Positions 1-64,000 of a stretch of DNA of 64,000 bases are shown here, in pieces. This DNA is from Flavobacterium fluviatile (GTDB taxonomy: Bacteria > Bacteroidota > Bacteroidia > Flavobacteriales > Flavobacteriaceae). The position numbers and the translations under genes are program-made. Location of the stretch: the NCBI RefSeq assembly GCF_010645065.1, contig NZ_JAADZW010000001.1, positions 682,001-746,000 of the forward strand, read 5' to 3'. The notes under the pieces were generated by a model. That model saw only the letters and a program-made list of their open reading frames with translations. It was not told the DNA's origin and ran no database searches. Each line of letters starts with the position of its first letter. The stretch's first letter is position 1.

Positions 1-75
1 TTTTATGCTGTAAAGCAAAACTTACTATTCGTTAGCATCTTTGTAATGTAATAATGAAGTAACAATTTAAACAGG

Positions 76-636
76 ATGTCCTCATCAAAAACATTATTTT
101 TTAAAGCTGTTTTTTTTGTGATTTTATCTGTAGCAATTTTAGCCTGCAACAGAAAAAAAAGCCAAGAAAACAAAGACAATAAATACGTTCTTACAAAAAA
201 TCCGGAAGAAACTGAAGCTTATTTTTTTGTAGCAACTTCAAAAACGACAAAATCGATTATTTCAAAAAGTCAGCTGGCACATCACAAAAGTTCAGAAAAG
301 GCTGTAAAAGATATCAGCAGACAGATTGAAAAAAGTCAAAACGAGTTGCTTCATCAAATCAATAAAATAGCCGTTCAAAAACTCATTATAATTAATGAAA
401 TAAACACAGCGGTTACCAATAAAGATGTTTATGAGCTTCAAAACAAAAAAGATGCTGAATTTGACAGGGCTTACTTAAATTCAACTGCAAAATCGTTATC
501 AGAAACGATCAGATTATTTGAATCTGTCGCAAATGAAACAAACGACACTGTAATATTAAAATTAGTTACTCATTATTTACCCAAACAATACGAATTTTTA
601 AGAAAAACAGAAAAAATTAAAAAACAGATCAATTAA
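76..636 (+). CDS. DUF4142-like lipoprotein
   Basis: This 186-residue protein begins with a lipoprotein signal: a hydrophobic stretch ends in LAC, with the acylated Cys at about residue 24. The rest is charged and predicted helical, with a layout that resembles the DUF4142 ferritin-like helical bundle. That assignment is from overall pattern, not a diagnostic motif. It should sit in the periplasm or at the outer membrane. It leads a run of small same-strand envelope genes ending near 2.8 kb, which suggests a stress-related cassette. Its molecular function is unknown. Confidence 0.75.
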   Translation: MSSSKTLFFKAVFFVILSVAILACNRKKSQENKDNKYVLTKNPEETEAYFFVATSKTTKSIISKSQLAHHKSSEKAVKDISRQIEKSQNELLHQINKIAVQKLIIINEINTAVTNKDVYELQNKKDAEFDRAYLNSTAKSLSETIRLFESVANETNDTVILKLVTHYLPKQYEFLRKTEKIKKQIN

Positions 637-671
637 AATTAAATTAGAATTATTAACAAAATTTTTAAATT

Positions 672-1325
672 ATGAAAATGCAATCAAATTTTTTATACGC
701 CTTATCACTTTTTATGATGACTTCATTTGGGATAGTATCTGCACAGAGCAGTACAGTTGTAGGACCGGAATTCGGTATCAAAGGGGGAGTGAATATGTCA
801 AACCTTTATTCTGACTCTGATGAAATCAATGACGAAAACGTACTTTGGGGATTCAATGCCGGTGTTTATGCAGCTTTTCCAATAGCAGACAACATTTTTA
901 TCCAGCCTGAGATTTTATATACAACAAAAGGTGCTGAATTAGATTATGACTTTGCCGGTGTAGAAGGCACATCTAAATTCAAACTTGGTTATGTAGAAGT
1001 TCCATTGTTAGTAAGATTCAATCTAACTGAAAATTTCAATATTCATGTGGGTGGATATGCTTCTTACTTAGTTGATGCAAAAACAAAAGGTGAAGGAGAT
1101 GTTGAATTTGAAGATGAGTATGACGCAGATGATTTCGAAAGATTTGATGCAGGTTTATCAGCTGGTGTTGGTGTTGATTTTAACCCAATCAGTATTGGAT
1201 TACGTTATAACTATGGTTTGACAACTATCGGTAAAGAGCGAGATGCTGGTTTCGGAAACACCGTTACATTCCCTGATGTTAAAAACAGCAACTTAACTTT
1301 ATACTTAGCGTATAAACTGAATTAA
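672..1325 (+). CDS. Outer-membrane beta-barrel protein (PorT/OMP_b-brl_2 type)
   Basis: The protein has 217 residues. A signal peptide ends around SAQS (about residue 25). It is followed by alternating strands such as GPEFGIKGGVNMSNL and GVYAAFPIADNIFIQPEILY and ends in a strand close to the C-terminus (LTLYLAYKLN). This is the usual small outer-membrane barrel of Bacteroidota. It lies 35 bp after the lipoprotein gene and before the small membrane-protein genes, so co-transcription is likely. No enzymatic motif is visible. The role is probably structural or envelope-related. Confidence 0.8.
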   Translation: MKMQSNFLYALSLFMMTSFGIVSAQSSTVVGPEFGIKGGVNMSNLYSDSDEINDENVLWGFNAGVYAAFPIADNIFIQPEILYTTKGAELDYDFAGVEGTSKFKLGYVEVPLLVRFNLTENFNIHVGGYASYLVDAKTKGEGDVEFEDEYDADDFERFDAGLSAGVGVDFNPISIGLRYNYGLTTIGKERDAGFGNTVTFPDVKNSNLTLYLAYKLN

Positions 1326-1360
1326 AAAAAAGCATTAATTAACCATAAACATTTTAAATC

Positions 1361-1513
1361 ATGTCAAATTTATTATATACAATCGCAGTGATTCTTGTCA
1401 TTCTTTGGGCCTTAGGGTTCTTTGTTTACAGTGCAGGAAGTATTATTCACATATTATTGGTAATTGCCATTATAGCAATACTGTTCAGACTTATTAAAGG
1501 TCGCGAAATTTAA
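1361..1513 (+). CDS. Tiny membrane protein, Lmo0937/DUF5670 type
   Basis: A 50-codon ORF starts at ATG 1361 and ends at TAA 1511-1513. It reads MSNLLYTIAVILVILWALGF, then a second hydrophobic stretch (IIHILLVIAIIAILFRLIKG). Two short transmembrane helices around a small turn, with a basic tail, are typical of the Lmo0937 family. These proteins often sit beside YtxH and other general-stress genes, as here. It fills the gap between the barrel gene and ytxH on the same strand. The function is unknown. Confidence 0.8.
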   Translation: MSNLLYTIAVILVILWALGFFVYSAGSIIHILLVIAIIAILFRLIKGREI

Positions 1514-1565
1514 AAAAATCAAAGATTATTAAACATTTTATATTAATCATTTTAAATCAAATATT

Positions 1566-1850
1566 ATGAAAACTAGTAGCACAATTTTAGGAATTTTAGG
1601 AGCTGCAGCGGCAGGAGCATTCATTGGAGTATTATTTGCACCGGATAAAGGTTCAGAAACCAGAAAAAAAATCAAAGATAAATCAAAAGGTTACGGTGAT
1701 AATCTTAAAGGAAAATTTGACGGTATCTTAAGCACTATTAACACAAATGGCAAAGATATTATTGAAGAAGGAAAAGCAAAATTCAATCAGGTAAAAGAAG
1801 ACTTCAATTCGATGAAAGATGAAGCTAAGACTGTAAAAACAAACTACTAA
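1566..1850 (+). CDS. YtxH domain-containing protein
   Basis: The protein has 94 residues. An N-terminal glycine/alanine-rich membrane helix (ILGILGAAAAGAFIGVLFAP) is followed at once by DKGSETRKKIKDKSKGY, the classic YtxH signature. A charged helical tail follows. YtxH proteins are small membrane-anchored general-stress proteins of unknown mechanism. The gene is part of the same-strand run of small envelope genes. Confidence 0.9.
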   Translation: MKTSSTILGILGAAAAGAFIGVLFAPDKGSETRKKIKDKSKGYGDNLKGKFDGILSTINTNGKDIIEEGKAKFNQVKEDFNSMKDEAKTVKTNY

Positions 1851-1890
1851 GACTGATCCTTTTCTTCAACCATATAAAATACCAAATATC

Positions 1891-2250
1891 ATGGAAACTA
1901 ATGCAACAACAAACGAAAACCTAAATATGTATGAAAAAGCAGAAAACTATACCAAAACAAGTTTAGAGTTAATTAAACTTAAAACGGTATCAGCAACTGC
2001 AGATGTTTTATCAACATTAACATCACGGATAGCGGTTGGCGCTGTTGTTGCATTTTTTACTTTGTTTCTAAATATTGGCCTTAGTTTATGGATAGGAAAA
2101 GAACTTGGTGAATACTATTACGGTTTTTTTGCAATAGCAGGATTTTATTTAATTGTTGCAATTGTACTACACAAAACACAGCACAAGCTGATTAAAACGC
2201 CTATCGGGAACATTATTGTTTCGAGTATTCTAAAAGATTCAAAGAACTGA
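1891..2250 (+). CDS. Holin-like (DUF1469/phage holin superfamily) membrane protein
   Basis: The 119-residue protein has a charged N-terminal helix with YTKTSLELIKLKTVSATADVLS and two strong membrane segments (about residues 48-70 and 78-98). The arrangement matches the chromosomal Phage_holin_3_6/DUF1469 proteins that accompany YtxH genes in Bacteroidota. There is no phage context, so the name reflects the family rather than a lysis role. It is 40 bp after the ytxH-like gene. Confidence 0.75.
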   Translation: METNATTNENLNMYEKAENYTKTSLELIKLKTVSATADVLSTLTSRIAVGAVVAFFTLFLNIGLSLWIGKELGEYYYGFFAIAGFYLIVAIVLHKTQHKLIKTPIGNIIVSSILKDSKN

Positions 2251-2283
2251 TTTTAATAATTGATAAAATAAAAAAGACTATTT

Positions 2284-2661
2284 ATGGAAACTATTTACAC
2301 TATTGATTCATTAAATCAAAGAATTAAGCTTTTAGAAGAACAACAAGACAGAGAATGGTGTGATATCAAAGATGAAATCGATGAAATTAAGGAAAATTTA
2401 AAACCCCTTAATCTCATTCGCAATACACTCCAGGAAGTCAATGAAGCCGTGGGCTTCAAGAGTGATCTTGCCCAATCAGCGATAAGCATTGGAATTGGTT
2501 ACCTGGCTAAAAAACTGGTTGTAGGAAAAACAGATTCTACGTTTAAAAACATCCTTGGGTCAGTATTGCAGCTTGCTGTAACGACTTTGGTAGCAAAGCC
2601 GGCAGACCATCATGAGCCTTCAGTGAAGGATTCATATCAGGAAGAATCGTTTGAAGAGTAA
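2284..2661 (+). CDS. Hypothetical coiled-coil protein of the small stress cassette
   Basis: The protein has 125 residues. The N-terminal third is charged and probably coiled-coil (RIKLLEEQQDREWCDIKDEI). A small glycine-containing apolar part follows (SAISIGIGYLAKKLVVG) and then a second apolar stretch near SVLQLAVTTLVA. It may be a peripheral or weak membrane protein. I do not recognise a named family. Its position 33 bp after the holin-like gene suggests it belongs to the same transcript. Confidence 0.7.
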   Translation: METIYTIDSLNQRIKLLEEQQDREWCDIKDEIDEIKENLKPLNLIRNTLQEVNEAVGFKSDLAQSAISIGIGYLAKKLVVGKTDSTFKNILGSVLQLAVTTLVAKPADHHEPSVKDSYQEESFEE

Positions 2662-2684
2662 TTGTATAACTTAATACAACTATT

Positions 2685-2783
2685 ATGGAAAAGATAAACG
2701 AAATAATAATTAAAAATGGTGTTTACATTTACTCGAATTTCTATAAATGCTTTGAATACACAAGAGTATTTTTAGGTATCTAA
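2685..2783 (+). CDS. Possible 32-residue small protein
   Basis: An ATG at 2685 opens 32 codons ending at TAA 2781-2783. The peptide is MEKINEIIIKNGVYIYSNFY followed by KCFEYTRVFLGI. It follows the 125-residue gene by 23 bp and precedes the terminator of the cassette. Only position and openness support it. There is no recognised family, and it could be chance. Confidence 0.3.
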   Translation: MEKINEIIIKNGVYIYSNFYKCFEYTRVFLGI

Positions 2784-2867
2784 CTAGTTTATACGTTTCT
2801 AGCTTTAACAAACGGTTAAACAGTTAATACCTCACTATAAATCTCTATTTATTAAATGGAGCCTTAG

Positions 2868-2906
2868 AAAAAAAGCAAAGTTTGCATTAGTGGACTTTGC
2901 TTTTTT
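2868..2906 (+). terminator. Rho-independent terminator of the stress cassette
   Basis: AGCAAAGT and ACTTTGCT form a stem around a 12-base loop, flanked by an A-run on the left and a T-run on the right. It closes the plus-strand run of small genes. Confidence 0.75.
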
Positions 2907-2911
2907 GCATT

Positions 2912-2945
2912 AAAAAAAGCCTCACTTATTAAGTTTGGCTTTTTG
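2912..2945 (-). terminator. Probable prfA terminator
   Basis: An A-run plus GCC pairs with GGC plus a T-run around a loop. It lies about 50 bp beyond the prfA stop on the minus strand. The stem is mostly A-T, so it is weaker than the neighbouring terminator. Confidence 0.45.
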
Positions 2946-2996
2946 TGTATTCTGTCTTTTTAGTTAAAATCTAAGAATCTAAATATGAATATTAAA

Positions 2997-4073
2997 TTAA
3001 AACACTTCAGAAGCTTCTTTGAGTTTCTCCATGTTATTTACCAACTGAAGTTCAGAAACTATTTTCTGTATATCGCCGTTCATGATGTTACCCAAATCGT
3101 ATAAGGTCAAACCAATACGGTGATCCGTTACACGTCCCTGAGCATAATTGTAAGTTCTGATTTTAGCAGAACGGTCGCCCGAACTTACCTGAGAACTACG
3201 TTTTTTAGCATCTTCCTCCTGCTTTTTGGCTAATTCCATTTCGTATAAGCGTGAACGCAATACCATCAAAGCTTTATCTTTGTTCTTGTGCTGCGATTTT
3301 TCGTCCTGACATTGTGCTACCAATCCGGTTGGAATGTGCGTCAAACGAACCGCAGATTTTGTAGTGTTTACTGATTGTCCCCCAGGTCCTGACGAACAGA
3401 AGAAATCAACACGTACATCATTCATATCCACCTGAACATCAAATTCCTCTGCTTCCGGCAGTACCATAACAGTTGCTGCCGATGTATGTACACGTCCCTG
3501 TGTTTCAGTCTGAGGAACACGCTGTACACGGTGAACGCCCGCTTCAAACTTCAAAGTTCCGTAAACATCTTCTCCGGTAACCTCAAAAATAATCTCTTTG
3601 AAACCTCCCGAAGTACCTTCGTTCATATCCACAACCGAAGTTCTCCAGCCTTGTGTTTCGCAATATTTAGTGTACATTCTGAACAAATCCCCGGCAAAAA
3701 TACTTGCTTCATCACCACCCGTTCCGGCACGAATCTCCACCATCACATTTTTCGCATCTTCAGGATCTTTCGGAATCAGCATAAATTTTATTTCCTCCTC
3801 CAGTTCCGGCAGACGTTCTTTTGCTTCATCCAATTGCATTTTTGCCATTTCCACCATTTCAGCATCACTCCCGTCAGCAATAATTTCGTTTGCTTCGTCA
3901 ATATTTGCTAAAATTATGATGTACTCTTCTCTCTTTTCAACCAGCGCTTTAATACTTTTATATTCCTGATTAAGCTGCTTATAACGTTTCTGATCTGAAA
4001 TAACATCCGGCTGAATAATCAAATCCGAAATCTCGTCAAAACGCTGCTTTACATATTGAAGTCTGTCTAACAT
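2997..4073 (-). CDS. prfA: Peptide chain release factor 1
   Basis: The 358-residue length is normal for RF1, which recognises UAA/UAG stop codons and triggers peptide release at the ribosome. The catalytic GGQ motif is at about residues 231-233 in [10 protein letters not shown]. The stop-codon tripeptide is PQT at about 187-189 in [14 protein letters not shown], the PxT form of RF1 rather than the SPF form of RF2. The conserved [19 protein letters not shown] block follows near the C-terminus. It is monocistronic between two intergenic regions. Confidence 0.97.
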
Positions 4074-4148
4074 TTTCTAGTTTCTTTTATTGGACTGCAA
4101 AATTACATAAAATAGTTGATAGTTAAAAGTTGTTCGCTGATGGTTTTT

Positions 4149-4262
4149 TTAGGAGCTGTTTCCTGCTATCCGCTATATCTTTTTAGGCAGAATGTCTATT
4201 GTTGAATTACGGTTTTCGTTTGCCTAAAAAGGATGCCGCTGCTATCAGGGCTATGACTTTTT
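4149..4262. repeat. Long imperfect inverted repeat in the intergenic region
   Basis: The 390-bp gap upstream of prfA contains a perfect 11-bp inverted repeat, CTTTTTAGGCA (4179-4189) and TGCCTAAAAAG (4221-4231). It is flanked by partly complementary GC-richer arms (GAGCTGTTTCCTGCTATCCG on the left, GGATGCCGCTGCTATCAGGG on the right). From memory, these arms resemble a dispersed intergenic repeat of Flavobacterium genomes. Only one copy is seen here. Confidence 0.6.
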
Positions 4263-4463
4263 GGCTTTATAAAAATAATATGGCAAAAGAATATTTTAGA
4301 ATTTTATATCGTGAATTTTCGTTATAAATAAATTATATTTGAAAAAATATACAAAACAAATATGCACATAACGTACCCCATTTCAAATAAAAGGAGTTGA
4401 ATTTATGCGGATATAAAAACGAGTTACCAGCTATTTCATCACGGATCAGCAACAACGAAAGAT

Positions 4464-4661
4464 ATGGAGAACAACATTAGAAAGCACCAACTTTTGAGGA
4501 AGTTAGCTCAAAAATTTTTTAGCCTTGATGATTACTTTCCTGAGGTCGATGGTCAATTAATTACCGTTTCCATTAAAGAGATTAGGTCGACATTGAATTG
4601 TTCAATTGAAACCGAAAAGTTAATTCTCAATAACTTACAAGCTGCGAAAGAAAATTATTAA
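4464..4661 (+). CDS. Small hypothetical protein, possibly winged-helix-like
   Basis: The 65 residues are charged and helical (MENNIRKHQLLRKLAQKFFS, then VSIKEIRSTLNCSIETEKLI). The second half could fold as a small helix-turn-helix. A -7-like TATATTTG lies at 4334-4341. The frame is open upstream of the ATG back to 4401 without a usual start codon. The 3' end overlaps the start of a headless membrane-protein frame, so this may be a rearranged or decaying locus. No family is recognised. Confidence 0.45.
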   Translation: MENNIRKHQLLRKLAQKFFSLDDYFPEVDGQLITVSIKEIRSTLNCSIETEKLILNNLQAAKENY

Positions 4662-4837
4662 ACATAGCAGGAACGGTCAGTGTAATTTATTTAACCTGGG
4701 CAACCGGAAATTTTTTTGAAGAAAAAAAAGCCGCCAATTATATAAAAGCCTTAATAAGCATTTTTCTGGGAATGATAACCTTCTTCATTTTGATAATGGC
4801 AATAGGAATAACAATTGATTTAACAGCAAAACACTAA
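4634..4837 (+). pseudogene. Headless two-helix membrane protein fragment
   Basis: From 4667 the frame reads AGTVSVIYLTWATGNFFEEK, then KAANYIKALISIFLGMITFF and ILIMAIGITIDLTAKH before TAA at 4835-4837. The frame is open only from 4634, inside the end of the preceding ORF, and has no ATG before the hydrophobic part. The sequence looks coding: balanced, with a clear membrane segment. It is best read as a 5'-truncated gene remnant. A non-ATG start is the alternative. Confidence 0.5.
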
Positions 4838-4843
4838 AAAAAG

Positions 4844-5035
4844 ATGGAAAATAAAAAAGCACCTTCATTTATATTTGGAACAATAGCAATCATTTTAGGA
4901 TGGACATTGTTTAAACACTTCGATTTTAAAAATCTAAGTTTTGAAAAACCGTGGTTGGACGGACTATATATGGTAGTTTTTATGTTATCAATTTACATTT
5001 TGGTCAAAAACAACAAAAAAAGAGCTGAGAAATAA
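4844..5035 (+). CDS. Small two-helix membrane protein
   Basis: This 63-residue protein has two hydrophobic segments (SFIFGTIAIILGWTLF and GLYMVVFMLSIYILV) and a basic C-terminus. It starts 6 bp after the stop of the preceding membrane fragment, so the two were probably once co-translated. The function is unknown. Confidence 0.6.
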   Translation: MENKKAPSFIFGTIAIILGWTLFKHFDFKNLSFEKPWLDGLYMVVFMLSIYILVKNNKKRAEK

Positions 5036-5214
5036 ATAAAGAACTTTCAAAAAATTACAGTGGCGAAGACGTATCCTCAATATGTAATAGTTTTAACCTT
5101 TAAGAGTAATTACTAAAATAAACATCTCGTAATTTTAGAGTTTTTAATGCATCTGACATTTATTAATCCTCAAAAATACACCAAAAGGAGTATTTAAAAA
5201 ACAGAAGCATTTCG

Positions 5215-5222
5215 TATTTTTG
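5215..5222 (+). promoter_or_regulatory. Bacteroidota -7 element
   Basis: TATTTTTG matches TAnnTTTG, 31 bp before the start of the secreted beta-propeller-like gene. I saw no clear -33 TTTG. Confidence 0.4.
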
Positions 5223-5253
5223 GAGTTAATTTTAACTTTTAAAATCATTATTC

Positions 5254-6390
5254 ATGACAAAAAAATTACTCTTCACACTTTTAAGTTTTGCGCTATTTTC
5301 TATTTCTTATTCTCAACAAGAAGCTACAGATTATATTTCTGGTTTAGATGATCCATCGGCAATGATCAACAAGGGAAACATATTGTATGTTCAGGGGTCT
5401 AAAAATCTATACGAAATAAATACTGCTTCAGGCTCTCCTACTGCAAACGTAATTTATACTGCTGCAGCAAATTTTTACATGACCAATCTTACCATTAGCG
5501 GGAATATTATTTATATCTCTGAAGAAAATTATGACGAAGTAAACAATACTTCTTCAGGATGTAGAATTGTTGCTTTTGACATCAATAATCCGGGAGCACC
5601 TGTCAATGTAATTTATACTACTCCAAATTATGTTTCAGCATTAGCTATTACAGGATCTACTATTTATTTCGCATCTGAGGCCGAAATAGCCCACGATGAC
5701 TATGTAGTACAGATTCTCAAAATAGATGTTAATAATCCTATTGCTACAGTTGTTGTAAACAATTTAGCTGAAGATGTAGAAGCAAGTGATATGGCTTTTT
5801 ATAGCAATAATTTAATGATATCAGTAGGGGGTGTACAGAAAGTTTTTGGATTTGATATTACAGATCCTGTAATCACAGTAACAGAATATATGAAAAATCT
5901 GGGTTTCAACAAAGGATTATTCGTAAATGGTAATAATGTATTTATTGCAGATGGAAATCGTATTGGAACAAAACCACTTAATTTATCTACTCCATTGACT
6001 TTCGTAGCTCAAAATACAACTTATAAAGATCCAATTAATACTACCCCTATTAGTTTTTTTAATGCGAACTTCAGAGATGTTGTTTTAATTGGAGATAAAT
6101 TATTTATGACTCTATTAAATCAGGGGAAAGTAGTTACAGTACAGGATGCTACTTTATCTAAAGACAAATTCAATCAGGATTTAAAAGCAGTTTCTGTTTC
6201 TAATTCAAAAACAACACTTACTGTTACAGGATTAGAAAACAATTCTCAGGCAGGTATTTACAATATATCCGGACAATTAATAACTTCAAAAGAACTTTCT
6301 GCAAACGAAAACTCGATTGACATAAGTTCATACAGCCATGGTGTTTATATAATTAAATTAGGCAATAAATCATTTAAATTTATTAAATAA
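5254..6390 (+). CDS. Secreted beta-propeller-like protein with T9SS sorting domain
   Basis: The protein has 378 residues. A signal peptide ends around SYSQQ (about residue 21). The middle consists of repeated strand units (NILYVQGSKNLYEINTA, NIIYISEENYDE, TIYFASEAEI) typical of a beta-propeller. The C-terminal 70 residues carry NISGQLITSKELSANENSID and end HGVYIIKLGNKSFKFIK, a type A sorting domain for secretion by the type IX system. It is related in design to the minus-strand gene ending at 27431. The substrate is unknown. Confidence 0.8.
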   Translation: MTKKLLFTLLSFALFSISYSQQEATDYISGLDDPSAMINKGNILYVQGSKNLYEINTASGSPTANVIYTAAANFYMTNLTISGNIIYISEENYDEVNNTSSGCRIVAFDINNPGAPVNVIYTTPNYVSALAITGSTIYFASEAEIAHDDYVVQILKIDVNNPIATVVVNNLAEDVEASDMAFYSNNLMISVGGVQKVFGFDITDPVITVTEYMKNLGFNKGLFVNGNNVFIADGNRIGTKPLNLSTPLTFVAQNTTYKDPINTTPISFFNANFRDVVLIGDKLFMTLLNQGKVVTVQDATLSKDKFNQDLKAVSVSNSKTTLTVTGLENNSQAGIYNISGQLITSKELSANENSIDISSYSHGVYIIKLGNKSFKFIK

Positions 6391-6426
6391 CCTGAAATAA
6401 AAACCATACTCCCAATTTATTACAAG

Positions 6427-6456
6427 GCTGCAAGAAAATATTTTTTGCAGCTTTTT
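6427..6456 (+). terminator. Rho-independent terminator
   Basis: GCTGCAA (6427-6433) pairs with TTGCAGC (6445-6451), followed by a T-run. It ends the T9SS cargo gene. It also argues against starting the next gene at 6455. Confidence 0.8.
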
Positions 6457-6517
6457 GCATTTTCGAAAGAGAAAAAAATTTAATCTTTGTGTAATAGAAA
6501 TCTTTAAATTTTCATTC

Positions 6518-6946
6518 ATGAAACTAATAATTTTCTCTCTGCTATTCATAACTGGCTTAAACTCATTTGCTCAATCAAAAGATTTTTCCGGCGAATACAC
6601 ACGATCACTTGGTGAAGAAGGAAAACATTTAATCGAATATAAACTCACTTTAAATGCTGATGGAACATTTGTATTTCATTACTATAAGAAAATACAAGGC
6701 GGAACCCCACCTGAAACCAATAAATATGGAAAAGGAAAATGGAATTCAAAAGACAATCTGATTACTTTTACATCTAACAAAAATGAAGATTTTGACGAAA
6801 AATATACTTTAGATTTAAATAATTCAACAGCAAGATTTATTACCAAAAATCCCAGAGATAAAAGCGACAAAGTAGTTAAGACTAAACTGCAGTTTTTAGA
6901 ATCAGATATTTCCTGGATGCAAAGAATTGATCTTTTTAAAATATAA
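6518..6946 (+). CDS. Small secreted hypothetical protein
   Basis: I start it at ATG 6518. This gives a good signal peptide (MKLIIFSLLFITGLNSFAQS) and a 142-residue protein. The frame is open back to 6455, but that lies inside a terminator. The mature part (SGEYTRSLGEEGKHLIEYKL, FVFHYYKKIQGG, GKGKWNSKDNLITFTSN) looks like a small all-beta, lipocalin/NlpE-like fold. The assignment is by pattern only. It probably acts in the periplasm. It stands alone between two unrelated genes. Confidence 0.65.
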   Translation: MKLIIFSLLFITGLNSFAQSKDFSGEYTRSLGEEGKHLIEYKLTLNADGTFVFHYYKKIQGGTPPETNKYGKGKWNSKDNLITFTSNKNEDFDEKYTLDLNNSTARFITKNPRDKSDKVVKTKLQFLESDISWMQRIDLFKI

Positions 6947-7050
6947 TTCCCCTTGCTAATTTTAATGGAGGTCTATACAAATAGTATCTTAGAAGCTTAG
7001 CCGGTTTTCTGTAAAAAATCCTTAATTTCGCTTACAAATAAAAAGAGAAA

Positions 7051-9360
7051 ATGAAGGTCTGTATTGCCGAAAAACCTAGTGTAGCAAGAGAAATTGCCTC
7101 CGTTTTGGGAGCCAACAACAAACACGACGGCTATTACGAAGGCAATGGTTACGCTGTTACCTACACTTTTGGACATTTATGTACCTTAAAAGAGCCCAAC
7201 GATTACAAGCCCCACTGGAAAAGCTGGGATTTGAATAACCTGCCCATGCTTCCTGAAAAATTTGAAACTAAAGTGGTTCAGAATTCGGGTATCGAAAAAC
7301 AGTTTAAAATCATAAAAAGTTTATTCGACAAAGCCGAAGTAGTCATCAACTGCGGGGATGCCGGACAGGAAGGAGAACTGATTCAGCGCTGGGTGATGAA
7401 CGAGGCTAATTATAAAGGAGAAATTCAGCGTTTATGGATTTCATCTTTGACAACCGAAGCAATCAAAGAAGGTTTTGAAAACTTAAAACCTTCTGCAAAT
7501 TATGACAATTTATATTACGCCGGATTTTCAAGAGCCATTGGAGACTGGCTTTTGGGAATGAACGCTACCCGTTTGTACACCGTAAAACATGGCGGTTACA
7601 AACAGGTTTTATCTATCGGTCGCGTTCAGACGCCAACACTTGCAATGGTAGTTGACCGCTTTAAAGAAATCGAAAACTTTAAGCCACAACCCTACTGGGA
7701 ACTACAGACATTGTACAGAGAAACCCTTTTTAGTTATGAAGATGGCCGTTTCCTGAAAAAGGAGGACGGAGAAATCCTGGCAGAAAAAGTTAAAGAAAGT
7801 GAATTCGAAATTGTTTCTGTTGATAAAAAGAACGGAAACGAATATGCTCCAAAACTTTTTGACTTAACAGGCCTACAAGTATATTGCAATCAGAAATTTG
7901 GATTCTCAGCAGAAGAAACCCTGAAAATTGCACAGACATTATACGAACAAAAAGTAATTACGTATCCCAGAGTTGATACTACTTTTTTACCGGGAGATAT
8001 TTATCTCAAAGTGCCTGGAATTCTGCAAAAACTGACAAATTATTCACATTTAACAGAACCGCTTTTAGGAAAAAAAATCAAAAAATCGCCTAAGGTTTTC
8101 AACGACAAAAAAGTAACCGATCACCATGCGATTATTCCAACAGGAATTGAGATTAATCTGCCTTACAATCAGCAACAGGTTTATGATATCATTACAAAAC
8201 GTTTTATTGCTGTTTTTTATGATGATTGTTTGGTTGCGAATACTACTGTAATAGGAAAAGCTGCTGAAGTAACATTTAAAGCAACCGGAAAGGAAATCCT
8301 GAAAAAAGGTTTCCGCATTGTTTTTGAAGACCCTAACGCCAAAGATAAAGAACCAGATCTGCTACCAAGTTTTGTTGTATGCGAAAAAGGGCCGCATGAA
8401 CCTTCGTTCTTGCAAAAAGAAACCAAACCGCCCAATCAGTTTACAGAAGCAACTCTACTGCGCGCTATGGAAACTGCCGGAAAGCAGGTCGATGATGAAG
8501 ATTTACGTGAATTGATGAAGGAGAACGGAATCGGCCGCCCATCTACACGTGCGAATATTATCGAAACACTTTTTAAACGTCAGTATATTGTTCGAAACAA
8601 AAAGCAGGTATTACCTTCACCAACCGGAATCCAGCTTATAGAAACCATTCAAAATGAATTAATCAAATCGGCAGAATTGACCGGTTCCTGGGAGAAACAA
8701 TTAAAAGACATTGAAAAAGGAACTTTCACCGCTGCAGCATTTATCAGAAACATGAAGCGCATGGTCGAAGCTTTGGTAACCGAAGTTCGGAGCGAAACGA
8801 GACATGCTAATATTTCTCATGCCTCAACGATTCAGAAACCAATTGTAAAAGTAGAAAAAGAGAAAAAGAAAGCATCCGGAATTTCGGCAGAAATTTGTCC
8901 TAAATGCCAAAAAGGAAATATTTTAAAAGGCAAATCGGCTTTTGGGTGTTCTGAGTACAAATCGGGTTGTGATTTTGTACTGCCTTTTGTTTTCCTTGAT
9001 AAAAAAATTACGGAAAGCCAATATTTACGATTGGTTCAGAAAGGTTCTACTATAAATATTAAAGGTTTTAAAACCGATTCCGGAATTGTTGAAGGTTTGA
9101 TTCGTTTTGAAGAAAATTACAAACTAAAATTAGAACCAAAGAAAACCGATAAAAAAGAAGAAACAAAAGAAAGTTCAGATATAGTAGTTTGTCCGAAATG
9201 CAAAAAAGGCACAATTTTGAAAGGCAAAACCGCTTACGGCTGTGCTGAATACAAATCGGGCTGTGATTTTAAAGTAACATTTGACGAAGTAAGAGCAAAA
9301 CTTCGAGATCAAAAACCAACAAAGGAATTGGTGTATTCTATTCTGAGTGAAAGCGTTTAA
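7051..9360 (+). CDS. topB: DNA topoisomerase III (type IA)
   Basis: The 769-residue type IA topoisomerase relaxes and decatenates DNA through a 5'-phosphotyrosine link. The N-terminus (MKVCIAEKPSVAREIASVLG) opens the Toprim domain, whose acidic motif is CGDAGQEGELI at about 101-111 instead of the common DxDREGE. The active-site Tyr is Y305 in VITYPRVDTTFLPGDI. GRPSTRANIIETLFKR follows further on. Two C-terminal zinc-ribbon-like repeats both contain CPKC...GC.EYKSGCDF, at roughly 615-645 and 715-740. It is a single-gene unit. Confidence 0.93.
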   Translation: MKVCIAEKPSVAREIASVLGANNKHDGYYEGNGYAVTYTFGHLCTLKEPNDYKPHWKSWDLNNLPMLPEKFETKVVQNSGIEKQFKIIKSLFDKAEVVINCGDAGQEGELIQRWVMNEANYKGEIQRLWISSLTTEAIKEGFENLKPSANYDNLYYAGFSRAIGDWLLGMNATRLYTVKHGGYKQVLSIGRVQTPTLAMVVDRFKEIENFKPQPYWELQTLYRETLFSYEDGRFLKKEDGEILAEKVKESEFEIVSVDKKNGNEYAPKLFDLTGLQVYCNQKFGFSAEETLKIAQTLYEQKVITYPRVDTTFLPGDIYLKVPGILQKLTNYSHLTEPLLGKKIKKSPKVFNDKKVTDHHAIIPTGIEINLPYNQQQVYDIITKRFIAVFYDDCLVANTTVIGKAAEVTFKATGKEILKKGFRIVFEDPNAKDKEPDLLPSFVVCEKGPHEPSFLQKETKPPNQFTEATLLRAMETAGKQVDDEDLRELMKENGIGRPSTRANIIETLFKRQYIVRNKKQVLPSPTGIQLIETIQNELIKSAELTGSWEKQLKDIEKGTFTAAAFIRNMKRMVEALVTEVRSETRHANISHASTIQKPIVKVEKEKKKASGISAEICPKCQKGNILKGKSAFGCSEYKSGCDFVLPFVFLDKKITESQYLRLVQKGSTINIKGFKTDSGIVEGLIRFEENYKLKLEPKKTDKKEETKESSDIVVCPKCKKGTILKGKTAYGCAEYKSGCDFKVTFDEVRAKLRDQKPTKELVYSILSESV

Positions 9361-9540
9361 AATATTTCACGCAGATTTAGCAGATTTGACAGATTTTTAT
9401 AATTCGGAACTAAATATAAATATGCTGAATCTGCGTGGAGACAAAATCCTTTTTAATCATTCTAATCTGCGGAAGATATAAAAAAGAAATTCATGGAAAT
9501 TTGTGTAATTACTTCGTCTGTCCCTTCGGTCGAGTCGTGG
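9361..9540. repeat. Flavobacterium-style intergenic repeat mosaic
   Basis: This stretch holds repeated words rather than a gene: CACGCAGATTTAGCAGATTT, then GAATCTGCGTGG as partial inverse, TCTAATCTGCGG, and TTCATGGAAATTTGTGTAAT. CACGCAGATT and AATCTGCGTG form an inverted pair. From memory, such words recur between genes across Flavobacterium genomes. Single-copy here. Confidence 0.5.
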
Positions 9541-9584
9541 CAAACTTTTTTTTTATACTTTAGTACTATCAAAACTTAATAAAT

Positions 9585-10058
9585 ATGTTTCATAAAATTA
9601 CTCTTTTAACGCTTGTAATAGCTGTTGTTTCTTGCCAGAAAAAAGAAACCGTAGAAGATAAAATCAAAAAAGCAGACTGGCTAATTGGAAACTGGGAAAA
9701 TACATCACCGGATGGAGTTTTAACCGAAAACTGGCAAAAAGTCAACGACAGCACATTTAAAGCTGCATCCTATTTTATAAAAGCTAAAGACACGATACAT
9801 TTTGAAAGCATTGTTTTAGCGCAAAAAGGTGAAGCATTAACATACATTGCTACTGTAAAAGGTCAAAATGACGGCAAACCTGTAGCTTTTCCTTCAACAT
9901 CAGAAACAGAAAAACAATTGGTTTTTGAAAATCCACAACACGATTACCCTCAAAAAATTACTTATACAAAAGGTGGTAATAACACTCTGACAGCAGAGAT
10001 TTCGGGGAAGCTGAATGGGAAAGTTAGTTCTGAGAAGTTTGTGATGACTAAAAAGTAA
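9585..10058 (+). CDS. DUF6265-like lipoprotein
   Basis: The protein has 157 residues with a lipoprotein signal ending VVSC (Cys at about residue 17). The mature domain begins ADWLIGNWENTSPDGVLTEN and contains FENPQHDYPQKITYTK, a pattern I associate with DUF6265 family beta-barrel proteins. It should be anchored at the periplasmic face of a membrane. The function is unknown, and no operon partner is evident. Confidence 0.75.
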   Translation: MFHKITLLTLVIAVVSCQKKETVEDKIKKADWLIGNWENTSPDGVLTENWQKVNDSTFKAASYFIKAKDTIHFESIVLAQKGEALTYIATVKGQNDGKPVAFPSTSETEKQLVFENPQHDYPQKITYTKGGNNTLTAEISGKLNGKVSSEKFVMTKK

Positions 10059-10127
10059 TTTGTTTTTTGTAAAATCTAAAATGTTATTAAGGAAGAGAAT
10101 CTACTTCCTTAAATTATAAAATTAGTC

Positions 10128-10621
10128 TTGAAAAATTACATTTACGCCGAAAAGGCTTCACTTATAAAACTTATTATTGGCAATCTACTATTTGTTCCCA
10201 GTGTATTGGTAATAATTTTTATCAATAAAGGAAATAATCCAATTCTTTTTTTATTTTTCCTATTAATTGCTTACTGGGGAATTTTCTTCATTTCATCAGA
10301 GGGTTTAGAAATTGATTTTCAAAATAAAAAATTTAGAAAACTATTTTGTGTTTATGGAATTCGAATTGGTCTGACATGGACGTTTTTTCCTGAAATGAAA
10401 TATATCGCATTAGTAGAAACCACTGTAAAACAAACTTTTGGAAGGCTGGGTTTTAAATCTAGACCACAACAACTATAACTGAGAAAACAGTCAAAATAAA
10501 TATCTTTGACTATAATGAAAAGTATTTCACATTGTATTTTGCAAATGATAGAAATGCAGCTTTAGAAATTGCATCAAAAATTCAAGAAGCATATAAGATT
10601 GAAGTTCTGACAAATTTTTAA
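10128..10621 (+). pseudogene. Frameshifted small membrane protein gene
   Basis: Translation from TTG 10128 gives KNYIYAEKASLIKLIIGNLL, two membrane segments, and a soluble part up to GRLGFKSR, then stops at 10478. The second frame continues without a gap as TTITEKTVKINIFDYNEKYF, then TLYFANDRNAALEIASKIQE and AYKIEVLTNF, ending at 10621. The switch falls within about 10455-10465 (AGACCACAACAACTA). One missing base would join both parts into one protein of about 164 residues. The layout, two helices plus a small beta domain, resembles bacterial PH-like membrane proteins. A sequencing error is possible. Confidence 0.7.
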
Positions 10622-10705
10622 ATAAAAATAAAAATTTTGCGCTTATCCCCTTCGCAGCAAAAAAAACCTCAGAAGCTTAGCATCTCAGCCCCTTAGAACC
10701 TTAAA
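10622..10705. repeat. Second type of intergenic repeat
   Basis: This short spacer contains AACCTCAGAAGCTTAGCATC, then TCAGCCCCTTAGAACCTTAA, a word series (CTTAGCATCTCAG / CTTAGAACCTT) that I recognise as a common flavobacterial intergenic repeat. It lies between the 3' ends of two convergent genes. No terminator-like hairpin is seen in it. Confidence 0.4.
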
Positions 10706-10708
10706 AAA

Positions 10709-11869
10709 TCACTCATTCTCCCCTATCTTATTCACCATAAAAATCATCAGAATCCCTAAAACTGACATAATTAAAAACGCCCATTTCATACTCAGGTATT
10801 CAGAAATAAAACCAACCATTGGCGGAACCAGCAAAAAGCCAAGATAACCAATTGTAGATATAGAAGTTATGGCAGTACCACTGTTTAATTTTGATGATCT
10901 TCCCGCGATACTAAAGACCAACGGAACAACACAGGAAACCCCGAAACCAATCAAAACATAACCAAAGATAGTTGGGTAAGCATAAGGCAGGATAAAACAA
11001 ATAGCAAAACCAGCAGTAATCAGGATACCGCTGTAAAGCAGAATTTTTTTAATACCAAATTTCGTTACACCAGAATCACCAAATATACGGCCTAAAGTTA
11101 CCGCTGTTGCAAAAAACACAAATGCTGCACTGGTTAATTTTGGAGAAGCTTTCAATATATTTTCAAAATAAATACCGCTCCAGTCATACATGGTGTTTTC
11201 GCAAGCCATTGAAACAAAACAAATCACAGCGAATTTTATGAGGTTTTTTTCGGGCATTGCAAAGAATTTCTTCTTAACAGGAACCGGTTCATTATGAATA
11301 CTCAACGGATAAAAACAAGCTGTAAGCGCCAGCATAAAAACACTTACTCCCAATAAATGATGTGATGGCGCGATGCGCTGCGTTACCATTACATACCCAA
11401 AACCTGCTCCTGAAAAAACTGCAATACTCCAAACCGCATGAAAACTCGTTATAATCGATTTTGGATATAACTTCTGCACTTCGAGAGATTGTGCATTAAT
11501 CGATAAATTAAAAATATTTCGGGATGCGCCAAAAATCAAAAGTACAATAACTAATTGCCATACAAAAGCTACTAAACCTGGTAAGGATAGCACAATATTA
11601 AACATAACAGCTCCTAAAAGCATGATATACCGGCTACTGTGTTTGTTTAATAATTTTCCGGTAAAAGGCATTGTCAGCATTAAACCTATTGGAAACGCAA
11701 ATAGTACAGCTCCAAATTGTGCTTCAGATAAATGCAGCTGTGCCTGGATATGCGGAATTCGGGATACCCACGAAGAATATCCAAAACCTGAAAGGAAAAA
11801 AAAGACAGTATTAGCTAAACGATAACCTTTGGGAGTGTTCTGTATTTTTTTTAGAAAGGGAATAATCAT
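10709..11869 (-). CDS. MFS transporter
   Basis: This 386-residue protein has about 12 hydrophobic segments. The N-terminal half contains GYSSWVSRIPHIQAQLHLSE and the loop FTGKLLNKHSSRYIMLLG, typical of the major facilitator superfamily. The opening resembles the fucose/YbjJ-like branch of small-molecule permeases. No neighbouring enzyme indicates the substrate. It is transcribed away from the siderophore receptor cluster and ends next to the repeat-filled spacer. Confidence 0.85.
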   Translation of the reverse strand: MIIPFLKKIQNTPKGYRLANTVFFFLSGFGYSSWVSRIPHIQAQLHLSEAQFGAVLFAFPIGLMLTMPFTGKLLNKHSSRYIMLLGAVMFNIVLSLPGLVAFVWQLVIVLLIFGASRNIFNLSINAQSLEVQKLYPKSIITSFHAVWSIAVFSGAGFGYVMVTQRIAPSHHLLGVSVFMLALTACFYPLSIHNEPVPVKKKFFAMPEKNLIKFAVICFVSMACENTMYDWSGIYFENILKASPKLTSAAFVFFATAVTLGRIFGDSGVTKFGIKKILLYSGILITAGFAICFILPYAYPTIFGYVLIGFGVSCVVPLVFSIAGRSSKLNSGTAITSISTIGYLGFLLVPPMVGFISEYLSMKWAFLIMSVLGILMIFMVNKIGENE

Positions 11870-12007
11870 GGAGTACTGTCAATTTAATTTGCCTGCAAAA
11901 TTAAGGTTTTTAGAGCCAATTTCCGTTTTTAAACTTTTTTTAATTTTAAAAAAAACAAAACAATTAGATGATTAATAATTTATACTAAAAGCTTATATTT
12001 ATTTTGC

Positions 12008-12047
12008 AAAACACCTCAGTTCGGACTTCTATACTGAGGTGTTTTTT
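12008..12047 (+). terminator. Strong hairpin-T-run with no gene in front
   Basis: AAAACACCTCAGT and ACTGAGGTGTTTT form a perfect 13-bp stem around an 11-base loop, followed by more T. It lies between divergent genes (MFS to the left, receptor to the right), so neither gene ends here. It may end a small RNA or a short leader, or it may be a relic. Confidence 0.7.
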
Positions 12048-12122
12048 CTTATAAAATATACCTTAGAATCATGACAAATGGAAGGTCTAAGCTAATAATT
12101 CATTTTTGTATGATTAAATTTT

Positions 12123-12130
12123 TAGATTTG
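12123..12130 (+). promoter_or_regulatory. Bacteroidota -7 element of the first receptor gene
   Basis: TAGATTTG matches TAnnTTTG, 29 bp before the receptor ATG. Confidence 0.5.
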
Positions 12131-12159
12131 TAAAAATTACCAATAATAACCAAAAACGA

Positions 12160-14610
12160 ATGAATTACCTTTACCCAAAAATGCAGCATTTTATTTTTAT
12201 AATCTGCATCTTTTTAATTTTAACTACCGATGCCGTTGCACAAGACAATGGAAAGCTCAAAGGAACTATAACTACATCCGACGGACAACCCGCAGCCGGT
12301 ATAAACATCTTTCTTAAAAACACTAAATATAGTTCTGTAACAAATGAAAATGGTTCTTTCGAACTCCACAAAGTAAAAGCAAATACTTATATAGTGCAGG
12401 TAGCTTTAGGAGGTTACGAAACTTTAGAACAGGAAGTAACTGTTTCAGAAAATAAAATATCAACTCTTAATTTACAATTGAAAGTTTCGAATAAGGAATT
12501 AAATGAAGTAACAATCTATAATAACAGGGCAAAACTTTTCCCGAAGCAAAGTAATTATGTTTCAAAAATGCCTCTCAAAAACATCGAAAATCCACAGGTT
12601 TATAATGTTGTTACAGCTAACTTATTAAAGGAACAGGCTGTAACTAATTTTGATGATGCATTAAAGAACGTTCCCGGTGTTCAAAAACTATGGGAATCCA
12701 CAGGTCGTAGTGGTGGCGGAAGCTCCTTTTATGCAATACGGGGGTTTCAAACTCAGGCTAATATTGTAAATGGGCTCCCTGGATTAACAAACGGAAGTCT
12801 TGATCCTTCAAACATAGAAAGTATTGAAGTTATAAAAGGCCCATCCGGAACTTTGTTCGGGAGTAGTTTAATCAGTTATGGAGGTTTAATCAATACAGTA
12901 ACTAAAAAACCTTATTCCGGTTTTGGTACAGAAGTTTCTTATCTTGCCGGAAGTTTTGGACTCAACAGAGTTACTGCTGATGTAAATACCAGCGTAGACG
13001 AATCTGATGATGTAGCTATAAGAATCAATGCAGCCTATCAGACGGAAAATAGTTTTCAGGATGCCGGTTTCCGTACAGCTTATTTTTTAGCCCCAGTCCT
13101 TTCCTATAAAATTAACGACAGATTATCATTCCTTATCAATACTGAATTCATGCAGGAAGAGAGGGCTGTACCACCTATGCTGTTTTTAGGCAGAAGCACA
13201 TCGTTGCAGTTTTCAAATCTGGAAGAATTAAACTACAATACTAAACTCTCTTTTTATGGCAATGATTTGTCTATAAAAAACCCTAAATTCAATTTGCAGG
13301 CTCAGATGAATTATAAAGTTTCAGACCAGTGGACTTCTCAAACAGCTTTATCAAGAAGTTCTGCAAAATCAGATGGATATTATTCGTACATGCCGGATAA
13401 TGAAAATGGATTAGGCGAATTTGCATTAAATATTACAAAAGAGCAATCACAAACAGTGACCACAGATATTCAACAAAACTTTATTGGTGACTTTAAAATA
13501 GGAAATATCCGTAACCGCATTATCGCAGGACTGGATTACTTTGCAAAAGAAGATACATTTGGTGGTTCCGGCTATGCCTGGCTTTATAATATTACTCCTC
13601 AGGGCGATGTAAATTATTTAAATCCTTATACCGGAACAGAAGATCCGCCAACATACCCAACCCGAAGTTCTGTAGATACGGTGCTGTCTAAGTCCGGAGC
13701 CATAATATATGATAACAAAGAAGCAACATACAGTGTTTACGCATCTGATGTTGTAAACATTTTTCCAAATTTGATAGCGATGGCGGGTTTACGCGTTGAC
13801 TATTTTGATACAGAAGGAGATACAAAAACGGATAATGACAATTATAATCAAACTTCTTTATCTCCTAAATTCGGTTTAATCTATCAGCCAATACTTGACA
13901 AGATTGCTGTATTTGCGAATTATATGAATGGTTTTAAAAACATTTCTCCCAAAAAAACATACAATACAAATGGAGATGTAACCGGAGCCGCAACCTTTAA
14001 ACCTGAGCATGCCAATCAGCTTGAGTTTGGTGTAAAGATCAATCTTCTTGGCGAGAAATTAAATGCAACAGCAAGCTATTATAGTATCGAAGTCGGAAAC
14101 CTGGTTACACCAGACCCAAAAATTCCTCTGAACAGCAGACAAGAAGGAACTTCACAAAGCAAAGGTTTTGAGTTTGATCTTAATGCTTCTCCTCTAAAAG
14201 GCCTAAACATTATTGCGGGATACAGTTACAATGACAGTAAAATAACAAAAGGCGGTCTTAATAACGTATGGCTGGAAGAAGGCAAAAGACCAATGTGGTC
14301 AGGACCGGAAAGTTTAGTTAACTTTTGGGCCAACTATAAATTTGCTGATGGGGGGCTAAAAGATTTTGGCTTAGGTTTTGGAGGAAATTATGCCAGTGAA
14401 AATGCAATTATCAATAGTGATAAACTTGGTAAGTTTGTACTTCCGTCCTACACCGTACTCAATGGTTCTGTTTTTTACGGAACAAATAAATACAGGTTAG
14501 CACTAAACATCAACAATATTACCAACAAAGAATATTTCAATGGTGGATGGGGTACTGTAAATCCGCAAAAACCAAGAAATGTTGTAGCTGGTTTTAGCTA
14601 CAAATTCTAA
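12160..14610 (+). CDS. TonB-dependent siderophore receptor with CarboxypepD_reg-like domain
   Basis: The 816-residue protein should be an outer-membrane ferric-siderophore importer driven by TonB. The signal peptide ends around DAVAQ (about residue 28). A CarboxypepD_reg-like domain follows (KLKGTITTSDGQPAAGINIF, to about 115). The plug has NVPGVQKLWESTGRSGGGSS and IESIEVIKGPSGTLFGS. The long barrel ends in AGFSYKF with a terminal Phe. It has the same domain order as the receptor gene at 15831. Substrate specificity is not readable from sequence. Confidence 0.9.
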   Translation: MNYLYPKMQHFIFIICIFLILTTDAVAQDNGKLKGTITTSDGQPAAGINIFLKNTKYSSVTNENGSFELHKVKANTYIVQVALGGYETLEQEVTVSENKISTLNLQLKVSNKELNEVTIYNNRAKLFPKQSNYVSKMPLKNIENPQVYNVVTANLLKEQAVTNFDDALKNVPGVQKLWESTGRSGGGSSFYAIRGFQTQANIVNGLPGLTNGSLDPSNIESIEVIKGPSGTLFGSSLISYGGLINTVTKKPYSGFGTEVSYLAGSFGLNRVTADVNTSVDESDDVAIRINAAYQTENSFQDAGFRTAYFLAPVLSYKINDRLSFLINTEFMQEERAVPPMLFLGRSTSLQFSNLEELNYNTKLSFYGNDLSIKNPKFNLQAQMNYKVSDQWTSQTALSRSSAKSDGYYSYMPDNENGLGEFALNITKEQSQTVTTDIQQNFIGDFKIGNIRNRIIAGLDYFAKEDTFGGSGYAWLYNITPQGDVNYLNPYTGTEDPPTYPTRSSVDTVLSKSGAIIYDNKEATYSVYASDVVNIFPNLIAMAGLRVDYFDTEGDTKTDNDNYNQTSLSPKFGLIYQPILDKIAVFANYMNGFKNISPKKTYNTNGDVTGAATFKPEHANQLEFGVKINLLGEKLNATASYYSIEVGNLVTPDPKIPLNSRQEGTSQSKGFEFDLNASPLKGLNIIAGYSYNDSKITKGGLNNVWLEEGKRPMWSGPESLVNFWANYKFADGGLKDFGLGFGGNYASENAIINSDKLGKFVLPSYTVLNGSVFYGTNKYRLALNINNITNKEYFNGGWGTVNPQKPRNVVAGFSYKF

Positions 14611-14616
14611 AGATAT

Positions 14617-14651
14617 AAAGGGAACTGATCTAAAATTAGTTCCCTTTAATT
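14617..14651. terminator. Bidirectional terminator
   Basis: AAAGGGAACT (14617-14626) pairs with AGTTCCCTTT (14638-14647). A T-run follows on the plus strand. It lies between the convergent receptor and AraC genes and overlaps the AraC stop. Confidence 0.75.
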
Positions 14652-15635
14652 TTTTAGTTTACTTGGTAAATACCCAAACGTTTTTTTAAAAGCTACCGTA
14701 AAATGCTGTGGGTTTTTATATCCTAATTCTTCTGAAACAGTAGAAACAGGAAAATCCTTTTCTGCAATTAATTGTTTTGCATATTCCATGCGAAGCCGGG
14801 TTAAATAATTGAATACTGTTGTGTCAAAAACTATTTTAAAATATTTCTTTAACTTAAAAGTATTCAGTCCCACTTGCGCAGCGATACTGGCCAAGGTATG
14901 TTTTTCTTTAAACCCGGATTTTAAAATACCATCAACAGCTATGATTTTATCATAATCACTTAAGCTTAAGCCTTCGTTAATTTTTGTATTTTCTTCTTCG
15001 TTAATAATAGTAAATAAATAAGAGAGTATCTCCACTACTTTCGATTCCAAAAATGCTTTTTTAATAGCGCCAGTATAATTACACTGTAATATATCTTCAA
15101 TCAAAATATACAATTTAGGCGAAATACTTTTACTTTTCTCCCACATAAAATAGGTGGTATTATTCGCAATCGCTTCTGCCAATAAAGGAATTGTGGTCTT
15201 TAAATCCGGATAAAACAGCTGCTCTAAATATTTTTCTGTAAAAGTAATCTCCAGTGTTTTTCTCCTTTTTGTACGATAATTTAAAACTCCTTTTATTTTA
15301 GGAAAATAAAATAAGTTGTAGTGTCCCTGAGGAATATAAATTCCCTTTTCTAATGGGTCCTCAGGACAGTACTCGTTATCCCCTTCTATTTCTATATGAA
15401 GCTTAACAAATGTAAAATCATGCTCTACTTCTATCGAATAAGATTCAGTTGTCACACACAGATCCCTGGCAACCAAATGCACTCCATCCAGCATAATATC
15501 CGTAATAACTCCGATAATGCCTTTGTGATCGTAATTAATTTTTTTTTCCAGTAAATGTTCTTTATTAAAGCGAATTGGGTTATTTACAACAACACGTTCT
15601 TTCTTAAAAATATCGCTCTTCATCATTGTTTTCAT
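14646..15635 (-). CDS. AraC-family transcriptional regulator
   Basis: The protein has 329 residues. The C-terminal 100 hold two helix-turn-helix units: HTLASIAAQVGLNTFKLKKY and FPVSTVSEELGYKNPQHFTV, ending KTFGYLPSKLKN. The N-terminal part is not a clear cupin. In siderophore clusters such PchR-like regulators activate receptor genes when ferric siderophore is present. Here it is divergent from the receptor gene at 15831, with an AraC-type 21-bp direct repeat in between. The true start could be the second Met (residue 4, MKSDIF), within the same N-terminus. Confidence 0.9.
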   Translation of the reverse strand: MKTMMKSDIFKKERVVVNNPIRFNKEHLLEKKINYDHKGIIGVITDIMLDGVHLVARDLCVTTESYSIEVEHDFTFVKLHIEIEGDNEYCPEDPLEKGIYIPQGHYNLFYFPKIKGVLNYRTKRRKTLEITFTEKYLEQLFYPDLKTTIPLLAEAIANNTTYFMWEKSKSISPKLYILIEDILQCNYTGAIKKAFLESKVVEILSYLFTIINEEENTKINEGLSLSDYDKIIAVDGILKSGFKEKHTLASIAAQVGLNTFKLKKYFKIVFDTTVFNYLTRLRMEYAKQLIAEKDFPVSTVSEELGYKNPQHFTVAFKKTFGYLPSKLKN

Positions 15636-15726
15636 ACAGAAACACTTTGATTTTTAATAATTTAAAAATTCTATTTATTCATTAGGATAAGATAATTGCT
15701 TTAAAATTATGCCTATTCCACATAAT

Positions 15727-15760
15727 CCTTATTGCGTTTATTTTAATCCCTATTGCGTTA
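15727..15760 (+). promoter_or_regulatory. 21-bp-spaced direct repeat, putative AraC regulator site
   Basis: ATTGCGTT occurs at 15731 and again at 15752, each preceded by CCTT or CCCT. The 21-bp period equals two helical turns, the usual spacing of AraC-family half-sites. It lies between the divergent AraC gene and receptor gene, upstream of the receptor -7 element. Confidence 0.6.
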
Positions 15761-15781
15761 ACCGTCTTTTTACTAACAAAC

Positions 15782-15789
15782 TACTTTTG
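15782..15789 (+). promoter_or_regulatory. Bacteroidota -7 element of the second receptor gene
   Basis: TACTTTTG matches TAnnTTTG, 41 bp before the ATG. It is about 22 bp downstream of the AraC-type repeat, a position suited to activation. Confidence 0.55.
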
Positions 15790-15830
15790 CGTAAAATTAT
15801 TAATTTATAACTAATCTAAATAAGAATACT

Positions 15831-18239
15831 ATGTTTTTTATTAAACCCGAACTAAAAAAATTAGTAACAAAGCCCTTGTATGCGGTATTGCTTTTCTGTT
15901 TTGCCATTACAACTATTTATGCCCAGCAAAAGACCGGAAATATTCAGGGTACCGTTATAACATCTGATGATAAATCGGGAGAATCAGTAACTGTAGCCCT
16001 TTCGCAATTAAAAAAATCAGATATAACAGATGAAAATGGGGTTTTCCATTTCAAAAATATTCCGGAAGGAAATTATGATTTGCAAATAAACATGAAAGGT
16101 TATGAGCCCATTATAAAAAATGTAACTGTATCTGCAGAACAGACTTCTGAAGTATCGATCCAGCTAAATTCTTCGTTAAGGGAACTACAAGAAGTTGTAA
16201 TAGTTTCGGGAGCGAAAAAATTTGCTGAAAAGAAAAGTGAATATGTAGCAAGGCTTCCGATCAGCAATCTTGAAAACCCGCAGGTTTATACTGTAGTCCC
16301 AAAAGAACTTTTTCAGGAACAAATTGCAGTTGATTTTAAAAGTTCTTTAAACTCGGCTCCGGGCTTAAGCAATGTAGTCCAGAGTGTTGGATCAGGCGGG
16401 GTTGGTTTGAGTTTGAGAATGCGCGGTTTTAGCGGTGCATCTGCTGCAGGATCTATACGCAACGGAATGAACACTAACTGGGTAACGATGAGTGACCCTG
16501 TAAATTTAGAAAGCATCGAAGTCATTAAAGGACCATCAGGAACTTTGTTTGGATCAGCATTAACTACATACGGAGGTCTTATTAACAGAGTGACAAAAAA
16601 ACCTTTTGAAACTACAAAAGGAGAAGTAAGTTACACTACCGGAAGCTGGGCATTAAGCCGTACAACTATCGATTTCAACACCCCGATTAATGAAGAAAAA
16701 ACAATGCTTTTCAGAGTTAATGCTGCCTTAGACAATCAGAAAACATGGCAGGATCAGGGTAAGAGCAAAACCTTTATTATTGCCCCGTCTTTTACTTATC
16801 ATGTAAGTGACCGGCTGACTTTTGATTTTGATCTGGAAGTGTACAGCGGCAGCCGTAATGCCAGCTATATTGGTCTGGGAAATCTGACTCTGGCAACATC
16901 TCCTTACAAAAGCTTTAATGACTTCAATTTTGATTTCAAAAAATCTTATACCACAGATGATTTACAATCTGAAGCAAAAACAACAAATGTATTCGCCAGA
17001 GCAACATACAAATTATCAGACAACTGGATTTCACAAACCAATTTCTCTAATGCCTATACAGATAATAAAGCTAATTATCTATTCTTACTCATAAACAACA
17101 ACCCTGACACGGATGCTTTACCGCTTCTGCAACGCAGGCTAATGAATATAAACAGTACTTTTAAAACAAGTCAGATTCAGCAAAACTTTGTCGGGAATTT
17201 TAATATTGGAAATATAAAAAACCGTCTGCTTCTGGGTCTGGACTATACCTATATCAGCACAAATGATAACAGATGGACTATCAACTCCTATGATGCATCT
17301 GCCGGAAATGCATTAACTCCAATAAATGGAAATGCTCCGTTTATTAATATCGAAAAATACAAACAGATGATAGCTGCGATGCCGTCGCCATCAGTAGTAA
17401 ACAACAGAGATTTAAGAACTACAAGTGTTTACGCATCAGATGTGATTAATTTTACAGATAATTTAATTGCTATGGCGAGTGTTCGATGGGATCATAATGA
17501 AAATAAAATTGCCCATTACAATCAAAATGCTATTTCTCCTAAATTGGGTTTAATTTATCAGGTAGTGAAAGACAAAGTATCACTTTTTGGAAATTATATG
17601 AATGGCTTTAACAATGTTGGTGCAGGGATGACATCTGATCCGGAAAATCCGGTCGATTTTAAACCTGAAAGAGCCAATCAGCTAGAAGGTGGTGTTAAGC
17701 TTGAATTGTTAGGAGGAAAATTAAACGGAACCCTGAGTTACTACAATATTGAAGTAAAAGATAAGTTACGCGCAAATCCGGATAACCCTTTATATACTGT
17801 ACAAGATGGTACTCAAAAAAGCAGAGGTTATGAAGCCGATTTAATTGCAAATCCATTCAGAGGGTTTCATGTTATCATGGGATATGGATACAATGAAAGC
17901 GAATATACTTCAGGAGCACTTCAGGGAAACAGGCCTTACTCTACTCCTGCTAATGTTGCAAATCTTTGGATGAGCTATAAAATATTGGATGGAAAAGTAA
18001 AAGGCCTTGGATTTGGCTTTGGAGGAAACACACAAAGCGACAGCTACTTTAATGATGCCAATACATTTGAATCAAACGCATATACTGTTATGGATGCTAC
18101 GGTTTTTTATGAAAATCAAAAATTCAGATTAGGCTTAAAACTAAACAACATTGCAAATAAAGAATATTGGTCGGCGGATTCATGGGCAACTATGATGCCT
18201 ACAAGACAACTTGTAGCTAACCTGACATACAAATTCTAA
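15831..18239 (+). CDS. TonB-dependent siderophore receptor
   Basis: The protein has 802 residues. A signal peptide ends around TTIYAQQ (about residue 32). A CarboxypepD_reg-like domain follows (NIQGTVITSDDKSGESVTVA). The plug has SAPGLSNVVQSVGSGGVGLS and LESIEVIKGPSGTLFGSALT, and the barrel ends LVANLTYKF. It is a close paralogue in layout of the receptor at 12160. The plug and barrel words of siderophore receptors, the divergent AraC regulator and the downstream PepSY and esterase genes all suggest ferric-siderophore import. The ligand is unknown. Confidence 0.9.
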   Translation: MFFIKPELKKLVTKPLYAVLLFCFAITTIYAQQKTGNIQGTVITSDDKSGESVTVALSQLKKSDITDENGVFHFKNIPEGNYDLQINMKGYEPIIKNVTVSAEQTSEVSIQLNSSLRELQEVVIVSGAKKFAEKKSEYVARLPISNLENPQVYTVVPKELFQEQIAVDFKSSLNSAPGLSNVVQSVGSGGVGLSLRMRGFSGASAAGSIRNGMNTNWVTMSDPVNLESIEVIKGPSGTLFGSALTTYGGLINRVTKKPFETTKGEVSYTTGSWALSRTTIDFNTPINEEKTMLFRVNAALDNQKTWQDQGKSKTFIIAPSFTYHVSDRLTFDFDLEVYSGSRNASYIGLGNLTLATSPYKSFNDFNFDFKKSYTTDDLQSEAKTTNVFARATYKLSDNWISQTNFSNAYTDNKANYLFLLINNNPDTDALPLLQRRLMNINSTFKTSQIQQNFVGNFNIGNIKNRLLLGLDYTYISTNDNRWTINSYDASAGNALTPINGNAPFINIEKYKQMIAAMPSPSVVNNRDLRTTSVYASDVINFTDNLIAMASVRWDHNENKIAHYNQNAISPKLGLIYQVVKDKVSLFGNYMNGFNNVGAGMTSDPENPVDFKPERANQLEGGVKLELLGGKLNGTLSYYNIEVKDKLRANPDNPLYTVQDGTQKSRGYEADLIANPFRGFHVIMGYGYNESEYTSGALQGNRPYSTPANVANLWMSYKILDGKVKGLGFGFGGNTQSDSYFNDANTFESNAYTVMDATVFYENQKFRLGLKLNNIANKEYWSADSWATMMPTRQLVANLTYKF

Positions 18240-18260
18240 ATCAATTTCATTATTTTTTTT

Positions 18261-18300
18261 ACCAGGTTAACAGCTTTTAAAGCTGTTAGCTTGGTTTTTT
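18261..18300 (+). terminator. Hairpin after the second receptor gene
   Basis: TAACAGCTTT pairs with AAAGCTGTTA, extended by ACCAG/TTGGT, followed by a T-run. It could attenuate transcription between receptor and PepSY gene, since the PepSY ATG is only 13 bp further on. Confidence 0.7.
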
Positions 18301-18312
18301 ATCATTAAAATT

Positions 18313-19482
18313 ATGACAAATAATCCAATTATAAAACCTCAAAAGAAAACCTCAAAAAAAAGTAAATGGAGTATTATAAACGCCTGGCTCCACTTATGGC
18401 TCGGACTCTCATCAGGTATTATTGTATTTATTGTATCACTAACTGGTGTATTGTTTATTTTTTGTGATGATATTATAGACGGATTGGCTTATGATTCTTT
18501 ATACGTAAAGGAAGTAAAAGATAAAAGATTAACTCCCGAGGAACTCATTTTAAATTACAAAAAACAAAACCCCGAACGGACTCCAAGTTATTTTATTACC
18601 TATCGCAACCCGGAACGTACTGTAAAAATGGGGTCTTATACTAAGGAACGTGATTTACAATTTTCGTGGATTGACCCTTATACCGGAAAAATACTGACTT
18701 CCGGTAAAGCGTATGACTTCTTTTATATCATCGCCCATATTCATAGTGGGGAAATGCCTTTTGGTGATACCGGGAATTTAATCGTAGAAATTTCTGTATG
18801 GATATTTTTAATAGAATTAATAACAGGATTAATTTTGTGGTGGCCCAAAAAGTGGAATAAATCTACCCGAAAACAAAGTTTTACCATAAAAACCAATGCA
18901 AGCTTTAAACGGCTGAATTATGATTTACACAATGTCCCTGGGTTTTATAATTTATTGCCGGCACTCTTAATTACTGTTACGGGCTTAATTATAGTCAACA
19001 AACCTTTGAATAAAACTACGCATCATCTTTTGGACGGAAAGCCGAAAGCATACAAAGAAATTGAAAAATTTAGTCCGGAATATGATTCATCAAAAAAATT
19101 TAGTGCTATAAATCCAGTAATATCAAAACTTTTTGCTAAAAACCAATCCGCAGAGCAAGTTAAATTAGGCATTCCTGCAAAAGACAGCCTCACTATTTTT
19201 ACAGCTGTATCCGCCAAAAGCATTGGCCTTAAAGGCGTTGAAAATGGAAAAACGTATGTCGTGAATCGCTATAACGGTAAAAATATTGAGATTCCTGTAC
19301 AAGTCATGAACGGATTAGGCATTGACGAAATGACCATGAACCTTCATATTGGCTTTTGGGCAGGATGGTTCGGAAAAACACTAACTTTATTTGTTGGGCT
19401 TGTATGTATGTTTCTGCCTGTAACCGGTTTCTTAATTTGGTATGGCAGGCGAAATAAAAAGAAAAAGGAACAATTAAATTAA
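18313..19482 (+). CDS. PepSY-associated TM protein (siderophore-iron reductase-like)
   Basis: The protein has 389 residues with four membrane segments. The first is WLHLWLGLSSGIIVFIVSLT; others are near residues 155-175, 210-230 and 350-375. Histidines near membrane faces (IAHIHSGEMPFGD, YDLHNVPGFYN, NLHIGFWAGW) suggest haem or metal ligands. PepSY-associated membrane proteins next to siderophore receptors are thought to reduce ferric siderophore at the inner membrane. The context fits: receptor before, siderophore esterase 5 bp after. The reductase role is inference. Confidence 0.85.
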   Translation: MTNNPIIKPQKKTSKKSKWSIINAWLHLWLGLSSGIIVFIVSLTGVLFIFCDDIIDGLAYDSLYVKEVKDKRLTPEELILNYKKQNPERTPSYFITYRNPERTVKMGSYTKERDLQFSWIDPYTGKILTSGKAYDFFYIIAHIHSGEMPFGDTGNLIVEISVWIFLIELITGLILWWPKKWNKSTRKQSFTIKTNASFKRLNYDLHNVPGFYNLLPALLITVTGLIIVNKPLNKTTHHLLDGKPKAYKEIEKFSPEYDSSKKFSAINPVISKLFAKNQSAEQVKLGIPAKDSLTIFTAVSAKSIGLKGVENGKTYVVNRYNGKNIEIPVQVMNGLGIDEMTMNLHIGFWAGWFGKTLTLFVGLVCMFLPVTGFLIWYGRRNKKKKEQLN

Positions 19483-19487
19483 ATACT

Positions 19488-20585
19488 ATGAAAAGGATAC
19501 TCTTCTTACTATTTGTATTGCTTCCATACGCTAATTCATTTTGTCAGGACAGTATTGTCATTGGCAGCAAACACCATATTTTTTCTAAAGCATTAAACGA
19601 AGAACGCAATTTTTGGATCTATCTTCCACCCGATTATAACTCTAAAAAATTTGCTCCTGCAAAATATCCCGTCGTTTATTTACTGGACGCTGAAAGCAAT
19701 TTTCATTCCTTTACAGGACTCCAGCAATCTTTGGCAAAAGGACCATACGCAATGACTCCGCAAATGATTGTGGTTGGAATTTGCAATACTAATCGCACCT
19801 TAGATTTAACACCAACCGAAAGTAATCGTGTCGCTTTTTATGATAAAAGCAAAAAGTTTTTTAAACAAAGCGGCGGCAATAAAAACTTTATAACTTTTTT
19901 AGTAAAAGAACTTCGCCCCTACATCGATTCGAATTACAGAACTTCAGGTTACAATATCTTAAACGGACATTCCTTTGGCGGATTGACTGCTACAAACATT
20001 TTGCTTCATAACACAAAATTATTCAACTCTTATGTTATTATTGATCCTAGTCTCTGGTGGGATGAGGAGATCATGATCAAAAAAGCGGACTCTATTTTCA
20101 ATACAAAAGATTTTGAACAAAGAAGTATTTATGTTGCAATGGCTAATAAAATCAGTATTCCGCAGGACACTACCACAGATATGGCCCGAGGAATCAGAAA
20201 ATTTGAAAAATTATTAAAAGAAAAGAAACCTAAAAACCTGCGATGGAATTTTAAGTTTTATGAAAATGAAGACCATGGAACGATTCCGATTCCGGCAGAA
20301 TATGATGGTTTACGATTTATTTTTAAAGAACATTTAGTTCAGGTTAAAGAAGCTGTTCATAATCCTGGTCTGGTATCGCAACAATATGCAAAACTTTCTA
20401 AAGAAACCGGTTTTAGTTTTTTGCCATCAGAAAGCTTTTTAGACTGGATGGGTAATTTTTGTCTTGAAAGAGATCAGGTAAATAGTGCCGTTACCTTTTT
20501 TCAGTTAGCAAAAACCTATTATCCAAACAGCAAAAATGCTTATTTATCGTTAGAAAAAGCACAATTGAAATTGGAAAAAAAATAA
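19488..20585 (+). CDS. Alpha/beta hydrolase, Fes/IroE-like siderophore esterase
   Basis: This 365-residue protein has a signal peptide ending about SFCQD (residue 20). The esterase D fold shows the nucleophile S162 in NGHSFGGLTA, the loop DPSLWWDEE, and a His in YENEDHGTIPIP. These match the enterobactin-esterase-like family (Fes, IroE). A C-terminal helical, TPR-like tail of about 80 residues follows. It should hydrolyse ferric-siderophore esters or acyl groups in the periplasm. It is 5 bp after the PepSY gene, so co-transcribed. Substrate unproven. Confidence 0.82.
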   Translation: MKRILFLLFVLLPYANSFCQDSIVIGSKHHIFSKALNEERNFWIYLPPDYNSKKFAPAKYPVVYLLDAESNFHSFTGLQQSLAKGPYAMTPQMIVVGICNTNRTLDLTPTESNRVAFYDKSKKFFKQSGGNKNFITFLVKELRPYIDSNYRTSGYNILNGHSFGGLTATNILLHNTKLFNSYVIIDPSLWWDEEIMIKKADSIFNTKDFEQRSIYVAMANKISIPQDTTTDMARGIRKFEKLLKEKKPKNLRWNFKFYENEDHGTIPIPAEYDGLRFIFKEHLVQVKEAVHNPGLVSQQYAKLSKETGFSFLPSESFLDWMGNFCLERDQVNSAVTFFQLAKTYYPNSKNAYLSLEKAQLKLEKK

Positions 20586-20654
20586 TATCCCCGGTTTCTT
20601 TTAAGAAAATTAAATTAAAATCCTTAATTGTTTTTAACTATTCTAAATAAGGCT

Positions 20655-20662
20655 TAAGTTTG
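20655..20662 (+). promoter_or_regulatory. Bacteroidota -7 element of the DUF4198 gene
   Basis: TAAGTTTG matches TAnnTTTG, 27 bp before the ATG. Confidence 0.45.
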
Positions 20663-20689
20663 TAGAAATATTTAAATAGAAATACGACT

Positions 20690-21415
20690 ATGAAATCACA
20701 CACATTAAAAAAAATAGCATTTATTTTACTAATGCTAGTTGCCGCGCCTTCTTTATTTGCTCATGCTCTTTGGATAGAAACTAAAGCTACCGGTACAAAA
20801 GGAAAAGCACAGGAAGTAAACGTTTATTTTGGAGAATTCTCAGAAAATGATATCACAAAAGCTGACAAATGGTTTTCAGATTTAAAAGACTTCACATTAG
20901 TGTTGGTTTCCCCTTCAAAAAAAGAAACAAAACTGACCACAAAGGCTTTAGAAAATAAATATCAGGCCTTTTTTACTCCTGATGAAGATGGTGTATATAC
21001 TATTGTGATGCATCATACTGTAAAAGATGTATATGGCACAATGAAACTGGATTACAACTCTAGTGCAAATGTTGTTGTTGGAAATAAAAACACAGGAAAC
21101 AACATTGCTAATAATTCCAACAAGATTGCTGTTTTTTCTGAAAACGCAGACATTGCAAAAAAGAATACAAAAATCAACGGAGTAGCCTCTTATGATGGCA
21201 ATATTGCTAAAGAAGCAAAAATTAAAGTTATAGCGCCAAACGGATGGGAAAAAGAACTGTGGACAAATGACAAAGGTGAGTTTTCTTTTACTCCAATATG
21301 GTCCGGAAATTATATGGTTGAATATGCTCACACCGAAAAATCCGGAGGAGATCACAACGGCAAAAAATACGATGAAATCTGGAAAATGGCGACATATCAA
21401 ATTGCTGTTAAGTAA
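20690..21415 (+). CDS. DUF4198 periplasmic protein
   Basis: The protein has 241 residues with a signal peptide ending SLFAHA (about residue 24). The mature start HALWIETKATGTKGKAQEVN is the DUF4198 signature, in which an early His after the cleavage site may bind metal. The domain ends with a second beta part (KINGVASYDGNIAKEAKIKV) like a carboxypeptidase-regulatory fold. DUF4198 proteins often accompany metal or siderophore TonB receptors. Here it sits directly before one and has its own promoter and terminator. Its exact role is unknown. Confidence 0.8.
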   Translation: MKSHTLKKIAFILLMLVAAPSLFAHALWIETKATGTKGKAQEVNVYFGEFSENDITKADKWFSDLKDFTLVLVSPSKKETKLTTKALENKYQAFFTPDEDGVYTIVMHHTVKDVYGTMKLDYNSSANVVVGNKNTGNNIANNSNKIAVFSENADIAKKNTKINGVASYDGNIAKEAKIKVIAPNGWEKELWTNDKGEFSFTPIWSGNYMVEYAHTEKSGGDHNGKKYDEIWKMATYQIAVK

Positions 21416-21443
21416 TTTGAAGTTATCTAAATCTTTATCTACA

Positions 21444-21470
21444 AACCTTGCTAAAAAGCAAGGTTTTTTT
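21444..21470 (+). terminator. Rho-independent terminator
   Basis: AACCTTGCT (21444-21452) pairs with AGCAAGGTT (21457-21465), followed by a T-run. It ends the DUF4198 gene. Confidence 0.85.
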
Positions 21471-21578
21471 ATTTCACCTTTTTTTTCAATACTAAAACAA
21501 AATTTAATAAGCTAAATTCTAATATAATTTTAATGTAATCTTAATTAAATTTTAAGAAAGAAAACTCATTCATAATTT

Positions 21579-21608
21579 TTTGTTAACACATTCATGTATT
21601 TATATTTG
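21579..21608 (+). promoter_or_regulatory. Bacteroidota -33/-7 promoter of the third receptor gene
   Basis: TTTG at 21579-21582 and TATATTTG at 21601-21608 are separated by 18 bp, close to the Bacteroidota sigma consensus. The receptor ATG follows at 21644. Confidence 0.6.
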
Positions 21609-21643
21609 CACCGAATAATTTTTATTAAATCTAAATAAAGAAC

Positions 21644-23911
21644 ATGAAGAATAAATTACTGCTGGTCTTATCATTTGTAAGTTTTATTTCCTATAGCCAA
21701 AATAAAGCATCAGATACCGATAGTGCTTCAGCAATTAATGACACCGTTAAGAAAAAAAAGGGTCAGGAACTAAACGAAGTTATCGTAACAGGGAACAAAC
21801 ATCAAAAACCAGTTACGGCATTACGTTCAGGATTAAAACCAATGGACACACCTCAAAGTGTACAAGTAATTGGTTCTGATGTGATCGAACAACAGCAAGC
21901 CATCCGTCTGAGTGAAGTATTAAAAAACGCTAATGGTATTAATGTAAGCTCGGCACGTGGCGGAGCTCAGGAATCTTTTTCTTCCAGGGGATATTCCTTA
22001 AGTGGTAATAATAATGGTAATAGTAATGCAGGAAGTATTTTGAAAAATGGTTTTCGATTTAATTCTGGTTCTATTCCTGATATTTCTGGTTTAGAAAAAG
22101 TAGAATTCCTTAAGGGAGGTTCAGCTATCTTATATGGAAATGTTGCCCCAGGAGGAATTTTGAATTTGGTTACCAAAGCGCCTTCTTTTACAAAAGGCGG
22201 ATCAGTATCTATGCAGGCAGGAAGTTATGCTTATTACAAACCATCAATTGATTTTTATGGCCCTTTAAACAAATCTATTGCCTATAGAATCAATGCTTCT
22301 TATGAAAATTCGGAAAGTTTTAGAGATGTGGTAAAAAACGAGCGTTTTTATGTAAATCCATCTTTACTTTTCAACGTTTCTGATAAAACACAAATTACGG
22401 TTCAGGGAGATTATTTGGATGCCGACTGGACTCCGGATTTTGGAACAGGAGCGATCAGTTATCCAGCCCCTGCTACAAACTCTATCATAATTGATGCACC
22501 ACGTAATATGTATTATGGTGCACTATGGTCAAGAGGAAATACAAAATCAGCCAGTGCATCAGCATTTGTAAACCACGATTTTAACGAAAACTGGAAATTA
22601 AATTTCAATGCTTCCTATCAATCTTATAACAGAACTCAAAAATCTACAGCTCAATTATCCGGTGTAACACCCACTGGAGACTGGAATAGAGGTTTAGTCC
22701 AAAACAAAAACCTGGAGCGAATTTTTGCTGATCAGTTAAGTTTACAAGGAACTTTTAATACGGGAAGCGTCAAACATCAAATCTTTACAGGTGCTGATTG
22801 GGAAAATTCATTTGCTCCTGCTTATACTTTTGCTTTTAACCCAACAACTTACGACAAAATCAATTTGTACACTTTTGACCCTGACAATCAAAGAACAGAT
22901 GAGCCAAATGCAAGAAATACCCAAATAGCCAACACTGACACCAATCGTTTTGGAGTTTACTTTCAGGACTTAGTTTCAATTACTGAAAAATTCAAAGTTT
23001 TAGCAGGTATTCGCTGGTCCTGGCAGGAGTTAGAAGTAACTACTTATAAAGAAACCGCTGGTAATGGAAAACCTGAAGGAACTGAACCAACTGTTGCCCC
23101 TAAGAAATTAGACAATGCATTTTCTCCTAAAGCCGGATTAGTGTTTCAGCCAACAAAAGACATCTCATTATTTGCCAGTTACTCCAATTCATTTACTCCA
23201 AACACAGGAACTACAGTAGATTTACAGCCTATTGAGCCCTCTATAATTGATCAGTATGAAGCTGGAATTAAAACCGATTTTCTAAAAGGTCTTTTCAGCA
23301 CCAACGTAACTGTTTACCAAATCACTAACAACAACTTAGCTCAAACAGCTGAATTTAAAGCTGATGGAACACCTAATACTGATACATCCATAAAAGTTTT
23401 GAACGGACAGACTAAAAGTAAAGGAGTTGAAGTGGATATTACTGCAAAACCAGTACAAGGCTTAAGTATTATAGCGGGATACAGTTATAATGATTACCGT
23501 TACTCTAAAACATCTGGTTTAAACGGAAGTCCTGTCGAAGGAGACCGTTTAGTTGGAACTCCACAAAATACTGCTAATTTGAGTTTCTTCTATACTTTGC
23601 CAGAAGGTTTATTTAAAGGTTTATCTCTAGGTGCCATAGGAAATTATATAGGTGATCGAATTGTAGGCTGGAACAATCAACACAACAATACAGATCCTGT
23701 TAAATATCCTGATGGAATTTACCACAGAGAAATTCCAATTGGTGGTTACACTACTATTGATGTTTCTGCAGGATATTCCTGGAAAAAAATATCTTTATTG
23801 GTTAAATTATCAAACATCACAGACGAACTGAACTACACTGTTCATGAAAACTACAGTGTTAATCCAATCGCGCCACGTCAGGTAATGGCAAGTTTGAAAT
23901 ACAAATTATAA
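21644..23911 (+). CDS. TonB-dependent siderophore receptor
   Basis: The protein has 755 residues with a signal peptide ending FISYSQN (about residue 19). Unlike the two upstream receptors it has no carboxypeptidase-like domain. After a short linker (GQELNEVIVTGNKHQKPVTA) the plug starts, with TPQSVQVIGSDVIEQQQAIR and LEKVEFLKGGSAILYGN. The barrel ends PRQVMASLKYKL. It fits the siderophore receptor family that imports hydroxamate or catecholate iron. The preceding DUF4198 gene points to metal uptake. A separate promoter suggests independent control. Confidence 0.9.
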   Translation: MKNKLLLVLSFVSFISYSQNKASDTDSASAINDTVKKKKGQELNEVIVTGNKHQKPVTALRSGLKPMDTPQSVQVIGSDVIEQQQAIRLSEVLKNANGINVSSARGGAQESFSSRGYSLSGNNNGNSNAGSILKNGFRFNSGSIPDISGLEKVEFLKGGSAILYGNVAPGGILNLVTKAPSFTKGGSVSMQAGSYAYYKPSIDFYGPLNKSIAYRINASYENSESFRDVVKNERFYVNPSLLFNVSDKTQITVQGDYLDADWTPDFGTGAISYPAPATNSIIIDAPRNMYYGALWSRGNTKSASASAFVNHDFNENWKLNFNASYQSYNRTQKSTAQLSGVTPTGDWNRGLVQNKNLERIFADQLSLQGTFNTGSVKHQIFTGADWENSFAPAYTFAFNPTTYDKINLYTFDPDNQRTDEPNARNTQIANTDTNRFGVYFQDLVSITEKFKVLAGIRWSWQELEVTTYKETAGNGKPEGTEPTVAPKKLDNAFSPKAGLVFQPTKDISLFASYSNSFTPNTGTTVDLQPIEPSIIDQYEAGIKTDFLKGLFSTNVTVYQITNNNLAQTAEFKADGTPNTDTSIKVLNGQTKSKGVEVDITAKPVQGLSIIAGYSYNDYRYSKTSGLNGSPVEGDRLVGTPQNTANLSFFYTLPEGLFKGLSLGAIGNYIGDRIVGWNNQHNNTDPVKYPDGIYHREIPIGGYTTIDVSAGYSWKKISLLVKLSNITDELNYTVHENYSVNPIAPRQVMASLKYKL

Positions 23912-23937
23912 ACTAAAATCAGGTTTAAACTTTTACT

Positions 23938-23986
23938 AAAAAACTTTTTCTGCCTCTTTCATTTTGAAAAGCAGGAAAAGTTTTTT
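23938..23986 (+). terminator. Terminator of the third receptor gene
   Basis: AAAAACTTTTTCTGC pairs with GCAGGAAAAGTTTTTT around a 17-base loop. A very similar hairpin follows the HIT gene at 24503, in the same order of words (CTTTTTCTGCCTC..ATT), so the two may derive from one duplicated element. Confidence 0.7.
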
Positions 23987-24053
23987 CTTTTAAAATAAAA
24001 AGTATTTTTGTCGAAATTAATTCCAATATCAAAAACCTTATATAAATTAAAAT

Positions 24054-24479
24054 ATGCCTAGTCCAGTTTCAGAATGCCTTTACTGTCAAAACAACGACAC
24101 CTTACACCAGTTAATGATAAAAGTTGCAGATTTAAAAGTTTCACAGCTTTTCCTTTTCAAAGAACAATCTTATACAGGCCGTTTAAATGTAGTTTACAAC
24201 CATCATGCAGTTGAATTTTATGAATTAAGCGACGAACAACGCAATTTATTCATGGAGGATGTTGCTACAGTCGCAAAAGCTATTGCAAAAGCCTTTAATC
24301 CTGATAAAATCAACTACGGGGCATTTAGTGATACTTTATCGCATTTACACATGCACATCGTTCCGAAATACAAAGATGGTTACGGATTTGGAAGTGTTTT
24401 TGAAATGAATCCTCAAAAAACTTATTTATCTGACGAAGAATACAACACTGTTATCGAAAAAATTAAAGCGAATTTGTAA
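24054..24479 (+). CDS. HIT family hydrolase/nucleotide-binding protein
   Basis: This 141-residue protein carries the HIT signature HLHMHIVPK with H97, H99 and H101. These form the nucleotidyl-histidine site. CLYCQNND near the N-terminus could be part of a zinc site. HIT proteins hydrolyse or bind nucleotide derivatives such as Ap4A or AMP conjugates in the cytoplasm. It stands alone between two terminators. The exact substrate cannot be told. Confidence 0.9.
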   Translation: MPSPVSECLYCQNNDTLHQLMIKVADLKVSQLFLFKEQSYTGRLNVVYNHHAVEFYELSDEQRNLFMEDVATVAKAIAKAFNPDKINYGAFSDTLSHLHMHIVPKYKDGYGFGSVFEMNPQKTYLSDEEYNTVIEKIKANL

Positions 24480-24502
24480 TCAGATTTAATCGAGCATCAA
24501 CT

Positions 24503-24552
24503 AAAAAGCTTTTTCTGCCTCATTCAATTTTGAAATGCAGAAAAAGCTTTTT
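24503..24552. terminator. Terminator between HIT and MutS-like genes
   Basis: AAAAAGCTTTTTCTGC pairs with GCAGAAAAAGCTTTTT around an 18-base loop. It lies between convergent genes and can serve both strands. Confidence 0.7.
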
Positions 24553-24573
24553 CATTATAAAAAGATTTCAATG

Positions 24574-26346
24574 CTAAATAACTCCCATCTTCTGCATCAG
24601 GAAAGTAGCACTTTTGTTTTTACAGATTCCGTTGCGGAGTTTGTAATCAAAATGCAAATCATTGTCTTTTATTTCTACTTCAAAACACTGATTGGTTAAA
24701 ACTTCCGGATATTCATCAGTGGTCAGGCAGACTTCAATATCATGCGTTGCGATGGCTCCAATAGCATTTTTAGCAATCACTTTTTTGACTACTTCAATTG
24801 TTCCGTTTCGTTTGTCATCAGAGTTGGTTCCTCTTAAAATTTCATCCAGTAAAACAAAAGCGGGTTTCTCTTCCAGCGTATCCATAATTTGTTTTAAACG
24901 CTTTATTTCAGCAAAAAAGTAGGACTCGCTATCCGCTAAAGAATCTGACAATCGCATTGAAACTAAAACCGGAAGTGGATGCATTTTAGCTTCTGAAGCA
25001 CAGACAACTGATCCTATTCCGCCTAAAACCATATTAACTCCCAAACTTCTCAAAAAAGTACTTTTTCCGGACATGTTGGAACCTGTCAAAATCATAAACG
25101 ATTCCGGATAAAAATGCGTATCATTCCCTACCCTGCTAACCGGATTTAATAAGGGATGACTCAGATTTTTAAATCCGATTTTATACTCAGAATTGATTTC
25201 CGGAAACACAAAATCCGGATTATTGTAAGCCAGATTTGCAAGACTGCTTAATGTTTCAAATTCACCAATCACATTAATCCATTTTTCAAGTTCCTCTGCA
25301 TATTCTTCTTTCCACTTTAAAAGTGCTTTTAAAACATGAATGTTAAACAAAAACGTACCGTTAAATACAGTAGCCGTAACAAGATTATTAATCGTATCCA
25401 TTCTGGAAAACAGTTCCGAAAGCTGTTTTAGATGCGAACTGGCTGATGCATTTTTAAATACTAACTGGTTTTGTAAATCAATTAATTTTTTAGATTCAAA
25501 TTTTTCTAATTCAATCTTCTCAACCAAAAGTCCATATTGTTTAATGATTTTATCAATATTGTCGGCTTTGGCAATTTCAGACTGAATTCGTTTTAATGCT
25601 GTTCCTAAAACAACCAGGTTCCCAATAAAAATATAAGTCAGATACGATAACAGAATTGTTTTTGAAGTAATAAAATAAGCTGCCAGAAAACCCAAAAATA
25701 ACGTTGGCAAAACAACTGAAAGTACATTTAAAACTTTAGGTAAAGAATTATTTCTAAATGATTTCCAATACATTAATGAATCATAAAAATCTTTACTGTC
25801 ATGACTGACAATTCCCAGCGCATTGAATTCCTGACGCCAGTCTATTTTTGAAACAAGCTCTTTTATCGCGCCCTGATTTTCAAGAATAACTTCATTAGAA
25901 TTCAATTTCAGCAACTGATTTGCTAATGTTTTTTTTCCAATAAAAGTCGCAGTTCTGTTTAAATTCTGAAACAAGGAATGCTCCCCAAAAATATCCAGAT
26001 CGTAAGCATAAGTATGGTGAAAATCATTAAATTCAAAACCGTTTTCAAAAGAAAGTTTTTCTCTTTTCAAAAAAGAAATTTCGTTTTCATTGACTTTTAA
26101 AAGTGCTGTTAAAAACTGTTTTTGAAAAGACAATCGAGAATGAATTTGCATTAAAAAAACAAAACGAATAAAAAATAACAATGCACTAATTAAGTATAGA
26201 ATTTGATTGGTTTTGATGTAATAAAACATCAGAAACAAAAAACTAAAAATACTTAAAAGCCTTAAAAGGCTGATGCTGTTAAATTTTTTATTGGTTTTGT
26301 TTAATGATTCTGTATAAAGGGTAACCCTGTTTTGATAATAGTCCAT
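24574..26346 (-). CDS. MutS-like ATPase with membrane anchor
   Basis: The C-terminal 170 residues (from about 421) form a MutS ATPase: Walker A TGSNMSGKSTFLRSLG, Walker B FVLLDEIL with D501/E502, and the ATHD switch near residue 535. The mismatch-recognition domain I of true MutS is absent. Instead there are hydrophobic pairs at about 25-70 (SIFSFLFLMFYYI, LYLISALLFFIRF) and about 205-250, predicted to cross the membrane four times. It is common in Bacteroidota and is not a confirmed mismatch-repair enzyme. It could be a DNA-remodelling ATPase at the inner membrane. It lies 69 bp beyond the universal stress gene, probably one transcript. Confidence 0.85.
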   Translation of the reverse strand: MDYYQNRVTLYTESLNKTNKKFNSISLLRLLSIFSFLFLMFYYIKTNQILYLISALLFFIRFVFLMQIHSRLSFQKQFLTALLKVNENEISFLKREKLSFENGFEFNDFHHTYAYDLDIFGEHSLFQNLNRTATFIGKKTLANQLLKLNSNEVILENQGAIKELVSKIDWRQEFNALGIVSHDSKDFYDSLMYWKSFRNNSLPKVLNVLSVVLPTLFLGFLAAYFITSKTILLSYLTYIFIGNLVVLGTALKRIQSEIAKADNIDKIIKQYGLLVEKIELEKFESKKLIDLQNQLVFKNASASSHLKQLSELFSRMDTINNLVTATVFNGTFLFNIHVLKALLKWKEEYAEELEKWINVIGEFETLSSLANLAYNNPDFVFPEINSEYKIGFKNLSHPLLNPVSRVGNDTHFYPESFMILTGSNMSGKSTFLRSLGVNMVLGGIGSVVCASEAKMHPLPVLVSMRLSDSLADSESYFFAEIKRLKQIMDTLEEKPAFVLLDEILRGTNSDDKRNGTIEVVKKVIAKNAIGAIATHDIEVCLTTDEYPEVLTNQCFEVEIKDNDLHFDYKLRNGICKNKSATFLMQKMGVI

Positions 26347-26415
26347 CTTTTCAATTTAGCTTAACCGCAAATATAGGTTTTAGCACTTCAAAATTGGTCC
26401 TTATTGTAACAGAAA

Positions 26416-27252
26416 TTAGTTGTCATGCATCACTAAAACCGGAATTGAAACCTCTTTTGTTATTTTTTTACTAAAACTGGAAGTAAAAAGGCTTTCAAAA
26501 AAAGATCTTTTATGCGTAATTGTCGTCAGGACATCAACATCTTTATAGAGCACAAAATCAAGTATGGTCTCTTTAACATCATCACTTGGAAGGACTAAAA
26601 ATTCTACATTTTCGCCTGCAAATTCAACTTCCCATTCTTTGATGGTTTCCGGTGCTACATCAGATGCAGATGTTTTAACATACAGGCTTCGAACCTTGGC
26701 ATCCATTTTCTTAGCTATTTTCAAAACCTTTTTTAATTCTTTTTTATCTTTTTCACGGTAACGCGTCGTAAATCCAATAACTTTTATTTTTTTGAATTTA
26801 GCATCAATTGGTACGCATAAAACCGGAACATGCACGCCTGAAATCACCGAACTTGTATTGGAACCCGTAAAAAAAGTTGTCCAGTCAGAAATTCCGTTCG
26901 TCCCCATAATAACAAAATCTGCATTGTCTTCTTTTACTGCATTTTTTAAATTAAAAAGCAAATCTCCGTCCATTAGACGGTGTTTAATAACTATTTCTTC
27001 TAAATTCCTTTCAACGGCAATAGTTTTCAGTTTCGGAATTTCGTCTTTAAACATTTCAAAATTAGCCAATTCTATTGAACTGTAAATCGCAGCATAATTT
27101 TCCGGAAAAAACTGACTGTCATACACCGGAATTTCGAATGTGTGCAGCAAAATAAGTTCTCCGTTGACAATTTTTGCAAATTCCAAAGCATGAACAAATG
27201 CATTTGTAGCTGCTTCAGAAAAATCGGTTGGGAATAATATCTTTTTCATCAT
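26416..27252 (-). CDS. Universal stress protein (double UspA domain)
   Basis: The 278-residue protein consists of two UspA-like domains. The first starts MKKILFPTDFSEAATNAFVH and contains ADFVIMGTNGISDWTTFFTGS, the G-x2-G-x9-G(S/T) type ATP motif. The second (about 150-278) is more degenerate. It is cytoplasmic and probably contributes to stress survival. I start at the first Met (MMKKIL); the second Met would be equally good. It is just upstream of the MutS-like gene on the same strand. Confidence 0.9.
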   Translation of the reverse strand: MMKKILFPTDFSEAATNAFVHALEFAKIVNGELILLHTFEIPVYDSQFFPENYAAIYSSIELANFEMFKDEIPKLKTIAVERNLEEIVIKHRLMDGDLLFNLKNAVKEDNADFVIMGTNGISDWTTFFTGSNTSSVISGVHVPVLCVPIDAKFKKIKVIGFTTRYREKDKKELKKVLKIAKKMDAKVRSLYVKTSASDVAPETIKEWEVEFAGENVEFLVLPSDDVKETILDFVLYKDVDVLTTITHKRSFFESLFTSSFSKKITKEVSIPVLVMHDN

Positions 27253-27366
27253 TACATTTTTTAGTTATCTACATAAAGTTACTAAATCACAGTTAGATGC
27301 AGTCTGATAATTATCAATTTTAGAAAATTTTAACCCAAACCGGCTATTTCAGAAATTAGATTCAAT

Positions 27367-27411
27367 AAAAAAGCTTTAGAAAATTTGTTTCCAAACTCCC
27401 TAAAGCTTTAT
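27367..27411 (-). terminator. Terminator of the T9SS cargo gene
   Basis: AAAGCTTTAG and CTAAAGCTTT form a stem. On the minus strand it is followed by a T-run. Confidence 0.7.
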
Positions 27412-27430
27412 ATCCAGGTTTATAAAATTG

Positions 27431-28612
27431 TTATTGCTTGATAAACTTGAAAGATTTATCTCCTAAACGGGCAGTATAGACTCCTGTTGTAAAACGAGAA
27501 ATATTAATTTTTTCATCTGTATCTACATTCCCTTCTTTAACTACCTTCCCATCAATACTGATGATTTGATACTTGGATGAATCCTCTAAATTTGAAAAAC
27601 TAATAAAATCAGAAGTTGGATTAGGATGTAAAGTTATTTTTGTAGATTTTTCAAAATCCTGTGTTGCTAAACTATTCAAATTAACTTTATACAACAAATA
27701 GGTTACACTTCCTGGAGATCCAGATTCTCCAAAAGCAAACAAGTTATTGTTTCCATCAGCAATCATCTCACCAATGTAAGGGGTATTTCCGTTAAAATCG
27801 AACCCGGTAAAGGCTACAGATGGTATTTGTATAGCTGAAGTCAAATCCATTCTATCAACTACTCCTTGGCTAGTATCGGTATTTAAATACAAATAATTAT
27901 TATAAATTTCCCCATTATAAAAAGCTTTACCAGGTGTATCAACATAATACTCAATAGGAGTTCCCGCTGTACCACTTGTTACATCAAGTTTTAAAAGTCT
28001 TGTTGAGCCAGCTGCTTCTACTCCAGACCATTCAATTATATATAAAGCATTATCTTTGAATTCAATATCATCTACACTGTAAAATTGATTATTCAATATC
28101 GTTTTAATAGGCGCTCCGGATAAATTAATCAAGGAGATCTGCATATTGATCAAATCTTGATTACTATCTATGAAAGCCTCAGAAACATACACATTTGTTC
28201 CGTTTACATCAACCTCCACCGGATACATTAATCCCGAATAAAGATCCACTACAGATGAATTGCTAACCGCTAAATTGATTTTAGAAAGTTTACCTGAAGA
28301 GGGAGCCTCTAGGGCATTGTTTCTTTGCAAAAAGTAAAGTTCGTTACCCACCACTTTTAATCCAGTAGGATATGTCAGACCTGTAACTACATCCACTACC
28401 GGGCTATTTGGAGCAGCAAGACTTACTTTTACAATTTTACCAGCCGAGGTAACAGAAATATAAATTTCATTATTGTAAATTTCCATATCCATGCCGTCAC
28501 TAAACTGTGCGCCACCACCTAAATTATTATGAACCAAGGTAGGTGTGACCTGAGCATGTCCACAAAAAAAGTTTAAAAACAAAACCGCGATAAGAGTAAT
28601 TTTTAATTTCAT
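27431..28612 (-). CDS. Secreted beta-propeller protein with T9SS sorting domain
   Basis: I start at 28612, where MKLKITLIAVLFLNFFCGHA forms a signal peptide. The frame is open 48 codons further upstream but that part is not signal-like and overlaps the mnmE promoter. The mature protein has NHL/SMP-30-like propeller strands (EIYISVTSAGKIVKVSLA, PTGLKVVGNELYFLQ, NVYVSEAFID). The C-terminus has HPNPTSDFISFSN and ends TGVYTARLGDKSFKFIKQ, a type A sorting signal for type IX secretion. The ligand is unknown. Its design matches the plus-strand gene at 5254. Confidence 0.82.
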   Translation of the reverse strand: MKLKITLIAVLFLNFFCGHAQVTPTLVHNNLGGGAQFSDGMDMEIYNNEIYISVTSAGKIVKVSLAAPNSPVVDVVTGLTYPTGLKVVGNELYFLQRNNALEAPSSGKLSKINLAVSNSSVVDLYSGLMYPVEVDVNGTNVYVSEAFIDSNQDLINMQISLINLSGAPIKTILNNQFYSVDDIEFKDNALYIIEWSGVEAAGSTRLLKLDVTSGTAGTPIEYYVDTPGKAFYNGEIYNNYLYLNTDTSQGVVDRMDLTSAIQIPSVAFTGFDFNGNTPYIGEMIADGNNNLFAFGESGSPGSVTYLLYKVNLNSLATQDFEKSTKITLHPNPTSDFISFSNLEDSSKYQIISIDGKVVKEGNVDTDEKINISRFTTGVYTARLGDKSFKFIKQ

Positions 28613-28745
28613 AAGCTTTAAATTTTTAATTGTTTCTACAAAAATAAAAAATATCTTTTTTACTTCCTTATTTGTAATAAGTAACTTATTAATATCCTTG
28701 TATAAAATATAAAACCACAAACTTATCAGCCTTACAAAAACTTTG

Positions 28746-28753
28746 TACCTTTG
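28746..28753 (+). promoter_or_regulatory. Bacteroidota -7 element of mnmE
   Basis: TACCTTTG matches TAnnTTTG exactly, 19 bp before the mnmE ATG at 28773. This supports the ATG at 28773, because the frame extension to 28743 would start inside the promoter. Confidence 0.55.
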
Positions 28754-28772
28754 CACTCTTGCAACTTATAAC

Positions 28773-30173
28773 ATGATACATCAAGATTCTATAGTCGCTT
28801 TGGCAACACCTTCCGGAGCAGGAGCTATTGCCATAATTCGTATTTCAGGCGCTGATGCTATTTCTATAGCGAACTCTGTGTTTAAATCCATCAAAAATAA
28901 AGATTTAACGAAGCAAAAAACACATACACTGCATTTAGGTCATATTGTGGATAATTCAAAAACCCTCGACGAAGTATTAGTATCTGTATTTAAAGGGCCA
29001 AATTCATATACGGGCGAGGATACAATCGAAATTTCTTGCCATGGATCAACCTATATACAACAGCAAATTATTCAGCTGTTATTAAGAAAAGGCTGCAGAA
29101 TGGCTGATGCGGGTGAGTTTACACTGAGAGCTTTCCTGAACGGAAAACTGGATTTATCGCAGGCAGAAGCCGTTGCTGATTTGATTTCTTCTGATAACGA
29201 AGCTTCACACCAAATTGCGATGCAGCAGATGCGTGGCGGTTTTAGTAATGAAATTGCTAAGTTACGTGAAGAACTTTTGAATTTTGCATCGTTAATTGAA
29301 CTGGAACTGGATTTTGCAGAGGAAGATGTAGAGTTTGCAGACAGAACACAATTTCATGAGTTACTAAACCGAATTGAATTTGTATTAAAACGACTAATCG
29401 ATTCATTTGCTGTTGGAAATGTTATTAAAAACGGAATTCCGGTTGCTATTGTTGGTGAACCAAATGTTGGCAAATCGACTTTGTTAAATGCTTTATTAAA
29501 CGAAGAAAGGGCTATAGTATCTGATATAGCGGGAACAACGAGAGATACAATTGAAGACGAATTGGTAATTGGCGGTGTTGGCTTCAGGTTTATAGATACT
29601 GCAGGAATACGTGAAACAAAAGACGTGGTTGAAAGCATCGGAATTAAAAAAACTTTTGAAAAAATCGATCAGGCACAGGTTGTTATCTTTTTGTTTGATG
29701 GTTTCAAGTTTCAGGTTTCAGGTTCTGATTATATTATTGAAATTGAAAAGGTCAAGAATAAATATCCATTGAAACCAATATTAGTTGTCGTAAATAAAGT
29801 AGATTTATTAAGCGAAAAAGAAATTGAACTAATCAATGAAAAACTTGAAACTTTAAACCTAAAACTCTTAAAAATTTCTGCAAAAAACAAAATTGGCGTT
29901 GACGAATTAAAGAATGAATTATTGTCTTTTGTAAACACAGGAGCTTTACGAAACAATGAAACTATCATCACAAACACAAGACATTATGATTCTTTATTGA
30001 AAGCTTTGGATGAAATACAAAAAGTAAAATTTGGACTTGAAACAAATCTTTCCAGCGACTTAATTGCACTGGATATTAAAGAAGCTTTGTATCAATTCGG
30101 GCTTATCACAGGTCAGGTCTCAAACGAAGAATTACTGGGGAATATCTTTGCTAACTTTTGCATTGGAAAATAG
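28773..30173 (+). CDS. mnmE: tRNA modification GTPase MnmE
   Basis: I start at ATG 28773 (MIHQDSIVALATPSGAGAIA), giving 466 residues, the family norm. MnmE acts with MnmG to add a carboxymethylaminomethyl group to uridine 34 of certain tRNAs. The sequence shows the N-terminal folate-binding domain, the G domain with GEPNVGKSTLLNALL, DTAGIRET and VNKVDLL, and the C-terminal CIGK with the active Cys. It is a single gene followed by its own terminator. Its 3' end is a known integration target in other bacteria. Confidence 0.97.
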   Translation: MIHQDSIVALATPSGAGAIAIIRISGADAISIANSVFKSIKNKDLTKQKTHTLHLGHIVDNSKTLDEVLVSVFKGPNSYTGEDTIEISCHGSTYIQQQIIQLLLRKGCRMADAGEFTLRAFLNGKLDLSQAEAVADLISSDNEASHQIAMQQMRGGFSNEIAKLREELLNFASLIELELDFAEEDVEFADRTQFHELLNRIEFVLKRLIDSFAVGNVIKNGIPVAIVGEPNVGKSTLLNALLNEERAIVSDIAGTTRDTIEDELVIGGVGFRFIDTAGIRETKDVVESIGIKKTFEKIDQAQVVIFLFDGFKFQVSGSDYIIEIEKVKNKYPLKPILVVVNKVDLLSEKEIELINEKLETLNLKLLKISAKNKIGVDELKNELLSFVNTGALRNNETIITNTRHYDSLLKALDEIQKVKFGLETNLSSDLIALDIKEALYQFGLITGQVSNEELLGNIFANFCIGK

Positions 30174-30204
30174 GTTTCACAAAACATCACAAAATAAAAC
30201 AAAG

Positions 30205-30250
30205 AATCCCAGTTAAAATGTTATAAAATAGCATTTTAACTAGGATTTTT
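30205..30250 (+). terminator. Terminator of mnmE
   Basis: AATCCCAGTTAAAATG pairs with CATTTTAACTAGGATT around an 11-base loop, followed by TTT. Position is 32 bp after mnmE. Confidence 0.75.
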
Positions 30251-30405
30251 CTTTCTGTTTATATAGTTTTATTTGCAGATAGTTTGTTCTTATTTGTACC
30301 ATTATTGTACCACGAAAAATTTTTCCAAATTGGATTTTTTTTTTGGACAAATCATGACACAATGAGAGACACATAGACACAATGGGACACTTACAGTCAC
30401 ATTTT

Positions 30406-30769
30406 ATGAGTACAAACATCATGATTAAACGAATTTGCGAATTTTGTCAGAACGAATTCATCGCAAAAACAACAAAGACCCAGTACTGCGGGCTAAAATG
30501 CAGCAGCAGGGCCTACAAGGCAAGGACAAGGCAGTCTAAAATCGATCAGAGCAACAAACAGACTGAGATGGCCAAAAATCCATTCCTTGAAGCGGTAAGG
30601 GTAAAAGATTTCCGCAGCATTAAACAGGCAGGTTCTTTTTGGAATAAGCAGAAGTACTATTTACAGATTAGTTAACAGAGGACAGTTTGACATCGGAAAG
30701 TTTGGCAAACGAACAGTATTATTTAAACATCTGCAAGCGCATAAATTGGTTCAGAAATTTTTTTCATGA
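30406..30769 (+). pseudogene. Frameshifted zinc-finger/HTH (excisionase-like) gene
   Basis: The first frame gives MSTNIMIKRICEFCQNEFIA and CGLKCSSRAYKARTRQSKID, a C-x2-C...C-x3-C zinc-finger start, then KDFRSIKQAG. At about 30628-30640 it shifts. The second frame (+1) reads VLFGISRSTIYRLVNRGQFD, then IGKFGKRTVLFKHLQAHKLV and QKFFS with TGA at 30767-30769. Together they form an excisionase/MerR-like helix-turn-helix protein of about 120 residues. The usual homolog carries both parts in one frame, so this copy is broken. Such genes travel with integrative elements; it sits just after mnmE. Confidence 0.75.
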
Positions 30770-30858
30770 TTAAAAAATCATTTCCCAGATTATTTACAAT
30801 CATAAAGTACCTTGAATTATGTAGTGAGCGCACTCAGTCACATGATAGTAAAAACTAA

Positions 30859-30893
30859 AAAAGTCCGTTCCAAAATAATGAAACGGACTTTCT
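30859..30893 (-). terminator. Terminator of the PL7 lipoprotein gene
   Basis: AAAGTCCGTT pairs with AACGGACTTT around a 12-base loop. On the minus strand it lies just after the lyase stop codon and is followed by a T-rich stretch. Confidence 0.75.
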
Positions 30894-30923
30894 CACATTT
30901 AAAAATAACTAACAAAAAATATT

Positions 30924-32270
30924 TTAATTATGTGTTACTGAAAGATTTTTGATTGCAACTAAACCAAATGATCCATCATAACTCTGTCCTTTAACAGATT
31001 GCAAATAATTACCAACTTTAAAATAATTACCTTCAGTACTAGTGTTCATAGCTTGTGAAAATACCAAAGCAGATCCATTATAGAGATATACTTTTCCGCC
31101 TGTGTATTTAAGAGTAAAAGTATAGGTTGTCCCTAAGGAGTATCCTGTAAACGATTTGCTTCCTCCTAAAACCTCTTCAGTAATGTACCCGCTAATTTTT
31201 AATTTTACTGCTCCGGTAGATTGATTGGCGAGCCCATCAAACTGAACTCGTATAATATCGTCAACTTCTACTCCGCTACTGTTGGTTTCAGGTCCATGAA
31301 TCTGTCCAAAGCACAAAGTTCCGGTAGTACCTGATTCGCCTTTTGGCAATTTATCCACCTTAACTGTCCAGGTCATAGTATGAGTGCCGCTTGATCCGTT
31401 CCAGTTTGCAGAACTTCCGTTAATCAGCTCTCTTAATTCAACTCTTGGATTTGAAGAGTTTGATGAAGTCCCCAATCCTCTGTAACATTTAAAATACGTC
31501 CAGGAACCGTCAGTATAAAAATAATTTGGATCATTATAGGTATTATAAGTAACACCGCTGGCGGTAGTTATATCATCATAATAAACAGCCGAAGTTCCCG
31601 GAGTACCGCGAAAACTATTAATTTTCCATGTTTTGGCTGTGATTCCTAAAACTGAGGTCGGGTTGGATGGATTTGAAGGAACTTCAGGATCTGTTCCACC
31701 ATCTGTACCACTATAAATCTCTGTTTCATTAATACTGTTCCAGGTATTGGAACTGTTTCCGTAGCAAGAAATTCTGACATATCGGGCATTAGTCACTGCA
31801 GATAACACATATGACTCCAGAGAAGCTGTAGTTCCACTGCTTCCTGTTGTTTTCGCATCATAAACAGTTACAAGATCGTTTAAAGAGGTTCCTACTCTAA
31901 TTTGAAAATAAGTTTTTCGTTCATTTCCTTTGTACCACGCAACTTTAACACTACCGATAGATTTGGAACTGCCCAAATCATAGGTAATGTATTTGCCCGT
32001 TGCACCATTAGAGGACCATCTTGTCGTAAGGCTTCCGTCAATTGTGTTTGCCGGCACATTTCCGTCGTCTCCATTAGCAGAAACACTTATCGGAACAATT
32101 TTGGTGCTTACCGATTTAGCAGTACTTCTGGTTAAAACAGCAGTTTCTTCAGCGGCGATGGGATCCTCGTTTGTACAACTCCCAAAAAGTGCAGTTAGCA
32201 TGGCTAAACTAAAAGCGATTTTCCTGTTAAAACTTTTTTTGGTTTTTTTAAATAAATTCTCTTTTTTCAT
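30924..32270 (-). CDS. PL7 alginate lyase lipoprotein with F5/8-type (CBM32-like) domain
   Basis: This 448-residue lipoprotein has the lipobox LFGSC (Cys32). A discoidin/F5-8 type domain spans about 55-188 (NTIDGSLTTRWSSNGATGKY). It is joined by a Pro/Ser linker to a PL7 (alginate lyase 2) domain at about 210-448. The three PL7 motifs are visible: RVELRE at 276-281, QIH at 323-325 and YFKVGNYLQ near 416-424. QIH is the form linked to polyG or polyMG preference. It is probably surface-exposed and cuts polymer to oligomers. A regulator site lies upstream at 32314. Confidence 0.95.
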   Translation of the reverse strand: MKKENLFKKTKKSFNRKIAFSLAMLTALFGSCTNEDPIAAEETAVLTRSTAKSVSTKIVPISVSANGDDGNVPANTIDGSLTTRWSSNGATGKYITYDLGSSKSIGSVKVAWYKGNERKTYFQIRVGTSLNDLVTVYDAKTTGSSGTTASLESYVLSAVTNARYVRISCYGNSSNTWNSINETEIYSGTDGGTDPEVPSNPSNPTSVLGITAKTWKINSFRGTPGTSAVYYDDITTASGVTYNTYNDPNYFYTDGSWTYFKCYRGLGTSSNSSNPRVELRELINGSSANWNGSSGTHTMTWTVKVDKLPKGESGTTGTLCFGQIHGPETNSSGVEVDDIIRVQFDGLANQSTGAVKLKISGYITEEVLGGSKSFTGYSLGTTYTFTLKYTGGKVYLYNGSALVFSQAMNTSTEGNYFKVGNYLQSVKGQSYDGSFGLVAIKNLSVTHN

Positions 32271-32313
32271 AAAAATAAAATTAAGGGTTAATAGTTAAAA
32301 TTGGTTTTGAATT

Positions 32314-32341
32314 GTGGTTTACCAATTTGGATTACCAAATT
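32314..32341 (-). promoter_or_regulatory. Tandem GntR-type operator upstream of the PL7 gene
   Basis: TGGTTTACCA (32315-32324) is followed by TTTGGATTACCAAA (32326-32339). The GG of the two boxes are 13 bp apart. Read on the minus strand, TTAATTTG sits next to the boxes as a -7 element with one mismatch. The gene starts at 32270. The same pair is seen at five other places in the locus. Confidence 0.75.
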
Positions 32342-32569
32342 AACGCATTTATTTTGAATTAATTATACTTCTAATAAAAAAAATATAAAAAAATACACTT
32401 TTAACAAATACAGTTATATCTTACACCTATAATTTTTGCAGACTGCAATTTTTTTTCTATTAAAGAATTGTTTGCCTCATTAAAATGTTAAAACTATAAA
32501 TTGTTTAGTAGCATTTGATTCACCTAAAATCTTTCCGAAAACTTTCCATTAAAATGATTAAAAATGTAT

Positions 32570-32601
32570 TATTTTTGAAAAACCAATTTGGTTTACCAAT
32601 T
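32570..32601 (+). promoter_or_regulatory. Promoter plus operator of the dehydrogenase gene
   Basis: TATTTTTG (32570-32577) matches the -7 element. A weak first box (TTGAAAAACCAA, 32576-32587) and a good second box (TTGGTTTACCAA, 32588-32599) follow, again 13 bp apart. A repressor bound there would block initiation. The TTG at 32588 lies inside the operator and is not the true start codon. Confidence 0.75.
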
Positions 32602-32611
32602 CAATTTATTT

Positions 32612-34162
32612 ATGAAAACTTCTGATAAATTCTTCGCCATAAACCCGTCTAACGACAATAAATTAGAAGGCGAATTTTACAATGCCACCAAAAAAGAGAT
32701 AGATAATGCCGTATTACAGGCAAAAAACGCCTTTGCTATTTACAGAAAGAAAAGTAAGCAACAAATTGCTGCTTTTTTAATTCAAATAGGCGAAGAAATA
32801 AGTAACTTAGGAGAGGCACTTCCTGAACGATGCCATCTGGAAACAGGACTGCCAATTGCCAGATTGCAGGGCGAAAGAACCAGAACAATAAACCAATTGC
32901 TATTATTTGCAAATCTTGTGCTCGAGGGTTCCTGGGTTGATGCCAAAATTGATACGGCAATACCAGACCGAAATCCTGTCGCCAAGCCAGATATCAGGCA
33001 GCTGTTAATTCCAATAGGTCCGGTGGCTGTTTTTGGAGCAAGTAATTTTCCGTTTGCTTTCTCTACAGCAGGTGGTGATACTGCATCTGCTTTGGCATCA
33101 GGTTGTCCTGTTATTGTAAAAGGACATGAGGCACATCCAGGAACTTCAGAGATGGTCGCAAAGGCCATAAAAAGAGCAATCGATATTTGCGGAATGCCCG
33201 AAGGTACATTTTCTCTATTACAAGGCAACTCTAAAAAAGTAGGTCAGGAATTAGTCCAGCATCCCGAGATAAAAGCGGTAGGCTTTACAGGATCATTTAC
33301 TGGAGGAAAAGCCCTATTTGATTATGCCAATTCCAGACCAGAACCTATTCCTGTTTTTGCTGAAATGGGAAGCACCAATCCTGTATTTATTTTACCCGAA
33401 GCGCTCCAAAATAAAACCAAAGAAATTGCAGTGGGATTAGCAAATTCAATCACCTTAGGAGTTGGGCAGTTTTGCACCAGTCCCGGGCTTACTTTTGTAG
33501 GGAAATCAAAAGATGCAGATATTTTTTATCAGGAGTTAAAACAAAAAATTTCAGAAACGATGGGTGTTACCATGCTAACACCAGGCATAAAAAAAAATTA
33601 TGAACTGAAAATTGATAAGACCAAATCTATTTCTCAAGTTCAACTACTTAGTTCAGGTATAGAAACTACTGGCTCAAATAATGCAATTGCAAATATATTT
33701 AAGACATCCATTTCTAATTATTTAAATAATCCAGAGCTCTCTGATGAAAATTTTGGCCCATCAAGTGTTATTGTTGAATCTGATTCTAAACAAGCCCTTT
33801 TAGAAGCTGCAAGAAATCTCAAAGGACACTTAACGGCTACAATTTTTGGAACACCAAACGATTTGAAAAACAACCCTGAATTACTTTCTATTTTAGAACT
33901 AAAGGTAGGCAGGGTCATAATAAACAATTTTCCAACGGGAGTTGAAGTTTGCCATTCTATGGTACACGGAGGTCCTTTTCCTGCCACTACAGCTCCCAAT
34001 TCAACTTCAGTGGGAAGCGGAGCTATTAAGCGATTTGTTCGTCCGATATGCTTTCAGGATTATCCTGATGATTTATTGCCTGATGCATTAAAGAATAAAA
34101 ATCCGCAAAAAATCTGGCGATTGGTAAACGGAAATTTTACTCAGGATAAAATAGAATCCTAA
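32612..34162 (+). CDS. 2,5-dioxovalerate (alpha-ketoglutaric semialdehyde) dehydrogenase
   Basis: I start at ATG 32612 (MKTSDKFFAINPSNDNKLEG); the longer TTG version begins inside an operator. The aldehyde dehydrogenase family shows Cys288 in GVGQFCTSPGLTF, Glu251 in FAEMGSTNP and LIPIGPVAVFGASNFPFAFS. These are typical of KGSADH, which oxidises 2,5-dioxopentanoate to 2-oxoglutarate with NAD(P)+. This would end an oxidative uronate route. It precedes the TIM-barrel gene by 12 bp and carries an alginate-regulon operator. Substrate here is inferred. Confidence 0.88.
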   Translation: MKTSDKFFAINPSNDNKLEGEFYNATKKEIDNAVLQAKNAFAIYRKKSKQQIAAFLIQIGEEISNLGEALPERCHLETGLPIARLQGERTRTINQLLLFANLVLEGSWVDAKIDTAIPDRNPVAKPDIRQLLIPIGPVAVFGASNFPFAFSTAGGDTASALASGCPVIVKGHEAHPGTSEMVAKAIKRAIDICGMPEGTFSLLQGNSKKVGQELVQHPEIKAVGFTGSFTGGKALFDYANSRPEPIPVFAEMGSTNPVFILPEALQNKTKEIAVGLANSITLGVGQFCTSPGLTFVGKSKDADIFYQELKQKISETMGVTMLTPGIKKNYELKIDKTKSISQVQLLSSGIETTGSNNAIANIFKTSISNYLNNPELSDENFGPSSVIVESDSKQALLEAARNLKGHLTATIFGTPNDLKNNPELLSILELKVGRVIINNFPTGVEVCHSMVHGGPFPATTAPNSTSVGSGAIKRFVRPICFQDYPDDLLPDALKNKNPQKIWRLVNGNFTQDKIES

Positions 34163-34174
34163 TACTAACCAAAC

Positions 34175-35140
34175 ATGACTCACTTCTCACAATATTCCAG
34201 AAGAAATTTTATTAAACTCTCTTCATTAGCTGCAATTGGATTAATACCAGTCATAAGTAATGCAAATTCATTTCTAACAAATAACTTTAAAGATGATTCT
34301 GAATTAGATGTCAGCATTTTTTCTAAACACCTTCAGTTTTTAGATTATAAAAATACTGGTGAAATGGCCGCTGAAATGGGTTTCTCAGGAGTTGATCTCA
34401 CGGTTAGACCTAACGGGCATGTATTGCCTGAACTGGTAAAAACGGATTTACCACTTGCAATAAAAGCAATAAAAAAAGCCGGTTCAGACTGCAAAATGAT
34501 CAGTACAAACATTGAAAGTATCACTAATCAATTAGATGTTGATATCATTACAGCAGCCGCTGGTCTTGATATCAAGTATTACCGAACAAACTGGTTTAAA
34601 TACAAAGAGCAGCTCTCTATGAATCAATCACTGCTGTTTTATCAAAAGGAGATTGAAAAATTAGCACAACTAAATGCAACCTTAGGAATAACAGGCTGCT
34701 ACCAAAACCATGATGGCCGTAGTATCGGATCCTCTTTTTGGGAAACAGATACAATTTTAAAAACGGCAGACCCTGCATACTTCTGTTCTCAATTCGATAT
34801 CAGACACGCTATGGTTGAGGGAGGAAACTCTTGGCAAAACGGTTTTGAGCTTTTAAAAGATAAAATTAAAGTAATTGCACTTAAAGATTATAAATGGCAG
34901 AAGAATAATGGAAAGTGGAAAGCAATACATGTTCCTATTGGTGAAGGAATGGTAGATTTTGACATGTATTTCAAATTATTAAAAAAGAACCACTTAAAAC
35001 CACCCGTTTCCTTACATTTAGAATACGATTTGGGCGGTGCTGAGAAAGGCAACAAAACAATTTCAGTAGATAAAAAAGTAGTTTTCGATGCGATGAAAAA
35101 AGATTTGACATCTATTCAGAAACTATGGAGAGAAGCATAA
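34175..35140 (+). CDS. Sugar phosphate isomerase/epimerase-like TIM barrel, Tat signal
   Basis: The 321-residue protein begins with SRRNFIKLSSLAAIGLIPVI, a twin-arginine signal, so it should be folded before export to the periplasm. The body (FLDYKNTGEMAAEMGFSGVD, SLHLEYDLGG) is an AP-endonuclease-2-like TIM barrel, as in xylose-isomerase-like epimerases. Metal ligands are plausible in GITGCYQNHDGRSIG and the downstream His/Glu residues. It follows the dehydrogenase gene by 12 bp, so both are probably controlled by the operator at 32570. The substrate is unknown. Confidence 0.82.
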   Translation: MTHFSQYSRRNFIKLSSLAAIGLIPVISNANSFLTNNFKDDSELDVSIFSKHLQFLDYKNTGEMAAEMGFSGVDLTVRPNGHVLPELVKTDLPLAIKAIKKAGSDCKMISTNIESITNQLDVDIITAAAGLDIKYYRTNWFKYKEQLSMNQSLLFYQKEIEKLAQLNATLGITGCYQNHDGRSIGSSFWETDTILKTADPAYFCSQFDIRHAMVEGGNSWQNGFELLKDKIKVIALKDYKWQKNNGKWKAIHVPIGEGMVDFDMYFKLLKKNHLKPPVSLHLEYDLGGAEKGNKTISVDKKVVFDAMKKDLTSIQKLWREA

Positions 35141-35146
35141 AAAATT

Positions 35147-35191
35147 AATTCCCAAATTAAAATCAAAAGACGATTTCAATTTGGGAATTTT
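35147..35191. terminator. Bidirectional terminator
   Basis: AATTCCCAAATT (35147-35158) pairs with AATTTGGGAATT (35178-35189). It lies between the convergent TIM-barrel and RraA-like genes. Confidence 0.75.
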
Positions 35192-35221
35192 ATAATTAGC
35201 ACCTAACAGAAAACAGACTAC

Positions 35222-35944
35222 TCACTTCTTTAGGGCCTTATTTTTTTTCCATTCTTCAAAATCAACCAGGGCATTAATGTGAGTTGCAGGATATAGACCT
35301 ATAACAGGACTACCCTGCAAAATTTTCTCTAAAACAAAATTTTCGAAAAGGGTCATTTCTGTACATTCGTCAGCCACTTCATCGACAATATCAGCCGGGA
35401 TAACCATTACGCCATCATCATCACCCACCAGCACATCACCGGGAAAAACCGCTACATCGCCACAGCCAATAGGAACATTAATATCCAAAGCTTCGTGCAG
35501 GGTTAAATTCGTAGGAGCGCTTGGTCTGTTGTGAAAGGAAGGAATAGCCAGTTTTGCAATATTAGCCGAATCCCTAAACCCACCATCAGTAACAATTCCC
35601 GCTACCCCGCGAATCATTAAACGACTAATCAGAATATCACCACCAGAGGCTGCCCGTGGATCTTTTCTGCTGTCTATTATCAAAACATGACCAGCAGGAC
35701 AGTTTTCTACTGCCACTCGCTGGGGATGATCCTCATTTCTAAAAACTGTGATAGGGTTGCGATCTTCACGTGCAGGAATACAACGTAAAGTATATGCTTC
35801 TCCCACCATGGTCGGCTTTCCTAATTGTAAAGGTTTTACCTCTTGTATAAATTGATTCTTAAAACCTTTTTTAAAAAGACAAGTTGCGATTGTAGGGGTA
35901 CTTACCTTTTGTAATTTCGCTTTGGTTGACTCCGATAATGCCAT
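35222..35944 (-). CDS. RraA-like / HMG-CHA aldolase family protein
   Basis: The protein has 240 residues. The family core is visible as ASGGDILISRLMIRGVAGIV then TDGGFRDSANI, in which the Arg-Asp of DGGFRD is the aldolase/decarboxylase site seen in 4-hydroxy-4-methyl-2-oxoglutarate aldolases. Other members inhibit RNase E; the motif favours an enzyme. Its ATG directly follows the PL6 stop codon (no gap), so the two are translationally coupled. This ties it to alginate use, but the reaction is unknown. A role on a keto-acid product is inference. Confidence 0.85.
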   Translation of the reverse strand: MALSESTKAKLQKVSTPTIATCLFKKGFKNQFIQEVKPLQLGKPTMVGEAYTLRCIPAREDRNPITVFRNEDHPQRVAVENCPAGHVLIIDSRKDPRAASGGDILISRLMIRGVAGIVTDGGFRDSANIAKLAIPSFHNRPSAPTNLTLHEALDINVPIGCGDVAVFPGDVLVGDDDGVMVIPADIVDEVADECTEMTLFENFVLEKILQGSPVIGLYPATHINALVDFEEWKKNKALKK

Positions 35945-38251
35945 TTAATACATCATTTTTTGTTTTGGGTTTTGTTCAATTTTAAACTCCCCCGAATTTG
36001 TTATGGTATTATCAATTGGTTTTTGATTTTTTTCTCCCCACAAAACTGCTATAACTTTCACAGCATTGTTGGTAAATGTATTATTTGAAATCCGGACATT
36101 TACTATCCCGCTGGTTTTAATTAAAATTCCGCTTGGTTCCGATTTTCCGCTGTTGCTAATTGTATTGTTATGAAAAGTTAAATTACCTCCTATAGTAGAC
36201 TCGTCATAGCCACCACGATAATAATCTAAAATGCCATTTTCAATTCCATCGAAGTTAGAATTTGTAATAGTGACAAACTCAGCATTGTACTCGCCCAGAT
36301 CTTCCGTTTCCGCAGCTAAATTAAGTCCGTTTCTGCAATTTTTTATAATAGTTTTGTCTATGGAAATAGTATCTGCAAAAGCATCTTTATATACCTTTAA
36401 AACATAATTAAAGTCGATGATTTCGGTATCTTCTATTTTTAAATTATAGGCCGATGACATATCTCTTTCTTTGGTAGAAAAGGCAGTTTGACTTTTGTCG
36501 CCTTTAAGAATAATTGTGCTTAAATTTAAATTCCCTTTTGGATGCATGATAAAGGCAGCAGTATTCTTTTGTCCCTTAAACACAATCGTTGCCTTGTTTG
36601 CAGCATCTTTGGACCGCAATGAAATACGTTTATCGATTATTACAGAACGCTCGAGCTGGTACACTCCCTTTTTTAACTCAATTATAACGCCTGAGTCTTG
36701 ATTTGCTATAGCAGAAATCAATTCTTTAGTCGAACTTACCTGAACAACTTTTGAAATACTTTCCGGTTTTTTGACAGAAAACCAGTCGGGTCCAAACTCT
36801 TTTTCATTAATTAGTCCTTGATTATCTTTTATTGGTAATACTACTGATCCTATTGCATTTTCTTTATTTCTTTCTGAACCAAAAAGATCATTTTGAATCG
36901 TTTCAAAATCAAATCCTGCATAAACCTCATTTTTATTTGAAGCAGGAACATATAACCAATCGGATACTTTTGTCATTATAAAATCCTCCGTAGTAATCCC
37001 TTTGTTTTTAATTTCACTATTGTTGGGATTGTTACTCACATTGTTTTTAAATAGAATACCATCTACTTTATCATAAGCTTTTATCGGAAAATCATCGTTA
37101 CCTGTACTATAAATTAAATTGTTGGCTACAATTGTTCTGACAGGTTTTGCTGAGCGGATTTCCTGAATTGGCAAAACGTCTTTTTTGTCCATATTGGCAC
37201 CCACACTAAATTGCCATGGTGTTATACAATCTACAAAAGTATTATACGCAATTACCGCATCAGTCACCTGGTTGTAACGGTTTTGTGGCGATTTAGGAAT
37301 GCCATTCATTACAGCTAAAGCACTTCTAAATTCATTTCCTTTTATTTTATAAAAGTAATTATTGGTAATCCAGTGCCCGGTATTTATCACACGAATACCA
37401 CCCATAAATTCTGAACTATTATCTCCTATAAAAATATTCCCATCAATTGTACAATAGTTTCCATGTCTCAAAACCAAAGAACCTTCAGATTTATAGAAAA
37501 TATTGTTTCTGTAAATATTATTATTGGATTTATTAGAGATAATTTCTACTTCACCGTCACATCTTTCGAAAAAATTATTGGCTACCGTTGTAAAACAAGG
37601 CGCCATAGAAGTACCGCTGTCACCCAATTGAATAGTTTCTCCATGAGGTCCTCCTTTTCTTGGGCGAGGTCCGAAATGATTGTTAATAATTTGATGGTAA
37701 TTATTTATTTGCTCATTCCCTTCTAAGATTACCATAATAGTAGGACCCTGATTGGATTTCCCTGTAATGTAACAGTTCGATAATTCGTTATGTCTTCCCC
37801 AAAATTCAATCCAGTGATCATCCCTAACCCTATTGAGCTGGGTAAAATCCTCGATAACACATTGAGTCACTTTACAATGATTAGCAATGGATGCTGAATC
37901 AATATGAAAATCAATAACAGTTTTTGAAGGTGTGTAGCCATTTTTAAAATACAATCCTTTCACTATTAAGTAGGTACCTCCTATTTTTAAATCAGAAATC
38001 CCCTCAATACTTACTTTACCAGAAGTTTCAGCGCGTAAAACAATAGGTGCTTCTTTGGTTCCTTTTCCATAAAATTTTATTTGAACATTTTTCCAAACAC
38101 CATTTGCCAAAATAATCTCGTCACCGGGCAAAGCTTCTTTTATAGCAATTTTTAATTCATTTTCATTATTTACCGGAATGCTTTTGGCTTCGGTTTTTGT
38201 AAATGATAAAATCATTAAAAAAAGCATATTAAAAAAAAAGAAATCCTTCAT
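35945..38251 (-). CDS. PL6 alginate lyase, two-domain
   Basis: This 768-residue protein has a signal peptide ending near TKTEAK (about residue 22). The N-terminal part is a right-handed beta-helix with the PL6 site: K241 in EIISNKSNNN and R262 in LVLRHGN. Their 21-residue spacing equals that of Lys250 and Arg271 of chondroitinase B. GGPHGETIQLGDSG supplies likely calcium/substrate residues. The C-terminal half (from about 505) is a second beta-helix domain, shared with the partial gene at the right edge. It should work in the periplasm or outside, cutting alginate. Confidence 0.93.
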   Translation of the reverse strand: MKDFFFFNMLFLMILSFTKTEAKSIPVNNENELKIAIKEALPGDEIILANGVWKNVQIKFYGKGTKEAPIVLRAETSGKVSIEGISDLKIGGTYLIVKGLYFKNGYTPSKTVIDFHIDSASIANHCKVTQCVIEDFTQLNRVRDDHWIEFWGRHNELSNCYITGKSNQGPTIMVILEGNEQINNYHQIINNHFGPRPRKGGPHGETIQLGDSGTSMAPCFTTVANNFFERCDGEVEIISNKSNNNIYRNNIFYKSEGSLVLRHGNYCTIDGNIFIGDNSSEFMGGIRVINTGHWITNNYFYKIKGNEFRSALAVMNGIPKSPQNRYNQVTDAVIAYNTFVDCITPWQFSVGANMDKKDVLPIQEIRSAKPVRTIVANNLIYSTGNDDFPIKAYDKVDGILFKNNVSNNPNNSEIKNKGITTEDFIMTKVSDWLYVPASNKNEVYAGFDFETIQNDLFGSERNKENAIGSVVLPIKDNQGLINEKEFGPDWFSVKKPESISKVVQVSSTKELISAIANQDSGVIIELKKGVYQLERSVIIDKRISLRSKDAANKATIVFKGQKNTAAFIMHPKGNLNLSTIILKGDKSQTAFSTKERDMSSAYNLKIEDTEIIDFNYVLKVYKDAFADTISIDKTIIKNCRNGLNLAAETEDLGEYNAEFVTITNSNFDGIENGILDYYRGGYDESTIGGNLTFHNNTISNSGKSEPSGILIKTSGIVNVRISNNTFTNNAVKVIAVLWGEKNQKPIDNTITNSGEFKIEQNPKQKMMY

Positions 38252-38356
38252 TATCTAAATTTTATAAATTATTGTAAAAGCAATTTGGGGCAAAATTACT
38301 AATAGAAAAAATTAGCGGTTTCAATTAAACAATAGTTTAAAATTAAATTATTAAAA

Positions 38357-38437
38357 TCATGGAGCTATTACTAAAGTGCTTAACAAATCTCCTAAACTAA
38401 AAAAACACACTTAAATCGCACTTTAATGCTCCATGAA
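38357..38437 (-). other. Long imperfect hairpin between kdgA and the PL6 gene
   Basis: TCATGGAGC (38358-38366) pairs with GCTCCATGA (38428-38436), and an inner TAAAGTGC pairs with GCACTTTA. On the minus strand a T-rich tail follows. It could end the kdgA transcript, or reduce read-through into the PL6 gene (206 bp gap). Confidence 0.5.
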
Positions 38438-38457
38438 TAATCTTATACTACACAATA

Positions 38458-39123
38458 TTACTTATACGACTGAATAATAGCCATACATTCTTGTATGAGA
38501 TTTTTAATTCTGTCCAGATCGTACTTTCCTTCCTGGTCAGCCTTTATCAATTGCGAACCTATTCCCACACAGGTAGCACCTGCATCAAACCATTTTTTTA
38601 AACTTTCTTCCGTTGGCGAAACGCCTCCTGTAGGCATAACGGATGTCCAAGGTTGGGGGCCTTTTATTCCTTTTATGAATTCAGGACCATAAATATCTCC
38701 TGGAAAAAGTTTGACAATTTCACAGCCTAACTCTTCTGCCTTAGCTATTTCTGTGAGCGTTCCGCAGCCCGGAGACCATAATACTTTCCTTCTGTTGCAA
38801 ACCATTGCGATATCTTCTCTTAATACAGGGGTAACAATAAAGTTTGCCCCCAACTGCATATACAAAGAGGCCGAAGCCGCATCAGTTACCGAACCTACCC
38901 CTAAGATCATTCCCGGAAGCTCGGCCAGTGCATATTTATTTAAAGCATCAAAAATTTGAAAAGCAAAATCTCCTCTGCTTGTAAACTCAAGCAAACGTGC
39001 TCCACCCTCATAACATGCTTTTAAAACTTCTTTACTTATTTCAATATTATCATTATAAAATAAAGGTACCAAACCAGTTTCCTTCATTTTCAGTGCTACT
39101 TCTATTCTTGTAAATTGTGCCAT
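38458..39123 (-). CDS. kdgA: 2-keto-3-deoxy-6-phosphogluconate aldolase
   Basis: The 221-residue class I aldolase splits KDPG into pyruvate and glyceraldehyde-3-phosphate. It starts at MAQFTRIEVALKMKETGLVP; the open frame 14 codons further up runs into kdgK and is rejected. The Schiff-base region reads EIVKLFPGDIYGPEFIKGIK (Lys in VKLFPG), and the phosphate loop is TGGVSPTEESL ... CVGIGSQL. It lies 10 bp after kdgK, same strand. It is the last step of the alginate pathway in this operon. Confidence 0.95.
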   Translation of the reverse strand: MAQFTRIEVALKMKETGLVPLFYNDNIEISKEVLKACYEGGARLLEFTSRGDFAFQIFDALNKYALAELPGMILGVGSVTDAASASLYMQLGANFIVTPVLREDIAMVCNRRKVLWSPGCGTLTEIAKAEELGCEIVKLFPGDIYGPEFIKGIKGPQPWTSVMPTGGVSPTEESLKKWFDAGATCVGIGSQLIKADQEGKYDLDRIKNLIQECMAIIQSYK

Positions 39124-39133
39124 TTTTAATGTT

Positions 39134-40156
39134 TTATCTGGAAACTTTACCTGAAAAATCCCCATCTATTAATTTTTCTATTTCCGGTATGGTGATTAAG
39201 TTATAATCTCCGGAAATAGTGTGTTTTAAACAACAGGCAGCCACAGCAAAATTCAAGGCGCGCTGTTTGTTTAAAGGCATTTCATTGAGACCAAAAATAA
39301 GTCCGCCCATAAATGCATCACCACTGCCAACTCTGTCCACAACAGGTGTTACATCCTGTACGTCCGCATTGTATATTTTATTTCCGTCATACAGAATCCC
39401 GCCTATTCGCTGATGAGAAGCACTTACCGAATAACGCAAAGTCGTTACAGCAGTTTTTAATTCAGGGCATATTTCATATATTTTATCGTATAAGGTTGTC
39501 AAGGAATCCTTATTGTCATAGTCAGGATTGACCTTATCCAATCCCAGCATAAAATACGCCGTATCGATATCGCCCAGGATAATATTGGAATACTGTAGCA
39601 TTTCCGGCATTACCTCTTTGGGTTGCTTTCCATACTTCCATAATTTAGACCTGTAATTTAAATCTGTCGAAATAGTAAGCCCTAATTCATGCGCAGCCCT
39701 GATTCCTTCGAGGCACACCCTTGCAGCGGATTCAGATAAAGCCGGGGTAATTCCGCTCCAATGAAACCAAGTAGCCCCCTTCAGAACCTGCTTCCAGTCA
39801 ATGGTGCCTGTTTCAATAGTAGCCATAGAACTATTTGCTCTGTCATAAATTACATTGCTGGCTCGTGTACTGGCTCCTGTTTCTAAAAAATACAAACCCA
39901 GTCTCTCCCCCCCAAATGCTACATGTTCACACCCTACATTTAATTTGCGCATCTCCCTGAGTGCGCAAGTACCTAATTCATTGTCGGGCAGTCTGGTAAC
40001 AAATTCGGTAGATAAACCATAATTCGACAAAGACACGGCTACATTAAATTCTCCACCTCCATAGGTTGCTTTATAAGACTCCGCCTGAGGAAACCGTAAG
40101 TGTCTTTCGGTGGATAAACGGAGTAAAATTTCTCCAAAAGTGACTACTTTATTCAT
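39134..40156 (-). CDS. kdgK: 2-keto-3-deoxygluconate kinase (PfkB family)
   Basis: The 340-residue PfkB/ribokinase-type sugar kinase shows KATYGGGEFNVAVSLSNYG near the N-terminus and VDRVGSGDAFMGGLIFGL (catalytic Asp in GDAF) near the C-terminus. The role, phosphorylating KDG to KDPG with ATP, is inferred from family and from its place between the SDR and kdgA genes, as in alginate loci of other Bacteroidota. It is cytoplasmic. Confidence 0.93.
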   Translation of the reverse strand: MNKVVTFGEILLRLSTERHLRFPQAESYKATYGGGEFNVAVSLSNYGLSTEFVTRLPDNELGTCALREMRKLNVGCEHVAFGGERLGLYFLETGASTRASNVIYDRANSSMATIETGTIDWKQVLKGATWFHWSGITPALSESAARVCLEGIRAAHELGLTISTDLNYRSKLWKYGKQPKEVMPEMLQYSNIILGDIDTAYFMLGLDKVNPDYDNKDSLTTLYDKIYEICPELKTAVTTLRYSVSASHQRIGGILYDGNKIYNADVQDVTPVVDRVGSGDAFMGGLIFGLNEMPLNKQRALNFAVAACCLKHTISGDYNLITIPEIEKLIDGDFSGKVSR

Positions 40157-40204
40157 TGTTTTTTATTCCTAAATATTATGCTTAACCGTTAAATGAAAAT
40201 TCTT

Positions 40205-40969
40205 TTATATTCCTAACGCCTGACCTCCTCCAATTTGGATCGTTTCAGCAGTTATAAAAGAAGCATCATCACTTACTAAGAAAGCCACAACACCAGCAAC
40301 TTCTTCCGGCTCACCCAGCCTGCCTAATAACACACTATTCTTCCAGGAAGCAAAAACTTCAGGTTTAGTAGCTTTAATTTGGGCATGAAAAGGAGTATCT
40401 ATTGTACCTGGAGACACTGCATTCACTCTAATATTGTACTCAGCCAAATCTTTAGCTAAAGCTCTGGTGATAGACTGTACACCTCCTTTTGATGTTGCAT
40501 AGATTCCTGCTCCTGGCCCCGCTCCGTTCCATGCTGCATTTGAAGTATAGTTTATGATAGAAGCATTTTCACCTTTTTTAAGAAAAGGAATAGCCGCTCT
40601 TGATGCAAAAAATACAGAATCAAGATTCAAGCCCATAACGAATTTATACTCAGCTGTTGTCATTTCTTCAAACCTGGCCCTAACACCTATACCGCCTGCA
40701 TTATTGATAAGAGCATCAATTTTTCCATATTTTTCACCAATTTCACTTATATTTTTGGTTACTTCTTCGTCATTTGTGATATCAAACCCGTAATACTCAG
40801 CAGTAATCCCGTCTGCTGCCAGTTCTTCTACAGCTTTTAGACCTTTATCATCTTCAATACCGTTTAAAATTACAGTATATCCGTCCTTACCTAATCTTTT
40901 TGCTACCGCAAAACCAATTCCGCCTGTAGCACCTGTGATCACCGCTATTTTTCCTTCTATCTTACTCAT
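40205..40969 (-). CDS. SDR oxidoreductase, likely DEH reductase
   Basis: This 254-residue short-chain dehydrogenase has the cofactor motif TGATGGIGFA, NNAGG, and the catalytic Ser143 and Y157-ATS-K161. In alginate loci the SDR in this position reduces 4-deoxy-L-erythro-5-hexoseulose uronate (DEH) to KDG with NAD(P)H. Order here is MFS, SDR, kdgK, kdgA, which makes that job likely. No residue reading can separate it from gluconate-dehydrogenase-type SDRs. Confidence 0.88.
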   Translation of the reverse strand: MSKIEGKIAVITGATGGIGFAVAKRLGKDGYTVILNGIEDDKGLKAVEELAADGITAEYYGFDITNDEEVTKNISEIGEKYGKIDALINNAGGIGVRARFEEMTTAEYKFVMGLNLDSVFFASRAAIPFLKKGENASIINYTSNAAWNGAGPGAGIYATSKGGVQSITRALAKDLAEYNIRVNAVSPGTIDTPFHAQIKATKPEVFASWKNSVLLGRLGEPEEVAGVVAFLVSDDASFITAETIQIGGGQALGI

Positions 40970-40995
40970 ATTATATTTGATTTATTATTAATTAT

Positions 40996-42282
40996 TTATT
41001 TTTCTACAGATTCAATTTTTCTTGCAAAGAAATAGATTGCCCCAATTCCTAATGGAACAAATACAGCAATTGCTACAAATATGGGCGTATAGGATACCTC
41101 TGCAATTTTAGGAACAACAATGTTCATAATAATTACAGAAAAGACACCAACCATTCCTCCCAATCCTGCTAAGGAACCAACTGATTTTCCACTAAACAAA
41201 TCACTTGGTAAAGTCTGAACGTTTCCAATTGCAAACTGAAATCCAAACAGCACAACAAACACTATTGATACAAAGCGCTCAGGCGTAGTGGCGAAAAATA
41301 CGCTCATTACCAGTCCTAAAAGCATAATTATACCTCCAATTAAAATGGTTGATTTTCTGCCTTTATCAATAGAATTCGTTTTAGAAATAATTTGTCCTGA
41401 TACATATCCGCCTACAATACTTCCAATTGCTGCACCAACATAAGGTACCCACGCAAATGCACCTACTTCTTTTACATCAAAACCATAAACATCAAAAAGG
41501 TAAATTGGCATCCAGCCTACAAAAAACCACCAGATAGGTTCAAGAAAAAAACGCCCTACAACAATAGCCCAAGACTGTTTATAAGATAGAATCTGCTTTA
41601 AAGTAAGCCCCTTCGTTCCTTCTGTCGCATTCTGGTCTGCCTTACTTTGACCTTCCAGTATGTATTCGCGCTCCTCATTTGTAATCCAGGGATGTTTTTT
41701 AGGACCTGCTTTATTAATAAGCAACCAGGGAATAATCCATAAAAGTCCAAAAGATCCAATAACCATGAAGGTATTTCTCCAGCCATAGGTCACAAAAAGG
41801 GAAGCTATAAAAGGAGGTGCTATCACTGAACCGATCGAAGCACCTGCATTAAACAGTCCCTGAGCTATGGCGCGCTCTTTTATTGGAAACCATTCGGCAT
41901 TGCTTTTTACTCCTCCCGGCCAGTTCCCCGCCTCAGAGATTCCCAGAGTACTTCTAAAAAAAGCAATTGACAGAAAACCTCTTACTGTCGAATGCAAAAA
42001 TGAGGATAATCCCCAGATTCCAATACTCAAAACATACCCAATTCGTGTTCCGACTTTATCGAATAATTTTCCGGAAAACAATTGCCCAAAGGCATAAAAT
42101 ACCATAAAAATATTTAGAATATTCCCGTAATCACTTTTAGTAAGTCGTAATGACTGTGATATAGAACCTTCTACATTTTCATTACCCCACATTATCGCCA
42201 AGGCACTTCTATCGATATAATTTATTACAGTGGCTAAAAAAATTAAACCAATAATAAACCATCTTAATCCTTTTACTTTCAT
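40996..42282 (-). CDS. MFS hexuronate-type transporter
   Basis: The 428-residue protein has about 12 membrane helices and the motifs VINYIDRSALAIMWG and FSGKLFDKVGTRIGYVL, typical of the anion:cation symporter (ACS) branch that includes ExuT. It probably imports unsaturated uronate/DEH across the inner membrane. It is the first gene of the minus-strand set leading to kdgA (27 bp gap to the SDR). A GntR gene lies 166 bp upstream on the same strand. Confidence 0.9.
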   Translation of the reverse strand: MKVKGLRWFIIGLIFLATVINYIDRSALAIMWGNENVEGSISQSLRLTKSDYGNILNIFMVFYAFGQLFSGKLFDKVGTRIGYVLSIGIWGLSSFLHSTVRGFLSIAFFRSTLGISEAGNWPGGVKSNAEWFPIKERAIAQGLFNAGASIGSVIAPPFIASLFVTYGWRNTFMVIGSFGLLWIIPWLLINKAGPKKHPWITNEEREYILEGQSKADQNATEGTKGLTLKQILSYKQSWAIVVGRFFLEPIWWFFVGWMPIYLFDVYGFDVKEVGAFAWVPYVGAAIGSIVGGYVSGQIISKTNSIDKGRKSTILIGGIIMLLGLVMSVFFATTPERFVSIVFVVLFGFQFAIGNVQTLPSDLFSGKSVGSLAGLGGMVGVFSVIIMNIVVPKIAEVSYTPIFVAIAVFVPLGIGAIYFFARKIESVEK

Positions 42283-42448
42283 ATTTTTTTATTTATTGTC
42301 TTCTGTTCTTAAAATAATAATACATCACTACTTTTCAGCTAATTGAGATTAAATCGTATCCCAATTTTATTTTTAATTAAATTAGTTAGCGAAAAAAATA
42401 ATTCACTTTCAGTCATAAGCATATCGCTTATAATACATAAATCATAAC

Positions 42449-43150
42449 TTATACATTATAACAATACTGATACAATGATTTAAAATGCTCTTTCATCTTT
42501 TGTTTTGCCAAAGTTGGATTTTGATCTTTTATTGCATTATATATATTCAAATGCTCTTCAATTCCTTTTACAGCCTGATTTTCATCACAAACATGATACT
42601 TTTCAAAATTGGTAATAATTTCAGGTGTAATGATTAGCATTAATGTGTTTATTGTGCTATTTCCGCTTGCTTTCGCGATGGCTAAGTGAAAAAGCAAATC
42701 TTCCTGAACCGCTTCCTCTCCATTCATTGCCTTTTCTGAATAAGCATCCAAAGCTAATTTCATTTTTTTTAAATCATCCTGAGTTCTCCGAATACAGGCT
42801 AAACGAACCGTCTTTAATTCTAACAGGATTCTGGTTTCAACTAAAGATTTAAAATCAGACTCTTCTAATCTTAAAATGTCCTCTATAATTCCGTTCATTG
42901 CAATTACACCAATGTTGGCAACAAAAGTCCCGCTTTGGGGCATAGAATTCAATATACCGTAAAACTCTAATTTTTGAATAGCATCACGAACTGAATTCCT
43001 GCTAACATTAAATTTATCAGACAACATTCTCTCTGAAGGTAATTTATCTCCAGGTTCTAAATTTTTATAATTCATATAATCCCTTATTTGTGCGATTATA
43101 GTATTTATGATCTCCTTATTGTCTTTTTTGGTAAGTACCTCTAAATTCAT
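42449..43150 (-). CDS. FadR-type GntR regulator (paralogue 1)
   Basis: The protein has 233 residues. An N-terminal winged HTH (DKLPSERMLSDKFNVSRNSV then RDAIQKLEFYGIL) is followed by an FCD-type helical ligand domain with EDLLFHLAIAKASGN and later His in EEHLNIY and KEHFKSL, plausible metal/ligand residues. It aligns without gaps to paralogue 2 (44034) over the full length, most residues identical. It likely represses alginate genes until uronate binds. A palindromic operator lies just upstream, suggesting autoregulation. Confidence 0.93.
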   Translation of the reverse strand: MNLEVLTKKDNKEIINTIIAQIRDYMNYKNLEPGDKLPSERMLSDKFNVSRNSVRDAIQKLEFYGILNSMPQSGTFVANIGVIAMNGIIEDILRLEESDFKSLVETRILLELKTVRLACIRRTQDDLKKMKLALDAYSEKAMNGEEAVQEDLLFHLAIAKASGNSTINTLMLIITPEIITNFEKYHVCDENQAVKGIEEHLNIYNAIKDQNPTLAKQKMKEHFKSLYQYCYNV

Positions 43151-43172
43151 TCCAACATTATTTTAAATTAAA

Positions 43173-43196
43173 AATCTGGTTTACCAGATTGGTTTG
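43173..43196 (-). promoter_or_regulatory. Tandem operator upstream of GntR paralogue 1
   Basis: AATCTGGTTTACCAGATT (43173-43190) is a perfect palindrome with a TTTA centre. A second, weaker box (TTGGTTTGTTAA) begins so that its GG is 13 bp later. No clear -7 element adjoins it. It lies 23 bp from the start codon, suiting autorepression. Confidence 0.75.
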
Positions 43197-43600
43197 TTAA
43201 AAATATAAAAAAAACGTTAATAAAAAATAAAAAAGAGATTTATTTAAAAAAATACAAAGAATTGGTATATAGAAAAATCAAAAATAAAGTCTCCAAAAGA
43301 GTTATGGCAGTACTCAATTTCAAACTCTTTATGAGTGTTTTTTAAAATTATCTAAACATGCTGATTGATTCTTTTAAAAATAGCCAAAACAAAATATAGA
43401 GTTACCTCTTAGATAATTAATCTAATTAGTCTAATTTTCTTCTTCCATTAAATAAAGAGTCATAGCAAAAGAAATCCCAGCCAAATAAAATGAATGTATA
43501 CACATTCGGATATATTTTTTGTTCAGTCCAGCTAATGCACTTTATATTTAGTATAGGATTCATTTAGGTTTATTTGTTAATGAGGAAAAATATTTTTTTT

Positions 43601-43630
43601 TTGGTTAACCAATTTGGTTTGCCAAATATA
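43601..43630 (-). promoter_or_regulatory. Promoter plus tandem operator inside the 880-bp gap
   Basis: TTGGTTAACCAA (43601-43612) is a perfect palindrome, and TTTGGTTTGCCAAA follows with 13-bp spacing. On the minus strand, TATATTTG (43630-43623) matches the -7 element and leads into the boxes. Transcription would run toward paralogue 1 with a leader of about 460 bases; the gap contains no gene. The rest of 43151-44033 holds only AT-rich sequence, the site at 43173 and the AGT run. Confidence 0.75.
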
Positions 43631-43836
43631 TAATTATTTATAGCACTAAAAAAAATAAATTTAATTTTTTTTTCTTTTTATCATTTTTACTTTATTTTAA
43701 AACCTAAATCAAAAAGCAGAAGCTATGGAATGTTCATAATTTAATTTATTATGAATGCTGAACTTAATGTGAAGTGTTTTTCATATAATACTTATCCAAG
43801 TTAACAGATTAACAGGATAAATTTAGACATGATTAA

Positions 43837-43874
<38 letters not shown>

Positions 43875-44033
43875 ATAGTAGAAAAAAAATCACTTTAAAA
43901 TATATTGAGAATAGAAGTCAAACACGGCTTAATAATACTAAAAGCGACTATAAATATTCTATGATGTGATTAAATAAAATATCTGCTTAATTAATTACAG
44001 ACACCTTTAAGGTAAAGTAAAAAAGCGAAAACC

Positions 44034-44735
44034 TTATAAATTATAGCAATATTGATACAAAACTTTAAAGTGATCCTTCATTTTTTGCTTAGCCAGTTGA
44101 GGATTCTTTTGTTGAATTGCTTCATATATTTCTAAATGTTCCTGAACACCTTTTTGAGCCTGGTTTTCATCACATACGTGATATTTATTAAAGTTGGTTA
44201 TGATCTCGGGCGTAATCAATAACATTAAAGTATTAATTGTACTATTTGCACTTGCTTTTGCAATAGCTAAATGAAATAATAAATCTTCCTGTACAGCATC
44301 ATCTCCATTCATAGTTTTTTTCGTGTAAGCATCAAGGGCAGCTTTTATTTTCTCTAAATCAGCATCTGTTCTGCGAATGGCTGCTAAACGAACAGTCTTT
44401 AATTCTAGCAATATTCTGGTTTCTACTAATGATTTAAAATCTGACTCTTCTAGCTTTAAAATATCTTCAATGATTCCATTTATCGCAATCTGACCGATAT
44501 TGGCGACGAAAGTTCCACTTTGTGGAATAGAATTTAAAATACCATAAAACTCTAATTTCTGAATAGCTTCACGAATAGCACCTCTGCTCACTTCAAATTT
44601 TTCAGACAGCATTCTTTCAGAGGGAAGTTTATCTCCTGATTCTAAATTTTTATAAAGAATATAGTCCCTAATTTTAGAAATAATAGTATTTAAAACTTCC
44701 TTATTATCTTTCTTGCTAAGAATCTCTAAATTCAT
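44034..44735 (-). CDS. FadR-type GntR regulator (paralogue 2)
   Basis: The 233-residue protein has the same winged HTH (DKLPSERMLSEKFEVSRGAI) and FCD domain as paralogue 1, with a gapless full-length alignment. The recognition helix differs slightly (EVSRGAIREA against NVSRNSVRDA), so operator preference may differ. A tandem duplication is likely, separated by the 880-bp gap. No TTGG/CCAA operator is visible in front of this gene, unlike the other two paralogues. Confidence 0.93.
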   Translation of the reverse strand: MNLEILSKKDNKEVLNTIISKIRDYILYKNLESGDKLPSERMLSEKFEVSRGAIREAIQKLEFYGILNSIPQSGTFVANIGQIAINGIIEDILKLEESDFKSLVETRILLELKTVRLAAIRRTDADLEKIKAALDAYTKKTMNGDDAVQEDLLFHLAIAKASANSTINTLMLLITPEIITNFNKYHVCDENQAQKGVQEHLEIYEAIQQKNPQLAKQKMKDHFKVLYQYCYNL

Positions 44736-45060
44736 ATTTTGTGATTTTGTGTGTTAACTAAGAGTACAGCTAAAAGTCGATAAAATTATATAAAAAATCA
44801 ACAAAAAAATAATTTTTAAATAACATACATTATTTAGTGGCAATTCCTTGTCCTCTTACGCTCATTTAAGAAATTTAAACAGTTTTATTTGTACTATAGC
44901 CATTGAAATAATTCATAGTATGACAGCCCAGCGATGTGTAGTAAAGACTTTTTACTTATATAGTGTATCGTTAACATTAAATCTAAAACAGTTCTTTAAA
45001 ATATTTGGAATTCAGAATAAATACGTTTTTACTCAACTTTTTCCAATTCAACTGAAGTAA

Positions 45061-45322
45061 AGTCAATCGTATGTAGCCCGGTCGTTTGATAAACATTGGA
45101 ATGAAGAACAAAATCGTGAGTTTTTTTACCAATGTTTTGAAAATTTCTCCACTTCAACTTGCTGACCTTTATGGAAATGGCTGGCGAGTTGAGCTTTTCT
45201 TCAAATGATTAAAACAACATCTGTGAATTAAAAAATTTCGGGGAACTATTAAAAATGCTGTTCGCATTCAAATCTATCTTGCCATATTCACTTACTGTCT
45301 GGTTGCATTATCCAAAAGACAC
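45061..45322 (+). mobile_element. Remnant of an IS4-type transposase
   Basis: Frame 1 gives SQSYVARSFDKHWNEEQNRE, and after a slip in a T-run the next frame gives FFTNVLKISPLQLADLYGNG, WRVELFFK*LKQHL*IKKFR and GTIKNAVRIQIYLAIFTYCL. The C-terminal YREK-type words of IS4 transposases (ELFFKWLKQHL, KKFWGT) are clear, but there are two TGA stops and one frameshift. No ends or target duplications are seen. The rest of 44736-45695 shows no gene that I can support. Confidence 0.8.
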
Positions 45323-45695
45323 GCGACCTGCTATAAATATGTATAATTTTTACAAATTTTGAGTGTATAATTGAAGTTTAAAACGTGCTTTAGAGACGTT
45401 TTTGATGTAAATTTAGCTATCTTTGGCTGCAATGGTGATTATGAAACTATATATTTAATCATTTCAGAATGTAGTGAAGCGAATTCATTACTACAATTAA
45501 ATGTATTTAGCGTTTTAAATTTCCTTAAGACGTAAAGATCAGACAAATAAAGTCTATGAATTATGCTTTTTAAAGGAGAAATCTATGCAGTCTTTTATGC
45601 AATATATCAGTGTGTTGCGCAAAAGCAATTAGTCGATGCAAAACACAAGTACTGTATTATTGCTGTTATAATTTTATAATTTTACAAAAAGAACA

Positions 45696-46505
45696 ATGTC
45701 ACAAGATATTCTAAAACGAAACAATGTTATTTTAAAGGGGCAGGGTCACCAGATAATGCTGTTTGCTCATGGATTTGGATGTGACCAAAATATGTGGAGG
45801 TTTGTTACTCCTGCCTTTGAAGAAGAATACAAGGTTGTACTCTTTGATTATGTTGGTTGCGGAAAATCAGACACTGTCGCTTATCATGCTGATCGTTATG
45901 CAAGCCTTCACGGATATGCACAGGATGTCCTGGAAATCTGTGCTGCTCTTGAAGCTGAGGAAATTATTTTCGTAGGTCATAGCGTCAGCGCAATGATCGG
46001 GCTTTTGGCTGCTGTAGAAAATCCTGATATTTTCTCCTGCATGATTTTTATCGGTCCCTCTGCCCGATATCTAAATGATGTGGATTATATGGGAGGATTC
46101 TCCCGCGAAGATCTTGAAGGTCTTCTTGAGGTAATGGAAAACAATTTTATCGGTTGGGCTAATTTTTTAGCCCCAGTTGTGATGAAAAATGAAGAGCGCG
46201 CTGAATTAACACAAGAACTTAAGGAAAGTTTCTGCTCAACCGACCCGGTGATTACCAGAAGGTTTGCTGAAGTTACTTTCTTCTCGGACAACAGGGAAGA
46301 CCTTTCGAATCTAACCATGCCATGCTTAATTTTACAATGTTCGGATGATGCAATTGCACCTGAAGAGGTTGGCCTGTACATACATCATAAAATTAAAGGA
46401 AGCACATTTGAAAAAATGAATGCCACCGGACACTGCCCCCATATGAGCGATCCCGAAGAAACGGTGAAGCTCATTCAGAAATTCCTAAACCAGACTACCT
46501 ATTAA
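45696..46505 (+). CDS. RsbQ-like alpha/beta hydrolase
   Basis: The 269-residue cytoplasmic protein resembles Bacillus subtilis RsbQ along its length (FAHGFGCDQNMW, LFDYVGCGKSD, YAQDVLE, FCSTDPV, GHCPHMSDPEET). The triad is S96 in GHSVSA, Asp near 218 in CSDDAIAPEE, and H246 in TGHCPH. RsbQ is a positive partner of the PAS phosphatase RsbP in energy-stress signalling and is related to plant D14/KAI2 receptors. Here the next gene has a PAS domain and overlaps or closely follows it. It might make or sense a small ligand. Codon use looks less AT-rich than neighbours. Confidence 0.92.
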   Translation: MSQDILKRNNVILKGQGHQIMLFAHGFGCDQNMWRFVTPAFEEEYKVVLFDYVGCGKSDTVAYHADRYASLHGYAQDVLEICAALEAEEIIFVGHSVSAMIGLLAAVENPDIFSCMIFIGPSARYLNDVDYMGGFSREDLEGLLEVMENNFIGWANFLAPVVMKNEERAELTQELKESFCSTDPVITRRFAEVTFFSDNREDLSNLTMPCLILQCSDDAIAPEEVGLYIHHKIKGSTFEKMNATGHCPHMSDPEETVKLIQKFLNQTTY

Positions 46506-46590
46506 ATCCGAAAACCCTCATCCGCATTGGGAGGATATTTACAATTCTGTCCCCTGCTTTCTGTTTTCATTTTCAGATAATGGAAAGATA

Positions 46591-47718
46591 GTGAAAATGA
46601 ATACTGAAATGCGATTAAAACTGGGCGTTGATAACGCTGTAATAGGAAGCCGTATAGAGGATTTACTCACTGTGGGCAGCAGGATATTTTTTCAGACCCA
46701 CTTTTATCCTTTGATAAAAATGAAAAAATCGGTGCGCGAAATCTTTCTCTCCTTTAAAGGACAAGGCGATTCTATTCCGGTATTATTAAACGTTGAAGTT
46801 ACGCAAGGTGAAGATGACACAGAGATTCACTGCGGAGGCATGATTATCTCAAACCGAAACCGATTTGAGAAAGAACTCATGGAGGCCAAGAGAGCCGCTG
46901 AGGAAACCCTGGCTGAAAATGCAGAGCTTATTGAAGTAAAAAATGCGCTGCTGGAGCATCAGAAAGATCTTGAAATTCAATTTAGAAAACTTAAATCCAT
47001 TAAAGAACAGCAGCAGGAGATATTCAAAATCATTGCCCATCATCTTCAGGAACCGCTAAGAAAAACAGTCTTTACAGGCAACTTCCTTTTAGCAGAGTGC
47101 GGAAAAATTGAAAACGGTGTGGCTGAAAAAATCGGTAAAATAATCAACTACTCCTCCGAGATGCGTGAAATGCTTTTGACCTTGCAGCGCTATGAACAAT
47201 TGGAAAATAAAAACCTCTCGTATGTTCCAATACAGCTTGATGTAGTAGTGCAGCAGGCTATTAGGGAAGTAAACACCAACGATAAGAGCATAGTGATAAG
47301 TTATCCCTCGCGCTGCCCCATCTTTTATGCAGACCAGCGCCTGCTGACGCATTTCTTCGTAGAACTCATATGCAATTCGATAAGTAACAGAGATGTTCAA
47401 AAAGAGAATTTATACATTGAAATTTCAATGATTGAAACCAAAAAAAATATTTTTATGGAATCATCGAATAAATATCAATACGAAAAATTTGTAAAGATAA
47501 CCTATACAGACAACGGGGAAGGCTTCCTAAAAGATTCCTCGCTAGTGTTTCAGATTCTGCAGAAGTCAGCACAGTTTAATAAAATTAGTATTGGAATGGC
47601 TTTTTGCAAACGCATTATAGAGAAACATCTGGGAACTATTGTGGCCAAATCCGTCAAAGGGAAAGGTGTCGGGTACACCATTCTGCTTCCTCACAATAAG
47701 CCGCAGGACGTTTTATAA
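46591..47718 (+). CDS. PAS domain histidine kinase (RsbP-like front, kinase back)
   Basis: From GTG 46591 the product has 375 residues: second half of a PAS domain (IEDLLTVGSRIFFQTHFYPL), a coiled coil (about 92-145), a HisKA-like box IIAHHLQEPLRKT (H150; the common SHDLQEPLRK has Asp where this has H151), and an HATPase with N-box CNSISN, G1 DNGEGF and G2 GKGVGY. The first half of the PAS domain is encoded just upstream in the same frame (HPHWEDIYNSVPCFLFSFSD), open from 46489 with no ATG. True start may be an ATT at 46501 overlapping the rsbQ-like stop. No response regulator is adjacent. Confidence 0.85.
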   Translation: MKMNTEMRLKLGVDNAVIGSRIEDLLTVGSRIFFQTHFYPLIKMKKSVREIFLSFKGQGDSIPVLLNVEVTQGEDDTEIHCGGMIISNRNRFEKELMEAKRAAEETLAENAELIEVKNALLEHQKDLEIQFRKLKSIKEQQQEIFKIIAHHLQEPLRKTVFTGNFLLAECGKIENGVAEKIGKIINYSSEMREMLLTLQRYEQLENKNLSYVPIQLDVVVQQAIREVNTNDKSIVISYPSRCPIFYADQRLLTHFFVELICNSISNRDVQKENLYIEISMIETKKNIFMESSNKYQYEKFVKITYTDNGEGFLKDSSLVFQILQKSAQFNKISIGMAFCKRIIEKHLGTIVAKSVKGKGVGYTILLPHNKPQDVL

Positions 47719-47996
47719 GCACCACCATTTACCAATTAACAGTAATATACTGAGGACATCCAAACTAACTATAACAAGTAAAGACTTGCATATTATATTT
47801 CGATTGTAAAAATATTGTAGATCATTAGTTATTCTATCAAATAGCAAACTGTTCAAATATTTAAAAATTTACTGATAAATCGGTATTTTATTGATTTATT
47901 TATTTATATCCTTGTTAAATAAAGGATTATTCATTTTTTTTTACTTTATTTTATTATTTTTTCCTGATTTATTTTTTTATCTAGTTAAAAAAAAGT

Positions 47997-48041
47997 TAAG
48001 TTTGCGTTGTTAATTGGTTGACCAGTTTGGTTGTCTAGTTT
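47997..48041 (+). promoter_or_regulatory. Promoter plus tandem operator of the first susC gene
   Basis: TAAGTTTG (47997-48004) matches the -7 element. TTGGTTGACCAG (48014-48025) and TTTGGTTGTCTAG (48027-48039) follow with 13-bp spacing, over the expected start of transcription. The rest of the 387-bp gap shows nothing else. Confidence 0.75.
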
Positions 48042-48105
48042 GCAGTTAATCTGGCAACCAATTAAATTAAACTATTTGAACTCTAAACTAACTAAAGATT
48101 TAATT

Positions 48106-51100
48106 ATGAAAAAAAAGATTTTGATTTTGCTTTTGGTTTTCTCGAGTATTATTCATGCACAAACTGATAAGTTAAAAATATCAGGAAAAGTGGTTGATAA
48201 TACCGGACAATCATTACCTGGTGTCACAATTAGTTCCGATGGAAATAAGTCAGTGACAGATTTTGACGGTGTATATACCATAACAGTAAACAGCTCAAAA
48301 TCAACAATAAGCTTTTCCTATATTGGATTTGCAACCAAAACACTCACTATAGGCAACAATAAAATTCTGAATGTGACATTGGCGGAATCGACAAATATTC
48401 TGGATGATGTTGTAGTTATTGGCTACGGAACACAAAAACGATCAAGTGTTACCGGTTCTGTTGCCAAATTAAAAAGTGAAAAATTTGAAAACGCACCTGT
48501 ATCACGCCTAGATAATGCCATCCAGGGAAAAATTGCCGGTGTAAGAATTCAAAGTATATCCTCAGAAGCAGGTGCAGATACTCAAATAAATATACGAGGA
48601 ATAAGTTCTGTTACTGCTGGTTCAGGACCTTTGTTAGTAGTAGATGGGCAGCCAATGCCGGACGGTTTTTCTGCTCTTAACAGTGCTGATGTAGAATCTG
48701 TTGAGGTTCTTAAGGATGCTGCCTCTGCCGCAATTTATGGTTCTCGCGGAGCCAATGGTGTAATACTTGTAACCACTAAAAGTGGTAAAAACGGCGAAAC
48801 AAAATATTATTTTAAAAGTACAGCAGGTATAAAACAAGCGTATGATACTTATAATATTATGAATTCAACTGATTATGTAGAAAGACTTTATGCAGAACAG
48901 GCCTTAAGAGATGCTGATCCGGCCTGGACAACAGCTTACGGTTCTAGCTTACCTTCGCTTGATAAATGGCGTGCACAATATTCTATTGAGAAAGATCTAC
49001 TGGGCGGAAAAGCAACAGATTACCAAAAAGAAGCTTTGCGTACGGCTTATTACCAGGACTTACAATTTAATGTATCCGGAGGAACTACTAAAAACAAGTT
49101 TTTTATCTCTGTTGGTTATCAGGATGATCAGGGTATGATGTTAAAAAGTGAGTTTGAAAAGCTGAATTTCAGAGCTAAATTCGATTTCCAGTTAACAGAC
49201 AAATTAAAGTTAAATATTAATTTGAACCCTTCTAATACAAAAACAGAACGACCTGCAATCAATTTTATAGATTTTACAAGATTTCCTAGTTTCATACCCG
49301 TATATCACACACAAGCCACAGCCGATTTTATCAATGGACAGCAGCCATCCAGAGGTATCTTACCAGGGAATTATGCTGAAGATGATGATTTTGCGAATTT
49401 GGTTTATACAGGCATAGATCCAAATGGTGTTGCTTATACAACGGCTGCAAATGCTGTTCCGTTTACTACTTCAAATACAAATCCTATGAGAGCTTTGCTG
49501 GAACAGGATGACAATACTAATCAGTTTAGACTTCAGGGAAGTGTTGGGTTGAATTATGAAATCAAAAAAGGATTAGATTTCAAAACAACTCAAAATATAT
49601 ATTACAGAGATTCACAAAGAGTTCAGTCAGGAGCAGCAAACGCTTCAAGAATGGGGAATCCAAATTACGCTACTTATACGAATACCAATTATTTTGATTT
49701 CTTGACAGAGAATACTTTAAACTATAAAAAAAGCATTGGTAATCACGAATTTGGAGCTCTTGCAGGCTTTACTTTGCAATCAACAAGAACAAAGTCTCTG
49801 GTAACTGCCGGAACAACCTTTCCAAGTGATGAGAATAAAAACTTAAACTACGCTACTGTTGTATTGCAGCCAATACAGTCAGATGTTACGATTGGCCTAA
49901 TCTCTTTCCTGGGAAGAATTAACTATGCTTACAAAGATAAATACTTATTAATGGGAAGCTACAGAACTGACGGCAGCAGCAAATTTGGAGATGGAAATAA
50001 ATGGGGCGGTTTTCCAGCTGTATCTGCAGGTTGGGTAGTTTCTAAAGAGGACTTCATGTCTGATATCAACGTTATAAACCGAATGGCGTTTAGAGCGAGT
50101 TATGGTGCTACCGGAAATAATAATATTGGCGATTTCTTATATCAATATTATTTAAATCCTTCGAATTATGTAAGCGGAAACGGAAACGGCAATGTTTCGA
50201 TTGGTGTAGCAAACACAAGCAATATCAACAATAATCCTGATATTACCTGGGAAAGAACTTTTCAGTCCAATTTTGGATTTGACCTGTCGATGTTCAAAAG
50301 CAGATTAAACTTAAATGTTGATGTTTACCAATCTAATACTGAAAAACTATTGCTGGAACAATCCAGTATGCTAATCTCTGGTTCAAGCTCTGTTATTGCA
50401 AACGTGGGAAGTTTGAGAAACAAAGGTTTTGAAGTAGAATTGTCTACTGTAAATATTAAAAATCAAAACTTCTCATGGACTACAGATTTTAATATTTCAC
50501 ATGTAAAGAATGAAATTAAAAACCTTGGAGAAAAAACAAGTATTATTTCCCCAACAATTGACGGACGAAGCGGATTGAACAATTATGCCATTGTAGGAGA
50601 GCCTTTAATTAGTTTTTATGGTTTTAAGACAGATGGTATCTGGAACAGCATTGAAGACATACAAGCTTCAGGACTTACAACAACTCTGACCAATGGACTG
50701 AAAGAGGGAGGATTAAAGCTTGTTGATTTAAACGGAGATGGCGTTCTTGATAACAACGACAGAACAATTTTAGGTAATCCATATCCTGATTTTACCTGGG
50801 GATTCAGTAATAAATTAACCTATAAAAATATTGATTTAAGCTTTACGCTACAAGGAGTAGTTGGTGGAGAATTAATTAACGGTGATGTTAATTATAATGA
50901 AGCAAAGGAAAGAAACTTAAATTATATGGCAAATAGATGGGTAAGCCCTAATAATCCTGGTGATGGAAAAACACCTTATACCACAAACGGATACAATTGG
51001 GTATTTACTGATAATGCGGTAGAAGATGCATCATACACTTCACTTCGCGAAATTAATTTAGGATATAATCTTGGAAAAGAAACCCTGCAACAAATTGGTT

Positions 51101-51279
51101 TAACTAATTTAAGATTCTCTCTTTCAGGACAAAACTTATTGTTTTGGAATAACAAAGATTACAGAGGTATTAATATAGAAGCAAGGACGTCACAGACCAG
51201 TGCTTTAATTGATGGATATCAAAGAGGAGGTTTTCCTATGCAAAAGACAATTTTGTTTGGATTAGAAGTAGGTCTATAA
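48106..51279 (+). CDS. SusC-type TonB-dependent oligosaccharide transporter (1)
   Basis: I start at ATG 48106 (MKKKILILLLVFSSIIHAQT), giving a signal peptide and 1057 residues; the longer TTG start lies in the operator. It has the CarboxypepD_reg domain (ISGKVVDNTGQSLPGVTISS), the link DDVVVIGYGTQKRSSVTGSV, a plug with LKDAASAAIYGSRGANGVIL, and a barrel ending MQKTILFGLEVGL. SusC proteins import oligosaccharides through the outer membrane. Alginate lyases next door make alginate oligomers the likely cargo. Confidence 0.95.
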   Translation: MKKKILILLLVFSSIIHAQTDKLKISGKVVDNTGQSLPGVTISSDGNKSVTDFDGVYTITVNSSKSTISFSYIGFATKTLTIGNNKILNVTLAESTNILDDVVVIGYGTQKRSSVTGSVAKLKSEKFENAPVSRLDNAIQGKIAGVRIQSISSEAGADTQINIRGISSVTAGSGPLLVVDGQPMPDGFSALNSADVESVEVLKDAASAAIYGSRGANGVILVTTKSGKNGETKYYFKSTAGIKQAYDTYNIMNSTDYVERLYAEQALRDADPAWTTAYGSSLPSLDKWRAQYSIEKDLLGGKATDYQKEALRTAYYQDLQFNVSGGTTKNKFFISVGYQDDQGMMLKSEFEKLNFRAKFDFQLTDKLKLNINLNPSNTKTERPAINFIDFTRFPSFIPVYHTQATADFINGQQPSRGILPGNYAEDDDFANLVYTGIDPNGVAYTTAANAVPFTTSNTNPMRALLEQDDNTNQFRLQGSVGLNYEIKKGLDFKTTQNIYYRDSQRVQSGAANASRMGNPNYATYTNTNYFDFLTENTLNYKKSIGNHEFGALAGFTLQSTRTKSLVTAGTTFPSDENKNLNYATVVLQPIQSDVTIGLISFLGRINYAYKDKYLLMGSYRTDGSSKFGDGNKWGGFPAVSAGWVVSKEDFMSDINVINRMAFRASYGATGNNNIGDFLYQYYLNPSNYVSGNGNGNVSIGVANTSNINNNPDITWERTFQSNFGFDLSMFKSRLNLNVDVYQSNTEKLLLEQSSMLISGSSSVIANVGSLRNKGFEVELSTVNIKNQNFSWTTDFNISHVKNEIKNLGEKTSIISPTIDGRSGLNNYAIVGEPLISFYGFKTDGIWNSIEDIQASGLTTTLTNGLKEGGLKLVDLNGDGVLDNNDRTILGNPYPDFTWGFSNKLTYKNIDLSFTLQGVVGGELINGDVNYNEAKERNLNYMANRWVSPNNPGDGKTPYTTNGYNWVFTDNAVEDASYTSLREINLGYNLGKETLQQIGLTNLRFSLSGQNLLFWNNKDYRGINIEARTSQTSALIDGYQRGGFPMQKTILFGLEVGL

Positions 51280-51327
51280 CCAAAAACTCAATCTAATTGG
51301 ATTTAGTAATCAAAAATTAAAAAAATT

Positions 51328-52935
51328 ATGAAAAATATTCTCAATACAAAATTATTACTTTTATTTTCAATTCTAATTATGACCAGCTGTTCTGATTATA
51401 TAGAACTTGAAAATCAAAATCAAATACCACTAGAAGGTTTTTACAATAGTGAAAGCGAATTAAATTATGCACTGTCAGGATGTTATAGTTCTTTAAGAGC
51501 TCCAGTGGCTTTTGAATGGATGCTCTCTGAGATTAGAAGTGATAATACTTTTATGAATCTTACGGCAACTACAAATCCGCAAAACCTGCAGATATACAGT
51601 AACGACATTTTTGAAGCACCTGCTTTTGATAATTTTATTGAAAGCTACTGGGGAACAACATACCAAAGTATTAGAAGTATAAATGCTTTATTAGAAGGTC
51701 TAAATACGTCTTATAACAGAAATTCAGGTACAATTGAATATGGTGATTTCAAAATTACAATGACAGAAGCCGAAAGAAAAAGAATTGCCGGAGAAGCTTC
51801 TTTTATGCGTGCTTATCATTACTTCAATCTTGTTCGATTGTATGGAGGTGTGTTCCTGCTTGACAAAGTTGTCACTTCTGAAGAAGCACTAAAGATTCCA
51901 AGATCTGAAGTTAATGATATTTATAAATTCATACTGGCTGACCTGAAAAACGCTTCTGAAAATTGTATATCGGCTAAATATGGTAATACTACTGACGCAC
52001 AAAAAGCGGTACAAGGTAAGGCGACTGTGTGGGCGGCAAGAGCTTTACTTGCTAAAGTTTACCTGACATTAGGACAAAAATCTGATGCAATACCTCTTTT
52101 AACAGATGTGATCAATAATAGTGGACATTCGATTTTAACCGGAACAACAGGGTATTCGAGCGTTTTTTCAAGTACAAACGAAATGAATGCTGAAATGATT
52201 TTTGCAATCCGATTCAAATCCGGAGGTCTGGGCTATGGAAGTTCTTTATCAAACTTGTTTTCAACCAATACATCAAGTATAGCTTCCCAGACAAAACTGG
52301 CACAACCAGCAGGAACACGTGGAGCATTCAACAATCCAACTGCAGAGTTGTATGATTCTTACCCTGCAAATGATTTAAGAAGAGATTATACGATCAAAGT
52401 TTATAAGCCAACTAGTACATCTGCATCCTCTACCTGGACCTATTGGGCAGCAAAACACAATATATTAACTACAGTTGCAAATGACTCTGAGTTAGACTGG
52501 CCAGTATTGCGCTTTAGCGACGTATTATTAATGTATTGTGAAGCAGTTGGCGCTAGTAATACAACAACGTTAGGATATTTGAATCAGGTACACACCAGAG
52601 CAGGATTAGCCCCTCTAACAACTGCCAGTATTAGCACTACTGCCTTATATGAAAAAGCGGTTGCAGATGAAAGAAGATGGGAATTTGCATTGGAAAATCA
52701 AAGATGGTTTGACTTGCTGCGCTTTAATACAACTATGCCAACAATCAATGCCAAAACCGTAATGAGTAATCATTTTGCAACAATGCAGCCTTTTTATTCT
52801 CAATACGATGGAGCTTATACAACACAGCAATTGCAAGAAAAAACCAATGATCCTAAGTTCAATTTACTGCCAATTCCGAATGTAGAAATTGTAACTAACA
52901 CTACATATCCTATTATACAGAATCCAGGATATTAA
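51328..52935 (+). CDS. SusD-type glycan-binding lipoprotein (1)
   Basis: This 535-residue surface lipoprotein has the lipobox IMTSC (Cys21). SusD/RagB features are the repeated helices (AERKRIAGEASFMRAYHYFN, LVRLYGGVFL) and C-terminal RRWEFALENQRWFDLLRFNT. It lids the SusC channel and captures oligomers. It follows susC by 48 bp, then a terminator. It is larger than the second SusD (456 residues), which suggests a different chain-length or block preference. Confidence 0.95.
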   Translation: MKNILNTKLLLLFSILIMTSCSDYIELENQNQIPLEGFYNSESELNYALSGCYSSLRAPVAFEWMLSEIRSDNTFMNLTATTNPQNLQIYSNDIFEAPAFDNFIESYWGTTYQSIRSINALLEGLNTSYNRNSGTIEYGDFKITMTEAERKRIAGEASFMRAYHYFNLVRLYGGVFLLDKVVTSEEALKIPRSEVNDIYKFILADLKNASENCISAKYGNTTDAQKAVQGKATVWAARALLAKVYLTLGQKSDAIPLLTDVINNSGHSILTGTTGYSSVFSSTNEMNAEMIFAIRFKSGGLGYGSSLSNLFSTNTSSIASQTKLAQPAGTRGAFNNPTAELYDSYPANDLRRDYTIKVYKPTSTSASSTWTYWAAKHNILTTVANDSELDWPVLRFSDVLLMYCEAVGASNTTTLGYLNQVHTRAGLAPLTTASISTTALYEKAVADERRWEFALENQRWFDLLRFNTTMPTINAKTVMSNHFATMQPFYSQYDGAYTTQQLQEKTNDPKFNLLPIPNVEIVTNTTYPIIQNPGY

Positions 52936-52980
52936 TAAAATATAATTTTTATATTTCATAAATAATTATTCAAAACAAAA

Positions 52981-53020
52981 ACCAATAACGCTTAGTTACT
53001 AAGAGTTATTGGTTTTTTTA
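52981..53020 (+). terminator. Terminator of the first susCD pair
   Basis: CCAATAACGCTTAG pairs with CTAAGAGTTATTGG, followed by a T-run. The rest of 52936-53387 holds AT-rich sequence, a second terminator and no gene that I can support. Confidence 0.85.
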
Positions 53021-53284
53021 TGTTAGATATTATGGTAAGTTTTAAAATTATTCTAACATATATTGCAAACTGTAAGCAATGATATTATTACCAAGATGTA
53101 CCGAAGTAAAAATAAAGTGAAAGCCGGACAATTGATCCTCATTACTAAGTATATGAATCACTGAGTATGTGTGTATTTGTAAAGCAAAGCCCTAAATATA
53201 AAACACCTTCGTTTTTTGAAAGCTACAGGTCTTTAGTTTTCAATAAATCAGAAAAAAAAGCTTAATAAAAACAATAATTAAAAT

Positions 53285-53318
53285 AAAAAACCTCTCACAA
53301 AATAGTAAGAGGTAATTT
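53285..53318 (-). terminator. Terminator of the second PL7 gene
   Basis: ACCTCT pairs with AGAGGT around a 13-base loop; on the minus strand a T-run follows. Confidence 0.65.
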
Positions 53319-53387
53319 TCGCTGAGCTAATAACTCTATTAAATTCTAATATTTAAAACTTTTAAAAAATCTATTTGATAATTGTTA

Positions 53388-54254
53388 TTAATGTGATACC
53401 TCAAGGCTATACAACTTAACTTTGGCAAATGTATCAGGGCTTTTTGACTGAAAATAATTACCCGCCTTAAAATAATTTTCAAAAACTCCCCATTTTTTTA
53501 TACTTAAATTGTCGTAAACAAACGATTCCTTATCATTTAAAATAACCTCTAACCTGCCATCAGATACTTTAATCTCCAAAGTAAATTTTGTGTTAAAATC
53601 TATTTTTTCTTTGAATATATTTCCTTTATCGTCCATCCAGGCATGATCAGGAAGCAATTCTTTTAAGGTTGCATTGCTGTTTTTAATCACTTTAGTTTTT
53701 ACCTTAATCTTTCCTTGCTCCCAATAAATTTTTAAGATCGGAGCCGCATTATTATCCTTTTGACCAATTAAATCACGCTGCTCATCAGTTAATCTTCCAT
53801 GGATTTGAGCAATGATTACCTTACTGAATTTTCCGTCTGGTTCCTTTGAAACATCCTCTATAGCGTAAGTTCCTTTGAAATTTCCGCCCTGGGCAAAAGT
53901 CCAGTTTACATTTTTATTCCCAATTCCCATAGTTTCTCTTAATTCGGATCTGGAAAAATGGCTGTTGGCTGTCGATATTCCGGATGGAAATGCGTAAAAA
54001 ACAATAGATTTATCTTTTGGATCTTCATACATAAATTTATTAACAGCATCATTTGAAGAGAAATCCAATATCTCAGGATAGTTTAAATCAAGTGTTTTTC
54101 CTGGCTTATTAGGATCCTCTGCCGGAGTTGTTAAAGACCAATGGGACAGATCGATATCTGCAACATTCTTTTTACTTTTTTCATCCTGGCAATATACACA
54201 GGTTACCATCGTTATTGCGATGAATAAAGAGAGATTTGAGATTTTAAAATTCAT
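53388..54254 (-). CDS. PL7 alginate lyase, single-domain
   Basis: The 288-residue protein has a signal sequence ending near CVYCQD (residues 19-24). The family motifs are RSELRE at 102-107, QIH at 150-152 and YFKAGNYFQ at about 261-269. With no binding domain and only a short N-terminus it should be a soluble or lipid-anchored periplasmic enzyme; TCVYC could be a lipobox. It acts with the larger PL7 lipoprotein (30924). It is the last gene of its minus-strand block, 148 bp past the mutarotase gene. Confidence 0.95.
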   Translation of the reverse strand: MNFKISNLSLFIAITMVTCVYCQDEKSKKNVADIDLSHWSLTTPAEDPNKPGKTLDLNYPEILDFSSNDAVNKFMYEDPKDKSIVFYAFPSGISTANSHFSRSELRETMGIGNKNVNWTFAQGGNFKGTYAIEDVSKEPDGKFSKVIIAQIHGRLTDEQRDLIGQKDNNAAPILKIYWEQGKIKVKTKVIKNSNATLKELLPDHAWMDDKGNIFKEKIDFNTKFTLEIKVSDGRLEVILNDKESFVYDNLSIKKWGVFENYFKAGNYFQSKSPDTFAKVKLYSLEVSH

Positions 54255-54402
54255 GATTGTTTAAGTTATAGTTTAATTTTTTTATAAGTGATTTAACTGG
54301 TTTTAATATATTAATTTTTGAAGAGATTTATGAAGTATCCCCATAATTAAAATAATTAGAATATTTAAGTATCTATTTCAATTTTCAAGAAAAACCAATT
54401 TT

Positions 54403-54837
54403 CTAAAAATCGCTTTCTTCTGTCATTTTTACTACTCCAACTGTTAGAATTAAATTGGCAAAGCGGCGTTGCTCTCCTGTTTGAATAATTAATGTGGTAG
54501 CAGGTTCTCTAATTTTATCGTAGAAAGCCCAGCGTTCCATCTCGTCCCAGGTTACATTACCAAGTAATTTTTTATAAACAAGATGTATTTCTGCGTTTGC
54601 TTCAGCAGGCCTTTGCATAACTATTGCTCCCTGGACAGGACAGACTTCAAGTATTCCTTCAAGAACTGTGACGGCATCTAGTAATCCTGGCCGAAAGTTG
54701 AGATGCACCATTGTAGAATTTGGACCTGTTACGGCACCAACTGGTAAATTACCGTCTGCTATAACCACTTGGGCAAAATGTCCTGAACGTGCCAATGCTT
54801 CCATGATTGTTGGGTGTATTACTGCGGTCTTTAACAT
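54403..54837 (-). CDS. FucU/RbsD-family sugar mutarotase
   Basis: The 144-residue protein begins MLKTAVIHPTIMEALARSGH and contains VVIADGNLPVGA, the RbsD/FucU signature with a catalytic His near residue 20. Family members interconvert sugar anomers. In an alginate locus that lacks KdgF, a mutarotase could help the unsaturated uronate open or switch its ring form; this is inference. It is 61 bp downstream of the SDR gene on the same strand. Confidence 0.88.
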   Translation of the reverse strand: MLKTAVIHPTIMEALARSGHFAQVVIADGNLPVGAVTGPNSTMVHLNFRPGLLDAVTVLEGILEVCPVQGAIVMQRPAEANAEIHLVYKKLLGNVTWDEMERWAFYDKIREPATTLIIQTGEQRRFANLILTVGVVKMTEESDF

Positions 54838-54898
54838 GACTGTGTAGGATTCAAAAGTATTATCTTAATTAGTTAAGCGTATTTTATTTGGAAACAAA

Positions 54899-55669
54899 TT
54901 ACATATTATAGACTCCGCCATTAATGTCGAGTGTAGCCCCAGTAATAAAACCGTCATACTCTGATGCGAGGTACAAAACCGCTCGCGCTACATCATCAGC
55001 GTTTCCAGGTCGTTGAATAGGAATTCCGGCAATTGTTGCTGCTGCCGATTCTTTTGTTGTATGCGTGTTGTGAAACGAAGTGCCTAAAATAAGTCCTGGA
55101 GCAACTGCATTAACTCTAGTTCCCTGAGGTCCTAACTCTGATGAAAGTGCTCTTGTGAATGTCAAGATAGCACCTTTACTTGTTGAGTAAACCAGTGAAC
55201 CTGAATGCCCTCCTTTACGCCCCGCTAATGATGCTAAATTAACAATGCTGCTATGTTCTTTTTTGGCTAGAAAGGGAGCTGCAGCACGTGTTACAAACAT
55301 CATCGATGTCAGGTTAATATCCATTACTTTATGCCAGAAATCAGCCTCCATCTCATTGAGCATTTTTCTTGCAACCATTGAGCCAGCGTTATTTATTAAG
55401 ATATCTAGACTTCCTAAAGCTTCTACGGTTTTTTCTACCAATAAATTTGCATCGGATTCTTTTGTCAGATCACCACTTATAGTGACAGCTTTTTGTCCTT
55501 TTTTATTAGCATATTCCTTTAATTGGTTTGCTGTATCAGCACTAGAAAAGTAATGAATGGCAACATTTGCTCCACTATCAATAAAGTGTTTTGTTATTGC
55601 CTCTCCAATTCCTTGTGCGCCTGCGGTAATCAGAATATTTTTTCCAGTTAATTTAGTGTTGTTATTCAT
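54899..55669 (-). CDS. SDR oxidoreductase (second)
   Basis: This 256-residue short-chain dehydrogenase has the cofactor motif TAGAQGIGEA, NNAGS, Ser147 and Y161-STS-K165. It differs from the first SDR in the ITAGAQG start and looks FabG-like or like sugar dehydrogenases. It precedes the mutarotase on the same strand, an arrangement seen with fucose or uronate catabolism. DEH reduction with the other cofactor (NADH versus NADPH) is a possible job. Not proven. Confidence 0.88.
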   Translation of the reverse strand: MNNNTKLTGKNILITAGAQGIGEAITKHFIDSGANVAIHYFSSADTANQLKEYANKKGQKAVTISGDLTKESDANLLVEKTVEALGSLDILINNAGSMVARKMLNEMEADFWHKVMDINLTSMMFVTRAAAPFLAKKEHSSIVNLASLAGRKGGHSGSLVYSTSKGAILTFTRALSSELGPQGTRVNAVAPGLILGTSFHNTHTTKESAAATIAGIPIQRPGNADDVARAVLYLASEYDGFITGATLDINGGVYNM

Positions 55670-55798
55670 ATTTTTTATTTTTGATATTTCTCAATAGTAA
55701 AATATAGTTTAAAGACAATTTTACATCGTGCTGTGATTATACTTATTATAAAAAATGGTGTTTTTAATTTATTACCATTCTTCTCTTCTACTTTAATG

Positions 55799-56512
55799 CT
55801 ATTTACTAATACCGCAATATTCGTATAGTAACTTAAAATGTTGCTTCATTCTTTTTTTGGCTAACTTAGGATCTTGATTTTTTATTGCCTTATAGATTTT
55901 CCTATGTTCTTTTATTCTCAATTCATCCAATTGATTGTAATCAACATGATACTTTTTAAAATCAACAATAATTTGAGGTGTAATGGCGATCATAATCTGA
56001 TTCATAGTAACATTATCACTTGCTTTTGCAATTGCTAAATGAAATAATAAATCTTCCTGGACACCATCTTCACCAGATAATATTTTTTTTTCATGTGCAT
56101 CCAGGGCGCTTTTAATATTAATTAAATCTTCTTCGGAACGTTTCTTTGCTGCCAATTTAACCGCTTTTAATTCTAATATAATTCTAATCTCAACCAATGA
56201 TTTAAAGCTTGGCAATCCAAGATTTAAGAGATCTCTGACCATACCGTTCATTGCTATCCTGCCGATATTTGGAATAAATGTTCCGCTTTGTGGAATGGAT
56301 TTTAAAATTCCATAAGATTCTAATTTTAAAATTGCCACATGAATACTTCTTCTGCTTACGTTAAATTTCTCAGCTAGTTCCCGTTCAGGAGGCAATCTAT
56401 CACCTGGCTGTAAAAGCTTTTCGTTAATTAAATCATTAATTTGACCAATTATTTTATTAACACGACCCGTGCTTTCTAAGTTTTCGTTTTTCGAAAGAAT
56501 ATCTAAGTTCAT
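55799..56512 (-). CDS. FadR-type GntR regulator (paralogue 3)
   Basis: The 237-residue protein has a winged HTH with DRLPPERELAEKFNVSRRSI (an additional Arg in the recognition helix) and an FCD domain with EDLLFHLAIAKASDN. It is more distant from the other two paralogues than they are from each other. Its own upstream region has a single TTGG-N4-CCAA box (56535). It sits before the SDR-mutarotase-PL7 genes on the same strand and could control them or itself. Confidence 0.92.
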   Translation of the reverse strand: MNLDILSKNENLESTGRVNKIIGQINDLINEKLLQPGDRLPPERELAEKFNVSRRSIHVAILKLESYGILKSIPQSGTFIPNIGRIAMNGMVRDLLNLGLPSFKSLVEIRIILELKAVKLAAKKRSEEDLINIKSALDAHEKKILSGEDGVQEDLLFHLAIAKASDNVTMNQIMIAITPQIIVDFKKYHVDYNQLDELRIKEHRKIYKAIKNQDPKLAKKRMKQHFKLLYEYCGISK

Positions 56513-56534
56513 GTACTGAATAATAGTATTAAAG

Positions 56535-56546
56535 TTGGCACTCCAA
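56535..56546 (-). promoter_or_regulatory. Single operator box upstream of GntR paralogue 3
   Basis: TTGGCACTCCAA is an inverted repeat TTGG-N4-CCAA, 22 bp before the start codon. No second box at 13 bp is seen on either side, unlike the other sites. Confidence 0.5.
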
Positions 56547-56586
56547 ATATTTTACATAAATAAAAACTACTATAAGTCCTGAATTT

Positions 56587-56630
56587 AAAAAAGCTAACCG
56601 ACCCTTCGATTCAGGCCGGTTAGCAATAAA
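56587..56630 (-). terminator. Terminator of the second susCD pair
   Basis: GCTAACCG pairs with CGGTTAGC around a 16-base loop; on the minus strand it is followed by a T-run. It lies just after the susD stop. Confidence 0.85.
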
Positions 56631-56657
56631 ATAATTCACATTTACGACACTACTCTT

Positions 56658-58028
56658 CTATTTGTATGCCTCATTTTGGGTTATAATGTTATCCGAAGCA
56701 GTTATTTCAGAGATTGGAATAGGAAACACATAGTACTTACTATCGATTGTTGCTCCCATTTCTGCACTTACTGTATTTGTTCTTACCAAATCAAACCATC
56801 TCTGACCCTCAAAAGCTAATTCTAACCTTCTTTCTTTTAATATCGCAGCTCTTACGGCGGCCTGAGTAGGAGCCGTACTTAAAGATAAAGAAGCTAAACC
56901 TGCTCTGGACCTTATATAATCTAATCTGTTCAAAATAGCTACAGAATTCGCTCCACCAGCATTGGTATTCTCATTTAATGCTTCAGCATATAACAAGATA
57001 ATATCAGCTAATCTCAATTCAATCCAGTCCTGATTAGGACCACTGGATGAAGGATATTTTGGAGAGATGATATTGGCTCCTGAAACCTGAATATTCGTTG
57101 TTTTCCTTAAGTCTCCCGGATTTGTATTATAAGCAGTTACTAAACTGGGATCAACAGGTGAGATTGATTTTGTATCTATTCCTAAATACCATGTCCAAAA
57201 ATTACTTGCAGAAACAGCTGCATATTCGTCTCTTATAGAACTTGAAATCTGAGTTGCAAAAAGGATTTCAGAATTCAAATCATTTGCACTGCCAAAAATA
57301 CCGGCATAAGTTGTTTTTAAAGCAAATTTTGTTGCGTCACTTGACCCAGGTGATGCCGCAGCATTTACAACAGCAGCCAGTTCAGGTTCGGCCAGGAGAG
57401 GGTTACCCATTTGCATATAGACTTTCCCCAGTAAGCCTTGTGCAGCATACTTCGTAGCTCTTCCTATAGTAGATCTTGTCGGACTCAAAACAGCTTTAGC
57501 GTCTATTAGATCTGGAATAATTACGTTGTTGTATACATCTGCTGCAGGTTGTCTCGCAAAAGAAGGGTAATCTGATACAATTGGCAAAGCTTTTAAATTT
57601 ACACTTACGTCTCCAAAAACGCGCACTAATTTAAAATAAGATAAAGCCCTTAAAAATTTAGCCTCACCAACTTGTGTAGCATTTTTTGAATTTAAAATAA
57701 CGTTGTTTGCACTCAGAATAGACTTATACATTGCCGCATAAAAAGGACGAAAAAACTGCTCATTCATCTGAGTGAGATTATTTCCAGAAAAAATATCAAA
57801 TTCCGTATAGGGTGGTTCAATCATTTTTGCATTATCTGCCCTGAAATCACCCATCACTGCCATTGGTGTAACTGAAGCGAGCTGGTAGAAATAGGCTGCA
57901 TTTAATACTCCTGTAAAATCTGTCAATGAATCTGAATTAGCAATATTTGGAGGCGTTTGATCCAAATCAGTTTCACAGGCTGATGTTCCCAGCATTAATC
58001 CTAATAATAATATATATACTCTTTTCAT
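56658..58028 (-). CDS. SusD-type glycan-binding lipoprotein (2)
   Basis: The 456-residue lipoprotein has the lipobox LGTSAC (Cys18). SusD/RagB features include AKFLRALSYFKLVRVFGDVS and C-terminal KERRLELAFEGQRWFDLVRT. It should cap the second SusC and bind alginate oligomers outside the cell. It lies 10 bp after the susC gene on the same strand. It is shorter than the first SusD. Confidence 0.95.
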   Translation of the reverse strand: MKRVYILLLGLMLGTSACETDLDQTPPNIANSDSLTDFTGVLNAAYFYQLASVTPMAVMGDFRADNAKMIEPPYTEFDIFSGNNLTQMNEQFFRPFYAAMYKSILSANNVILNSKNATQVGEAKFLRALSYFKLVRVFGDVSVNLKALPIVSDYPSFARQPAADVYNNVIIPDLIDAKAVLSPTRSTIGRATKYAAQGLLGKVYMQMGNPLLAEPELAAVVNAAASPGSSDATKFALKTTYAGIFGSANDLNSEILFATQISSSIRDEYAAVSASNFWTWYLGIDTKSISPVDPSLVTAYNTNPGDLRKTTNIQVSGANIISPKYPSSSGPNQDWIELRLADIILLYAEALNENTNAGGANSVAILNRLDYIRSRAGLASLSLSTAPTQAAVRAAILKERRLELAFEGQRWFDLVRTNTVSAEMGATIDSKYYVFPIPISEITASDNIITQNEAYK

Positions 58029-58038
58029 TTTTAAGTCT

Positions 58039-61000
58039 TTAGAAATTAATATTTAAACCTAGTGTAAAGCTTCTGGCAATTGGAGTTGCACCATTTTGTA
58101 CCCCATATGTTGTAGGCCCACCATAACCAGCCTGTGTCGTATCAACACCCTCTGGATTAAATGAAGTATAATCTTTGCCCCAGAAATACAATAGATTTGT
58201 AGCTGCTATATAAAGCCTAGTAGAGCTTATTCCTGCTTTATTCAATAATTCTGGTTTAAAAGAATATCCTAATGTAATATTTCTCAACGCTACAAAAGAA
58301 GCATCCTGAATCTGTGCGTCAAGCTGACTATTCGATGTCAAATAAGGTAATCCGTTAGCATCTGCTTTAGCATCATTATTCGCATCAAAACCAGGCGTAA
58401 ATGCCCTGCCAAACTCTGAATTCCAATAAATTGGATCCACATTCCAAACTTCTCCTCCCTGCGATCCTTGCAACTGGAATGAAAAATCAAAATCTTTATA
58501 ATTCATTGAACTATTCAATCCCCAGTAAAAGTCAGGTGTATTATTTCCTATTTTAACCAAATCCCCTCCTTGCTCAACTGTACGATTCTTATCAATTACT
58601 CCATAGCCAGGTTCACCTGGAGATTGCTGGTCTTTAACATAATAGGCAGAACTATTAATGCCAATTGCCTGAGTTGGATCCTTGATAAATTTATCTTCAA
58701 CCGCTGAAATTGTTTCTACACCCCACATTTCCCCTATCTGACCACCGACATAATTTCTAAAATAAGGACCTCTGCCACTCACTCCATAAATTGTTGGAGG
58801 TATCTCACTAAGTCCGCCTAAATCGGTAATTTTAGTTTTTACAGTTGATAAATTGGCTGCAAGGTTCCAGGAAAAATCCTTACTTTGGATAATGGCTCCT
58901 GATAATTCAAATTCTAATCCGGAACTTCTTACGTCTCCTGAATTCAGTTTTGCTGTAGGATTACCTAATATTTCTGATATAGGCTGATTAATTAAGATAT
59001 CTTTAATATCAGAAGTATAATAATCTACACTCAACCTGTAACGATTGCTTTTAAATCCTAAATCAATACCATAGTTGGTCTCTGTATTGGTCTGCCAGGT
59101 AAGATCTGGATTTAAAATATTAGATGGGATAGTATTTCCTGTACCGAATATTGTTGCTCTTGATCCCAAAAGACTCAATGAACTATAAGCCCCTAAATCA
59201 GAAGTAGATCCTAAAGAACCTGTACTCAATCTAAATTTCAACAAACTTACTAGTTCTGACTTGAAAAAGGATTCCTTATGTACATTCCAGCCTACAGAAA
59301 CAGCAGGAAACGTCTGGAATTTTTTATTAGCTCCGAAACGGGAATCACCATCTCTTCTTAAAGATGCAGAGAATAAATAACGATCGTCATAAGCATAATT
59401 TAATCTGCCAAAAATACTTTTTCTTACTATAGTTTCATCCCTTTCAGTTACTGTAATATCTGCAGGAGCCAGCAGGTTATAATTAATAATATCCCCAAAA
59501 GGCACATTAATACCGGCTGTAGCAAGTCCTTTATAATAAATACTTTGAAACTCAATTCCTGCAACAGCAGATATATTATGCTTACCAATATCTTTAGTAT
59601 AACTCAAAGTAGTTTCACTTAATACAGAGGACTGTTTTAATAATGTTTTATTTAAATTAGTTTGCGCTGGTCGGGATGAAGGATCATACCCTAAGCCTTT
59701 CCAAAAATAATCTTCGGTATCATTAAGGTCAGCACCTAAAACCGTTTTTATGTCTAATCCTTTAATTATGCTGTATTGTAAATAGGTATTTACATTACCA
59801 AAATAGATGTTTTGGTAGCGTTTTGTGTTGTCCAGTTTTAACGCAGGTCCATTGTCACCAGTGCCTCCAATACCATTATTTGCTCTTCCATAATGCCAGT
59901 CACTCACAGGCATTCCTGGCTGTAAACTATAAATATCTTTGTTAAAATATGTTGCATTTACCTGAGCACCAGAATTAAATGTACTAGCTAAGCCCGGAAC
60001 ACCTGCCGCAGAAAGAGCAGCTCTTTGCTGATCCAATTGCTGTACAAATGCAATAGAAGCTGCTGTATGATAAATAGGTGAAATATTGTAAGCTCTGATA
60101 AGGTCTCTCATATCAGTACCTAAGATATCTCTTCTAGATGCAAATCCATTAAAACTTAATCCAGTTTTGAACTTATCGCCTAGTTTAGCATCAATATTCA
60201 TACGAGCATTAATTTTTTCAAAACCCTGGTTAAGCGCAATACCCTCGGTATTTTGATAACCCAAAGACGCAAAGTATTTCACATCTTCAGTTCCTCCAGT
60301 TACACTAAAGTCGTGGTTAATACTTTGACCAGTTTGAAAAAGCCAGTCTTCTATCGATACAACATCCGGCGCATTTTTATAAGCGTCAACTTTATATTGT
60401 ACATATCTTGGATCCAAATTAGAAACATCATAAGTGCCGTTCGCAATACCCTTTTCTAATTTATTACCCCACTCTCCTGCAGTCATTTGCGCATTTTTGT
60501 TATTATATCTATTCGATAAACTCGCATAGGTATTATAACTGAAGCTAGGTTTACCGCTTTTTCCTTTTTTGGTAGTCACTAAAATTACCCCATTTGCTCC
60601 CCTTGAACCATAAATGGCAGAAGAAGCAGCGTCTTTTAGCACTTCTAAACTTTCAATATCGTTAGGGTTTATAGTGGCTATACTTCCGGAAATAGGATAT
60701 CCGTCTACAACAACAAGTGGACTTGCATTTCCGTTTACAGATGCGGACGCTCTAATTTGAATTTTTGGGTCTGCTCCTGGAGATCCATCCTGAGTCTGAA
60801 TTCTTACACCAGATAACTTTCCAGCTAATGCATCATCAACACGAGTTGATTGTATGGCAGCTATCTCTTCTCCTCCAATCTTAGCAATAGATCCGGTAAC
60901 TTGGGATTTTTTTCTGGTACCATACCCTACTACTACTACTTCTTCAAGTTTATTAGCATCTTCCTTCAGGACCACCTTAAGCGTTTTTTGATCTGATATT

Positions 61001-61251
61001 GTAACAGATTGATTTAAGTAACCTATATACGTAATCTGAAGTACATCTCCCTTAGCAACTTTCAATTGAAACTTTCCATCAAAGTCAGTCGAAGTTCCCT
61101 GATTACTTTTCCCTATAACAACATTCACACCAGGTATAGGCATATTACTCTCATCCGTTACGGTTCCAGATAATTGATAACCGTCTTGCGCAAACAATGA
61201 TATATTGAATAGCATTATTAGCATTAAAATTAATTTAGTTTTTAAATTCAT
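58039..61251 (-). CDS. SusC-type TonB-dependent oligosaccharide transporter (2)
   Basis: The 1070-residue protein has a signal peptide (MNLKTKLILMLIMLFNISLF), a CarboxypepD_reg domain (LSGTVTDESNMPIPGVNVVI), the link EEVVVVGYGTRKKSQVTGSI, a plug with LKDAASSAIYGSRGANGVIL, and a barrel ending ARSFTLGLNINF. It imports oligosaccharides with the SusD partner downstream. The tandem operator 197 bp upstream places it in the same regulon as the first pair. Confidence 0.95.
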   Translation of the reverse strand: MNLKTKLILMLIMLFNISLFAQDGYQLSGTVTDESNMPIPGVNVVIGKSNQGTSTDFDGKFQLKVAKGDVLQITYIGYLNQSVTISDQKTLKVVLKEDANKLEEVVVVGYGTRKKSQVTGSIAKIGGEEIAAIQSTRVDDALAGKLSGVRIQTQDGSPGADPKIQIRASASVNGNASPLVVVDGYPISGSIATINPNDIESLEVLKDAASSAIYGSRGANGVILVTTKKGKSGKPSFSYNTYASLSNRYNNKNAQMTAGEWGNKLEKGIANGTYDVSNLDPRYVQYKVDAYKNAPDVVSIEDWLFQTGQSINHDFSVTGGTEDVKYFASLGYQNTEGIALNQGFEKINARMNIDAKLGDKFKTGLSFNGFASRRDILGTDMRDLIRAYNISPIYHTAASIAFVQQLDQQRAALSAAGVPGLASTFNSGAQVNATYFNKDIYSLQPGMPVSDWHYGRANNGIGGTGDNGPALKLDNTKRYQNIYFGNVNTYLQYSIIKGLDIKTVLGADLNDTEDYFWKGLGYDPSSRPAQTNLNKTLLKQSSVLSETTLSYTKDIGKHNISAVAGIEFQSIYYKGLATAGINVPFGDIINYNLLAPADITVTERDETIVRKSIFGRLNYAYDDRYLFSASLRRDGDSRFGANKKFQTFPAVSVGWNVHKESFFKSELVSLLKFRLSTGSLGSTSDLGAYSSLSLLGSRATIFGTGNTIPSNILNPDLTWQTNTETNYGIDLGFKSNRYRLSVDYYTSDIKDILINQPISEILGNPTAKLNSGDVRSSGLEFELSGAIIQSKDFSWNLAANLSTVKTKITDLGGLSEIPPTIYGVSGRGPYFRNYVGGQIGEMWGVETISAVEDKFIKDPTQAIGINSSAYYVKDQQSPGEPGYGVIDKNRTVEQGGDLVKIGNNTPDFYWGLNSSMNYKDFDFSFQLQGSQGGEVWNVDPIYWNSEFGRAFTPGFDANNDAKADANGLPYLTSNSQLDAQIQDASFVALRNITLGYSFKPELLNKAGISSTRLYIAATNLLYFWGKDYTSFNPEGVDTTQAGYGGPTTYGVQNGATPIARSFTLGLNINF

Positions 61252-61447
61252 CGATAAAATGGTTTAGTTAAATAGTTGATAATTTTTTTAGTATAATTTC
61301 TACTCTGTCTAAAAGCATTTTGAAAAGCTTTACTATGTTTGGTACAGGTCAGTCAAAAACTTCACTCTAATCATTTTTTTTGGAGTAACAAATATTGTTT
61401 TTTTATGGCTTGATTCATTTTGTCAGATTAAAATTTAAATATCAAAA

Positions 61448-61477
61448 TTGGAACACCAATCTGGTTTACCAAAAGTA
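61448..61477 (-). promoter_or_regulatory. Promoter plus tandem operator of the second susC gene
   Basis: TTGGAACACCAA (61448-61459) and CTGGTTTACCAA (61461-61472) are spaced 13 bp apart. On the minus strand TACTTTTG (61477-61470) matches the -7 element and runs into the boxes. The gap 61252-61668 otherwise shows only AT-rich sequence. Confidence 0.75.
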
Positions 61478-61668
61478 TGATAAAATAATCTTTAAAAAAA
61501 AACATTATTCATTTTTTTTTCAATAAAAAAAAATAAATTATATTTTTTATTTAAATATAGCTCATCATCATTCAAAACTTGGGATATATCTTATATTATA
61601 TAAAATTATCTGTATAAAACCAATTTTGGATATTTGAAGGATATTCATTGGAATGAATTAAAAAGTAA

Positions 61669-62910
61669 TTAATTTTTTTCGACATAATCAGACACTTTAG
61701 GCCGAAGGAAAAGAAGTTGAACCACAAGCGCTACAAATACAGCACCAGCCATAATTCCAAAGTCTTGCCCAAGATGGCCCTCATCTGCCGATTTACCTAA
61801 TAAATCAGTTATAAAAGCACCTGCTAAAATCCCTGTTAAATTCATAAAACCAAAAGCAGTTGCCCGGTGTTTTGGGGCAACAAACTGGCAAAGAATAGGC
61901 ATATTATTTACATCAAACATTCCAAAACCAAAACCAAAACAACAGGCTGCCACTATTATATGGGCAAGCGAATGACCAAAGCCTAGTAATAATAAGGCAG
62001 GAATTGTAAGGGCTAGACCTAAGGAAGAAGTGTAAATTCGGCCTCGAAGATGTTTTCGTGCCCACCGATCTGAAACAATCCCTCCAATTATCACCCCAAA
62101 TAGTGACGAAACTGCTGTAGTAATAGTCGAAAGCGGACCTGCTTGAGCCATATCTATATTTAGCGTACTGGCAAAAAGTGTTGGCAGCCAATTTTTTGTT
62201 CCCCAACCCGGCAAGAAAGGAACAGCAAAATAAAACAAGATTATCCAATAGGAAATATTACTAAACAACACACTAAAGACCTTAAAAAAAGGTACTTTAT
62301 TTTCAATTATATTGTTTTTTAACAGCTCAGCTTTAGAACTTTTAAATTCTTTTAAAAAAACAACCAGCACAAATGAATAAACAACTCCTATCGAACCAAA
62401 CAACTGAAATGTTATTTTCCAGTTCCAATGATCAGCTATTGTTGCTCCAAAACCACCTAATGCCTGCCCCATAAACAATCCTGTGAGATGTATCCCAATA
62501 GCAAGTGATCTTGTTTTATTGGAATGAAAATCGGCTATTAAAGAAAGTGCAGCGGGAATATACATCGCTTCACTAACTCCCATTATCGCCCTAAGCCAGT
62601 ATAATTGTTGAAAAGTTTCAGCATAACCCATCGTAATAGTTACAGAAGACCATACAAAAAGACTAATGATAATGAGCCACTTTCTATTTAGTCTGTCCGC
62701 TATAAGACCTGAAACGGGACTCATAAAGGCATAAATCCACATGAAAACCGCCATTAGTCTTCCAAAATTTTCTGCTGATTCTAACTCTACAAAATCAACC
62801 ATCATGGCCGGTTTCATTGTCGCAAGCATTTGCCTGTCCATATAATTTAGTAATGCAACTACCCAAAGCAAAGCAACCAGGACCCAGGGATAAATTTTAG
62901 AATTTTTCAT
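61669..62910 (-). CDS. MFS transporter (second, hexuronate/spinster-like)
   Basis: This 413-residue protein has about 12 helices with ALLNYMDRQMLATMKPAMMV and SGLIADRLNRKWLIIISLFV, typical of the same sugar-acid branch as the transporter at 40996. It lies between the partial PL6 gene and the second susC, all on the minus strand. It may import unsaturated uronate, perhaps with different specificity. A 58-bp gap separates it from the PL6 stop codon. Confidence 0.88.
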   Translation of the reverse strand: MKNSKIYPWVLVALLWVVALLNYMDRQMLATMKPAMMVDFVELESAENFGRLMAVFMWIYAFMSPVSGLIADRLNRKWLIIISLFVWSSVTITMGYAETFQQLYWLRAIMGVSEAMYIPAALSLIADFHSNKTRSLAIGIHLTGLFMGQALGGFGATIADHWNWKITFQLFGSIGVVYSFVLVVFLKEFKSSKAELLKNNIIENKVPFFKVFSVLFSNISYWIILFYFAVPFLPGWGTKNWLPTLFASTLNIDMAQAGPLSTITTAVSSLFGVIIGGIVSDRWARKHLRGRIYTSSLGLALTIPALLLLGFGHSLAHIIVAACCFGFGFGMFDVNNMPILCQFVAPKHRATAFGFMNLTGILAGAFITDLLGKSADEGHLGQDFGIMAGAVFVALVVQLLFLRPKVSDYVEKN

Positions 62911-62968
62911 ATACTATATTGTTAACCCGTTGGGTATAATTATTCTATTTAATACTTATTTGTAATTT

Positions 62969-64000
62969 TTAATGCAGTATTCCTAAATCCAGTTTATCAG
63001 TTCCTTTGCGTTTTAGGGGTGAGTCCTCTAATAACTTATAGGTTTCTCCATCAAAAAGCGGTTTAAGATCCCAAAGGTTTTGAATATTGTACTTTTCATC
63101 ACCAGTAACCTTAATTTTATCTGCCTCATAGAAATCATTATTTAGAATATTAACCAGAGGCTCTCCTACTACTAAATGCAAGTTTATTGGTTTGGTTTTA
63201 TTGAAAATATTGTTTTCAATAGTAATAACCTGAGCGCCATACAATGAGATGGCTGCTTGATATTTATTTCTGCCTCCAAAACCAACATTGTCCAAAACAT
63301 TATGGTTTATTTCTACAAAAGGGCCAAAAGTGCTTTCGTCTGTTCCACCCCTATATATTCTTAGAGCAGTGCCTTGCAGATCTTTCAGAATATTGTTTTT
63401 CATTATGAAATGCTCTACATTATAAGCTCCAATATCATCAGTTTCCGTATCTAATGCGGCAATATGACCTGTAATATTGTTGAATTTTGAATTTTGAATA
63501 CTAATTGTATCAGCAAATGTTCCCTTAGCTACTCTTAGTACATCAAAGGAGTGATTCACAACCATATTTTCAAAATCACATTTGTCAATAAATAATTTAT
63601 AATTTTCAATCATCGCATTTTTGCTCGTGCTTATTACTGCATTTGCAGCATAATCCGGTGCGCTTGCTCCATCAAATTTTAAATTTTCTAATGATAGACT
63701 TCCTCCATTTTGAATTTCGAAAGCCGTCATTCTTTCAAACAAAATAGTTGCTTTTGCATTTGCTGAAGTTTTAAACGTCAACGGATGTTTTACAGCTACA
63801 ACTTTTGTCAATAGATAATTACCTCCGGATTCCAGCTCTATGATATCGCCGGGGTTAGAATTTTCAGAAGCCTCAAATAAGGTATTGATACCCGGTTTTG
63901 CAACAATTATTTTTCCAGAATTTAAAACAATGGTTTTATCAGCTTTAGAATACCAGGTAGTTCCCGTGTTTTCTTTAGTGGCAATATTGGGACTGATTTC
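62969..64000 (-). CDS. C-terminal part of a PL6-type alginate lyase (runs off the edge)
   Basis: The reading frame is open to the window edge at 64000 and the 5' end is missing; the Met at 63811 is internal. The visible 343 residues match the second half of the PL6 lyase at 35945: ATILFERMTAFEIQNGG with ATIVFKGQKNTAAFIMH, TFADTISIQNSKFNNI with AFADTISIDKTIIKNC, and YRGGTDEST with YRGGYDEST. It is a beta-helix domain. The catalytic Lys/Arg lie outside the window, so activity is inferred from the paralogue. Confidence 0.8.
   Translation of the reverse strand, partial: EISPNIATKENTGTTWYSKADKTIVLNSGKIIVAKPGINTLFEASENSNPGDIIELESGGNYLLTKVVAVKHPLTFKTSANAKATILFERMTAFEIQNGGSLSLENLKFDGASAPDYAANAVISTSKNAMIENYKLFIDKCDFENMVVNHSFDVLRVAKGTFADTISIQNSKFNNITGHIAALDTETDDIGAYNVEHFIMKNNILKDLQGTALRIYRGGTDESTFGPFVEINHNVLDNVGFGGRNKYQAAISLYGAQVITIENNIFNKTKPINLHLVVGEPLVNILNNDFYEADKIKVTGDEKYNIQNLWDLKPLFDGETYKLLEDSPLKRKGTDKLDLGILH

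Follow-up and report, generated by a model that had tools for sequence, protein, structure and literature searches.

The window, i.e. the whole 64-kb stretch of DNA analysed here, contains a gene pair which we interpret as a two-gene sensing module of an RsbQ-like hydrolase and a PAS-histidine kinase, in which the kinase would be translated by a restart at an overlapping AUU codon and would signal to a distant response regulator (probability roughly 0.65). The arrangement as such is already known, as the covered sections of a 2011 study by Nadezhdin, Brody and Price describe it (PMC3183031). New in relation to the literature searched are the AUU start with its -5 overlap, the lack of a linked regulator in the clade of the window and the motif loss in many members. 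The features of the pair are as follows:

45696..46505, plus strand: rsbQ-like alpha/beta hydrolase gene, 269 aa, triad S96-D218-H246 (from the translation and phmmer)
46501..47718, plus strand: histidine kinase gene with PAS domain and probable coiled coil, 405 codons when counted from the proposed ATT (from frame constraint and the AlphaFold model)
46501..46505, plus strand: ATTAA overlap, in which the proposed start ATT (46501-46503) shares a T with the hydrolase stop TAA (46503-46505)
46525..46845, plus strand: RsbP-type PAS domain, approximately residues 9-115 (Pfam PAS 9-114 and class residues)
46591..46593, plus strand: GTG, first in-frame codon of canonical start type, rejected as start since it falls at residue 31, within the PAS fold
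46855..47025, plus strand: long helix and probable coiled coil from PAS to DHp, approximately residues 119-175 (from the modelled helix 119-199)
47038..47040, plus strand: codon of the predicted phospho-accepting His180 (IAHHLQEP), invariant in the 33-row and 81-row alignments
47326..47694, plus strand: CA (HATPase) domain with N-box Asn, DNGEGF and a partly altered G2 box (Pfam HATPase_c 278-398 and motifs)

The hydrolase was found to be similar to RsbQ over its full length and nearer to it than to the plant receptors KAI2/D14, which belong to the same alpha/beta hydrolase family. Among solved structures, RsbQ (1wom) was the top phmmer match with an E-value of 2.3e-100 over residues 4-264, followed by Olei00960 (3qvm, 2.4e-78), plant KAI2-like proteins from 1.7e-62 and weaker matches after these. 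S96 is held in a GHS motif, and D218 and H246 align with the remaining residues of the triad, which we take to be S96/D219/H247 in RsbQ numbering. These results bear out the sequence-only reading, which had matched the protein to RsbQ along its length including the S96 triad. In contrast to the plant receptors, the partner of the hydrolase is a PAS kinase.

This partner had been described as a protein with the PAS domain and coiled coil of RsbP that ends in HisKA-HATPase instead of PP2C. The description holds on the basis of near-threshold Pfam matches, the AlphaFold model and Foldseek. Both Pfam matches were slightly below threshold, with 21.9 bits for PAS (cut-off 22.6) and 25.5 bits for HATPase_c at residues 278-398 (cut-off 26.4), and HisKA was absent from the Pfam listing, so that the pair of HisKA and HATPase_c above cut-off was not obtained for this protein. 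Pfam likewise detected no SpoIIE or PPM phosphatase output in it, as would be expected of an RsbP. The AlphaFold model, built from 33 aligned sequences (mean pLDDT 85, pTM 0.57), consists of a PAS domain, a long helix predicted at residues 119-199 between PAS and output, a helical hairpin and a CA domain, and in Foldseek PAS/LOV histidine kinases (4gcz, 8a6x) and HK853 ranked high. Moreover, the phospho-His, the N-box Asn and DxGxG (as DNGEGF) are all kept. Compared with RsbQ-RsbP of Bacillus subtilis, the pair has the hydrolase, the PAS domain and a probable coiled coil in common, whereas the output is a HATPase here and a PPM phosphatase there.

In the sections covered, Nadezhdin, Brody and Price reported 45 pairs of RsbQ and RsbP-PAS with PPM phosphatase, histidine kinase or GGDEF/diguanylate cyclase outputs, showed that RsbQ interacts with the PAS domain of RsbP and that F55A disrupts this interaction, and called the cue of the module 'mysterious' (PMC3183031). 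They also proposed the idea at which the sequence-only reading had arrived, a common input with a swapped output. The reading of the pair as RsbQ with an RsbP-like PAS and an exchanged kinase output fits all the evidence, but the combination is not new. All ten class positions of RsbP-PAS that were checked are present in the kinase (C10, F13, L48, R53, F55, F56, H59, P62, E72 and P86); the class residues come from a figure legend of PMC3183031, and the RsbP numbering was transferred through locus L097 in place of B. subtilis RsbP itself, which lies outside the alignment. As in the published histidine kinase modules, the RsbP-PAS is encoded directly downstream of rsbQ, is N-terminal in its protein and is followed by a probable coiled coil and a histidine kinase; compared with them, the kinase start here is an ATT with a five-base overlap with the rsbQ stop. 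The covered sections of that paper make no mention of start codons or response-regulator neighbours, and its main text does not name Bacteroidota (no matches for 'bacteroid' or 'flavobact').

Conservation of the pair elsewhere had been suggested as a check, and the objection that it is not conserved fails. Of the 80 hydrolase loci compared, the best of 579 confirmed relatives in a species-level genome collection, 76 have an RsbP-PAS-like neighbour (threshold 1e-5); the neighbour profile was built from 27 partner frames, hence this count is partly circular. The four exceptions were L036 (contig end), L087 (no next frame of 150 codons), L066 (5.3e-5) and L095 (no match). Chance neighbourhood was rejected because of this recurrence. 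Among the 76 partners and that of the window, Pfam identified HATPase_c in 56/77, HisKA in 44/77, GGDEF in 14/77, a receiver in 8/77 and SpoIIE in 1/77. The distribution of the pair is sporadic: at E 1e-60 the hydrolase occurs in 8 of 299 genomes from the genus, and at E 1e-80 in 23 of 397 from the family, the window's own genome being counted in both. At three Paenibacillus loci (L073, L074 and L080), the frame after rsbQ encodes a PAS protein of just 171-172 residues, and this frame contains no output domain.

An acidic residue after the phospho-His and an intact G2 box matter in histidine kinases, and the window kinase shows neither. We compared motifs in 81 aligned kinase rows, two of them second copies, with GGDEF-type, PPM-type and some other partners left out. 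The phospho-His was kept in all 81 rows, and the following residue was Asp in 51, Glu in 24, Asn in four, Thr in one and His in one, the last being the window kinase (IAHHLQEP). The first glycine of the G2 box is missing in the window kinase and likewise in L018, L020, L106, L112 and L113. Strict DxGxG was missing in 20 of the 81 rows. Most of these losses concern only the first glycine, while L028, L108, L121, L122 and L126 lose more, and the N-box Asn is gone as well in L108, L121, L122 and L126. A tree of 71 hydrolase rows, computed with a quick method, placed the window in a group of 26 rows (SH-aLRT 98), and 16 of the 20 rows without strict DxGxG belong to this clade.

The clade also stands out in its neighbourhood. 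With a locally built receiver profile, single-domain response regulators were found within tens of bases of many pairs outside the clade, e.g. at L021, L033, L035, L045, L047, L048 and L049. Within it, a neighbouring regulator was missing in 24 of 26 rows and present in L098 and L126, with labels set on the tree by hand and an upstream flank of just 279 bases at L059. In L098, from a genome of the same genus (G008), a single-domain response regulator lies at 8498-8962 on the same strand upstream of rsbQ. The window genome (G000) contains no close homolog of this pair-adjacent regulator (best 32% identity), and relocation of a linked regulator elsewhere in G000 was rejected for this reason. No PF00072 match was found in the 64-kb window, and the nearest one in the window genome (C29:679709-680059) lies about 47.6 kb from the pair, which agrees with the earlier statement that no response regulator is near.

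Taken at face value, these losses could mean that the kinase is a pseudokinase, is becoming one or is a decaying gene, and that the module senses without phosphotransfer in this clade. The 16 of 26 clade rows without strict DxGxG, the five loci with losses beyond the first glycine, the four without the N-box Asn, the 24 rows without a neighbouring regulator, the His after the phospho-His and altered G2 box of the window kinase, and in-frame stops in L019 and L111 all favour this explanation. However, the window kinase keeps His180, the N-box Asn and DNGEGF, the phospho-His is retained throughout the 81 rows, and the PAS-kinase frame is under purifying selection in both of its parts (pN/pS 0.47 and 0.33). 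We therefore regard loss of kinase function as unlikely, though it is an alternative that carries weight. Several of the same observations count against the preferred reading of a module that signals to a distant regulator, namely the His after the phospho-His, the lost G2 glycine, the absence of a receiver within about 47 kb, the lack of a close homolog of the L098 regulator in the window genome, the DxGxG loss in 16 of 26 rows and the stops in L019 and L111. The motif loss and these stops may reflect decay of the kinase in this group, and to judge from its sequences the window clade in general seems to be relaxing phosphotransfer function. For the window kinase itself phosphotransfer is likely, as the default expectation given its motifs, though not secure. 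The earlier phrase 'wired to phosphotransfer' is accordingly retained no more firmly than as likely for the kinase, in view of the few linked regulators, the DxGxG losses and the odd residue after the phospho-His.

The kinase had been taken to start at GTG 46591, which we consider wrong. Its frame is open from 46489 to 47718 and thus opens just 12 bases ahead of the ATT. In the window, this frame has no ATG, GTG or TTG ahead of the PAS domain, and GTG 46591 is the first to occur. A start at this GTG, or at ATG 46597, with a truncated PAS domain would have in its favour that these are the first canonical start codons in frame. Nevertheless, it would delete a helix, most of two strands and the class Cys: residues 10-16, 20-25 and 29-33 are modelled as one helix and two strands with block pLDDT values of 83-92, and pLDDT is below 50 for residues 1-7. 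Furthermore, in the eight nearest pairs the pooled pN/pS of the kinase frame was 0.47 upstream and 0.33 downstream of the GTG, whereas the two shifted frames gave 1.01 and 1.13. Since the upstream frame is constrained and the model is structured there, the GTG start is very unlikely, and ATT 46501 is the most likely start as judged from the sequence.

In all eight nearest pairs (window, L018, L019, L020, L106, L111, L112 and L113), an ATT in the kinase frame lies across the rsbQ stop, with a five-base overlap. The junction reads ATTAA in seven and ATTAG in one, and the last rsbQ codon varies between TAT and CAT. The ATT itself was deliberately treated as a weak argument, because these relatives are not independent and 25 of 111 ORFs of at least 150 aa from eight sampled stretches (stop-to-stop frames, not curated genes) end in NAT anyway. 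L106 has an in-frame GTG shortly before PAS as well, and L030, which starts with ATG, sits among the ATT rows on a long branch of the quick tree. L019 and L111 each have one in-frame stop within the kinase PAS, while the remainder of the frame shown is intact; sequencing error and recent decay both fit.

Among 79 kinase-type partner rows surveyed, ten had no NTG codon four or more residues ahead of the PAS proline, i.e. the window, L018, L020, L112, L113, L028, L107, L108, L032 and L088. Nine of these are distinct, as L107 is L028 again (elsewhere among the 79, L114 repeats L053); L019 and L111 were excluded for their broken frames. L028, L108 and L032 have a common near-cognate codon nine bases further upstream, which is ATC, ATC and ATA, respectively. 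The window kinase gene shares its near-cognate codon with its nearest relatives and has no canonical start ahead of its conserved PAS domain. In L088, a Pyrinomonadaceae MAG, the kinase frame also has no NTG before PAS, and a candidate ATA follows a purine-rich AAGGAG.

Near-cognate initiation has been described for regulatory genes. According to the parts of PMC5472188 considered here, infC starts with ATT in E. coli and with ATC in Streptomyces, and IF3 holds down the GTC-started regulator sigR and so sets a protein ratio; a functional AUU start was reported for RcsD-Hpt in the part of PMC10191623 consulted. Our candidate shares with these the non-NTG start and the regulatory role, but differs in the five-base overlap of its ATT with the upstream stop. 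In infC of the window genome, G268 and G714, we found no ATG, GTG or TTG in the first 30 codons and a common ATA-GCA-AT[A/T]; three of four searched genomes gave a readable frame (L147, L148 and L149 for G714, G268 and the window genome), while the pattern missed that of G642. Near-cognate initiation is therefore plausible in this organism. As stated in the portion of PMC10666635 covered, -4 overlaps outnumber -5 overlaps more than 1,000-fold, the latter being an almost absent type that 'seems to completely' be excluded with canonical codons, and ATT is named as the codon by which -5 overlaps could arise. The same portion gives ATT about 0.3% of the efficiency of ATG in E. coli, which, along with the ATG-started L030 among ATT rows and the GTG of L106, is a further point against our reading. 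An AUU start in the RsbQ-PAS family was not found in the titles and abstract openings searched in the open-licence literature.

The pair is located within an alginate-use island (window 30924-62910) with two Alginate_lyase2 genes, a chondroitinase-B-type gene, two SusC/SusD pairs, an MFS transporter and SDR genes. Two very similar GntR/FCD regulators are arranged in tandem at 42449-43150 and 44034-44735, with a very AT-rich spacer (23% GC) of about 880 bases between them. Just upstream of the pair, at 45100-45330, a frame with a few stops reads LADLYGNGWRVELFFK... and presumably represents a transposase tail. The GntR regulators, SusC/SusD genes and alginate lyase genes on both sides might suggest that the pair belongs locally to the island and senses an alginate product. 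However, apart from weak SDR and kinase paralogs, no window neighbour recurs beside the pair in 12 related loci, and this highly improbable explanation was rejected.

A hydrolase-kinase fusion through programmed +1 frameshifting close to the end of rsbQ would be compatible with the 17-base frame overlap in the window and the lack of a canonical start, but it is scarcely credible and was rejected, as no common re-pairing slippery site is evident by eye, a slip from the last rsbQ codon TAT or CAT onto ATT would probably mispair, and the junction differs in L028, L108 and L032.

In the module proposed here, the hydrolase would bind, and perhaps hydrolyse, a small-molecule ligand in its Ser-His-Asp pocket. 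By analogy with the work on B. subtilis, it would touch the F-alpha helix of the kinase PAS and would convey ligand binding or the product to this domain. The fold suggests that the coiled coil would relay the change to the DHp/ATPase core, where it would set the autophosphorylation of His180, and the phosphate would then pass to its target, a response regulator encoded elsewhere. From the junction we infer that ribosomes ending rsbQ would restart at the overlapping AUU and translate the kinase. Such a restart would make the kinase scarcer than the hydrolase, couple the supply of the two proteins and render kinase synthesis sensitive to IF3. We give an even chance to the wider proposal that the conserved -5 AUU overlap sets kinase synthesis under gating by IF3 with the hydrolase in excess, that AUC or AUA serves in related lineages, and that the clade has dropped its dedicated regulator and is eroding its ATP-binding motif, which would leave a distant regulator or an output other than phosphotransfer.

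Plant hormone receptors are related to the RsbQ-like hydrolases, and a compact two-gene kinase module would allow a search for ligands by kinase read-out. The junction, if true, would represent a natural conserved -5 overlap with an AUU start. Gene callers limited to ATG, GTG and TTG would clip the front of the PAS domain including the class-defining Cys, and members of the family would thereby be hidden.
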